Shown here: in pieces, positions 1 to 23,359 of the stretch
Position numbering within the stretch: position 1 is the stretch's first letter
How the letters are laid out: each line of letters begins with the position of its first letter
Virus record (IMG/VR): IMGVR_UViG_3300050821_009624
Span: 1 to 23,359 of that record
Length of the DNA: 23,359 bases
Source of the DNA: a virus
Strand: one strand, 5' to 3'
Program-made: the position numbers and the translations under genes
Notes under the pieces: generated by a model
Seen by the model: only the letters and a program-made list of their open reading frames with translations
Database searches by the model: none
What the model was told of the DNA's origin: nothing

Positions 1-252
1 CCTGCCTATGGATGTGTTGATCCAGATCGAGCGCAGCTCGCCGTAATCGGTCGGCAGCGGGATGGTGTCCTGGCCTGGGATCGGCACCAGCTGTGCGGTC
101 TTCTCGGTAAACCGGGTCTGCAGCCGGTCGCGCGCCTCTTCTTCGAATAGCGCAATCATGTCGGGGACGGCGGGCGCGACCAGCGGATCACCCGGGCGGG
201 CGAGCCAGTCGAGCACCGTCGATTGCAGATTGACGTAAGTGTCAAACGGCAT
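1..252 (-). CDS. Head-tail adaptor-like protein, N-terminal 84 residues (cut by left edge)
   Basis: The reading frame is open from an ATG at 252 to the left edge, so only the first 84 residues are visible. It begins MPFDTYVNLQSTVLDWLARP and later has a PLPTDYGELRSIWI segment. A short helical start with a 'tLP.Df.ElRsi' strand is typical of podovirus head-tail adaptor (connector) proteins, which sit under the portal ring; I recognise this by pattern only. A good ribosome site (GAGG, 4 bases before ATG) overlaps the stop region of the preceding gene (259-594). It follows capsid and fibre genes on the same strand, which fits a head-completion role. The C-terminal part is not in the window, so length cannot be compared with the family. 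Confidence 0.72.
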   Translation of the reverse strand, partial: MPFDTYVNLQSTVLDWLARPGDPLVAPAVPDMIALFEEEARDRLQTRFTEKTAQLVPIPGQDTIPLPTDYGELRSIWINTSIGR

Positions 253-258
253 AGCGCC

Positions 259-594
259 TCAGATGATAAAATGACCGATGCGCAAGTATCTATATTCGTT
301 ACTGTTCAAGAGCCGCAGCACCGCTTTCTTATGATTTTTGTCCCAGGCTCGGACGCCGTATTTCTGCAGCCATTCAAGCTGAATGTCGGGCGTGATCCTG
401 GCCGCCAGCCGCATCGACTTGTCGCGATTCCAGCCGTCCCACTCACTCGCCAGGCGCTTGTTAGCTTCGATGACCGGACCATGGTCGACCGTGCGGCGGA
501 TGATGCAGCGGTCTTCGCTCTCGTCGTACCGGTAATGCTCGACAGCACCCGTATCGGGATCGCGGCTGAGAAACCGCCAATCACTCTCGGACAT
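259..594 (-). CDS. Conserved phage protein of unknown function, 111 aa
   Basis: A 111-residue protein starting MSESDWRFLSRDPDTG. Its middle (IEANKRLASEWDGW) and C-terminus (WLQKYGVRAWDKNHK, then LLNSNEYRYLR) look like a small protein commonly found beside the adaptor gene in podoviruses; its function is not known to me. No membrane segment or signal peptide is visible. It is aromatic- and arginine-rich and probably a small globular virion or assembly protein. The ATG at 594 lies inside the last codons of the preceding gene (581-787), a 14-base overlap that implies translational coupling. The adaptor gene follows immediately. Confidence 0.75.
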   Translation of the reverse strand: MSESDWRFLSRDPDTGAVEHYRYDESEDRCIIRRTVDHGPVIEANKRLASEWDGWNRDKSMRLAARITPDIQLEWLQKYGVRAWDKNHKKAVLRLLNSNEYRYLRIGHFII

Positions 595-787
595 CGATCC
601 CGTTCACCCGCGGGGCGGCCGCCGCGGCCACATCAAACGCCTGTGGCTCGATCTCGAGGATTTGTCGGCGCAATTCCTCGATGACGGGTGCGGCGTGCTT
701 GTAGGGCAATTCGTAGAGCGCCCTCATCACCACGTCCATTGCACCAGCCGGTAGGCTGACGGTCATTGTCTTGCTCGCGTCGATCAT
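581..787 (-). CDS. Small hypothetical protein, 68 aa
   Basis: I place the start at the ATG at 787 (MIDASKTMTVSLPAGAMDVV), because a GAGG site lies 8 bases upstream, inside the last codons of the fibre-like gene that ends at 790. An upstream in-frame start would overlap the fibre gene by over 70 bases and add a low-complexity stretch. The protein has a beta-like start, an amphipathic helix (VVMRALYELPYKHAAPVIEELRR in outline, residues about 19-42) and an Ala-rich tail. The first part resembles small phage proteins with a 'lP....v..al..lP' pattern. Function is not recognised; its position between a fibre-like gene and head-completion genes suggests an assembly or accessory role. Confidence 0.62.
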   Translation of the reverse strand: MIDASKTMTVSLPAGAMDVVMRALYELPYKHAAPVIEELRRQILEIEPQAFDVAAAAAPRVNGIDVRE

Positions 788-789
788 CT

Positions 790-2142
790 TTATGTCCTCG
801 CTATCAGAGCCGCTTCGAGCACCTGTACTCGCGCAACCAATTCTTCGTATTGCCTCATCCATGCATCGGTAAGCACCGGGATTGCCACGCCGCCGCGATA
901 ATAGGTGCCGCTGACATTGACCGAATTGGCGATGGGACTAGCGCTGCCGACCGCGATCCCCTCGCCGGGGCCGACCACAACCGCGCCAGCACTGGCGGTG
1001 AATCCGTTGACGCACGACATCGCCCCGCTGGATTGCACATCGCCGGAAACAGTCATCGGCCCCGTATAGGTCTGCCCGTTGACGATCAGGGAATAAGGCT
1101 GTCCCAGAACGGTCCCGCTGATATCGGCACCCGCCGAGGCATTGATCGTGCCGGTGACCGCTAGATTGCCGGTGTAAACCGGACCATTGGCGATCAGCGT
1201 ATAAGGCTGGCCCGGAACCGTTCCGCTGACGTCGAGCCCGCCGGTGATGTCGGCAGTGCCGTTGACGATAAGGCTACCGACAGTTGCGCTCCCGCCGATA
1301 ACAACATTGCCTGCGGAGCCCGTGACGATCGGACCTAGGTCGGTAGTATCAATCCACAAATGCGCCCCAGCGCTGGGGGTCCACTGGATGTTGAAGAGAT
1401 TGTCTTGATAGGAGCCGCCGACGCCGGAGTGTGAACTATAGCCGTTAGCACGCAGCTGACCGCTCACCTCCATCTTGTTGGTCAGGACATTTACATCGTC
1501 GAGCGGCGCGCCGGTGACGGTAGAAAACCCCAGGCTTTTAAAACCTGTCGTGTTTGGTCTGAGGACGTAGCTATAGGCCTGGTCCAGGCGGCCGAGCAGC
1601 AGATCGCCGCCAGTGACCGCCAGCCCCCCGGCGGGCACGAGGACGCCGCCAGCGCCGTCGCCGGTGATTAGGACCTGCGGGTTGATCAGGGCAAACGCAC
1701 CGGCCCCGGCATTGAGGCTCGCGTCATAGACCAGCTGCACCAGCTCGGCCGGAAAGTCGTGGGCAACGATCGGGATCCAAGTAGTACTGGAGACAGCCCC
1801 CAGCTTGACGTGCTTCAGAATCGGTTTGGGGCCAAGGGTGTTGACCTGAAACTGATCACCACCGAGGGCAAAGTGACCGGCTTTGAAACAGTAGAGCTCG
1901 CCCTCGACATAGGCCGTCGGATATGCCGGGTTCGAGGTCGTAAACGTCCACACCACCCCTGCGGGGGTTATCACCTGAACCGGGTTGATCTTGTCCCAGA
2001 AGCGCTTGAGCGCCCCCTTGTCGGCCCGAGCGGCGTCGTTGACACCACTCGGCATCATCCCCTCAGGCCAGCCATTCGGCGGCGCCTGGTTGTTGTTGGC
2101 GTCGGTCTGAGACCAGTTGACGCTATCGCTCAGATCGGGCAT
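790..2142 (-). CDS. Tail fibre-like structural protein, 450 aa
   Basis: A 450-residue Gly/Ala/Thr/Val-rich protein. Residues 1-50 carry a phage fibre-type start (DSVNWSQTDANNNQAPPNGW, then a SGVNDAARA segment) that I associate with tail fibre or appendage N-termini. Residues about 50-170 are a beta-rich domain. The second half has at least two short repeats of the form SGTVxGQPYxLIxNGxxYTG, typical of a beta-structured fibre shaft, and the C-terminus is a short helix (YEELVARVQVLEAAL) that could trimerise. No enzymatic motif is seen. The start at 2142 has a weak GGAT site. It follows the terminator behind the capsid gene, so it may need its own promoter or readthrough. Confidence 0.78.
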   Translation of the reverse strand: MPDLSDSVNWSQTDANNNQAPPNGWPEGMMPSGVNDAARADKGALKRFWDKINPVQVITPAGVVWTFTTSNPAYPTAYVEGELYCFKAGHFALGGDQFQVNTLGPKPILKHVKLGAVSSTTWIPIVAHDFPAELVQLVYDASLNAGAGAFALINPQVLITGDGAGGVLVPAGGLAVTGGDLLLGRLDQAYSYVLRPNTTGFKSLGFSTVTGAPLDDVNVLTNKMEVSGQLRANGYSSHSGVGGSYQDNLFNIQWTPSAGAHLWIDTTDLGPIVTGSAGNVVIGGSATVGSLIVNGTADITGGLDVSGTVPGQPYTLIANGPVYTGNLAVTGTINASAGADISGTVLGQPYSLIVNGQTYTGPMTVSGDVQSSGAMSCVNGFTASAGAVVVGPGEGIAVGSASPIANSVNVSGTYYRGGVAIPVLTDAWMRQYEELVARVQVLEAALIART

Positions 2143-2184
2143 GGCGCATCCAATGTTTCACGTGACCTCGGTCGTTAAATAAGC

Positions 2185-2221
2185 GCGGCCCGCTCAACCC
2201 TTAGGGGAGAGAACGGGCCGC
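2185..2221 (-). terminator. Hairpin terminator after the major capsid gene
   Basis: An inverted repeat of 11 positions with one mismatch (arms 2185-2195 and 2211-2221) contains GCGGCCCG/CGGGCCGC and encloses a 15-base loop with a smaller CCC-TTA-GGG hairpin. In the minus-strand transcript it starts 8 bases after the capsid stop codon and is followed by GCTTATTTAACG, which is only moderately U-rich. It probably terminates or attenuates transcription, so that capsid mRNA is made in excess over fibre mRNA. Confidence 0.65.
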
Positions 2222-2229
2222 CCTTCTAA

Positions 2230-3195
2230 TCAGGGGCCGGGGTATTTCACATCGGCGACGAGCCCGGAGCCGGCCTCGTTGCGCGAGGTCAGCGTGTACT
2301 CACCGAGTATCATCGCCTTCTCGTTGTCACCGGTCTTGGCCAGATCAGTGAGGGCGATCGGCCGCAGCCAGGCAAGACCCCACAAATCCGAGTTGATGAT
2401 CAGGGTGTCACGCTGCCGCATAAAGCGGTCAGCTTTGATTTCGACGGTGCCGAAATCGTAGACGTAGACATCAATGCTGTTGACCAGCTTCTCTTCCTCG
2501 GCATTGACGTATCGAGTGTTGTTACCTGAAAACGTGCTGATCCCCTGCTTCAGCGAGCTGTTGACGAGGACAAAATCCGGCTCGTCCCCGCTGTTGGTCC
2601 ACACCGAGGCAAGCGCGGTCTGGAGCATGGTCTCGGTAATAAGGATCGGTGTCGTGCCATCGGTGCGGGCATTGGTGCCATCACCGGCCGGGTTAGCCCC
2701 ACCAGCTTGTATATTCGCCACGTTCGTCTTGATCCACGCCAGCACCGAGGCGCACTTAGCCGGTGCGGAACCGACCGTGCCGTTTGTGCGAGCCTGGTTG
2801 GACAGCAAGATCGTCTCGATGTCGCGCTTGAGGCTCTTACCTTTCTTGGCGATCTGATAGCCCTTCTCGGACTTACGTCCGGCCTTGTCGACGGCTTCCT
2901 CGGTTCCCGAGATGACTACCGTCTTGGCGGAAATCTGCGTGTAGTTGCCAAGACGGACGGTTGGCACAACGGCGTCAAAAGACGAGATGTCGTCGCCCTG
3001 GATTTTCGCGTTGTTACCGTTGGGTGTTTCCAACGCGTCGGTTTGCCATTCATGAAGTATCGCCGTCGCCTTCTCTCTAGCGATGGCTGTCATAAACGGC
3101 GTTTCGGTCGGACTGATATTATAGATGATGTCGGATAGGTCTTCTCTCAGACCTACAGCACTGTAGGTTGTAAACGTGTTGGTGATGAGAGCCAT
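2230..3195 (-). CDS. Major capsid protein, SU10-like family
   Basis: A 321-residue protein that forms the icosahedral head shell. The N-terminus (ALITNTFTTYSAVGLREDLS, followed by a segment with SPTETPF) matches the SU10-type major capsid family (formerly DUF5309), which has an HK97-like fold. The family's usual length is around 300-350 residues, so this looks full length. Ser/Thr/Gly-rich stretches near residues 155-185 could be a surface insertion. The start is well supported: GGAG lies 6 bases before the ATG at 3195. The gene directly follows the scaffold gene (39-base gap) and is followed by a strong hairpin, the usual arrangement for a highly expressed head gene. Family assignment is by sequence pattern, without a search. 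Confidence 0.85.
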   Translation of the reverse strand: MALITNTFTTYSAVGLREDLSDIIYNISPTETPFMTAIAREKATAILHEWQTDALETPNGNNAKIQGDDISSFDAVVPTVRLGNYTQISAKTVVISGTEEAVDKAGRKSEKGYQIAKKGKSLKRDIETILLSNQARTNGTVGSAPAKCASVLAWIKTNVANIQAGGANPAGDGTNARTDGTTPILITETMLQTALASVWTNSGDEPDFVLVNSSLKQGISTFSGNNTRYVNAEEEKLVNSIDVYVYDFGTVEIKADRFMRQRDTLIINSDLWGLAWLRPIALTDLAKTGDNEKAMILGEYTLTSRNEAGSGLVADVKYPGP

Positions 3196-3233
3196 GATTA
3201 CTCCGGGAGTTCATCCCCGGCGCGAACGGTGGA

Positions 3234-4337
3234 TTAGAGGATTTCGGCGATGAGCGAACCGGCGTCGCGCACGCTGTTCGTGCGGCCGAACCGATTGACT
3301 GAGCGGGTGAGCCTGGATTGCGGCCCGCGATCATTGTCCTGGCTGGTGCCAGGAGGTCTGACCTGGGCCGGAACATTGTTCCGCTTGGTGTCTGCCGAGG
3401 CGGCAGCCGTCAGCTGCTTATCATAGAGCATCGCCTTGGTCGCCAGCACGATGAGCCGGTGATCGTAGGCGTTATCGATCTCTTCGGGACTAAACCCGCC
3501 GACATCGCGCAGAAAGATGCCGAGATCCCTGCGGATCTGGTTGCCTTTTACCGGATCGGCAAAGTCGGGCATCTTCTCGGCCAACGCCTTGTGCTCTTTA
3601 GGGAGCAATTCGGCTAGCCGCTGAGCCTGCTGCTGCTTTTGATACTCAACCAACTGTTGTTGACCGTCGCGGAACTGTTGTTCGATGATGCCGAGCCGGG
3701 ATCGCAGCGCGTCACGCATTGCCTGCAGCCGAACGGCCTCGGCAGGGTTGTTCGCTGCGAGTGTTTCCCAGTCGACGTTGTTCAACGCCTCCGCCTGGGG
3801 GGCGGCTAGGATCATCATTTTCTGCAAACCCGCCAGATATTCGGCTCTCTGGGCCACAGCCGCCTCACGCTCGCCGTCATAGGCACGGCGGGCTTCGGCG
3901 GCCTCCTGGCTGCGTTGGGTAAGCGCGGCCTCACGCTGGCTCTCTCGCCGGGCAACAGTCTGCTGCAAGGCGGGTGGGAGCTGGCTAAACGCCTGCTTTT
4001 CGTCGGTACTCCACGACGCTGGCGGTTCGATGGCAGCCGCGGGGGGCGGCTGTTCGTCTTGGCCTTTGTCATCTTCTGGCCCGGTGGGCCGGCTCTCATC
4101 GGCTCCGGGATCGGGCGGCTCCTCTCGAGGAGGCTCGCCGGATGGCTTGTCACCGGCTGGTGCCGGTGGCGTATCGTCCGCGAACAACAGACCGGCGATG
4201 GCATCGCCAGCCGAGCGCGTGTCGGTGACCGTATAGGTTTTCTCGGCGCCCTTCGCGGCGCCATTCGAAGCGGGCGCAGGCGCAGGAGGTGGGCTCGCAC
4301 CGCCGGGATCGGCGGCACCGTTCGACAGCTCAGCCAT
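3234..4337 (-). CDS. Capsid scaffolding/assembly protein
   Basis: A 367-residue protein lying directly upstream of the capsid gene, the standard scaffold position. Residues about 1-100 are disordered, rich in Pro, Ala, Glu and Asp. Residues about 110-245 are long Gln/Ala/Arg/Glu-rich helices likely to form a coiled coil, and a folded helical segment follows (around LRDVGGFSPEEIDNAYDHR). The C-terminus is basic then hydrophobic (NRFGRTNSVRDAGSLIAEIL). Scaffolds template the procapsid and leave it before packaging; this composition and order fit that role. GAGG lies 9 bases upstream of the ATG at 4337. A hairpin-bearing gap precedes it. No protease motif is visible. Confidence 0.75.
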   Translation of the reverse strand: MAELSNGAADPGGASPPPAPAPASNGAAKGAEKTYTVTDTRSAGDAIAGLLFADDTPPAPAGDKPSGEPPREEPPDPGADESRPTGPEDDKGQDEQPPPAAAIEPPASWSTDEKQAFSQLPPALQQTVARRESQREAALTQRSQEAAEARRAYDGEREAAVAQRAEYLAGLQKMMILAAPQAEALNNVDWETLAANNPAEAVRLQAMRDALRSRLGIIEQQFRDGQQQLVEYQKQQQAQRLAELLPKEHKALAEKMPDFADPVKGNQIRRDLGIFLRDVGGFSPEEIDNAYDHRLIVLATKAMLYDKQLTAAASADTKRNNVPAQVRPPGTSQDNDRGPQSRLTRSVNRFGRTNSVRDAGSLIAEIL

Positions 4338-4354
4338 GAATGAAACCTCAATCG

Positions 4355-4377
4355 AACAATCGAACCGCTCGATTGTT
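4355..4377. repeat. Perfect inverted repeat in the gap before the scaffold gene
   Basis: The gap 4338-4428 contains a perfect 9-base inverted repeat (AACAATCGA and TCGATTGTT, loop ACCGC). It lies in the 5' leader of the scaffold-capsid mRNA or just upstream of it. Beside it are AT-rich blocks (ATTAATTAAT), and on the minus strand a loose -35/-10-like pair (TTGCGC and ATTAAT, about 18 bases apart). It could be an operator, a leader hairpin or part of a late promoter. There is no U-run, so it is not a classic terminator. Confidence 0.5.
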
Positions 4378-4428
4378 AATGGAACCGGTCCGATTAATTA
4401 ATGGAGCGGCGTTATTTTTGGCGCAATT

Positions 4429-4725
4429 TTAAGCGGCGCGCTCGGCCATGCGGATGCGCGCGGCGGCGCGGTAGGCGCGCAGTTTCGCGGTGACCCGGAT
4501 CAACGCATGTGCCTCGTAATACAGCTCTTCGCGCCGTGAGGCCTGCTCGGTAACCATCCACTCGGCATAGAGGTCTTCGCGCAACTCTCGGAAAGCCTCG
4601 GCGAGGGTGGGGTCGTTGAGCAGTCGGTCTGCCGCCACACCGCGGCGGTGCACATCTCCAAGAGGTGCGGGCTCGTCATCCGGGTTGTACGGTGTTTGTT
4701 CCGGCGCGTCCACTTTTTGCGCCAT
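4429..4725 (-). CDS. Small conserved head-region protein, 98 aa
   Basis: I choose the ATG at 4725 because AAGGGG lies 5 bases upstream; a longer in-frame form could start at 4767, where TGATG overlaps the portal stop. The protein has a Pro-rich start (VDAPEQTPYNPDDEPAP) and a helical second half: LLNDPTLAEAFRELREDLYA is followed by a charged region with many Arg and Ala. The pattern 'RG..AdrLLnDP.l.eAf..lr..l...W......R' is one I associate with small proteins found between portal and scaffold in podoviruses. Its role is not known to me; location suggests head assembly or packaging. Confidence 0.7.
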   Translation of the reverse strand: MAQKVDAPEQTPYNPDDEPAPLGDVHRRGVAADRLLNDPTLAEAFRELREDLYAEWMVTEQASRREELYYEAHALIRVTAKLRAYRAAARIRMAERAA

Positions 4726-4766
4726 TACGCCCCTTTGACTTTGCCCCAGCCATCGAGGCCAGCGCA

Positions 4767-7145
4767 TCAGCCAGGGCTCTGAGCCGGCTGGTTCTGCGCC
4801 GCGAGGCTCGCCTGATGGACGGCAAGCTGGTGCGCGTTCTCGGCTTTCATCTGCTCGATCGCCATATCGTTGGCCGCGCGCAACCGCTCGATTTCGAGAT
4901 CGTTCTGAGCCTTTTGCTGCGCGAGCGCGAATTGCTGCGCCAACTTCTCGCGGTCGAGGCGCTGCTGGTGCCCGGCTTGCTGATCGGCGATCTGCATTTC
5001 CTGCGCCGCTTTTTGGCTCGACAGCTGCTGCTGATGCCCTGCCTTTTGCTCGTTGAGCTGAACGTCAGAGGCCGCCTTTTGCTGCTGTAGCTGCATCTCG
5101 GCCTGGGCCATCGCCTGCGTCGGGTCAGGCTTGGGCGGCTGCGGCGGCCCGGTTACCGAGGGCGGTGGTGGGACGGTTGGGTCGGTAACCGCGAAGTTCG
5201 ACTTGAACCCGGCGTTTTCACTGACCTTGCCGACCGTGTCGTAGATGTTCTTGGCATAAACCAAAGGGCCGCTCATGCCCTGCTGGCCCATCACGATCTG
5301 CTGCTGAATATTCAAGAGCGCCATCAAATGGCTGAGGATCTGATCGCGGTTACCGGTTCCGAGCCCGACATTGACCGTCACGGTCATGTCGTTTTTCCAC
5401 TGCGCCGGATCGGTCTGTAGCGGCGCCCCTGATACGCGGATGATGCGCTCTTGCTGCGCGTGCTTCTTGATCAGCCCGAGGATCCCGCGCACCGCCTTTT
5501 GCACGCTGAAGGCAAAGATCCGGGCGATCAGCTCGACACGCTGCGCGGCCGCCTGCTGGATCAAGTTGACGCCCGTCGCGGTCTTGTTGAGATCGTCCGG
5601 GTCGAGACCTTGATTGTGCCGCGAAATGCCGGTGCGCACCTCGGCGGTCTGGTCCATGTACTCGACCAAGCCTTGCGCCTTCTCGGCCACAAATGGAGTG
5701 ATTAGAGGCGTGACACCGTCGGCCGTTTTAGCTCGCACAATGCCGCCCGGCCTTGAGGTCAACAAATCGTCATAGGTCTCGTCGGTCGCCGCACTCTCGA
5801 CGACCAAATGTCGGGGATTGTTCGTCAAGTAGATGTTGTCGAGCATCTGGCGGATTAGAGTTGACTTGATCCGCTGAAGGTCCATAACCAAGTCTGCTAC
5901 CGCCATCCCCACCAGCTTGTGCGGCATCGGCACCGGACAGAGAAAGTTAAACGGCACCTCGTCGACTTCCTCGATATCAGGTTTTCCCTTCTTTTTCAGG
6001 ATCACCGCAGACCGGTCGACGGTGACGACTTTAAGCAACTCAGCCAACCCGTCGCCGTCATAATCGGCCTGGATGTAATTCTCTTCGACCCAGTACATCC
6101 GCATGGGCGGGTCGGTGCGGTCGTTGGTATAGGGCATGTCGTCGTCAGGCATGAACCGCTGCAGCCGCTCGGAATTGTAGTCCTCGCTATCGGTCCAGCT
6201 GATCTGGTCGAGGCAATCGGCGTCATAGCCCTGCTGCAAGAGTGCGGTGCGCGTGGTCGGTTGGCGGTGGCACAGAAACGGGATGTTCTCGCGTGTGCTG
6301 CGGCGCGAAAAGAGGATTTCCTCGGGCGGCACGTTCGCTATCTTGATGCGGCCCTGCTTGCGCGTCACCCGCAGCTTGCAATCATAAAGCATCGGTGGCG
6401 GCTGTGGCGGCATCCCCGGCATTTGCGGTGGCACCGGCTGCGGCGCGTCCTCGCCCATCCCCGAAGACGTCGGCGCCGGATAGGAACGCTCTTCGAGGAT
6501 CTCGACTTCAGCGCTCGAATTGGGATCAGAGAGGTCGCGGATCTTGGCGTTATATTCGTCGGCAGTGAGCCCGGTGAAACTGTTGGTTTCCCTTATTTGC
6601 TCTTCGGACCACCAGCGCTTGATCCAGCCGAGCTTTTGCAGCAATCCGTCTTTAAACCAGTCATGGAGTATAAGGAAGCCATCGTTGTCTATATTGAAAA
6701 CTTGATTGATATACAACGTGGCCTGGCGCCCGGCCTCCTCGGGGTCGAGCGGCGGCGGCATCCCCGGAGCGGTTGGCGGTGGGGTCATCGTCGTGCGGAT
6801 GGGTGCCAACTCCGCGATGGTGTCCGACGCGGTAAAGATGCGCAGCAGCGCCGGTAATACCCACTCGACTGTTTCCAGCACGGTCAGCATCACCACTTTA
6901 GAACGGTTCTGGCCTGGTGGTGGGTCAGCGAATTCGGCCCCCTGATAGGCCTCCATCAACGATTGGCGCTCGTTCGACAGCTTGCCGTTTTCGGCACCAA
7001 TCGCCTGGTTCAACTCGCGCCGGATGATGTCCTGCAGCTCGTCAACCGGCATCAGGTCTTTTGGATCGCGCCGACGGGCGCGCGGCCTCACATCGCCAGC
7101 TGGATCCCGCAAGCTAGGAAACAGGGCAACGTTATCGAGTGGCAT
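4767..7145 (-). CDS. Portal protein, large P22-like
   Basis: At 792 residues this is the size expected of a P22-type portal, the dodecameric ring at the head vertex through which DNA enters and leaves. The N-terminal part has the helical clip/stem region (SLMEAYQGAEFADPPPGQNR, then VLETVEWVLPALLRIF). The core carries portal-like segments such as PFNFLCPVPMPHKLVGMAVA and the conserved stretch around GLDPDDLNKTATGVNLIQQA. Residues about 686-784 are nine consecutive 11-residue helical repeats, matching the long C-terminal barrel helix known in P22. The ATG at 7145 follows AGGA by 3 bases and overlaps the coiled-coil gene. Large terminase lies upstream and scaffold and capsid downstream, all on one strand. 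Confidence 0.88.
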   Translation of the reverse strand: MPLDNVALFPSLRDPAGDVRPRARRRDPKDLMPVDELQDIIRRELNQAIGAENGKLSNERQSLMEAYQGAEFADPPPGQNRSKVVMLTVLETVEWVLPALLRIFTASDTIAELAPIRTTMTPPPTAPGMPPPLDPEEAGRQATLYINQVFNIDNDGFLILHDWFKDGLLQKLGWIKRWWSEEQIRETNSFTGLTADEYNAKIRDLSDPNSSAEVEILEERSYPAPTSSGMGEDAPQPVPPQMPGMPPQPPPMLYDCKLRVTRKQGRIKIANVPPEEILFSRRSTRENIPFLCHRQPTTRTALLQQGYDADCLDQISWTDSEDYNSERLQRFMPDDDMPYTNDRTDPPMRMYWVEENYIQADYDGDGLAELLKVVTVDRSAVILKKKGKPDIEEVDEVPFNFLCPVPMPHKLVGMAVADLVMDLQRIKSTLIRQMLDNIYLTNNPRHLVVESAATDETYDDLLTSRPGGIVRAKTADGVTPLITPFVAEKAQGLVEYMDQTAEVRTGISRHNQGLDPDDLNKTATGVNLIQQAAAQRVELIARIFAFSVQKAVRGILGLIKKHAQQERIIRVSGAPLQTDPAQWKNDMTVTVNVGLGTGNRDQILSHLMALLNIQQQIVMGQQGMSGPLVYAKNIYDTVGKVSENAGFKSNFAVTDPTVPPPPSVTGPPQPPKPDPTQAMAQAEMQLQQQKAASDVQLNEQKAGHQQQLSSQKAAQEMQIADQQAGHQQRLDREKLAQQFALAQQKAQNDLEIERLRAANDMAIEQMKAENAHQLAVHQASLAAQNQPAQSPG
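4794..5090 (-). repeat. Nine tandem 33-base units encoding 11-residue repeats in the portal C-terminus
   Basis: Translating the portal C-terminus gives nine back-to-back units of exactly 11 residues, each beginning with Leu or Ile, for example LQQQKAASDVQ, LNEQKAGHQQQ, LSSQKAAQEMQ, IADQQAGHQQR and IEQMKAENAHQ. Hendecad periodicity favours straight or slightly right-handed helical bundles. The units are Gln-rich and have diverged, so this is an old tandem expansion rather than recent slippage. Confidence 0.85.
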
Positions 7146-7314
7146 TTTCCTGATCGCCCAGCTTGGCGCGCAATGAGTTGATCTGACCCTGCATCAACCT
7201 GATTGCCTGGCTGCCTTGCCCGGCACCGCCATTTTCGAGTTCAGCGACCCGCGCCTCGAGAGCGGCGACCCTGGCTTCTAGCTCACGTGCCCGGACCGCA
7301 TCGGCAATGCTCAT
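7132..7314 (-). CDS. Short coiled-coil protein, 60 aa
   Basis: A 60-residue protein with a clear heptad pattern (LEARVAALEARVAELENG), a Gly-rich break and a second helix (AIRLMQGQINSLRAKLG). It should oligomerise. Its ATG at 7314 overlaps the stop of the Ig-like gene (ATGA) and its own stop overlaps the portal start by 14 bases, so the three genes are translationally coupled. Function is unknown; position next to the portal suggests a small assembly or virion component. Confidence 0.7.
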   Translation of the reverse strand: MSIADAVRARELEARVAALEARVAELENGGAGQGSQAIRLMQGQINSLRAKLGDQENATR

Positions 7315-7706
7315 TTGCGCCGCGCGTCGCTGTGCGCATCATGTGCGGCTGGTGCGGGTGCGGCCATCCTGCGTGCCGCCGCTGGCACCGCGACGGCATT
7401 TGACGGCGGTGCGATGGTCGACCCTGCGTTGTTCGTCGCGGTGACGACGCAATGCACGGCATGGCCAGCATCGGCCGCGACCGTCGTATAGCTAGCGCCC
7501 GAGCCGATCTCGGTAGGGTCGCTGGCACGTTGCCAGCTGTAGGCATATTCGGTCGGCTCACCGACCCAATTTCCCATGGTGCAAGTCAGCGCGGTGCCGA
7601 CGGTAGCCTCCATCGGCATGACCGCCGGGATGTCGACCACGCTCGGCGGGGTGACTTGCAGACCGGCCGCGCGGGCCAATTCCTGCAAGCGTGCAAAATC
7701 ACTCAT
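7311..7706 (-). CDS. Ig-like domain protein, possible head decoration, 131 aa
   Basis: The start at 7706 (MSDFARLQELARAAGLQVTP) is fixed by AAAGGA 6 bases upstream. After a short helix comes one immunoglobulin-like beta domain: GTALTCTMGNWVGEPTEYAY, then SWQRASDP, ASYTTVAADAGHAVHCVVTA and TNNAGSTIAPPSNAV. The Cys, Trp and 'D.G..v.C.Vta.N..G' spacing is typical of the bacterial/phage Ig-like repeats often carried on virion surfaces. The C-terminal tail is Ala/Pro/His/Arg-rich and probably disordered. It sits between the large terminase and the portal genes. Decoration of the capsid is inference from the domain type and position. Confidence 0.75.
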   Translation of the reverse strand: MSDFARLQELARAAGLQVTPPSVVDIPAVMPMEATVGTALTCTMGNWVGEPTEYAYSWQRASDPTEIGSGASYTTVAADAGHAVHCVVTATNNAGSTIAPPSNAVAVPAAARRMAAPAPAAHDAHSDARRK

Positions 7707-7731
7707 CGCTCTTCCTTTCAGTTCGAGGTCC

Positions 7732-9879
7732 TTAAACCACGGCAAGATCAGGGTATTTCAACGGTTTGGTGCTGCCGGCATTGCGCACATTGGCGAGCGC
7801 CCAGTATCTGAGCGCGTCGGAATTATGCACAACAGCGCCATTCTCCAGCGAAAAGCAGTGTCCATCAGGAACCGTAAGGTCCCAAACGTCACTCCGCTCC
7901 GAGAGCTTTTTGACGCTTGCGATACGCAATGGCCTTGCAGGGCGAGCAGCAATAAAGATGCTGCCTGCCGTTTGCCCGAACCAGCGCAGAAAATTCCTTA
8001 CTGCACTCCAGGCACCGACGGGCTTCACGCTTCCATTTAGTCCAGGTTTGCGACTGTTTTGCCTGCCTGCTATGCCATAATCTCCCTTCAGGAGAAGCAT
8101 GCCATTCGGCCGCCCTTTGCCGGGCCAGAGGGCCGATTTCGCGGGAAACGCGAGCCCTGGCCTTTTTGAGATGATCGGTGGCAGGAAGGCATTCGAGGTT
8201 CGCCAATCGAGCGTCGTGAACGTTCCCGTCCCGGTGGTGAATGTGACAACCGGGGGGAACAGGACCGAAGGCGGCTTTCCAAACATCGCGATGAAGTTTG
8301 CGGCCACCGCGCGTCGGATACTTTTCGCTAGGCCAGACGCGATACAGTCCGCCATCGAAAAATATGGTGAGGTCGTCAAGGTAGACAGGATCGCTGAACC
8401 CGGCTGCAGGGACCGCGCGGATGTCCACCCGTTCTCCGTCAGAAATAAATGATCCGGCGTGCATTTCACCGTAAGCCCGTCGGTGAACGCCACCGCCACA
8501 AGTGGGGCATCCCGCTTCGTCAGCCTCGGGTTTGTATACTGCTTCCAACCGCATGGCGTTAGAACCTCTCCACTGCAAGGAAGGTCCTTTATCTGACGCG
8601 TTCCGTGACGCGTCAACACCATCGTCTCACCGTGAAAACACGCGTGACTCGACCAATCATGAAGCGGCCGGTCCGAGTAGGTCCGCAGGCTCTCATTCCA
8701 GCTACGCCGGTAGTTCTGCAGCGCCGAAATCCCGCGCGCGCACTTTTCGGCGTCGAACCAGCAGCGCGGTAGCAGCATCCGGGCCGCATTGATGCCGTCC
8801 TCGATCTTTTGCGACGCGATCACCGTTACGCGGTGAAACCCGAGCGAGCGCAACACCTCAAGCCGCGAACGACCGGTCCCGAGCTCGCGTGCCTCGGCGT
8901 CGTGCGGCAGGACATGCTCGCCCCATTTGTAAGGCCGCCGGTCGAGCTCGCGGGTGTACCAGTCGAGCCCGACACCGCTATTCTCTATATAATCTATAAA
9001 GCGGATCTCTTGCCCGGCGAGCTGAATGAGCCAAATCGCCGTCGCGTCGCCGATGCCGAGATCCCAGGCGGTGTGCACCGGCAGGACCGGATCGTGCAGC
9101 ACCCGGCCGATACGCTTTTCCTTTTCCGCCGCTTCCATCTGGCTGCCGTAGTAGGAACCCATGACGCCAGCGTCAAAGCTGACCAGATACTCTTGCCGAT
9201 AGCGCGCCTCGCCATCGTCCGGGCCATACTCGCGCAGCAGTTCGCGGTGCTCGACCTCGAGCTGCTCATACGTGAAAACATCGGTCTCGGTCGCGGGCAA
9301 CTGCTCGGCAAACCACGTGTCGTCCTGGTTCGCCGCCTCAAAAAACGTCGAGGCGTGGTTGCGGCCGCGCGGGGTCGTTATAAAGAGTGCCCAACCGCCA
9401 TTTTCCGCCAGGATCGGCCGCAAGTAGCCCCATGCGCTCGGATCGGCGAGCGCAAACTCGCTAAAGACGACGCCAATTGGCGGGCTGCCGACCAAGCTGT
9501 TGTAGTTATCCGAGCCGACCAGCTGCCACAGGGACCCACACTTGAACCGGATCGCCATATCGGTCTCGCGCGTCGACTCACGAAGCTCGCGCGGAAACGC
9601 CTCGTTTATCCGCCGCAGCCCGGTGTGCGGGTTGACCGCGTCCCACACCGCCTTCCTCGCCTGGTTGGCCTCGGGCAACATATGCCAATAAACCCCGACG
9701 CGGGTGTGAGCGGCGACCGCCGACCAGTGCAGGCAGACTTCGTCTTTTCCGGCCCGCCGATGCCAGATCGCAACCGCCCGCTTGCCGCCGTTTTCAAGGT
9801 ATCTGTATAGTTTCAGCTGATAGGGCCGCGGGCGCCAGTTGTTGTGCGGCAGACGGATCAGACCGTCGTCGAGCGGCAT
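7732..9879 (-). CDS. terL: Terminase large subunit precursor interrupted by an intein
   Basis: The 715-residue precursor contains a complete packaging motor/nuclease of about 442 residues after removal of a 273-residue intein. ATPase motifs: Walker A HRRAGKD (residues 40-46), a Walker B-like GVVFSE ending in Glu141, and the coupling motif FITTPRG (about 166-172). Nuclease motifs: AWDLGIGD (Asp273, Asp278), the LPHDA motif (Asp327), and SDALRY with Asp688 just after the intein. Cys414 to Asn686 is the intein, inserted inside the last nuclease motif (SSHA then SDALRY), so unspliced protein should lack a proper active site. The ATG at 9879 starts 3 bases after the stop of a tiny membrane-peptide gene and has no obvious ribosome site, suggesting coupling. 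The portal is downstream; the probable small subunit lies about 7.3 kb away. Confidence 0.92.
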   Translation of the reverse strand: MPLDDGLIRLPHNNWRPRPYQLKLYRYLENGGKRAVAIWHRRAGKDEVCLHWSAVAAHTRVGVYWHMLPEANQARKAVWDAVNPHTGLRRINEAFPRELRESTRETDMAIRFKCGSLWQLVGSDNYNSLVGSPPIGVVFSEFALADPSAWGYLRPILAENGGWALFITTPRGRNHASTFFEAANQDDTWFAEQLPATETDVFTYEQLEVEHRELLREYGPDDGEARYRQEYLVSFDAGVMGSYYGSQMEAAEKEKRIGRVLHDPVLPVHTAWDLGIGDATAIWLIQLAGQEIRFIDYIENSGVGLDWYTRELDRRPYKWGEHVLPHDAEARELGTGRSRLEVLRSLGFHRVTVIASQKIEDGINAARMLLPRCWFDAEKCARGISALQNYRRSWNESLRTYSDRPLHDWSSHACFHGETMVLTRHGTRQIKDLPCSGEVLTPCGWKQYTNPRLTKRDAPLVAVAFTDGLTVKCTPDHLFLTENGWTSARSLQPGSAILSTLTTSPYFSMADCIASGLAKSIRRAVAANFIAMFGKPPSVLFPPVVTFTTGTGTFTTLDWRTSNAFLPPIISKRPGLAFPAKSALWPGKGRPNGMLLLKGDYGIAGRQNSRKPGLNGSVKPVGAWSAVRNFLRWFGQTAGSIFIAARPARPLRIASVKKLSERSDVWDLTVPDGHCFSLENGAVVHNSDALRYWALANVRNAGSTKPLKYPDLAVV
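7889..8554 (-). CDS. HNH homing endonuclease nested out of frame inside the intein
   Basis: A 221-residue protein lies entirely inside the intein DNA, in the -1 frame relative to the terminase. It has a CPTC knuckle at residues 16-19, then an HNH core: RKLHRDVWKAAFGPVPPGCH leads into IHHRDGN (His106/His107), LANLE (Asn119) and DHLKKA (His128), matching the HNH_3-type pattern. A C-terminal zinc ribbon has Cys181/Cys184 and Cys202/203/Cys206. All expected catalytic positions are present, so it looks functional. The start is either ATG at 8554 (GAGG 10 bases upstream) or TTG at 8578 (AAAGGA 6 bases upstream). By analogy with homing endonucleases it would cut intein-less terminase genes and spread the intein; this is inferred. 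The frame is open upstream only to 8626, so an extended form starting before the intein is excluded. Confidence 0.85.
   Translation of the reverse strand: MRLEAVYKPEADEAGCPTCGGGVHRRAYGEMHAGSFISDGERVDIRAVPAAGFSDPVYLDDLTIFFDGGLYRVWPSEKYPTRGGRKLHRDVWKAAFGPVPPGCHIHHRDGNVHDARLANLECLPATDHLKKARARVSREIGPLARQRAAEWHASPEGRLWHSRQAKQSQTWTKWKREARRCLECSKEFSALVRANGRQHLYCCSPCKAIAYRKRQKALGAE
8595..8614. repeat. Hairpin just upstream of the nested HNH gene's ribosome site
   Basis: On the minus strand GACGCGT and ACGCGTC form a perfect 7-base stem with a 6-base loop. The hairpin ends 4 bases before AAAGGA (8585-8590), the ribosome site for the TTG start at 8578. It lies inside the coding sequence of the intein's N-terminal block. 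Hairpins near the ribosome site control some phage homing endonuclease genes; a role here is inference. Confidence 0.45.
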
Positions 9880-9882
9880 TGA

Positions 9883-9966
9883 CTATCGGATCGGGTAGTT
9901 GAGGACCATCACAGCCTCACCGAACGCCAGGCACATCAAGAGGATCGACAGAACGATGAGCTTCAT
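9883..9966 (-). CDS. 27-residue membrane or signal-like peptide
   Basis: A 27-codon frame starts MKLIVLSILLMCLAFGEA and ends NYPIR. One basic residue followed by a continuous hydrophobic stretch predicts a single membrane helix. Its ATG at 9966 overlaps the stop of the preceding secreted-protein gene (ATGA), and its stop lies 3 bases before the terminase start, so it is exactly fitted into the operon. That fit is the main evidence that it is translated. It could be a tiny membrane protein or a coupling peptide that delivers ribosomes to the terminase start. No function is assigned. Confidence 0.5.
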   Translation of the reverse strand: MKLIVLSILLMCLAFGEAVMVLNYPIR

Positions 9967-11192
9967 TGCAACGTCACAGGGATGAGAGTCATCGTGTAAT
10001 TTGTATTGTTGGCACCATTGGGATCCTGAAAATCCCCTGCGGTCGTCACCATCAGCGAACGACCGCCGCTGACCAGCGATTTCGGGTTGACCGCCGGATC
10101 GTAATATGCGCCCGGCGTCCAGGTATGCGTGTCAATCAGCGTCCACGGCCCCCACACATGCTGTGCTGTGTAAGCGTACCAATTTGTCGTCGATGTCACA
10201 AAAGAGCCAGGGATAGACGGATAATTCCACTGAAACATCACGTAGCAAGTGCAAAACGGCAGGTACTGTGGGCCGGTGGCGCCGATTTGATTTGAAACGC
10301 TGAGGATCGCGACGCGCGTTCCGATCGCACCCCAGTTTGCCGGGTTTGTCCCGTCACCGCCGCCCTGGTACCATGCCCAGTCCGCCGCACTCGCCGCACT
10401 GCAACAATTGGCCAGCAAATTCGCAATCGTCACGCGAGCCAGATACAGGTTGCTGTCGTTGTTCCACGCCGTCGTCGGCATCACGGCGTAGACATAGGTA
10501 TCGGAGCCGTCCCAGGTTTGCCCGACATAGTCCTGCTTATCGTATTGCACGAACCACAGCGAACCAAAGGTTCCGGGCCACATCGGCGAGGCAAACGGCT
10601 CATTGGTCGCGGGTGGCACCGGGTTCCACCCCGCCGGTCCGCCCGTGGTGGCGCCATGATTGGTCGTCTTGATGATCTGACCGCCGCTGCTGACCGACCT
10701 ATAAGGCGGCGTTGTGTTCTGATAGTTAAACCGGGTCGTCATCATGTAGATCGTGCCATGGACGGAAATGTTGCCCCAGCCCTTGATGGCGAGCCCGTCA
10801 CTGCCGAGTGCTGCCTGCCGGTTGCTATACGCATCCATGCTGTTGAGGTTGGTCAGCGTGGTCGAAGTGTCCGATGTCGAAGACGAAAGCCACGCCGTAT
10901 CGCGCCCGTTCGCAATGGAGTCGTTCGCACCAAAGCAATCGTTACATAAGGTGTAGAGCGTCCCATTGTCGGCCCAAGTGAAGGCCCACGAATCACCCGT
11001 AGCATATTTCCCAGGATACCCCTGGTTATACTTGTATGGCGTGCCGTAATTGATGGATGTGAGATGGTCCACTGCCCCCGGAGGGGCGCCTCCCTTCGGC
11101 CACTGACCGTAGGCATCGGGCAGATATGCCAGCACCGCCGCCACAAGAACGGCAAACGCAAGAGCCGATAAGAAGCGAGCCGCCATTCTCAT
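9963..11192 (-). CDS. Secreted beta-rich protein, possibly propeller-like, 409 aa
   Basis: The N-terminus (MRMAARFLSALAFAVLVAAV, then a cleavage-like AYG-QW) is a typical Sec signal peptide, with predicted cut near residue 29. The mature part is rich in Trp, Tyr, Thr, Asn and Gly and shows blade-like strands: SWAFTWADNGTLYTLCND, GNISVHGTIYMMTTRF, GSLWFVQYDKQDY and DTYVYAVMPT. These resemble five-bladed propeller or sialidase-like proteins such as DUF4185, but I cannot identify a catalytic set. Cysteines occur in pairs (CNDC, NCC, CTC), compatible with oxidised, extracytoplasmic folding. Its ATG overlaps the stop of the preceding gene. A phage structural operon is an unusual place for an exported protein; cell-surface modification or a virion-linked glycan hydrolase are both possible. 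Confidence 0.7.
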   Translation of the reverse strand: MRMAARFLSALAFAVLVAAVLAYLPDAYGQWPKGGAPPGAVDHLTSINYGTPYKYNQGYPGKYATGDSWAFTWADNGTLYTLCNDCFGANDSIANGRDTAWLSSSTSDTSTTLTNLNSMDAYSNRQAALGSDGLAIKGWGNISVHGTIYMMTTRFNYQNTTPPYRSVSSGGQIIKTTNHGATTGGPAGWNPVPPATNEPFASPMWPGTFGSLWFVQYDKQDYVGQTWDGSDTYVYAVMPTTAWNNDSNLYLARVTIANLLANCCSAASAADWAWYQGGGDGTNPANWGAIGTRVAILSVSNQIGATGPQYLPFCTCYVMFQWNYPSIPGSFVTSTTNWYAYTAQHVWGPWTLIDTHTWTPGAYYDPAVNPKSLVSGGRSLMVTTAGDFQDPNGANNTNYTMTLIPVTLQ

Positions 11193-12706
11193 GGGTGATC
11201 AAAGACCGCAATCGAGACCGACATGGAGTTGTTCGATCCAACATTATATGTGTGCAACGGCAAGACCCCGGTTGTGTCGATAATTTGATAACTTGGATTG
11301 AAATTTGGCCCCGGGTGCAATTGGTTGGCGCCGACGCTGGTAATCGGTGAGGTGTCGGTGCCAACCGTGCTAACCACGAGTTGATTGTTTTTCGTCAAAT
11401 TGCCTGTGGGCGACACGCTGATGGTGGTGCCCCGAGTGTCGACCGGAGTAGATCCATGATTTCCCAAGCCGACGTCGGCTCCGGAGTTCGAAACCCCTGA
11501 GAACGACATGGCGTCCACCGCCAGATAAACGGTCGCGGCCCCGCTGAACGTCGTCGCAATCGCGACATTGCCGCCGGGTCCATTTGCACAATAAAATATG
11601 TCGGTCATATTGACCGCGGGGCCGACCGAAGATTCGGATAGCGAGTTGCCCGCATGGGCGCACGCCACGCCGTTTATGGTAACGCCCGTCGCAGTGATAG
11701 CAGATGTGCCGCTGTAACTTACCGGTAAAACAGCGAAAAAGTCGCCAACCGCGGTCGCCGGAAAATTTACGGTGCATACATTCGAGGGGCATGCGGTGCT
11801 CAGACTGATCGTGTCCTGAATGGATTTAAAGACTATGCCGGCGCCGGGGGCGGCGCCTACCAGCGTCTGCGGGTAGCAGGTTCCCGAGTTGGTCGCTCCC
11901 GCCAGAGTGACGGCAATCCCGATCGGGAAACTGCCGGGAGTGTTGAGCGAGGTGCCCCCGATGTTGAGATTGTTGGTGCTGCCCGGGATGGCAAAACTGC
12001 CATTGCTCGCCGATGCCGCTCCCGCGCAGGAGCCGGTGGTTGCCAATGCAAACGCCGCTCCGATGCAACTTCCGGGCGAGCAGGTAGCGGTGAGCGTGTC
12101 GATCGTAGTATTGGCATTAGATGAACTGGTGGTAAAGTTCGTGCCATTTGAGAGCGTAACCCCAGTTATCGTCGGCGGGGTCCCCGACGAGCAAGGCGAA
12201 CTGTGCCACGTCATGTCATCGCACAGCACCGTGGCGCCGGTCTGTGTCGTGGGCTGTGGCAGACTAAAGCTGCCGTACCAGTTGGCGCCGCGCGATGTCA
12301 GCGAAACTATTTGATATGGGCCGACCTTGATTGAAGGCTTACCATTTATCAACGAACTGCTGGCGCGGCTGAGCGTCAGACTTCCCGGACCTACCTGAAT
12401 GGTAAATCCCGCGCCGTCACCCAGATTATTGGCGGACGTCGCATCGGGCAGAGTCGCATTGATTAGCCCGTTGAACGTCAGCTCGACGATTCTGGCGTTG
12501 TCAGCGGAACTCAGCGGTGTGACCAGCGTGGCGCCCGTTTCGAGGCGCCACGGGATGGTTGAGCCGATCTGATAGCCGTTACCGCCCGGCGCCCAAGTGA
12601 TGTCGGGCGTGGCGGGCGAGATCTGATCCGGGCGCAGCGCGGTTTGCCCGTAGCAAGTGACGGCCCACGACACGCAAAAGCAGACGGCGAGCAGCAACTT
12701 TTTCAT
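11189..12706 (-). CDS. Secreted beta-rich, fibre-like protein, 505 aa
   Basis: I place the start at 12706, where ATG overlaps the stop of the fibre gene (ATGA), giving a clean signal peptide MKKLLLAVCFCVSWAVTCYG with cleavage near residue 20-22. The next 150 residues resemble virion beta domains (ARIVELTFNGLINATLPDA, then QVGPGSLTLSRASSSLING and GANWYGSF). The middle has Cys pairs (CSPGSC, CPSNVC) suggesting disulfides. The C-terminal 200 residues look like a jelly-roll (VGDFFAVLPVSYSG, VYLAVDAMSFSGVSNSGADV, NNQLVVSTVGT). No enzyme motif is seen. It lies between a fibre-like gene and another exported protein. It may be a surface-exposed adhesin or an exported partner of the fibre; this is uncertain. 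Confidence 0.68.
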   Translation of the reverse strand: MKKLLLAVCFCVSWAVTCYGQTALRPDQISPATPDITWAPGGNGYQIGSTIPWRLETGATLVTPLSSADNARIVELTFNGLINATLPDATSANNLGDGAGFTIQVGPGSLTLSRASSSLINGKPSIKVGPYQIVSLTSRGANWYGSFSLPQPTTQTGATVLCDDMTWHSSPCSSGTPPTITGVTLSNGTNFTTSSSNANTTIDTLTATCSPGSCIGAAFALATTGSCAGAASASNGSFAIPGSTNNLNIGGTSLNTPGSFPIGIAVTLAGATNSGTCYPQTLVGAAPGAGIVFKSIQDTISLSTACPSNVCTVNFPATAVGDFFAVLPVSYSGTSAITATGVTINGVACAHAGNSLSESSVGPAVNMTDIFYCANGPGGNVAIATTFSGAATVYLAVDAMSFSGVSNSGADVGLGNHGSTPVDTRGTTISVSPTGNLTKNNQLVVSTVGTDTSPITSVGANQLHPGPNFNPSYQIIDTTGVLPLHTYNVGSNNSMSVSIAVFDHP

Positions 12707-15480
12707 GGGATGGTGAACCATTTTGCCGCCGATGCTGCTTCGAAATATGCCGTGCTGTTGGGCAACAGCGTGATCGGCGCGCCACCCCCCTGTGCATTGA
12801 TCGTCGCGGTGCCGGGCGGATAAATCAGGATTGACACGCCCACCAAGCTATTGCGGATCTTGCAGCGCACGCCAGCTGCCCCGGTCGGCAATACCACGCC
12901 GGTCCCGGCGCCCGTTTGCGTCGTGACCTCGGCAAATTGCACGTTTATCGGCGTGGCTGCACCTTGTGTCGTGCCTGCCGCGGCAAAAGTGGCGTAGCTG
13001 TCAATCCCGCCCGGAGTGATCGCATTACCGTTAACCAGAAGCCTCATGCAGTTCAAATCGCCTACCGTCGGCGTGGCTTGCACGGGCGTCACTCCCGGCG
13101 TCCCGACGGTCAGACCGCGGTCAAAGCTGGCCTGCACTACGCTCGTCGTCGAGAGCGGCGGGGTGGTCTGGATGTCGAGTTTGGTGCCCTGCGCGACATC
13201 GGTGAACGCCTCGAGCGCGGTCACCAAGATGCGCGCGTTGCCTATGGCGGCATAGCCCGGCGTGGTACCGGAAAACCAGCCGCGAAACCCGATGTTGCCG
13301 ATGACTTCAGTGGCTGCGATCGCACCGGCCCCCGTCCCATCGGCCCGCCGCAGGATTATGCCAGGGACATTGTTGATCGCGTCGACCACCACCGCGGCGT
13401 TCTCGTTGGTGTTTCCCACACCCCAAAACGTCGCGACCGCACCGGCCGCCGCGGTCGGCAACGAACCAGCGCGCTGAACGATGACATTGCCAGGTGCTGT
13501 TCCGGTGATCGTGCCGCCGGTCAGAGGCAGTCCGCCGCCGCCGCCACCGGGTTGAAAACTCGGAGCAAGTCCGGCACCGTTCGAGGTCAAAACCTGACCT
13601 GCGGTGCCGAGCGATCCGAGAGCGGCGACCGCTTGCGCACCAGCGCCGAGTACCAGCGCATTGGCAGGCAAGGCAGCAGCGGCGCTGACGTTGCCACCGC
13701 TACCGGCCGGTGTCGCCCAGGTGCCGTCACCACGCCAAAAGGTCGCCGCCGAAGCGCCCGCGCCACCGGCGAGATTGCCGACCGGGATATTGCCGACGCC
13801 GACAGTCTGCCCAGATGTCGAGATCGTGCCGCCGGTCAACGGGCTGGCGAATATGATGCTGGTAATGCCGCCGCCCGTCCCGCTCGGAGTCGACCAAATC
13901 GGCGCCGTCGCGCCGGTCGACTGTAGATACGTTCCCGTCACGCCGGGTGCGATTCGGGTCAGGTTGCCCGCGTTGTTGCGAAAGTACATATCGCCCGGCG
14001 CGTCGCCGCCGAGTGCGATATTGAGCGCGGTCAGCGAGGTCGTGTTGAACGCGGCACCGGTCGAGCCGCCAAACGAGCCTGCACTATTATATTGTACATT
14101 GCCCGCGGCACCGCCCGGTGTACCGCTGCCGCCACCAGGCGGTACAGCCCAGGTACCGTCGCCGCGCCAGAACGTCGTCGAGCTCGCACCCGCACCCCCG
14201 CCGAGGTTGCCGACCGGAACATTGCCCAACCCGACCACGCCCGAGGTCGTGATGGTGCCGCCGGTCAGCGGACTGAGAAACGCGATGCTGACAACCGTGC
14301 CACTGCCGCCGCCCGTACCACCGCCGACCGGTGCCCCGTTGATCAACAAACGACCGGCAATATTCAGATCACCGGTCGTCATCGGTGGCGTGGGTTGCGC
14401 GCTCGGAACGCCGATCTGCACACCAGGACCAAACGTCGCCTGAACCGTCGAGACCGCAGCACCCACCGGCGTCGTCATGATATCGAGCTTGGTGCCTTGC
14501 GCGAGATCGGTAAATCCGCCAGGCTCGATCGCGGTCACCAGGATGCGCGCATTGCCGAGCGGGGCATATTGCGACTGCCCATAGCCGCGAAACCCGATGT
14601 TGCCGAGCACGTCGTTCAGCGCGATCCCAGGTGCGCTGCTCGCATTGGCCCGGCGCAAGATCATGCCCGGCACACCGGCGATCGCATCGACGACGACAGA
14701 CGCATTCTCGCTGGTATTTCCAACCGCCCAGAACGTCGGAGTCGCATTTACCGGGGTCGCCGGTAGCGTGCCGATCCGGTTAATACGGATCGTTTGGGAC
14801 ACGTTCAAACTACCCGGACCGAGCCCACCACCCGGCACATTCGGTGGTATCGTCACCCCGCCATTGGCTTCCCAACCCATCACCGACGTCAGGCTAGCCG
14901 TACCGGTCGGTGTGGTCCGAACCTCGGCCCTCGAGCCGTGCTGCCCGACGCCAAACCCGGCCGGTTCGGCGACATAGCCGCCAAAGCTCGCCGAGGTCAC
15001 CAGCGGGCCGCCGCCGTCCCACCCAGCCATGCTGAGCCCGCCGAGCTGCGCGCCCATCACTTGCACCGCCGCCGGTGCGGCACCTGTGCCGCCCGAATGC
15101 GCCGCATAAAAAATGCCGGGCGAGGTGTAGCCGAGCGCCAGATAGGTCGGCGCCTGACCGTCGACATTGGTGATGCGCACCAGCGCCGATCCGCCCGAGC
15201 CGGTCCCGAGTGCGGGTTGCAAGGCCGGGGTCGCGTTATAGTTGATGTTGAGCTGAGCGCCGGTTTCCGACAGATGCGGGTTGCCGGTTACCGTCGTAAT
15301 CGACGAGCTGTAGACCGCCAGCTGATTGGCCGAGCCCGAACCGACCGTCCCGCTGCCGCCGGTCACCGATGGCAATTCCTGCCACGAGGCCCCGTCCCAC
15401 CACACCGCCTCCTCGCCCGAGCGGTATAACGGCGTGACCGCGAGCGGTCCGGCTATCGGAATCGAGCGATCTTCACTCAT
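12703..15480 (-). CDS. Large tail fibre-like protein with internal duplications, 925 aa
   Basis: A 925-residue Gly/Ala/Thr-rich protein beginning MSEDRSIPIAGPLAVTPLYR, a short conserved N-terminal anchor (EEAVWWDGASWQELP) of the kind seen in phage fibres. Two long related segments (residues about 231-385 and 666-820) and two shorter ones (about 393-448 and 537-593, each ending FWRGDGTWA.P) show internal duplication. Motifs such as TYLQSTGATAPIWSTP and AGQVLTSNGAGLAPSFQ are typical of fibre shafts. The C-terminal 100 residues (from DSYATFAAAG to AAKWFTIP) look like a terminal beta domain. No intramolecular chaperone or glycosidase motif is visible. The start overlaps the preceding 14-residue ORF (ATGA). 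Likely role: host recognition. Confidence 0.82.
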   Translation of the reverse strand: MSEDRSIPIAGPLAVTPLYRSGEEAVWWDGASWQELPSVTGGSGTVGSGSANQLAVYSSSITTVTGNPHLSETGAQLNINYNATPALQPALGTGSGGSALVRITNVDGQAPTYLALGYTSPGIFYAAHSGGTGAAPAAVQVMGAQLGGLSMAGWDGGGPLVTSASFGGYVAEPAGFGVGQHGSRAEVRTTPTGTASLTSVMGWEANGGVTIPPNVPGGGLGPGSLNVSQTIRINRIGTLPATPVNATPTFWAVGNTSENASVVVDAIAGVPGMILRRANASSAPGIALNDVLGNIGFRGYGQSQYAPLGNARILVTAIEPGGFTDLAQGTKLDIMTTPVGAAVSTVQATFGPGVQIGVPSAQPTPPMTTGDLNIAGRLLINGAPVGGGTGGGSGTVVSIAFLSPLTGGTITTSGVVGLGNVPVGNLGGGAGASSTTFWRGDGTWAVPPGGGSGTPGGAAGNVQYNSAGSFGGSTGAAFNTTSLTALNIALGGDAPGDMYFRNNAGNLTRIAPGVTGTYLQSTGATAPIWSTPSGTGGGITSIIFASPLTGGTISTSGQTVGVGNIPVGNLAGGAGASAATFWRGDGTWATPAGSGGNVSAAAALPANALVLGAGAQAVAALGSLGTAGQVLTSNGAGLAPSFQPGGGGGGLPLTGGTITGTAPGNVIVQRAGSLPTAAAGAVATFWGVGNTNENAAVVVDAINNVPGIILRRADGTGAGAIAATEVIGNIGFRGWFSGTTPGYAAIGNARILVTALEAFTDVAQGTKLDIQTTPPLSTTSVVQASFDRGLTVGTPGVTPVQATPTVGDLNCMRLLVNGNAITPGGIDSYATFAAAGTTQGAATPINVQFAEVTTQTGAGTGVVLPTGAAGVRCKIRNSLVGVSILIYPPGTATINAQGGGAPITLLPNSTAYFEAASAAKWFTIP
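13021..13485 (-). repeat. Fibre duplication, unit A copy 2 (partner 14326-14790)
   Basis: Second copy of the roughly 155-residue unit in the 925-residue fibre, starting near VIVQRAGSLPTAAAGAVATF and ending at LLVNGNAITPG; copy 1 ends at LLINGAPVG. The second copy is followed by the C-terminal domain, the first by the shorter B unit. Confidence 0.85.
13702..13872 (-). repeat. Fibre duplication, unit B copy 2 (partner 14137-14304)
   Basis: Second copy of the shorter shaft module of the 925-residue fibre, beginning GGGITSIIFASPLTGG and ending FWRGDGTWATPAG. The two copies are separated by about 90 residues of Gly/Ala/Ser/Thr-rich shaft. Confidence 0.88.
14137..14304 (-). repeat. Fibre duplication, unit B copy 1 (partner 13702-13872)
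   Basis: Residues about 393-448 (SIAFLSPLTGGTITTSG ... FWRGDGTWAVPPG) match residues about 537-593 (SIIFASPLTGGTISTSG ... FWRGDGTWATPAG) at most positions, including a shared GN.PVGNL.GGAGAS block. This shaft module is much closer between copies than unit A. Confidence 0.88.
14326..14790 (-). repeat. Fibre duplication, unit A copy 1 (partner 13021-13485)
   Basis: Residues about 231-385 of the 925-residue fibre align with residues about 666-820. Shared blocks include FWAVGNTSENASVVVDAI versus FWGVGNTNENAAVVVDAI, NIGFRG, GNARILVTA.E, and FTD.AQGTKLDI.TTP. The copies have clearly diverged, so the duplication is old. Confidence 0.85.
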
Positions 15481-15521
15481 CGTTTCGCCGCCTTCCTGCC
15501 CTTCGTCGTCAGTTTCGGCAT
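15477..15521 (-). CDS. 14-residue basic ORF (MPKLTTKGRKAAKR)
   Basis: A 14-codon frame with AGGA close before its ATG; its TGA overlaps the ATG of the fibre gene at 15480. The sequence MPKLTTKGRKA resembles the start of a small phage protein family (MPKLTTKAR..L) that is normally 40-60 residues long, so this may be a truncated remnant kept for translational coupling. The evidence is the ribosome site, the ATGA overlap and the family-like start. Confidence 0.45.
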   Translation of the reverse strand: MPKLTTKGRKAAKR

Positions 15522-15528
15522 CGCTTCC

Positions 15529-15633
15529 TCACACCCCAAAGGCCCGGATCACCGCGATCAGCGCGACGAACACGCCGATCCCGAGCACCAGCCCGATGAT
15601 CAGCTCGAAGGCCGCCTCGCGCCATTTCGGAAT
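15529..15633 (-). CDS. Small single-pass membrane protein lacking a standard start codon, 34 aa
   Basis: The frame reads IPKWREAAFELIIGLVLGIG and then VFVALIAVIRAFGV before the stop, i.e. an amphipathic start and one strong membrane helix, as in small phage lysis or membrane proteins. It begins right after the stop of the preceding gene (TAG at 15636). No in-frame ATG or GTG precedes the helix; the best candidate is ATT at 15633, with AAGGGGAAG about 9 bases upstream. A start on a rare codon, a frameshift from the preceding gene, or a longer form opening farther upstream are possible. The convincing membrane helix is the reason to list it. Confidence 0.4.
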   Translation of the reverse strand: MPKWREAAFELIIGLVLGIGVFVALIAVIRAFGV

Positions 15634-15635
15634 GA

Positions 15636-15815
15636 CTACCGCTTCCCCTTGCCGCCCTTGTAGTTGCGCTGCCCGGGTGCCGCCCCCTTCGAACGGGCAA
15701 TCTCGCCGATCACCCCGCCCGGCACACCACGAGCGGCTAGTTGAGCAGCTCTGCCACCCATCCCGAGCTTGTTCGACTTGCCGCGAAACGAGCCGCTCTT
15801 CTTGGTGTCCGCCAT
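15636..15815 (-). CDS. Small basic Gly-rich protein, 59 aa
   Basis: A 59-residue protein starting MADTKKSGSFRGKSNKLGMG and continuing GRAAQLAARGVPGGVIGEIA, ending in a Gly/Lys tail (NYKGGKGKR). The 'GMGGRAAQL.ARGVPGGVIGEIARSKGAAPGQ' pattern is one I recognise from phages of rhizobia, with no known function. GAGGG and GAGAG lie just upstream of the ATG, which follows the CPYC-protein stop by 3 bases. Net charge is strongly positive, so nucleic-acid or membrane binding is possible. Its end overlaps the possible start region of the membrane peptide at 15633. Confidence 0.65.
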   Translation of the reverse strand: MADTKKSGSFRGKSNKLGMGGRAAQLAARGVPGGVIGEIARSKGAAPGQRNYKGGKGKR

Positions 15816-15818
15816 CTC

Positions 15819-16001
15819 TCAACCCTCGCGCTCCCGCGTCCTGGCCATGCTGCGCGCCGCCGCCGCTCGTCGCCGATCGCAATACGGGCACTCGCCCCGC
15901 GGCGCATAATATAGAGCAGGCGGCCGCTCGCGAGGCTCACCCGGCTCGTCAGCCGGTTCGGGCTCGTCCTCGGACCATCGGCTCACCTTCTTCTCCTTCA
16001 T
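15819..16001 (-). CDS. Small CPYC-motif protein, 60 aa
   Basis: A 60-residue, highly charged protein (MKEKKVSRWSEDEPEPADEP at the start). It contains GECPYCDRRRAAAA near residues 36-49: one Cys-x2-Cys pair followed by basic residues. A single pair could bind metal as a dimer or act in thiol chemistry; no full zinc finger is present. The ATG at 16001 overlaps the stop of the two-helix membrane gene (ATGA). No function is assigned. Confidence 0.6.
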   Translation of the reverse strand: MKEKKVSRWSEDEPEPADEPGEPRERPPALYYAPRGECPYCDRRRAAAARSMARTREREG

Positions 16002-16231
16002 CGCGGCAGATTATGCCCGCTCAGCGAACTAAACGGTGGCGCCCCCCCGACCACCACCGTCACCAGCCAAATCAACGCCAACAACGCAATGATCAATAAC
16101 CCAAACTTGTCCACCTGAGGCGGTATCGGCAGCCCGATGTAGCGCAGCACCCACAGCACCGCCAAAAACACCCCCGCGAGCAGTACGACACCCAACAAAA
16201 TCCATAGGATGCTGACGATCAAACCGCCCAT
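15998..16231 (-). CDS. Two-helix membrane protein, holin-like, 77 aa
   Basis: Seventy-seven residues with two predicted membrane helices: residues 4-29 (GLIVSILWILLGVVLLAGVF and onward) and 43-62 (FGLLIIALLALIWLVTVVVG), linked by YIGLPIPPQVDK. Size and topology fit a class II or III holin, which makes the membrane lesion that triggers lysis, but no endolysin is adjacent or visible in the window. The start is firm: GGAAGG lies 6 bases before the ATG at 16231. It heads the long minus-strand late gene run. Alternatives include a membrane-anchored superinfection or accessory protein. Confidence 0.65.
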   Translation of the reverse strand: MGGLIVSILWILLGVVLLAGVFLAVLWVLRYIGLPIPPQVDKFGLLIIALLALIWLVTVVVGGAPPFSSLSGHNLPR

Positions 16232-16284
16232 CGATTACCTTCCGCCTTGACAACGACACGCAATCGGTGGCAATCGCGCAGCCC

Positions 16285-16584
16285 ATGGACTGGCGCATGG
16301 TCATCGCCTTCACCGAGCCGCCTAAACGCTTCGGCTTCAAACCGGCCAAGTCCGGAAAAGCCTGGGTTCGCCGTATCCAAGGACGCGATCAAGCCCTCAG
16401 CCTCGCTGCCCATCTACGCGCCAGCAATATCCACGGCGTCATCAAAAAAACCGAGCCGCCAAAACCGCAGCCCTATACGCCGCGCTTCAACGGCACCTAC
16501 ACCACCCGTACCAGCGGCTTTACCGCCGCCTCCCGAAACCCCAAAAACACCCGCCGCCGAGGCCGCGGGCGACGAGGAATGTAA
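16285..16584 (+). CDS. Basic hypothetical protein, 99 aa
   Basis: A plus-strand gene lying between minus-strand blocks. From the ATG at 16285 it reads MDWRMVIAFTEPPKRFGFKP and continues to GKAWVRRIQGRDQALSLAAH; codons strongly favour C or G at the third position, supporting real coding. A GTG at 16267 could add six residues; neither start has a strong ribosome site. The C-terminus is an Arg-rich tail (NTRRRGRGRRGM) suggesting nucleic-acid binding. The gene is divergent from the holin-like gene, 53 bases away, so the gap must hold signals for both directions. I do not recognise the family. Confidence 0.6.
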   Translation: MDWRMVIAFTEPPKRFGFKPAKSGKAWVRRIQGRDQALSLAAHLRASNIHGVIKKTEPPKPQPYTPRFNGTYTTRTSGFTAASRNPKNTRRRGRGRRGM

Positions 16585-16784
16585 CCTAGCCCCTGTGCGG
16601 AGCGGAATACCGCGTCGAGAGTGAAAGGCCTCTGCTCAGCAAGCCACGTACGGCGCACGCGCTCCCCGGTCAAACTACGGTTCGGCCGCGGCAACCAAGA
16701 AACCAACTCTCCGAGCCTCGACGCTCGTCCGTGAACCCGTATGATTCCGGTGGCCAGCTCGCAGAGATCAATCTTCCAGGTCAC
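16497..16784 (-). CDS. Uncertain small gene opposing the 16285 gene, 95 aa
   Basis: A GTG at 16784 is preceded by GAGGAG at 4-base spacing, one of the strongest ribosome sites in the window. The frame reads VTWKIDLCELATGIIRVHGR, then ASRLGELVSWLPRPNRSLTG and WLAEQRPFTLDAVFRSAQG, which looks protein-like. However, codon use is less GC-biased than in neighbours, and its last 29 codons overlap the 3' end of the plus-strand gene 16285-16584. It may be a real regulator-sized protein that ends by reading into its neighbour, or chance. No family is recognised. Confidence 0.38.
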   Translation of the reverse strand: MTWKIDLCELATGIIRVHGRASRLGELVSWLPRPNRSLTGERVRRTWLAEQRPFTLDAVFRSAQGLGYIPRRPRPRRRVFLGFREAAVKPLVRVV

Positions 16785-16832
16785 TTTTCTCCTCAGAAAC
16801 AAAAACGTGGTCGCGACGTTACGGCGAGGCAT

Positions 16833-17164
16833 CCCATAGGGGGGCGGAGCTTCCTATGTCCATAGGTGTCTTACCTGTTGGACAACACACACAAACCCGC
16901 CGCCAAAAAAAATCCCAACCGGAAATATCCCGGTACATCGTGCACCGAGGTACCCCGCCGCTTTTTCAGCACCCTTGCCCTACCGTCAGTCGATGGTACC
17001 CCGGTAGGCACCCCGGCACCCCCCGTACCACCCTAAGTTGTTAGGAACAGACGAGGAACATACTGGTAATTTTCGAGGGCCAGCTTATTAGGAATAAGCG
17101 GCTAGGTTGCTGCTAACCATCTGATATCATTGCATCTTGACACAGCGGCCAAACTTTGCGGACC
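16833..17164. other. Non-coding stretch with GGYACCCC repeats and small palindromes
   Basis: No convincing gene lies here. Four copies of GG(T/C)ACCCC occur at 16949, 16995, 17007 and 17015, the last two in tandem, followed by GTACC at 17025, which pairs with the GGTAC at 16995. CCTATG-TC-CATAGG at 16853-16866 is a 6-base inverted repeat, with another CATAGG at 16835. An A8 run lies near 16905. A perfect 7-base hairpin (GCTTATT-AGG-AATAAGC) is at 17083-17099. Being next to the probable small terminase, this could be its packaging recognition site, a replication origin or a regulatory region; only the repeats are observed. Confidence 0.5.
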
Positions 17165-17644
17165 TTACGCGGACCTCTCGCGCAGCTTGAGCTGCCTGCG
17201 GCCGAGCCATTCAGATCCGCTCTTCCTGCCTCTCTTGCGGGGAACTTCGGCCTCTACCTCAGCCTCAGCGGCCGCAGCCGCTTCAGTCTCTGCCACTATC
17301 GGATTAGTTGCATCTGCCTCGATGAGCTTGGAAATGTCCAGAATTGGCCGTGCTGGCTCGAGCTGCTCACCATCGCTAAATCTAACTACTTGAACCAGAA
17401 GGGGTTTTTCCTGGTTGCCGGCAATCTCTACGCTTGCAAGGTCTGGTAAAACTTTCTTCAATAACGCGAGTGCGATGAACGCTTGCGTCCTTGTAAGACG
17501 TATATCACCCGGTTTAGGATTGTCGGGATCGATAAGCACGTACTGCTGCAAGCGTTTAATTAAAACGTACGCTTGGATATGTTCGCGAGCTTTGGTCCCC
17601 AGAATGATTGAATCGCGTGGGGCTCTGATATTACGAGCAGGCAC
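17165..17644 (-). CDS. Probable terminase small subunit, 159 aa
   Basis: A 159-residue protein starting with GTG (read as Met) PARNIRAPRDSIILGTKARE. The central part (PKPGDIRLTRTQAFIALALL followed by KKVLPDLASVEIAGNQEK) has the pattern 'lT..Q..aa..LLkk.lPDl..vE..g' that I associate with small terminase subunits of alphaproteobacterial phages, which recognise packaging sites. The second half is Glu/Ala-rich with a basic tail (RKRGRKSGSEWLGRRQLKLR) that could bind DNA. The start overlaps the helix-turn-helix gene by 14 bases. Its first 17 codons have an imperfect copy 261 bases upstream. The large subunit is about 7 kb downstream on the same strand. Family assignment is moderate. Confidence 0.55.
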   Translation of the reverse strand: MPARNIRAPRDSIILGTKAREHIQAYVLIKRLQQYVLIDPDNPKPGDIRLTRTQAFIALALLKKVLPDLASVEIAGNQEKPLLVQVVRFSDGEQLEPARPILDISKLIEADATNPIVAETEAAAAAEAEVEAEVPRKRGRKSGSEWLGRRQLKLRERSA

Positions 17645-17849
17645 ATTTAATTTCCTGGGCCATGAGCGAGCGTCGGCGAATTGTTTTGACCCAAGCTTTG
17701 GTGAGACCGAACGAGCCGGCGACGTTATTGATGCTGAAGCCTTGTTCGAGTGCGGCGAGGATTTTTTTATTGCGTTCGTCGATATAGGAGCGGTCGACGC
17801 GTTCGGTGGTGTAATTGGGGCAATTATCGTTGTAATGGGTGTAGGCCAT
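17631..17849 (-). CDS. Helix-turn-helix DNA-binding protein, 72 aa
   Basis: The start is at 17849 (MAYTHYNDNCPNYTTERVDR), where ATG overlaps the stop of an 18-residue ORF (TGATG) and GGGGA lies 8 bases upstream. Residues about 24-57 form a helix-turn-helix of resolvase/terminase type: RNKKILAALEQGFSINNVAG then SFGLTKAWVKTIRRR. Such a domain could act as the DNA-recognition half of the small terminase that follows, as a repressor, or as part of a small mobile insert. The gene sits between two copies of the same coding start, which suggests it was inserted there or captured by recombination. Confidence 0.65.
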   Translation of the reverse strand: MAYTHYNDNCPNYTTERVDRSYIDERNKKILAALEQGFSINNVAGSFGLTKAWVKTIRRRSLMAQEIKCACS

Positions 17850-17905
17850 CAGCTCGTCCCCAACAGGGCGGTATCTCGAGGTGCTCTGATGTTTCGAGCG
17901 GGCAT
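17849..17905 (-). pseudogene. 18-residue duplicate of the small-terminase start
   Basis: An ATG at 17905 opens MPARNIRAPRDTALLGTS, then a stop that overlaps the next gene's ATG. The small terminase begins with the same 11 residues after its GTG and continues SIILGT, giving 14 of 17 matching positions. Six of the first 11 codon pairs differ, all silently except ATG/GTG, so the copy is not a recent slip. It may be the remnant 5' end of a terminase gene interrupted by the helix-turn-helix gene, or a leader peptide that couples translation. No strong ribosome site is seen. Confidence 0.6.
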
Positions 17906-17935
17906 CACGATGCAACAAAATATTTCATTTAGTCG

Positions 17936-17964
17936 TTGACATTCATGCTGCGCCACGCTACATT
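17936..17964 (+). promoter_or_regulatory. Sigma70-type promoter for the plus-strand early operon
   Basis: A consensus -35 TTGACA (17936-17941) is followed after exactly 17 bases by TACATT (17959-17964), which matches TATAAT at four of six positions. Transcription would start near 17971, giving a leader of about 40 bases to the first gene at 18013. It lies in the divergent gap between the minus-strand terminase block and the plus-strand cassette. Confidence 0.72.
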
Positions 17965-18012
17965 ACAGTTATTGGAACGGACACGAACATGAACCTTTTC
18001 GGAGTTTCCCCA

Positions 18013-18186
18013 ATGACCTACTCGGTTTCTTTTCTTCCTGCGACTTCCAGTGCGGATTGGCAGGTTTCGCGGTTTTTCTCGACGCTACGTGCGGCGCGGA
18101 AGTGGGCCTCGTGGCTTGGTTCCCGGTCTTATGTAGCGCGAGCCACGATCCACCGTGGCGGGCCTGGCGGCGAGATTGTTGCCTGA
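18013..18186 (+). CDS. Small conserved phage protein, 57 aa
   Basis: I choose the ATG at 18013 (MTYSVSFLPATSSADWQVSR), which has GGAG 8 bases upstream; an in-frame ATG at 17989 would add eight residues. The second half, TLRAARKWASWLGSRSYVAR then ATIHRGGPGGEIV, matches a small protein I associate with phages of rhizobia: a helix with 'aakkWa.wL', followed by a strand pair. Function is unknown. It is the first gene behind a clear promoter, so it is likely expressed early. Confidence 0.68.
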   Translation: MTYSVSFLPATSSADWQVSRFFSTLRAARKWASWLGSRSYVARATIHRGGPGGEIVA

Positions 18187-18195
18187 GGAATCCCC

Positions 18196-18375
18196 ATGAC
18201 AAGTCGAATGGAACGAGCACAGCTCGATGCGGCGCGGGCGGGGTTACGTGAAATCTGCGAAGCCGTTCTAGCGGCCGGCGGGCAAACCCATTCTGAACTG
18301 GCGAACCGGATCTATCAAATTGCGGTGCGGACGCGGACTGTTCTGCAACCCGAGGCGACGGATGACGGCATCTGA
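18196..18375 (+). CDS. Small helical hypothetical protein, 59 aa
   Basis: The ATG at 18196 follows GAGGAA at 6-base spacing. The protein (MTSRMERAQLDAARAGLREI, then CEAVLAAGGQTHSELANRIY) is almost entirely helical with a possible helix-turn-helix-like middle (HSELANRIYQIA). It overlaps the XRE gene by 14 bases, implying coupled translation. No family is recognised. Confidence 0.65.
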   Translation: MTSRMERAQLDAARAGLREICEAVLAAGGQTHSELANRIYQIAVRTRTVLQPEATDDGI

Positions 18376-18553
18376 GCTGCGTGCGGCATTGCAGCGGCTG
18401 CGACTGCGCCAGGGTGCGTTTGCCGCATTGCTCGGCGTGCATCGGGTGACTGTAGGACGTTGGGCCAACAGCGAGCTCGAGGTGCCGGGGTATGTGGCGG
18501 CGTATTTGGCGCTGGCCGAGCGGTGTGGTGTGGAACAGGAGCAACTGAGATGA
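18362..18553 (+). CDS. XRE/Cro-like helix-turn-helix regulator, 63 aa
   Basis: The start at 18362 is supported by GAGG 6 bases upstream. The 63 residues form one compact helix-turn-helix domain: ELRAALQRLRLRQGAFAALL, GVHRVTVGRWANSELEVPGY and a final helix VAAYLALAERCGVE. The 'rQ..fA.lLGV.r.TV.rWe.ge..vP' pattern is classic for the XRE family. It could be the Cro-type regulator acting at the divergent promoter region near 17940; the target is inference. It overlaps the genes on both sides. Confidence 0.82.
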   Translation: MTASELRAALQRLRLRQGAFAALLGVHRVTVGRWANSELEVPGYVAAYLALAERCGVEQEQLR

Positions 18554-18726
18554 GACAGCAATTTGTCCCTGATGGCGAGAGTGCGCGGGCCGACGAGTCG
18601 TTTGCCGAGGCGGATTGGCAGGCGCTGGCGCTGTGTCCGTGGGCGGCTGAGGCGGTCGCCTGCGCGGGTGGCTGGCGGGTTTTCGAGAGCGTGGGCGATG
18701 CTGAGAGGTGGCGTCGGCAAGGCTAA
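18550..18726 (+). CDS. Small acidic hypothetical protein, 58 aa
   Basis: The ATG at 18550 overlaps the XRE stop (ATGA). The protein (MRQQFVPDGESARADESFAE, then ADWQALALCPWAAEAVACAG) is acidic, Trp- and Ala-rich, and ends RWRRQG. No domain is recognised. The coupling overlap and operon position support it as a real gene. Confidence 0.58.
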   Translation: MRQQFVPDGESARADESFAEADWQALALCPWAAEAVACAGGWRVFESVGDAERWRRQG

Positions 18727-18756
18727 CCGGAAGGGGAGCTGGGCAGGCAAGCCGCG

Positions 18757-19293
18757 ATGAAGATAACCACCACTGAAGGCGGCGGCACCGCGATTGATTT
18801 TGAGACTGGGGGCAATCGGCGTTGCGGCGGCTGCACGCTGTGTTGCAAGCTTCTGCCCAATGTTGCGCTCGCCAAGGTTGCTGGGGTGCGCTGTCAGCAT
18901 CAGCGGCACGCTAAGGGCTGCGCGATTTACCAGCGGCGGCCGCCTGAGTGCCAATGGTGGTCCTGCCGTTGGCTGGCTGCTGGCGAGGAAACCGCTGGGA
19001 TGGGCCGCCCCGACCGGGTGCATTACGTGATTGATGCACTGCCCGACGCGGTGCGGCTAACGCACACCGAAACCGGCGAAACAGTTGAACTCAAAGCGCT
19101 GCAGATCTGGATTGATCCGTCGTTTCCCGAGGCGGCACAGGACCCCGAACTGCGCGCTTACATGCTGCGGATGGCGAAGCTTCACGGCATGCCGAGCTTG
19201 TTGCGCTGGTCGCACCGCATTGGCACTGCGATATTCCCGCCGCCGCTCAACACCGATGGTCAATGGCACGAGGTGACCAGCGACAGTAAATGA
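18757..19293 (+). CDS. YkgJ-like cysteine-cluster protein, 178 aa
   Basis: A 178-residue protein with a cysteine array: RRCGGCTLCCKLLP (Cys23, 26, 29, 30), then Cys46 and Cys55 in RCQHQRHAKGCAIYQRRP, and Cys65 and Cys70 (PPECQWWSC). This arrangement matches the YkgJ family (zinc- or iron-cluster binding, CxxCxxCC), whose molecular role is poorly understood. The C-terminal half is a mixed alpha/beta segment (VHYVIDALPDAVRLTHTETG). AAGGGGA and AGG elements lie upstream of the ATG. The next gene overlaps its stop by ATGA. It belongs to the plus-strand early cassette. Confidence 0.78.
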   Translation: MKITTTEGGGTAIDFETGGNRRCGGCTLCCKLLPNVALAKVAGVRCQHQRHAKGCAIYQRRPPECQWWSCRWLAAGEETAGMGRPDRVHYVIDALPDAVRLTHTETGETVELKALQIWIDPSFPEAAQDPELRAYMLRMAKLHGMPSLLRWSHRIGTAIFPPPLNTDGQWHEVTSDSK

Positions 19294-19553
19294 CTGAATC
19301 CATTAGGTTTCACCAATGGGAGCATCCATTGGATCGCCGGCCGATTGCGCGCGGCTATTTTGCGGAGCGGCGCTGCGCGGTCTGCGGTGTGGACGAATAT
19401 TCGGCCGGGCCGCAAAGCTCTGAGTGCCCCGGCACGACCCGTGGTCTACTTTTCAGCAGCTATCCGCTGGCGAGCGAGGCCAAATTTCACCGCTCCTGCT
19501 CGCAGCGGGATCGGTTGAACGCGCTGCTCGATGTCGAATTGGGACTGTCGTGA
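19290..19553 (+). CDS. Small Cys-motif protein, 87 aa
   Basis: The ATG at 19290 overlaps the preceding stop (ATGA). An N-terminal segment, HQWEHPLDRRPIARGYFAER, leads into RRCAVCGVDEYSAG (Cys29, Cys32) and a further SSECPG (Cys46), a partial zinc-ribbon layout; Cys70 lies in FHRSC. It could be a small metal-binding accessory protein. It is the last gene of the plus-strand cassette and ends directly against the convergent minus-strand gene, with no intergenic base. Confidence 0.65.
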   Translation: MTESIRFHQWEHPLDRRPIARGYFAERRCAVCGVDEYSAGPQSSECPGTTRGLLFSSYPLASEAKFHRSCSQRDRLNALLDVELGLS

Positions 19554-19844
19554 TTACCGGTGCTTGCTCGAGTGCCGCGGCTCGTAGCTGGCGATTTTGG
19601 CGCCCTTGAGGCTTGGGTGGATGGCGAGGCCACCGGTTCCAGCGCCGAGCCCGTCGGTGGCACCGGAAGGCGGTGTCATCGGAGCTTCGGGCACGGGTGG
19701 CGCGGGCAATGGCCCTGTAGGGCCCTGCGGAGGCCCAGGAGTGGCCGGAACGGGTCCGGGTGGTGGTAAGGGTGCCTGCATGGCCGCAGCGGTCTGTAGG
19801 AGCCTTGCAGAGGGCTTAGCGGGCATTCCGCGTCTGGCGCGCAT
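19554..19844 (-). CDS. Proline-rich hypothetical protein, 96 aa
   Basis: Ninety-six residues with a basic start (MRARRGMPAKPSARLLQTAA), a long Pro/Ala/Gly stretch (PLPPPGPVPATPGPPQGPTG) and a basic C-terminus. It is probably disordered. The ATG overlaps the stop of a seven-residue ORF (TAATG) carrying AAAGG 9 bases upstream. It is the last gene of the right-hand minus operon and abuts the convergent gene ending at 19553. Low complexity makes the coding call less certain than its neighbours. Confidence 0.52.
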   Translation of the reverse strand: MRARRGMPAKPSARLLQTAAAMQAPLPPPGPVPATPGPPQGPTGPLPAPPVPEAPMTPPSGATDGLGAGTGGLAIHPSLKGAKIASYEPRHSSKHR

Positions 19845-19867
19845 TATGCTTTGCCTTTATCGCTCAT
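19844..19867 (-). CDS. Seven-residue ORF (MSDKGKA) in a recurring junction motif
   Basis: ATGAGCGATAAAGGCAAAGC encodes MSDKGKA, and its stop overlaps the next ATG (TAATG). The AAAGG inside it can serve as that gene's ribosome site. Nearly the same DNA occurs at 21270-21299 (MSDKGKTPS) and at 21031-21054 (VRDKGKA), each directly before another gene's start. It may be a coupling peptide or only the residue of a duplicated ribosome-binding segment. Confidence 0.4.
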   Translation of the reverse strand: MSDKGKA

Positions 19868-19872
19868 AGCGT

Positions 19873-21030
19873 TCACCGTTTGAGCCGCACACGGATGCGG
19901 TTGTGCCGGCGGGCGGCGCGCCACTCGCCAGCACGTTGGCGGAAAAACTCGTTCTTTTCCATGTCATAGGCGCTGACCAGCAGCTCGCAGTCGAGCCCGG
20001 CCCACGCGAACCTGGTGTTTCCGCGCAGATGCTCGCAGACGTAGTCGAGTTGGGCGGGGTCGTCGGAGCGGGTGCGGTAATGCTCGTTGACCCAATGCCG
20101 CAGAGCGCTGCGGCGGGTCTCGGGATTGGAGCGGTCGCGCGTTTTGAACAGTTCCAGACATCCCTGCGGATTGGTCGGGATCACCAGACGCGGGCCGCTC
20201 AGCTGGTTTCGGCCAAACGCGACATGCCACTCGAACCGGTGTGTGAGCATGGCTGAGAATGCCATTGCGGTCGAGTTATGGACCTCATCGGCCGGGGGCC
20301 GATGGATCATCACCATTTTGCTGTCGCCGCGAATCCCGTCGACATGGGCGCTCAGCAGCTGGTTCTCGATGCACACCCATTTGCGGTTGATCCAGCCGAT
20401 GATTTCGGCGTCGCCGCGCCATGGCCCCTCGGGCGGAACATAAGCCGAGGCTATGACCGCAATCTTGGCTGGCACCAGCTTGACCAACCCACGGACCTCT
20501 TTGGCGGCAATGCTGGCGACCCGTTGGACAAAGATCCAGCCCTCGCCTTTGTCGGCGGCAAAAGCGACGTCGATCGGCCAGTACATGTCGACCAGTTCGT
20601 GAGCGTCCCTGTCCTCGGGGTGGAGGTACCAATATTCGCCGTCCCGGCCATAGCGCCCACCGCCCTTGAGCCGCTCGCCGAGTTCGGAGATCAGGTAAAA
20701 ATCGCAGTCCTGCAGATGGCGACGCCCACCCACAAACGTTTGGTCCATTGCGAGGCTGTCGCGATTTGCCGTCTCGGTGGGGGCGAGGATCAGTCGGTCG
20801 AGAAGATCATTGGCGACATCGCCGACTTCACGCGCCAGCTTTTTGGTTTGGCGGCGAGGCTTTGGTTGCGCCGGACGGATAATCCGGGGACGGCGGCGAA
20901 GCGCCTTGGCAACCTCGGGGCCGATCGGCTCTAGTGGCAACCGCGATGTGCCGCCGACCTCGGCCATGCACCCGGCCCAAAAATGCCGCCACAAATTGTC
21001 GGTCTCACGGCGCAGCTCAGCGATCGGCAT
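19873..21030 (-). CDS. Conserved phage protein of unknown function, 385 aa
   Basis: A 385-residue protein beginning MPIAELRRETDNLWRHFWAG directly after the preceding stop (TGAATG), with AAGGG 10 bases upstream. Residues about 45-75 are basic (RRRPRIIRPAQPKPRRQTKK). The middle is alpha/beta with YLHPEDRDAHELVDMYWPID, and the C-terminus carries DCELLVSAYDMEKNEFFRQR. The C-terminal part resembles a family I have seen in rhizobial phages, but I cannot name a function, and I see no nuclease, helicase or polymerase motif. It is the largest gene of the right-hand operon, downstream of a replication protein, so a role in DNA metabolism is plausible but unproven. Confidence 0.72.
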   Translation of the reverse strand: MPIAELRRETDNLWRHFWAGCMAEVGGTSRLPLEPIGPEVAKALRRRPRIIRPAQPKPRRQTKKLAREVGDVANDLLDRLILAPTETANRDSLAMDQTFVGGRRHLQDCDFYLISELGERLKGGGRYGRDGEYWYLHPEDRDAHELVDMYWPIDVAFAADKGEGWIFVQRVASIAAKEVRGLVKLVPAKIAVIASAYVPPEGPWRGDAEIIGWINRKWVCIENQLLSAHVDGIRGDSKMVMIHRPPADEVHNSTAMAFSAMLTHRFEWHVAFGRNQLSGPRLVIPTNPQGCLELFKTRDRSNPETRRSALRHWVNEHYRTRSDDPAQLDYVCEHLRGNTRFAWAGLDCELLVSAYDMEKNEFFRQRAGEWRAARRHNRIRVRLKR

Positions 21031-21273
21031 TCACGCTTTGCCCTTGTCGCGCACCGCGTCTAGGGCTCGAACGGCGCGATCGGGGTCTCCGGCAACCCAA
21101 TCGGCCCCTTTCAGCCGGTGGGACAATGACCCGTCTGCAGCCCGATAGGCGATGCGGCTGACCAAACCCGCCTTCACCAAATCATCGAGGACCTGGCGAT
21201 AACGGGCCGGGGCCAGACCTTGGCTGGCGAGTTGTTTTTCCAGCGCGTCTTCATCGAGATTGTAGTCCGTCAC
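21031..21273 (-). CDS. Small winged-helix-like protein, 80 aa
   Basis: The start is GTG at 21273, overlapping the preceding stop (GTGA), with AAGGG 12 bases upstream. The protein (MTDYNLDEDALEKQLASQGL, then APARYRQVLDDLVKAGLVSR) has three helices and a short strand pair (IAYRAADGSLSHRLK), a layout like a winged helix. It ends DKGKA at a recurring junction motif. Function is unknown; a DNA-binding regulator is possible. Confidence 0.62.
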   Translation of the reverse strand: MTDYNLDEDALEKQLASQGLAPARYRQVLDDLVKAGLVSRIAYRAADGSLSHRLKGADWVAGDPDRAVRALDAVRDKGKA

Positions 21274-21572
21274 GACGGGGTTTTGCCCTTGTCGCTCATC
21301 GCGATTGCCGCCGAGCTGTCCCAGGCGAGACCGCCATCACCGAGCAACTCGCCTTGGCCGCTGATTTTCGGACGATCGGAGTTTTTGTCGGAGAACTTCT
21401 CGCCACCGCCGGGTCTCGAGCCGCGCCAGCCCAGCATGCCGTCGCGGTAGTCGTGGGTGTGGGGGCCTTGGGCGCCGGGGCGGTTGTCGCTGCTGCTGTT
21501 GCCTGCAGCGGAGGCAAACGAGCGTTTGGGGATGGATTTGGGGCCGGGGAACAAGCCTCGTGATTTTGCCAT
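21270..21572 (-). CDS. Gly/Ser-rich hypothetical protein, 100 aa
   Basis: The ATG at 21572 (MAKSRGLFPGPKSIPKRSFA) has AAGG 8 bases upstream. Longer in-frame forms run back into the preceding gene with unlikely composition, so I reject them. The protein is rich in Gly, Ser, Lys and Asp (DNRPGAQGPHTHDYRDGMLG, GWRGSRPGGGEKFSDK) and probably largely disordered. It ends MSDKGKTPS, the first instance of the junction motif, whose Met could also open a nine-residue ORF. A small hairpin (TCGGC/GCCGA at 21591-21604) lies in the 58-base gap upstream. Confidence 0.55.
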   Translation of the reverse strand: MAKSRGLFPGPKSIPKRSFASAAGNSSSDNRPGAQGPHTHDYRDGMLGWRGSRPGGGEKFSDKNSDRPKISGQGELLGDGGLAWDSSAAIAMSDKGKTPS

Positions 21573-21630
21573 CGGGGGGACCTTTTGGGGTCGGCTGTGG
21601 CCGATTAACAAAAACTTATGCTCGGCTGCA

Positions 21631-22122
21631 TCAGCCGTTGTCAATCCCGTAATGGTCGGCGAGCACGTCGAGGCCAAACTTGACGAGGCCCGCGACTTCC
21701 TGCCGGTTACGGGCGATGCGGCGGGCGATGGCGCTGATCGACACATCGCCGAGACCGGGCTCACCGAGCGCCACCAGCAAGACCCAATGGGCCATGGCCC
21801 CCAGCGCGCCTATCGCGGCCTGATAGCGACACACGGCGGCGAGCCTTGCCTCGGCGTAGTGCCAGCCAACAGAGCCGGTTGAGCCTGAGGCTGGTTCGCG
21901 AGCACCGGCGACGCCGAGCTCGTAGTCGTCGCGCAAGCGATTGGCGGCCTCAGCCTGGCGCGGGGTGATGGTGCCGAGGCGCAGCAGCCGCTCGACGGTC
22001 GAGACTGCGCGATAGACGCGGCTACCGGCTCGAGCGGGTCCGGTCTCGGTGGCGACCGCCGGGCCGACCGCAAAACTCGAGCGGCGCCGTCGTTGAGGAG
22101 TTGGCGCGTTGAGGTCAGCCAC
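21631..22122 (-). CDS. DUF6456-like phage protein, 163 aa
   Basis: I choose GTG at 22122, which overlaps the preceding gene's stop at 22115; the longer frame to 22236 is the shadow of that gene. After a basic start (PTPQRRRRSSFAVGPA) the protein has VERLLRLGTITPRQAEAANR then LRDDYELGVAG, and a C-terminal helical part with a possible helix-turn-helix (ISAIARRIARNRQEVAGLVK, then FGLDVLADHYGID). The 'lt.rq..Aa.rlr.d.e' and terminal 'G..vL..HYG' patterns recall DUF6456, which occurs in phages of alphaproteobacteria. It may bind DNA and regulate. Family assignment is moderate. Confidence 0.65.
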   Translation of the reverse strand: MADLNAPTPQRRRRSSFAVGPAVATETGPARAGSRVYRAVSTVERLLRLGTITPRQAEAANRLRDDYELGVAGAREPASGSTGSVGWHYAEARLAAVCRYQAAIGALGAMAHWVLLVALGEPGLGDVSISAIARRIARNRQEVAGLVKFGLDVLADHYGIDNG

Positions 22123-22402
22123 CAAGCTCGGCGCCCTGGATCTGGGCATTGCCGGGGTCGGGCGGCTCGTCGGGCTCGGTATGGAAATTACCTGGCGGTT
22201 CGGGGGGTGGGGTTTTCGCCATAGGCTCAGCCGCAAAGCTGTGGGGCGCGGTGAGCACGTTCAGCGAGTTGAGCGCCAGCTGCAGGGAGCGGATACGTCG
22301 GCTGATGTCGCGCATCGCCTCGCCGACAGAGCCGCCGACGCGGATGAACGTGTCGAAATCGGCATGCCCGTAATCGCGTGCCCAACGGTCGATGGGTTTC
22401 AT
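22115..22402 (-). CDS. Small hypothetical protein, 95 aa
   Basis: The ATG at 22402 (MKPIDRWARDYGHADFDTFI) has AAAGGA 7 bases upstream and overlaps the stop of the 59-residue gene. Residues 20-60 are a long helix (VGEAMRDISRRIRSLQLALN), and the C-terminal third is Pro-rich and disordered (MAKTPPPEPPGNF, DEPPDPGN). It could oligomerise through the helix. No family is recognised. Confidence 0.62.
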   Translation of the reverse strand: MKPIDRWARDYGHADFDTFIRVGGSVGEAMRDISRRIRSLQLALNSLNVLTAPHSFAAEPMAKTPPPEPPGNFHTEPDEPPDPGNAQIQGAELGG

Positions 22403-22578
22403 ACTCGGTCCTTTCGCGACTGGTTTGGTGGTTCGGCCCATTCGACAAATGGCGCGGCCTCGCCGTGCTTGATCACGCCGTCGAAGAATTTGGCGAGGAG
22501 TTCGAGCTTGTAGTCGATCGAGGCGAGCAGGGTGACGACGCGTTCGAGGGTGGTGCGGATGTCGGAGATTTCGGTCAT
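22399..22578 (-). CDS. Small helical protein, 59 aa
   Basis: A 59-codon frame: MTEISDIRTTLERVVTLLAS, IDYKLELLAKFFDGVIKHGE and a polar tail ending SRKDRV. It is an amphipathic helix with a heptad-like pattern and should dimerise. It begins 13 bases after the preceding stop and its TGA overlaps the next ATG (ATGA), which supports expression. Function is unknown. Confidence 0.6.
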   Translation of the reverse strand: MTEISDIRTTLERVVTLLASIDYKLELLAKFFDGVIKHGEAAPFVEWAEPPNQSRKDRV

Positions 22579-22591
22579 GGCGGCTGCCCGA

Positions 22592-23005
22592 TTACCGGAA
22601 AATCTCCAGCAGCTCGGTTCGCATTTGACAAAGCCCCTTCACTTCGTCGAGCAGTTCACTGAGCGTTGGCCAGAATTTGTGAGTTCTCGGCCAGTTCTTG
22701 AGAGCGGTCAACACGGCGTCGCTCGGCCATTCGGCGAGTTCATCGGCGAAAACGGCGAAGATCAACGCCCCCTCATCGGAGGAACTGGCGCGCCAGGTGG
22801 TGAGCAGTCGCAGACGGCCGAGAGCTTTGATCAACTCGGTTCGCTCGGGCGGATGCATGCTGGCTTCGAGCAAACGGCGGATATACCAGCGATCGGCGCC
22901 ATCATCATGCCGTTCGATGACTAGTCGTTGCTCGGCGTAAGTGGTGTAGGGGTCATCGGTCGGGATTCCCCGCCATGAGAGCGAGACGAAGGGCCTCAGC
23001 AACAT
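22592..23005 (-). CDS. Replication-region accessory protein, about 137 aa, start uncertain
   Basis: The reliable part begins about YTTYAEQRLVIERHDDGADR and continues through ERTELIKALGRLRLLTTWRA, FAVFADELAEWPSDAVLTAL and KNWPRTHKFWPTLSELLDEV. The last blocks match a phage pattern ('y..eLaeyP.d.v..al..wPr..kfwPtl.El') found beside replication genes. ATG at 23005 and 23014 are the best in-frame starts but lack good ribosome sites and overlap the replication gene. A better-placed ATG at 22956 (ATGA overlap) is out of frame by one base at a CCCC run, hinting at a frameshift or sequencing error. The longer frame to 23263 is a shadow. Confidence 0.55.
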   Translation of the reverse strand: MLLRPFVSLSWRGIPTDDPYTTYAEQRLVIERHDDGADRWYIRRLLEASMHPPERTELIKALGRLRLLTTWRASSSDEGALIFAVFADELAEWPSDAVLTALKNWPRTHKFWPTLSELLDEVKGLCQMRTELLEIFR

Positions 23006-23359
23006 CTCCAGCATTGCGTTGGTCTTTGCCGGGTTTCCCTGTTCTACTTTGGCGCGTAGCGAGTTCTCGACATCGATTACGGTAAGTTCTCGACCAGTCG
23101 ATTTTACGAGCCTTAGGGCCGTCTGGGAGCGCGCACCAGTAGTCGTGGCAATCGGCAGCGACGAATTCGGGGTCGAGTCCGAGCCCGGCAGCGAACTCCC
23201 GATCCGCGGCAGAAGGTTGCCAATCGGGCGAAAGCCTCGTTCCCCATTTTCGTCCTGCGCCATTTTTCAAAACTCCGTTGAGGGGCGATTGCGAGCCGCC
23301 CCCCGTGGGGGGATGGTGGCCCGAAGGGACACCAGGGGGGTTATAGGGGGTTAATTTCA
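22953..23359 (-). CDS. Phage replication protein, C-terminal part (cut by right edge)
   Basis: The frame is open from the right edge to a stop at 22953, giving 134 visible residues. A Pro/Gly-rich linker (KLTPYNPPGVPSGHHPPTGG) leads to GTRLSPDWQPSAADREFAAG, LGLDPEFVAADCHDYW and KARKIDWSRTYRNRCREL. This 'GTRLp.DW.ps..d..fA...Gld...v......YW......k.dW..twrnWcr' block is the usual C-terminal domain of phage replication initiator/organiser proteins, whose N-terminal helix-turn-helix would lie outside the window. There is an in-frame TTG at 23270, but the frame continues upstream, so it is not the start. It heads the right-hand minus operon. Confidence 0.75.
   Translation of the reverse strand, partial: KLTPYNPPGVPSGHHPPTGGGSQSPLNGVLKNGAGRKWGTRLSPDWQPSAADREFAAGLGLDPEFVAADCHDYWCALPDGPKARKIDWSRTYRNRCRELATRQSRTGKPGKDQRNAGDVAEALRLALMAGNPDR

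What the first reader, a model, noticed from the sequence alone, without database searches (positions are those of the whole stretch)
7822..8640. Intein and HNH endonuclease nested in different reading frames of the same DNA
Seen: the terminase frame contains a complete Hint intein (Cys414...TPDH...VVHN-Ser) with no endonuclease motif in its roughly 155-residue middle. In the -1 frame of the same bases lies a complete HNH_3-like enzyme (IHHRDGN, LANLE, DHLKKA) with two zinc motifs and its own ribosome sites. Known: inteins usually carry the homing endonuclease fused in frame between the Hint halves, or lose it to become mini-inteins. Inferred: here the mobility enzyme is a separate protein, translated internally, while the same DNA must stay free of stops in the terminase frame. 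This separates splicing from cutting and lets a free HNH gene parasitise an intein. I cannot tell from here whether it has been described.
Basis: partly seen in the sequence, partly recalled or inferred. Interest (0 to 1): 0.95.

Follow-up and report, generated by a model that had tools for sequence, protein, structure and literature searches.

The report
Endonuclease gene hidden inside an intein
In many phages the DNA-packaging gene carries a self-splicing protein insert (an intein) whose DNA, read in another frame, encodes a complete separate DNA-cutting enzyme with what looks like its own promoter and ribosome site, so one stretch of DNA must make two different proteins.

Summary
The terminase large subunit gene (7732-9879, -) has an 819-nt Hint intein at 7822-8640. 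A 221-aa HNH_3/zinc endonuclease (7889-8554, -) lies inside it in the -1 frame. It is not an assembly error. The same nesting occurs in 98 fetched loci (85 non-redundant; 97 in the same frame), all in TerL at its C-terminal xDAxRY motif. Isolates include Tetrasphaera phage TJE1 and Acinetobacter phage Highwayman, where the HNH is unannotated.

Both frames are under selection. There are no intein-frame stops where synonymous shuffling of the HNH expects 172; the third frame shows no avoidance. The first 55 HNH residues overprint the catalytic Hint block, with both frames constrained. Intein codons 9-29 carry a sigma70-like promoter, Shine-Dalgarno and ATG, written in constrained synonymous sites and reproduced in 31 held-out loci. 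Intein-free alleles 96-97% identical in TerL protein give gap-free empty sites. Exteins 23% identical carry Hints 72% and HNHs 60% identical, so the element moves as a unit.

Best reading: an intein whose homing endonuclease is a separately expressed, overlapping gene. Splicing and cutting are untested. The nearest published case (ShiLan) is an out-of-frame HNH without an intein. A 2025 preprint I could not read may overlap.

The parts
7732..9879 (-). Terminase large subunit precursor ORF, 715 aa, including the intein
   Evidence: PHROG 2472 (4e-41) and PHROG 2 terminase large subunit (1e-20); portal (4767-7145) and major head protein (2230-3195) downstream on the same strand
8641..9879 (-). 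N-extein of TerL (413 aa)
   Evidence: 81-83% DNA identity with intein-free L127-L130 across the joined junction
7732..7821 (-). C-extein (SDALRYWAL..., 29 aa plus stop); +1 residue Ser where the intein-free relatives shown have Ala
7822..8640 (-). Intein, 273 codons, continuous in the terminase frame
   Evidence: Pfam/NCBIfam intein models, AlphaFold/Foldseek, gap-free empty sites
8389..8640 (-). Hint N-terminal half (84 residues, Cys1 and block B TPDH)
   Evidence: alignment A6, pLDDT mostly 92-97
7822..7893 (-). Hint C-terminal half (blocks F/G, ...FSLENGAVVHN)
7889..8554 (-). HNH endonuclease gene, 221 aa plus stop, in the -1 frame relative to TerL
   Evidence: HNH_3 5e-13; 98 nested relatives; AlphaFold pLDDT 84
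8390..8554 (-). HNH residues 1-55: N-terminal extension overprinted on the Hint block A-B region; both frames constrained
   Evidence: codon-position divergence 0.30/0.21/0.26 against 0.44/0.38/0.63 in the extein
8498..8509 (-). CPTC (Cys16, Cys19), candidate zinc ligands; both codons invariant at all three positions
8171..8245 (-). HNH catalytic motif region HIHHRDGN...NLE...DH
   Evidence: invariant columns H104, H106, H107, D109, N119, H128
7937..8014 (-). C-terminal zinc motif Cys181, 184, 202, 206
   Evidence: invariant columns; Zn_ribbon_8 weak match, below cutoff
8611..8616 (-). -35-like TTGACG of the embedded promoter (intein codons 9-10)
8588..8593 (-). -10-like GATAAA (family consensus GATAAT), 17-nt spacer (intein codons 16-18)
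8600..8614 (-). Candidate operator GACGCGTCACGGAAC (-35 plus spacer), resembling the TerL xDAxRY target DNA next to the insertion site
8563..8571 (-). Shine-Dalgarno GGAGAGGTT, encoded by Hint G-E-V
8552..8554 (-). ATG start of the HNH gene, 86 nt after the first base of the intein
   Evidence: ATG or GTG at the same place in 43 analysed and 31/31 held-out loci

Best explanation
This is a mobile intein in the phage terminase large subunit whose homing endonuclease is not fused in frame but encoded as a separate gene overlapping the intein in the -1 frame. Step 1 (supported by selection on the frame): ribosomes translate TerL straight through the insert, giving one precursor with a Hint fold whose roughly 145-residue middle is probably disordered passenger sequence. 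Step 2 (inferred from motifs, fold and the +1 nucleophile): the Hint excises itself and joins the exteins at the xDAxRY motif of TerL. Step 3 (supported by conserved sequence): the HNH enzyme is made independently from a sigma70-like promoter, Shine-Dalgarno and ATG written into the first 30 intein codons. Step 4 (inferred from mobility): the enzyme cuts intein-free terL alleles at the conserved xDAxRY-coding DNA and repair copies in the whole element, including the splicing-compatible +1 residue. Step 5 (hypothesis): the promoter spacer mimics the target DNA, so the enzyme may repress its own promoter, as I-TevI does.
For: Both domains by profile and fold. The same nesting in 98 loci, 97 in offset 2 and one in the other frame, in diverse phages. 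Stop test on 85 non-redundant loci: 0 intein-frame stops against 172 expected by synonymous shuffling (299 with extein codon usage); control third frame 1303 against 1322. HNH-agnostic fetch: 79/80 complete nested copies, the 80th truncated. Start codon, Shine-Dalgarno and promoter: ATG at +86 with position-29 codons ending in A 42/43 against 6.0 expected; promoter score 10 or more of 12 in 29/43 against 2.4, and in held-out loci 24/31 against 2.0. Third-position divergence is 0.31 in codons 8-18 and 0.32 in the overlap, but 0.67-0.68 in parts of the same intein with no second function. Empty sites at 96-97% TerL identity, no gaps, +1 changed Ala to Ser or Thr to Cys. Exteins 23% identical carry HNHs 60% and Hints 72% identical.
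Against: No experiment: splicing, HNH expression and cutting are not shown. The stop test is conditioned on loci classed as one open frame; 9 Hint-flanked loci are instead split into two ORFs. Loci are related, so counts are not independent. Promoter and operator motifs were found by inspection before the held-out check, and the window's own -10 (GATAAA) is weaker than the family's; the generic promoter scan of the window did not list it. Foldseek support for the HNH as a homing enzyme (I-HmuI) is weak, E=0.1.
Confidence: 0.87

Rival explanations
1. A passenger: an ordinary mini-intein was hit by an HNH gene that happens to leave an open frame; the HNH is decaying or not expressed.
For: The intein-frame middle has no confident fold and only 33% amino-acid identity between loci, as expected for a passenger translation.
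Against: HNH catalytic and zinc residues are invariant across the aligned sequences; no decayed copy in 80 Hint-fetched loci; start codon, Shine-Dalgarno and zinc cysteines constrain intein synonymous sites.
Confidence: 0.04
2. Programmed -1 frameshifting inside the Hint makes a TerL-HintN-HNH fusion instead of an independently initiated HNH.
For: The HNH frame is -1 in all but one locus, and in the window it is open for 24 codons upstream of the ATG.
Against: In many loci an HNH-frame stop lies close upstream of the ATG (e.g. L001, stop ending 18 nt before it), and the conserved Shine-Dalgarno, ATG and promoter-like hexamers are unnecessary for frameshifting.
Confidence: 0.04
3. Assembly or sequencing error: an in-frame HNH intein with one-base indels at both ends.
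For: In-frame HNH inteins exist and are detected by the same classifier (ribonucleotide reductase inteins in L118, L125).
Against: The identical arrangement appears in dozens of independent contigs and in complete phage records TJE1, LS06-2018-MD07 and Highwayman.
Confidence: 0.005
4. The HNH is not a homing enzyme but a packaging cofactor like the HNH proteins encoded next to terminases.
For: HNH packaging proteins sit beside terminase genes (noted in PMC10448857), and free-standing relatives of this HNH lie next to terL or terS in SN1, PAE1 and BP10.
Against: Intein-free TerL relatives are nearly identical and lack it at this site, and the element spreads across unrelated TerLs, as homing predicts. 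A second packaging role is not excluded.
Confidence: 0.05

Closest known systems
[quoted passage not shown]
   Same: An HNH with zinc motifs hidden in another frame of an in-frame insertion, with scattered distribution.
   Different: The ShiLan insertion has no Hint or other splicing domain and no detectable ribosome-binding site, and sits in a non-essential methylase. Here the host frame encodes a full Hint intein in TerL, with embedded promoter-like and Shine-Dalgarno sequences and dual coding of the Hint block.
Canonical inteins with in-frame HNH or LAGLIDADG domains (e.g. mycobacteriophage TerL inteins, PMC5050341)
   Same: Hint intein in a phage terminase, homing-type nuclease, site in a conserved motif.
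   Different: Those nucleases are fused in frame (LAGLIDADG in BAKA and Bethlehem) and the TerL sites reported there lie in the ATPase domain. Here the nuclease is out of frame and the site is the C-terminal xDAxRY motif.
Fractured genes: split inteins with a free-standing endonuclease gene between the halves (Dassa et al. 2009, known from citation and memory, not readable here)
   Same: Splicing and cutting on separate proteins. Nine loci in this family have Hint-N and Hint-C on different ORFs flanking the HNH.
   Different: In the window and 97 other loci the intein is continuous and the endonuclease overlaps it out of frame.
I-TevI of the T4 td intron (PMC2988022)
   Same: Endonuclease with its own promoter inside the mobile element; a promoter-overlapping segment resembles the homing site.
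   Different: I-TevI is intron-encoded and GIY-YIG, and its autorepression is shown by experiment. Here the element is an intein, the enzyme is HNH, and the operator is only a sequence similarity.

Membership tests
Intein (Hint protein-splicing element) | Cys/Ser at position 1, block B T-x-x-H, C-terminal His-Asn, Cys/Ser/Thr at +1 | tested here: met
   Cys1, TPDH, VVHN|Ser in the window; C/S/T at +1 in 84 of 85 non-redundant loci as delimited (L102's end is mis-delimited)
Intein (Hint protein-splicing element) | Hint fold | tested here: met
   pLDDT mostly 92-97 over the Hint halves, gp41-1 intein best PDB match
Intein (Hint protein-splicing element) | In-frame insertion absent from some alleles of the host gene | tested here: met
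   Gap-free empty sites in L127-L130 and L207-L210, insert absent there
Intein (Hint protein-splicing element) | Protein splicing activity | not testable with these tools
   needs expression and mass spectrometry
HNH_3 endonuclease | HNH motif and profile match | tested here: met
   PF13392 E=5e-13, 48.8 bits against a cutoff of 24.8; invariant His/Asn residues
Homing endonuclease | Element present or absent at one site, moving independently of the host gene | tested here: met
Homing endonuclease | Cuts the element-less allele near the insertion site | not testable with these tools
   needs a cleavage assay
Canonical endonuclease-containing intein | Endonuclease in the same reading frame as the Hint | tested here: not met
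   offset 2 in the window; out of frame in all 98 nested loci
ShiLan-type insertion | Out-of-frame HNH in an insertion without splicing domains | tested here: not met
   Hint present in the host frame
Fractured gene / split intein with free HEG | Hint halves on separate ORFs | tested here: not met
   single ORF in the window; met only in 9 other loci

The most novel reading that the evidence does not exclude
A widespread class of phage inteins carries a self-contained homing gene overprinted on the splicing domain. A host-type promoter, an operator that imitates the enzyme's own TerL target, a Shine-Dalgarno, a start codon and an N-terminal zinc-binding extension are all written into the Hint-N codons, so splicing, cutting and I-TevI-like autorepression share the same nucleotides.
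Probability: 0.4. Interest if true: 0.95.

Novelty: new variant of a known kind. Interest (0 to 1): 0.87.

Why it matters
It shows a second, compact way to build a mobile intein: the cutting enzyme is a separate overlapping gene, so it can have its own timing and dose without being tied to the splicing precursor. It is a clear natural case in bacterial viruses of extensive same-strand overlapping coding, testable because the same Hint has overlapping and non-overlapping parts as internal controls. It may connect in-frame, out-of-frame and split inteins as states of one evolutionary path. Practically, the annotated isolate records examined list only a terminase and miss the nuclease, and search methods that read one frame will miss it.

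Tried and rejected
Assembly error: rejected by recurrence. Group I/II intron: not pursued once the host frame proved to be a Hint intein with selection for openness. Programmed frameshift: disfavoured by close upstream stops in many loci and by the conserved start signals. The bioRxiv preprint 10.1101/2025.01.02.630785 and Dassa 2009 are not held. Literature searches for overlapping-frame inteins found only the ShiLan work and a genome announcement that cites an out-of-frame HNH methylase. A Bacteroidetes-type TAnnTTTR motif upstream of the start in 12 of 14 loci of another group (expected 2) is post hoc and left as a lead. My strict Shine-Dalgarno rule misses 23 of 85 loci, perhaps because some likely Bacteroidetes hosts do not use the motif.

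Full report
What is there. The window is a 23,359-base virus record. On the minus strand it encodes a terminase large subunit (7732-9879), a portal (4767-7145) and a major head protein (2230-3195). The terminase ORF is interrupted by a 273-codon intein at 7822-8640. Inside the intein, in the -1 frame, is an HNH_3 gene, 221 aa from an ATG at 8554 to a stop at 7889. Pfam and NCBIfam identify the intein halves, Pfam and PHROGs the HNH. AlphaFold models give a confident Hint fold with a low-confidence, probably disordered middle and a mostly confident HNH with zinc-ligand-like cysteines, whose nearest solved structure is I-HmuI, weakly.

It is a family, not a curiosity. Searching viral contigs with the HNH protein gave three distinct relatives with the same nesting (four loci, two of them copies). 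Searching phage records gave the same in Tetrasphaera phage TJE1, Rhodobacteraceae phage LS06-2018-MD07, Acinetobacter phage Highwayman and a human faecal phage; in the three annotated records only a terminase is annotated there. A profile search of viral and genome contigs brought the total to 98 loci with Hint-N and Hint-C in one ORF and the HNH out of frame: 97 in the -1 frame and one (L083) in the other; 85 are non-redundant. A search with Hint-N alone, blind to the HNH, returned 80 loci (some already known); 79 have the complete nested HNH and the last is truncated. Nearly all non-redundant copies sit at a C-terminal xDAxRY-like motif of TerL, at several neighbouring insertion points such as HDW|CSH, HDWA|SH, HDWSSH|C and HDWSSHG|S. 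From general knowledge this is the region of the third acidic nuclease motif.

Both frames are under selection. Keeping the HNH protein and its codon usage but shuffling synonymous codons, the core of the HNH gene (outside the Hint halves) would show 172 intein-frame stops; none is seen, whereas the third frame shows 1303 against 1322 expected. This class was defined by an open intein frame, but only 9 Hint-flanked loci are not open. In the core, changes fall on HNH third positions (0.33/0.27/0.58 per codon) and the intein-frame protein is little constrained (33% identity against 61% for HNH). In the first 55 HNH residues, which overlie the catalytic Hint block, all three positions are constrained (0.30/0.21/0.26, extein 0.44/0.38/0.63). 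Intein codons 44 and 47 end in T in 43/43 loci because that T begins the two HNH cysteine codons.

The HNH gene carries its own expression signals. In 43 non-redundant loci the start lies exactly 86 nt after the first base of the intein. Position 29 of the intein varies (P, S, L, Q, A, V) but its codon ends in A in 42/43 (6.0 expected), forming the ATG; Gly24-Glu25-Val26 mostly spell GGRGAGGTT. Upstream, codons 9-18 read TTGAC[A/G]-17 nt-GATAAT: 29/43 loci score 10 or more of 12 where 2.4 are expected from synonymous randomisation. Third-position divergence is 0.31 there against 0.65-0.68 in neighbouring codons 2-7 and 19-23 and in the last 19 codons, nearly all of which lie beyond the HNH stop. 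In 31 held-out loci the start is present in 31/31 and the promoter in 24/31 against 2.0 expected. The window has TTGACG-17-GATAAA, weaker than the consensus.

Mobility. L127-L130 carry TerL proteins 95-96% identical to the window's without the intein; the alignment across the junction has no gap and the insert is absent. The same holds for L038 against L207-L210. The residue after the intein is Ser where the empty alleles have Ala, or Cys where they have Thr, as splicing chemistry allows. The window and L013 have exteins 23% identical but Hints 72% and HNHs 60% identical, and over all pairs Hint and HNH divergence correlate at 0.90. The element moves as one unit.

A regulatory hypothesis. The promoter segment GACGCGTTACGGAAC resembles the TerL DNA that codes DAxRY just beyond the insertion point: 57% identity where the mean over 75 offsets is 25% (z 4.7; held-out loci z 4.5). 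For I-TevI, a promoter-overlapping operator resembling the homing site mediates autorepression (PMC2988022). The same logic may hold here, but this is sequence similarity only and part of it is the -35 hexamer.

Relation to known systems. The ShiLan element (PMC11855218) is an out-of-frame HNH insertion without any splicing domain and without a detectable ribosome site. In-frame HNH inteins exist, and my classifier finds them in ribonucleotide reductases (L118, L125). Mycobacteriophage TerL inteins with in-frame LAGLIDADG lie in the ATPase domain (PMC5050341). Nine loci here (e.g. L105, L106, L109, L110, L114) have the Hint halves on separate ORFs around the HNH, resembling fractured genes. 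The ShiLan authors cite a 2025 preprint on actinobacteriophage inteins with 'non-canonical architecture' and overlapping frames; I could not read it, so priority for the general idea is uncertain.

Verdict. The nesting, its conservation and dual-frame selection are shown computationally. The embedded promoter is strongly supported for the family and moderately for the window. Splicing, nuclease activity, homing and autorepression are inferred.

Noticed in passing
L005 (TJE1) 3067-3684, L006 3028-3510, L007 2896-3525: Complete HNH genes nested out of frame in terL of phage genomes whose records annotate only a terminase there.
   Followed up: yes
L098, L099, L101, L105, L106, L108, L109, L110, L114: Hint-N and Hint-C on different ORFs flanking the HNH ORF, so TerL may be made by trans-splicing; several are Firmicutes or Bacteroidales contigs.
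   Followed up: partly
L083 1984-4275 and 3575-4087: The single nested case with the HNH in the other alternative frame (offset 1), with 0 intein-frame stops against 11 expected; possibly an independent origin.
   Followed up: partly
L008, L069-L074, L085, L090, L092 and others, 21-75 nt upstream of the HNH ATG: In the gut/Bacteroidetes-like group the HNH start lacks a Shine-Dalgarno but a TAnnTTTR (Bacteroidetes -7-like) motif is present in 12 of 14 loci against 2 expected; found post hoc.
   Followed up: partly
window 8600-8614 and relatives: Promoter spacer of the nested gene resembles the TerL DAxRY-coding DNA beside the insertion site; candidate autoregulatory operator.
   Followed up: partly
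L009, L011, L012: Free-standing relatives of this HNH next to terL or terS in Sphaerotilus SN1, Acinetobacter BP10 and Pseudomonas PAE1.
   Followed up: no
L003 3998-4636: A 75-nt deletion inside the HNH compared with L001 that keeps both reading frames open.
   Followed up: no
L102, L107: Nested loci in contigs binned as archaeal MAGs (Methanomethylophilaceae, Thermoplasmatales); binning not checked.
   Followed up: no

Follow-up and report, generated by a model that had tools for sequence, protein, structure and literature searches.

A terminase intein with an overlapping, out-of-frame HNH endonuclease gene that extends across Hint block B

We are highly confident that an intein in the terminase large subunit (TerL) gene of this virus carries a homing endonuclease as an overlapping, out-of-frame gene and that the N-terminal extension of this endonuclease was overprinted on Hint block B. 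The window, i.e., the whole 23,359-base stretch analyzed here, comprises positions 1 to 23,359 of IMG/VR virus record IMGVR_UViG_3300050821_009624. Portal and major capsid proteins at 2233-7145 match SU10-like Pfam families, and judging by these matches, the contig is predicted to derive from an SU10-like tailed phage. The features of the TerL locus are as follows.

9879..7732 (-): TerL gene, 715 aa; the extein junction is directly visible
8640..7822 (-): intein, 273 aa, C1...HN followed by Ser+1; Pfam Intein_splicing, TIGR01445/TIGR01443
8365..8640 (-): Hint N part, intein codons 1-92; AF2 pLDDT 87-98 over residues 1-90
8587..8616 (-): promoter-like element, TTGACG (8616-8611), 17 nt, GATAAA (8593-8588); intein nt 25-54, with conserved third positions of codons 9-18
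8563..8571 (-): Shine-Dalgarno-like GGAGAGGTT upstream of the HNH start; similar in homologues, lost in L242
8554..7889 (-): HNH_3 protein (Pfam HNH_3), 221 aa from the conserved ATG at 8554
8384..8554 (-): HNH N-terminal extension, codons 1-57, over Hint N including block B; missing in outgroup nested HNHs, supported by a cross-validated PSSM
8509-8498 (-): CPTC, HNH codons 16-19; Cys pair conserved, with codon evidence
8470-8447 (-): GEMHAGSF in the HNH frame, sharing its bases with intein VKCTPDHLF
8469-8425 (-): Hint block B, VKCTPDHLFLTENGW, intein codons 58-72, with invariant T61 and H64
8141..8395 (-): HNH catalytic core, residues 54-138; I-HmuI (1u3e), VIA Z 6.5 over 77 residues
7936..8364 (-): dual-coded linker of the intein, codons 93-235; one frame encodes the HNH, while the intein frame is predicted to be disordered
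7904..8029 (-): C-terminal zinc-ribbon-like region, HNH residues 176-217, CLEC...CCSPC; Zn_ribbon_8 below cutoff, weak Z 3.8
7822..7929 (-): Hint C part, last 36 codons; pLDDT 92-98, its start overlapping the last HNH codons

The TerL frame is continuous in the window, without stops, and the host gene is not broken into two ORFs. The intein is inserted in the C-terminal nuclease-domain motif of TerL (HDWSSHA^SDALRYW) and shows the landmarks C1, TPDH at residues 61 to 64, and VHN^S. It scored 35.7 bits against Pfam Intein_splicing (gathering threshold, 35.8), with additional matches to both TIGRFAM models, while the nested protein scored 48.8 bits against HNH_3 (gathering threshold, 24.8). HNH codon positions 1, 2, and 3 correspond to intein positions 3, 1, and 2. 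A preliminary description of this DNA had proposed overprinting at 8400-8554 (HNH codons 1-51), where block B and the N terminus of the HNH protein would use the same bases. The HNH frame is indeed open there and shares bases with block B; this overlap is real but is not confined to block B, as the entire HNH ORF is nested inside the intein on the same strand and in another frame.

A first scan recovered nine virus contigs with the same arrangement, and further scans brought the collection to 103 distinct inteins of the clade with an HNH core, all from environmental virus contigs; every homologue in the clade is uncultivated. Scans of cultured phages and of a collection of bacterial and archaeal genomes returned only distant relatives and no clade member with both the intein and the HNH. 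Codon and recoding statistics were computed on 71 non-redundant homologues (<90% nucleotide identity). The intein frame was stop-free in 103/103 inteins, and the HNH lay in the same relative frame in every one. The count of open HNH frames ("HNH_open") was 94/103, a figure that includes cases in which the profile overran a natural stop and others with a stop just ahead of an alternative start (e.g., L067, L244, and L249). Among the 71 homologues both coding frames were open, with the exception of L067, which has one stop in the HNH frame beside an alternative start, and the third frame held a mean of 19.7 stops per intein. The dual open frame is not due to chance.

Both proteins retain their diagnostic residues. 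C1 was invariant in 69 aligned inteins, as were T61 and H64 of the block B TxxH motif; the C-terminal HN was kept in nearly all of the 71, and the +1 residue was Cys in 47 and Ser in 24. In the HNH protein, which ended 40 to 106 nt ahead of the intein end, H88, H106, H107, and N119 were invariant in 68 sequences and by analogy would be the catalytic His and Asn residues. The C-x-x-C pair of the extension was present in 101 of the 103 distinct inteins. The preliminary description had called this segment a zinc knuckle and had held that loss of CPTC from relatives keeping the HNH core would refute overprinting. Such loss was found in only two inteins (L152 and L248), and the pair is therefore not absolutely required. 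Both of these inteins also carry GEVYAG in place of GEM[HY]AG. As for the name zinc knuckle, metal binding is an inference and zinc is unproven: there is only one Cys pair, in a region whose predicted structure is of low confidence.

In the predicted intein model, pLDDT was mostly above 90 in the Hint parts (residues 1 to 90 and about 240 to 273) and mostly 30 to 40 in the linker, and the predicted Hint fold matched solved inteins, the best being the gp41-1 intein (E = 2.6e-6). The HNH model had a mean pLDDT of 86. I-HmuI is an HNH homing endonuclease encoded in a group I intron. Its fold (PDB 1u3e) is shared with residues 54 to 138, and the N-terminal extension lies outside the matched region. 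Within the HNH model, confidence was lowest in the extension (block means of 47 to 73 over residues 1 to 40), where a beta hairpin was predicted at residues 31 to 47, and fold searches with the model identified no fold for residues 1 to 53. A PDB match of the CPTC region to the RNF4 RING (E = 0.012) was treated as chance.

We examined the signals from which the HNH protein might be expressed. The start at 8554 was ATG in 68 of 71 homologues and GTG in one; few homologues lack an equivalent start, and most of those have another ATG closely upstream of the Cys pair. The promoter-like element takes a sigma70-like form in homologues, TTGAC[G/A]-N17-GATAAT, and is also found in basal members with a slightly later ATG. 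Within it, third positions of intein codons 9 to 18 averaged 10.9 changes per site, compared to 31.3 and 24.7 in the flanks, and codon choice was narrow (ATA for Ile17 in 56/62 and CGT for Arg11 in 59/61). The sigma70-like score was 9.44 of 12 for the real sequences, compared to 7.55 ± 0.10 after recoding. Scanning the window itself for consensus promoters gave no match because its −10 hexamer is GATAAA, and the case for a promoter thus rests on the homologues.

Expression from this promoter is inferred, and we cannot rule out, although we think it rather unlikely, that TTGAC-N17-GATAAT is some other DNA-level signal, such as an operator or protein-binding site. The spacer (CGT-N-ACGGAA) is conserved as strongly as the hexamers, which is more than a promoter alone requires or explains. 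However, hexamers at a 17-nt spacing followed by a Shine-Dalgarno sequence and a start codon form a standard expression cassette. Moreover, the element does not resemble the homing site: a role as a mimic of that site (an I-TevI-like autorepressor operator) was not supported by the length of the longest shared word, which averaged 5.36 with its own site and 5.35 with others. In the window, the element contains a perfect inverted repeat, TGACGCGT-CACGGA-ACGCGTCA, which is not kept in relatives. An RNA hairpin or palindromic operator was rejected, with the 8-bp repeat unconserved and C29-G44 pairing in only 42/71. The HNH promoter and another signal could both be present, and the question concerns the expression step only.

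Over block B, the bases that matter to the HNH frame alone are held fixed. HNH Cys19 requires that intein Leu47 be encoded by CTT, which it was in 68/69 sequences, compared to 16% of Leu codons in the exteins, and Cys16 requires that intein codon 44 end in T, as it did in 70/71. It is important to note that P values from such codon counts ignore relatedness, while Fitch counts on the tree do not. By the latter, Leu47 underwent 1 synonymous change (Leu20, 35; Leu27, 34; Leu78, 34), Asn44 underwent 0 (Asn37, 14), and Thr61, Pro62, and Asp63 of block B underwent 0 each (Thr6, 33; Pro21, 29; Asp5, 13). When the intein was recoded synonymously across the overlap, the HNH frame acquired 2.1 stops per sequence and both Cys residues survived in only 5.5%. 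The cross-validated PSSM score of the HNH extension fell from 159.8 bits to 18.6 bits after this intein-preserving recoding, and 0/1,380 recodings reached the lowest real score. Conversely, the intein score fell from 187.4 bits to 13.7 bits after HNH-preserving recoding. Diversity at HNH third positions, which are intein second positions, was only 0.20 in block B, compared to 0.61 in the core, and thus over block B the intein constrains the HNH too. Both readings over block B are under purifying selection, as the preliminary description had supposed from one sequence.

That description had left room for a later HNH start, with this part dispensable. The HNH would then begin after block B, and the upstream CPTC/GEMHAG frame would be a by-product of a conserved intein motif. 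We give this very little weight and regard it as largely refuted. It is true that outgroup nested HNHs begin after block B, that the I-HmuI-like core begins near residue 54, and that GEMHAG is largely forced by intein KCTPDH, which leaves the intein third codon positions as the diagnostic sites. Yet those positions are frozen at codons 44, 47, and 61 to 63, and the extension is destroyed by recoding that preserves the intein. Further, the Cys pair is almost always kept, and the Shine-Dalgarno sequence and the ATG at 8554 are conserved and have decayed in L242.

In the center of the intein the balance of constraint differed. No stops were found there in 71/71 homologues, and synonymous recoding that preserved the HNH gave 1.9 intein stops per sequence; here it is the HNH frame that prevails, and all that is required of the intein frame is to remain open. 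We find it hardly credible that this open frame is incidental, with a split intein and a separate HNH gene or with removal at the RNA level as in group I introns, for although fractured TerL-IntN/HNH/IntC-TerL loci with related HNHs exist (L166, L167, and L171), the clade's intein frames are open and contiguous throughout, the center lacks the stops expected, the Hint blocks, HN, and Cys/Ser+1 are conserved, and the window has no Rfam match at the gathering threshold.

Two relatives, L235 and L242, have lost the HNH core by deletion and are mini-inteins of ∼128 to 130 aa; in a search for further HNH-less clade relatives, only these two (L235 = L257; L242 = L256) matched across the whole mini-intein. 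In L242, we observed decay in the overlap: the start is now ATA, the Shine-Dalgarno sequence is disrupted, and Cys19 is replaced by Tyr, a change that arises through intein Val48Met at a site that is otherwise V in 70/71. L235 still has the start, the Shine-Dalgarno sequence, and the Cys pair, presumably owing to a recent deletion. The Hint domain can do without both the linker and the HNH, and features in the HNH frame can decay after loss of the HNH.

Out-of-frame nested HNHs were also found in TerL inteins with very different Hint domains: L163 (gammaproteobacterial MAG), L164 (Frankia), L165 (Selenomonadaceae MAG), L169 (Tetrasphaera phage TJE1), L170 (Rhodobacteraceae phage), L175 (Acinetobacter phage Highwayman), L177 (faecal phage), and L181/L182, the Hint of which resembles that of mini-intein L176. 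In all of these, the HNH starts after block B and has no CPTC extension, and free-standing HNHs beside TerL (L172, L173, and L179) match only from about profile position 53. Because Hint block B is common to all inteins and the outgroup HNHs lack the extension, sequence comparison indicates that the extension is most likely the newer reading, gained by overprinting through an upstream shift of the start. The preliminary description had put forward the same origin for the HNH N terminus, and the conserved start and Shine-Dalgarno sequence, together with the distant nested HNHs without an extension, bear it out. The polarity of gain versus loss is nevertheless inferred; it rests on absence in outgroups and not on a reconstructed or dated tree.

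The relatives differ in other respects. Those annotated among L163, L164, L165, L169, L170, L175, L177, and L181 are published simply as large terminase. In the Yuavirus-type phages L172, L173, and L179, a free-standing HNH gene from this family immediately follows a TerL gene that has no intein, while L166, L167, and L171 have the fractured order of TerL-IntN ORF, HNH ORF, and IntC-TerL ORF. In Brochothrix phage BL3 (L178, 2196-2604), only a C-terminal HNH zinc-finger remnant lies between the TerL-IntN and IntC-TerL ORFs, which looks like a split intein with an eroded endonuclease. Most outgroup HNHs, nested or free-standing, have two C-terminal CxxC...CxxxC fingers. HNHs of the window clade have a single finger and, in addition, the new Cys pair at the N terminus; they may have lost a finger from one end and acquired a Cys pair at the opposite end.

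The inteins occupied four neighboring positions in the nuclease motif HDWSSHADA, with 25, 7, 21, and 17 cases. The insertion points seen across the 71 loci, HDW^, HDWA^, HDWSSH^, and HDWSSHG/A^, fall within four codons, and the next residue was always Cys or Ser. Locus pairs with extein identity near 0.21 had intein identity of up to 0.74. Low extein and high intein identity at neighboring insertion points are as expected of a mobile element. Splicing, cleavage, and homing are inferred, and we propose that they proceed as follows. Translation of TerL would yield a precursor from which HintN and HintC splice themselves out, joined by a disordered linker that needs only an open frame. Initiation at the internal ATG (8554) would produce the HNH_3 endonuclease from the same DNA, its transcript probably beginning at the promoter-like element just upstream. 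The endonuclease would then cut intein-less TerL genes, and repair would copy the intein in. In the window clade, the HNH start would have moved ∼57 codons upstream, adding a segment with the C-x-x-C and the predicted beta hairpin over block B.

Dassa et al. in 2009 reportedly described "fractured genes," in which split inteins have a free-standing endonuclease gene between their halves. Related HNHs lie between TerL-IntN and IntC-TerL in Lactobacillus phage CL2, L166, and L167, while in the window clade TerL and the intein form one continuous frame. In the general case (PMC6801210 and PMC8966425), inteins with a nested homing endonuclease carry it in frame, flanked by the N and C parts of Hint. 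The window clade shares this position, but its HNH is in another frame in all 103 inteins and is a separate polypeptide. Mycobacteriophage TerL inteins, some of which splice efficiently and have an active endonuclease (Kelley et al. 2016, PMC5050341), are located in the ATPase domain, whereas those of the window clade are in the C-terminal nuclease motif and encode their endonuclease in another frame.

Among published cases, ShiLan (2025, PMC11855218) comes closest: there, too, an insertion encodes an HNH in an alternate frame, the host-gene frame stays open, and there is evidence of mobility. The ShiLan insertion has no Hint domain, is thought not to splice, and has no ribosome-binding site that could be found, and its HNH is not written over a catalytic motif. 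In contrast, the carrier in the window is an intein with conserved blocks, and its HNH has a Shine-Dalgarno sequence and a promoter-like element and shares the bases of its N terminus with block B. In the open-access literature searched, we came across no account of an intein overprinted by an endonuclease, although subscription papers could hold one; overprinting and inteins occurred together in only one unrelated paper there, and the other intein papers concerned in-frame endonucleases or split inteins. We lean slightly toward the view that these loci represent a widespread, undescribed class of dual-frame inteins, in which the endonuclease has its own promoter, ribosome-binding site, and start, one clade has an extension over the splicing-essential block B, and the same nesting is seen again in unrelated TerL inteins from phages or prophages of actinobacteria, firmicutes, and gammaproteobacteria.

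If this is true, the overlap could slow the decay of a selfish endonuclease because an essential gene's splicing domain is affected by some of the mutations that kill the HNH. Independently of this reading, the clade is a clean and well-sampled example of overprinting: the catalytic role of the older frame, Hint block B, is known, outgroups lack the newer frame, and a relative without the HNH core has decayed in the overlap. How a protein segment is born by overprinting can therefore be tested directly. The finding bears on how out-of-frame "hidden" HNH endonucleases are translated, a question left open by the ShiLan paper; in the window clade, the intein itself contains a conserved Shine-Dalgarno sequence and a promoter-like element. 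Finally, intein searches that consider only in-frame endonucleases would call such elements endonuclease-free inteins with long linkers.

Follow-up and report, generated by a model that had tools for sequence, protein, structure and literature searches.

A duplicated small-terminase start beside a helix-turn-helix gene is probably a gene remnant at a phage mosaic joint

Mosaic joints in tailed-phage genomes come from illegitimate or homologous exchange of cassettes and have abrupt borders, a truncated gene at the joint and a working gene contributed by the incoming DNA. For T4-like phages, PMC2993671 discusses this kind of DNA replacement, with free-standing nucleases as drivers of exchange. 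A comparable anatomy is found in hybrid genes of fungal mitochondria (atp6, atp9, cox2 and nad3), for which PMC3630166 describes a mobile endonuclease ORF (mORF) accompanied by a foreign 3' end. There, the resident end is orphaned and the foreign end is used, and the duplicates are 64-81% alike in DNA with mostly silent change. None of the papers listed in our literature searches concerned a duplicated start of a small-terminase gene (terS).

We analysed a stretch of viral DNA of 23,359 nucleotides (IMG/VR record IMGVR_UViG_3300050821_009624), referred to here as the window. It contains a terS-like gene whose start is present twice, with a small helix-turn-helix (HTH) gene in between. The features of the locus are:

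17849..17905, minus strand: 18-residue ORF, MPARNIRAPRDTALLGTS*, read here as an orphan 5' stub of terS from its homology to the downstream terS start and its distance from the promoter
17631..17849, minus strand: 72-aa helix-turn-helix gene (MAYTHYND...), its start overlapping the stub stop and its end overlapping the terS start
17165..17644, minus strand: small-terminase-like gene, complete, 159 aa, GTG start at 17644, labelled from relatives that have the large-terminase gene (TerL) downstream
17936..17964, plus strand: divergent promoter-like site TTGACA-17-TACATT (10/12 matches), taken to mark the native 5' border of terS
17857..17861, minus strand: GGGGA in stub codons 15-17, a possible Shine-Dalgarno sequence for the HTH gene, from reading the sequence
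17653..17656, minus strand: AGGA in the end of the HTH gene, a possible Shine-Dalgarno sequence for the terS GTG, likewise

The HTH gene thus lies between the stub and terS and overlaps both. Its ATG overlaps the stop codon of the stub as TGATG, with the GGGGA motif seven nt ahead, and at the other end the terS GTG creates a 14-nt overlap. Both the TGATG junction and the HTH/terS overlap are present as originally predicted. The two starts are 261 nt apart (3 x 87), and the HTH reading frame remains open through the stub (ORF 17631-17918), which might in principle allow the stub and the HTH protein to be fused by a frameshift. No Shine-Dalgarno sequence was seen by eye ahead of the stub itself.

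The locus shares with phage mosaic joints a remnant in the ancestral place, an abrupt end of homology and an intact homologue in relatives. It differs from the usual mosaic joint in that the leftover consists of 17 in-frame codons of a packaging gene, keeps its start codon and overlaps the next gene. With the fungal hybrid genes, as described in PMC3630166, it has in common a resident end duplicated by a diverged foreign end, an ORF between the two and mostly silent differences. However, in the fungal genes it is the 3' end that is replaced and the ORF encodes a LAGLIDADG or GIY-YIG endonuclease, whereas in the window it is the 5' end and the ORF encodes a small HTH protein. An uninterrupted relative and a diverged duplicated end (36/51 nt) are both found here, and the endonuclease is not; because the HTH gene has no nuclease domain, the window fails the defining test for a mORF. 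We class the locus as a probable mosaic joint that has kept a gene remnant, a tidy but rather ordinary case of phage mosaicism.

Comparison of the two terS starts confirms the coordinates and letters originally given for the stub (17905-17849) and for the terS start from 17644, with 14 of 17 residues equal when both start codons are counted as Met. At the DNA level 36 of 51 nt are equal. Codons 1-11 differ only in the start codon (ATG or GTG) and at six third positions; the six fall within codons 2-11 and all are silent, and our recount agrees with the earlier count. When six base changes were drawn at random 200,000 times, all ten residues were kept in 43 cases; an all-silent pattern would be improbable had the peptide not been under selection. 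Excluding the start residue, 13/16 positions agree, whereas the best match anywhere else in the six frames of the window has 6/16 and Markov shuffles (n=20) gave no more than 8/16. Furthermore, when the whole TerS protein was searched against the window, the stub was found at E = 4.1e-4. The E-value, the shuffles and the silent-change trials together rule out a chance match. In the 5' direction the similarity ends at the start codon and in the 3' direction at codon 17, and its longest identical run is 8 nt. Such short identical runs, together with the silent differences in codons 2-11, indicate that the peptide, and not the DNA, has been kept.

The 159-aa protein has no match in PHROGs at E<=1 and one sub-threshold match only in Pfam, and 1 of 32 family members matched PHROGs, in this case an unnamed PHROG. 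No solved structure matched the protein, and a fold search with its AlphaFold model was also empty. The model has a mean pLDDT of 69.6 and is weak beyond about residue 65, so it is weak evidence. In this model, residues 1-16 are coil and helix 1 spans 17-37, and the stub would thus correspond to the loose tail of TerS and nothing more. Gene order in relatives gives the protein its name. We listed the downstream ORFs for 18 relatives and sent 10 of them to PHROGs; all 10 of those scanned are TerL. The homologue from a Bradyrhizobium phage (WAX24409) overlaps its TerL gene. In the window, TerL lies ~7 kb further on from terS, with fibre-like genes between. Since all 10 scanned downstream genes are TerL, small terminase (TerS) is a reasonable prediction for the 159-aa gene; the original label is upheld by gene order and finds no counterpart among curated TerS models or solved folds. 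In genome contigs and plasmids, no TerS relatives were found.

The TerL gene of the window (7732-9879, minus strand) has a feature of its own, an apparent intein of ~273 residues between A413 and S687 (...HDWSSHA/CFHGETMV...VVHN/SDALRYW), with a Pfam Intein_splicing match at E 9.4e-9, just under its cut-off. The TerL of a relative, locus L005, is uninterrupted at this position. Nearly all of a 229-residue ORF (7889-8578, minus strand) that has an HNH_3 domain (E 5.4e-13) and matches a zinc ribbon falls within the intein DNA. The two reading frames differ by 2, which puts the endonuclease out of frame with its would-be intein.

A profile scan of IMG/VR provided 59 loci with TerS relatives. As a check, the original prediction had suggested looking in relatives for an uninterrupted arrangement, and this is found in L009 (contig IMGVR_UViG_3300020581_000005). 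Its terS matches the window TerS at 73% over 139 aa, and at the DNA level the two genes are ~81% similar. The L009 terS start, MPARNIRAPRDSIQLGTK (MPARNIRAPRD), is present once and has no HTH gene ahead of it. In viral contigs, L009 is the only record besides the window with the PARNIRAPRD pattern, and the terS starts of other relatives vary (MPARNRPPNAS, MATRNRPSGPT, MGARNRPPSPD). In L005, an HTH gene overlaps terS by 32 nt and has another gene in front, and there is no terS duplicate. As to whether HTH gene and terminase always occur together without a duplicate, which would have counted against the original prediction, L005 has the pair and no duplicate, and L009 has no HTH gene. We also searched 50 loci in six frames for a second copy of the first 17 residues of terS, namely the window, 48 IMG/VR loci that remained after repeats and fragments were dropped by hand, and L008. 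A second copy is present in the window alone (1/50, 14/17 residues; next best 8/17), with the reservation that several of the 50 loci are short upstream of terS and a duplicate could be missed there.

Distances to the divergent promoter separate the two copies. A divergent TTGAC-type promoter is found 14 nt from the start of terS in L009, where the site reads TTGACA-17-TATATC, and 5 nt from it in L004. In the window, the promoter is 31 nt from the stub and 292 nt from the working terS start. Thus, it is the stub that occupies the native position, with the HTH gene and working terS having come between or behind. No divergent TTGAC pattern was found within 1500 nt of the terS start, or within the available DNA, in L003, L005, L006, L013, L015 and L017; by eye, L003 and L005 have a weaker TTGCCA-17-TATATA ahead of their first ORF.

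Divergent promoter-like sites with a GCGC-containing spacer recur in this group (TTGACTTAAGCGCAGAGTGCGCATATATT, TTGACATACGCGCGGGCTGCGCTTATATC, TTGACCTATGCGCGGATCATGCATAAATG), in L009 ahead of 4001, at distances of 14 and 559 nt from the start of terS, and in L004 just before 6001. These are perhaps candidate targets of the neighbouring XRE-like regulator. In the window, a block of rightward ORFs (17989-19293, plus strand) encodes proteins of 65 aa and 59 aa, an XRE-like protein of 77 aa and a cysteine-rich protein of 178 aa (phrog_9155). A search with the 178-aa gene gave one distant locus, L072, and weak matches in unrelated phages.

We next compared the two window copies with L009 over the first 51 nt. 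Set beside the 36 identities between stub and working copy, the stub shares 37 with L009 and the working copy 40. The three lineages are therefore about equidistant, and the window copies are not sisters. No conversion border was detected inside the working terS relative to L009 (P = 0.24), with silent differences at 7/14 in codons 2-16 and 25/76 later.

A further pair of relatives shows what a border in this region looks like. In the near-identical upstream DNA of L003 and L005 (L003 1-538, L005 70-748), 318 nt at 99% identity are followed by a 99-nt identical run (L003 426-524) that spans the promoter region and eight codons of the first ORF, which begins in L003 with GTG at L003 500. The two then part abruptly into unrelated sequence, L003 continuing with a 65-residue gene and terS, and L005 with another gene, the HTH gene and terS. 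The alignment picks up again inside terS, at 80% from codon 47 on. A recent exchange probably accounts for this. Its left border falls within the first ORF beyond the divergent promoter, only a few codons from the start; it has the same geometry as the window stub and suggests exchange of multi-gene cassettes.

The slot ahead of terS is changeable in general. Eight upstream ORFs from seven relatives, chosen by eye, comprise four with nuclease-family matches, one HTH gene and three with no match. The nuclease genes lie directly before terS:

L015 3724-3972, L035 72-602, L066 2728-3099 and L067 1873-2262: nuclease-family genes

They occupy the same slot as the window HTH gene and belong with the free-standing HNH/GIY-YIG genes found by phage terminase genes, from which the HTH gene differs in having no nuclease domain. 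A pattern scan and upstream-block searches gave no parent whose intact terS begins MPARNIRAPRDTALLGT, and L009, on the terS side, is the only relative of the presumed parents recovered. The phage collection contains no DNA match to the upstream block, and in the relatives' loci compared the stub alone matched. Base composition was considered as a sign of transfer, with values of 0.511 for the HTH gene, 0.531 for terS and 0.617 for the upstream block that looked suggestive; it was dropped because low values (0.52-0.60) also occur in the relatives' terS genes and the HTH gene of L005 has 0.614.

For the HTH protein itself, Pfam gives HTH_23 at E 0.033, below the cut-off, and PHROGs gives phrog_836, a late transcriptional activator, at E 0.0027. 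The AlphaFold model has helices at residues 20-35, 40-47 and 51-70, with block pLDDT of 84-90 in residues 21-60, and the 72-aa protein is accordingly predicted to adopt a three-helix HTH fold. Foldseek matches the model to LuxR-type, sigma region 4 and recombinase HTH domains (probability up to 0.99, E >= 0.2). No nuclease domain was found by Pfam, PHROGs or in the AlphaFold model. The HTH gene of L005 is 44% identical over 41 aa and has the same place before terS, which gives two phages in which an HTH gene precedes terS. Searches of viral contigs returned L005 and a weak match in L007 only, those of genome contigs and plasmids returned none, and among phages there was one weak match, in Paracoccus phage Pkon1 (E 0.05), adjoining cro. 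The original prediction had called for HTH genes beside other genes with duplicated 5' ends, and in the viral, genome, plasmid and phage searches no such case appeared. Within the window, the HTH protein matches only itself in the surrounding DNA and there is no second HTH remnant.

We propose, with a probability of roughly 70%, that the upstream copy is a stub of the resident terS, left when the HTH-terS cassette of a related phage was joined behind it. The resident terS would originally have lain directly behind the divergent promoter. DNA exchange with a related phage carrying an HTH-terS pair would then have placed the joint after codon 17 of the resident gene, where the unstructured tail of TerS is predicted to end, presumably by non-homologous or micro-homologous joining. 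The incoming terS is complete and would have replaced the resident gene with packaging kept, and the silent differences would have built up while the two terS genes lived in separate lineages. The old start remains, and GGGGA and the TGATG overlap may now serve translation of the HTH gene. Any remaining role of the stub is probably limited to bringing ribosomes, or a ribosome-binding site that arose by accident, to the HTH start. Set against this reading, the parent with an intact terS was not found, the duplicate is known from one contig only, and the exact preservation of a peptide that is variable in other relatives also fits selection on the stub itself.

The original prediction of an insertion at a terminase start survives in part. 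A join with the 5' end supplied again by a diverged homologue agrees with the uninterrupted L009, with the stub beside the promoter and with copies that are not closest relatives; mobility of the HTH gene is not supported by L005 with its HTH gene and no duplicate, by the lack of a nuclease domain or by the lack of copies beside duplicated ends. A mobile HTH gene that targets terS starts for insertion and carries a terS 5' end with it would be a mirror image of the fungal hybrid genes in PMC3630166, and would fit both the nuclease-family genes in the same slot of four relatives and the HTH gene ahead of terS in two phages. We nevertheless think it unlikely, given a protein with no nuclease domain, no other duplicated-end insertion in the 50 loci, no further close copy in viral, genome and plasmid searches, a weak phage match that sits by cro, and no co-conversion end seen inside terS (P = 0.24). 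It is doubtful that a non-nuclease HTH cassette always brings a fresh terS start and leaves the old one as a translated, coupled leader, and we hold out little hope that such a cassette is a 5'-end-swapping counterpart of the fungal mORFs, landing between the divergent promoter and terS.

Function of the stub as a leader peptide or coupling device, in which restart at TGATG sets the HTH level or the tail peptide acts itself, draws on the TGATG overlap with GGGGA seven nt ahead of the HTH ATG, and on change in codons 2-11 that is all silent. We regard this as improbable: all 49 other loci are without a second copy, the region before the stub shows no Shine-Dalgarno sequence by eye, and selection acting on full-length terS before the join already accounts for the silent pattern. 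The direct repeat and its spacing of 261 nt, a multiple of three, could also come from tandem duplication of the terS start in place followed by drift. But the similarity stops at the start codon and codon 17, no second HTH remnant accompanies it, and we rejected this origin, a very remote prospect, on finding the copies no closer to each other than to L009. Phage packaging sites are often in or near terS, and the repeated DNA might be such a site or an operator, with the coding match a by-product. This we also rejected, as hardly credible, on the longest run of 8 nt and the differences at silent positions.

A working mobile HTH cassette would be the more surprising outcome. A stub of the resident terS, if this reading is right, would pin a recombination joint to a single codon of a packaging gene, and the locus would show cleanly how gene remnants at mosaic joints can be read, with a caution against the label "leader peptide". 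The slot between the promoter and terS would then be a site of repeated exchange in this phage group, in which regulators and nucleases alternate.
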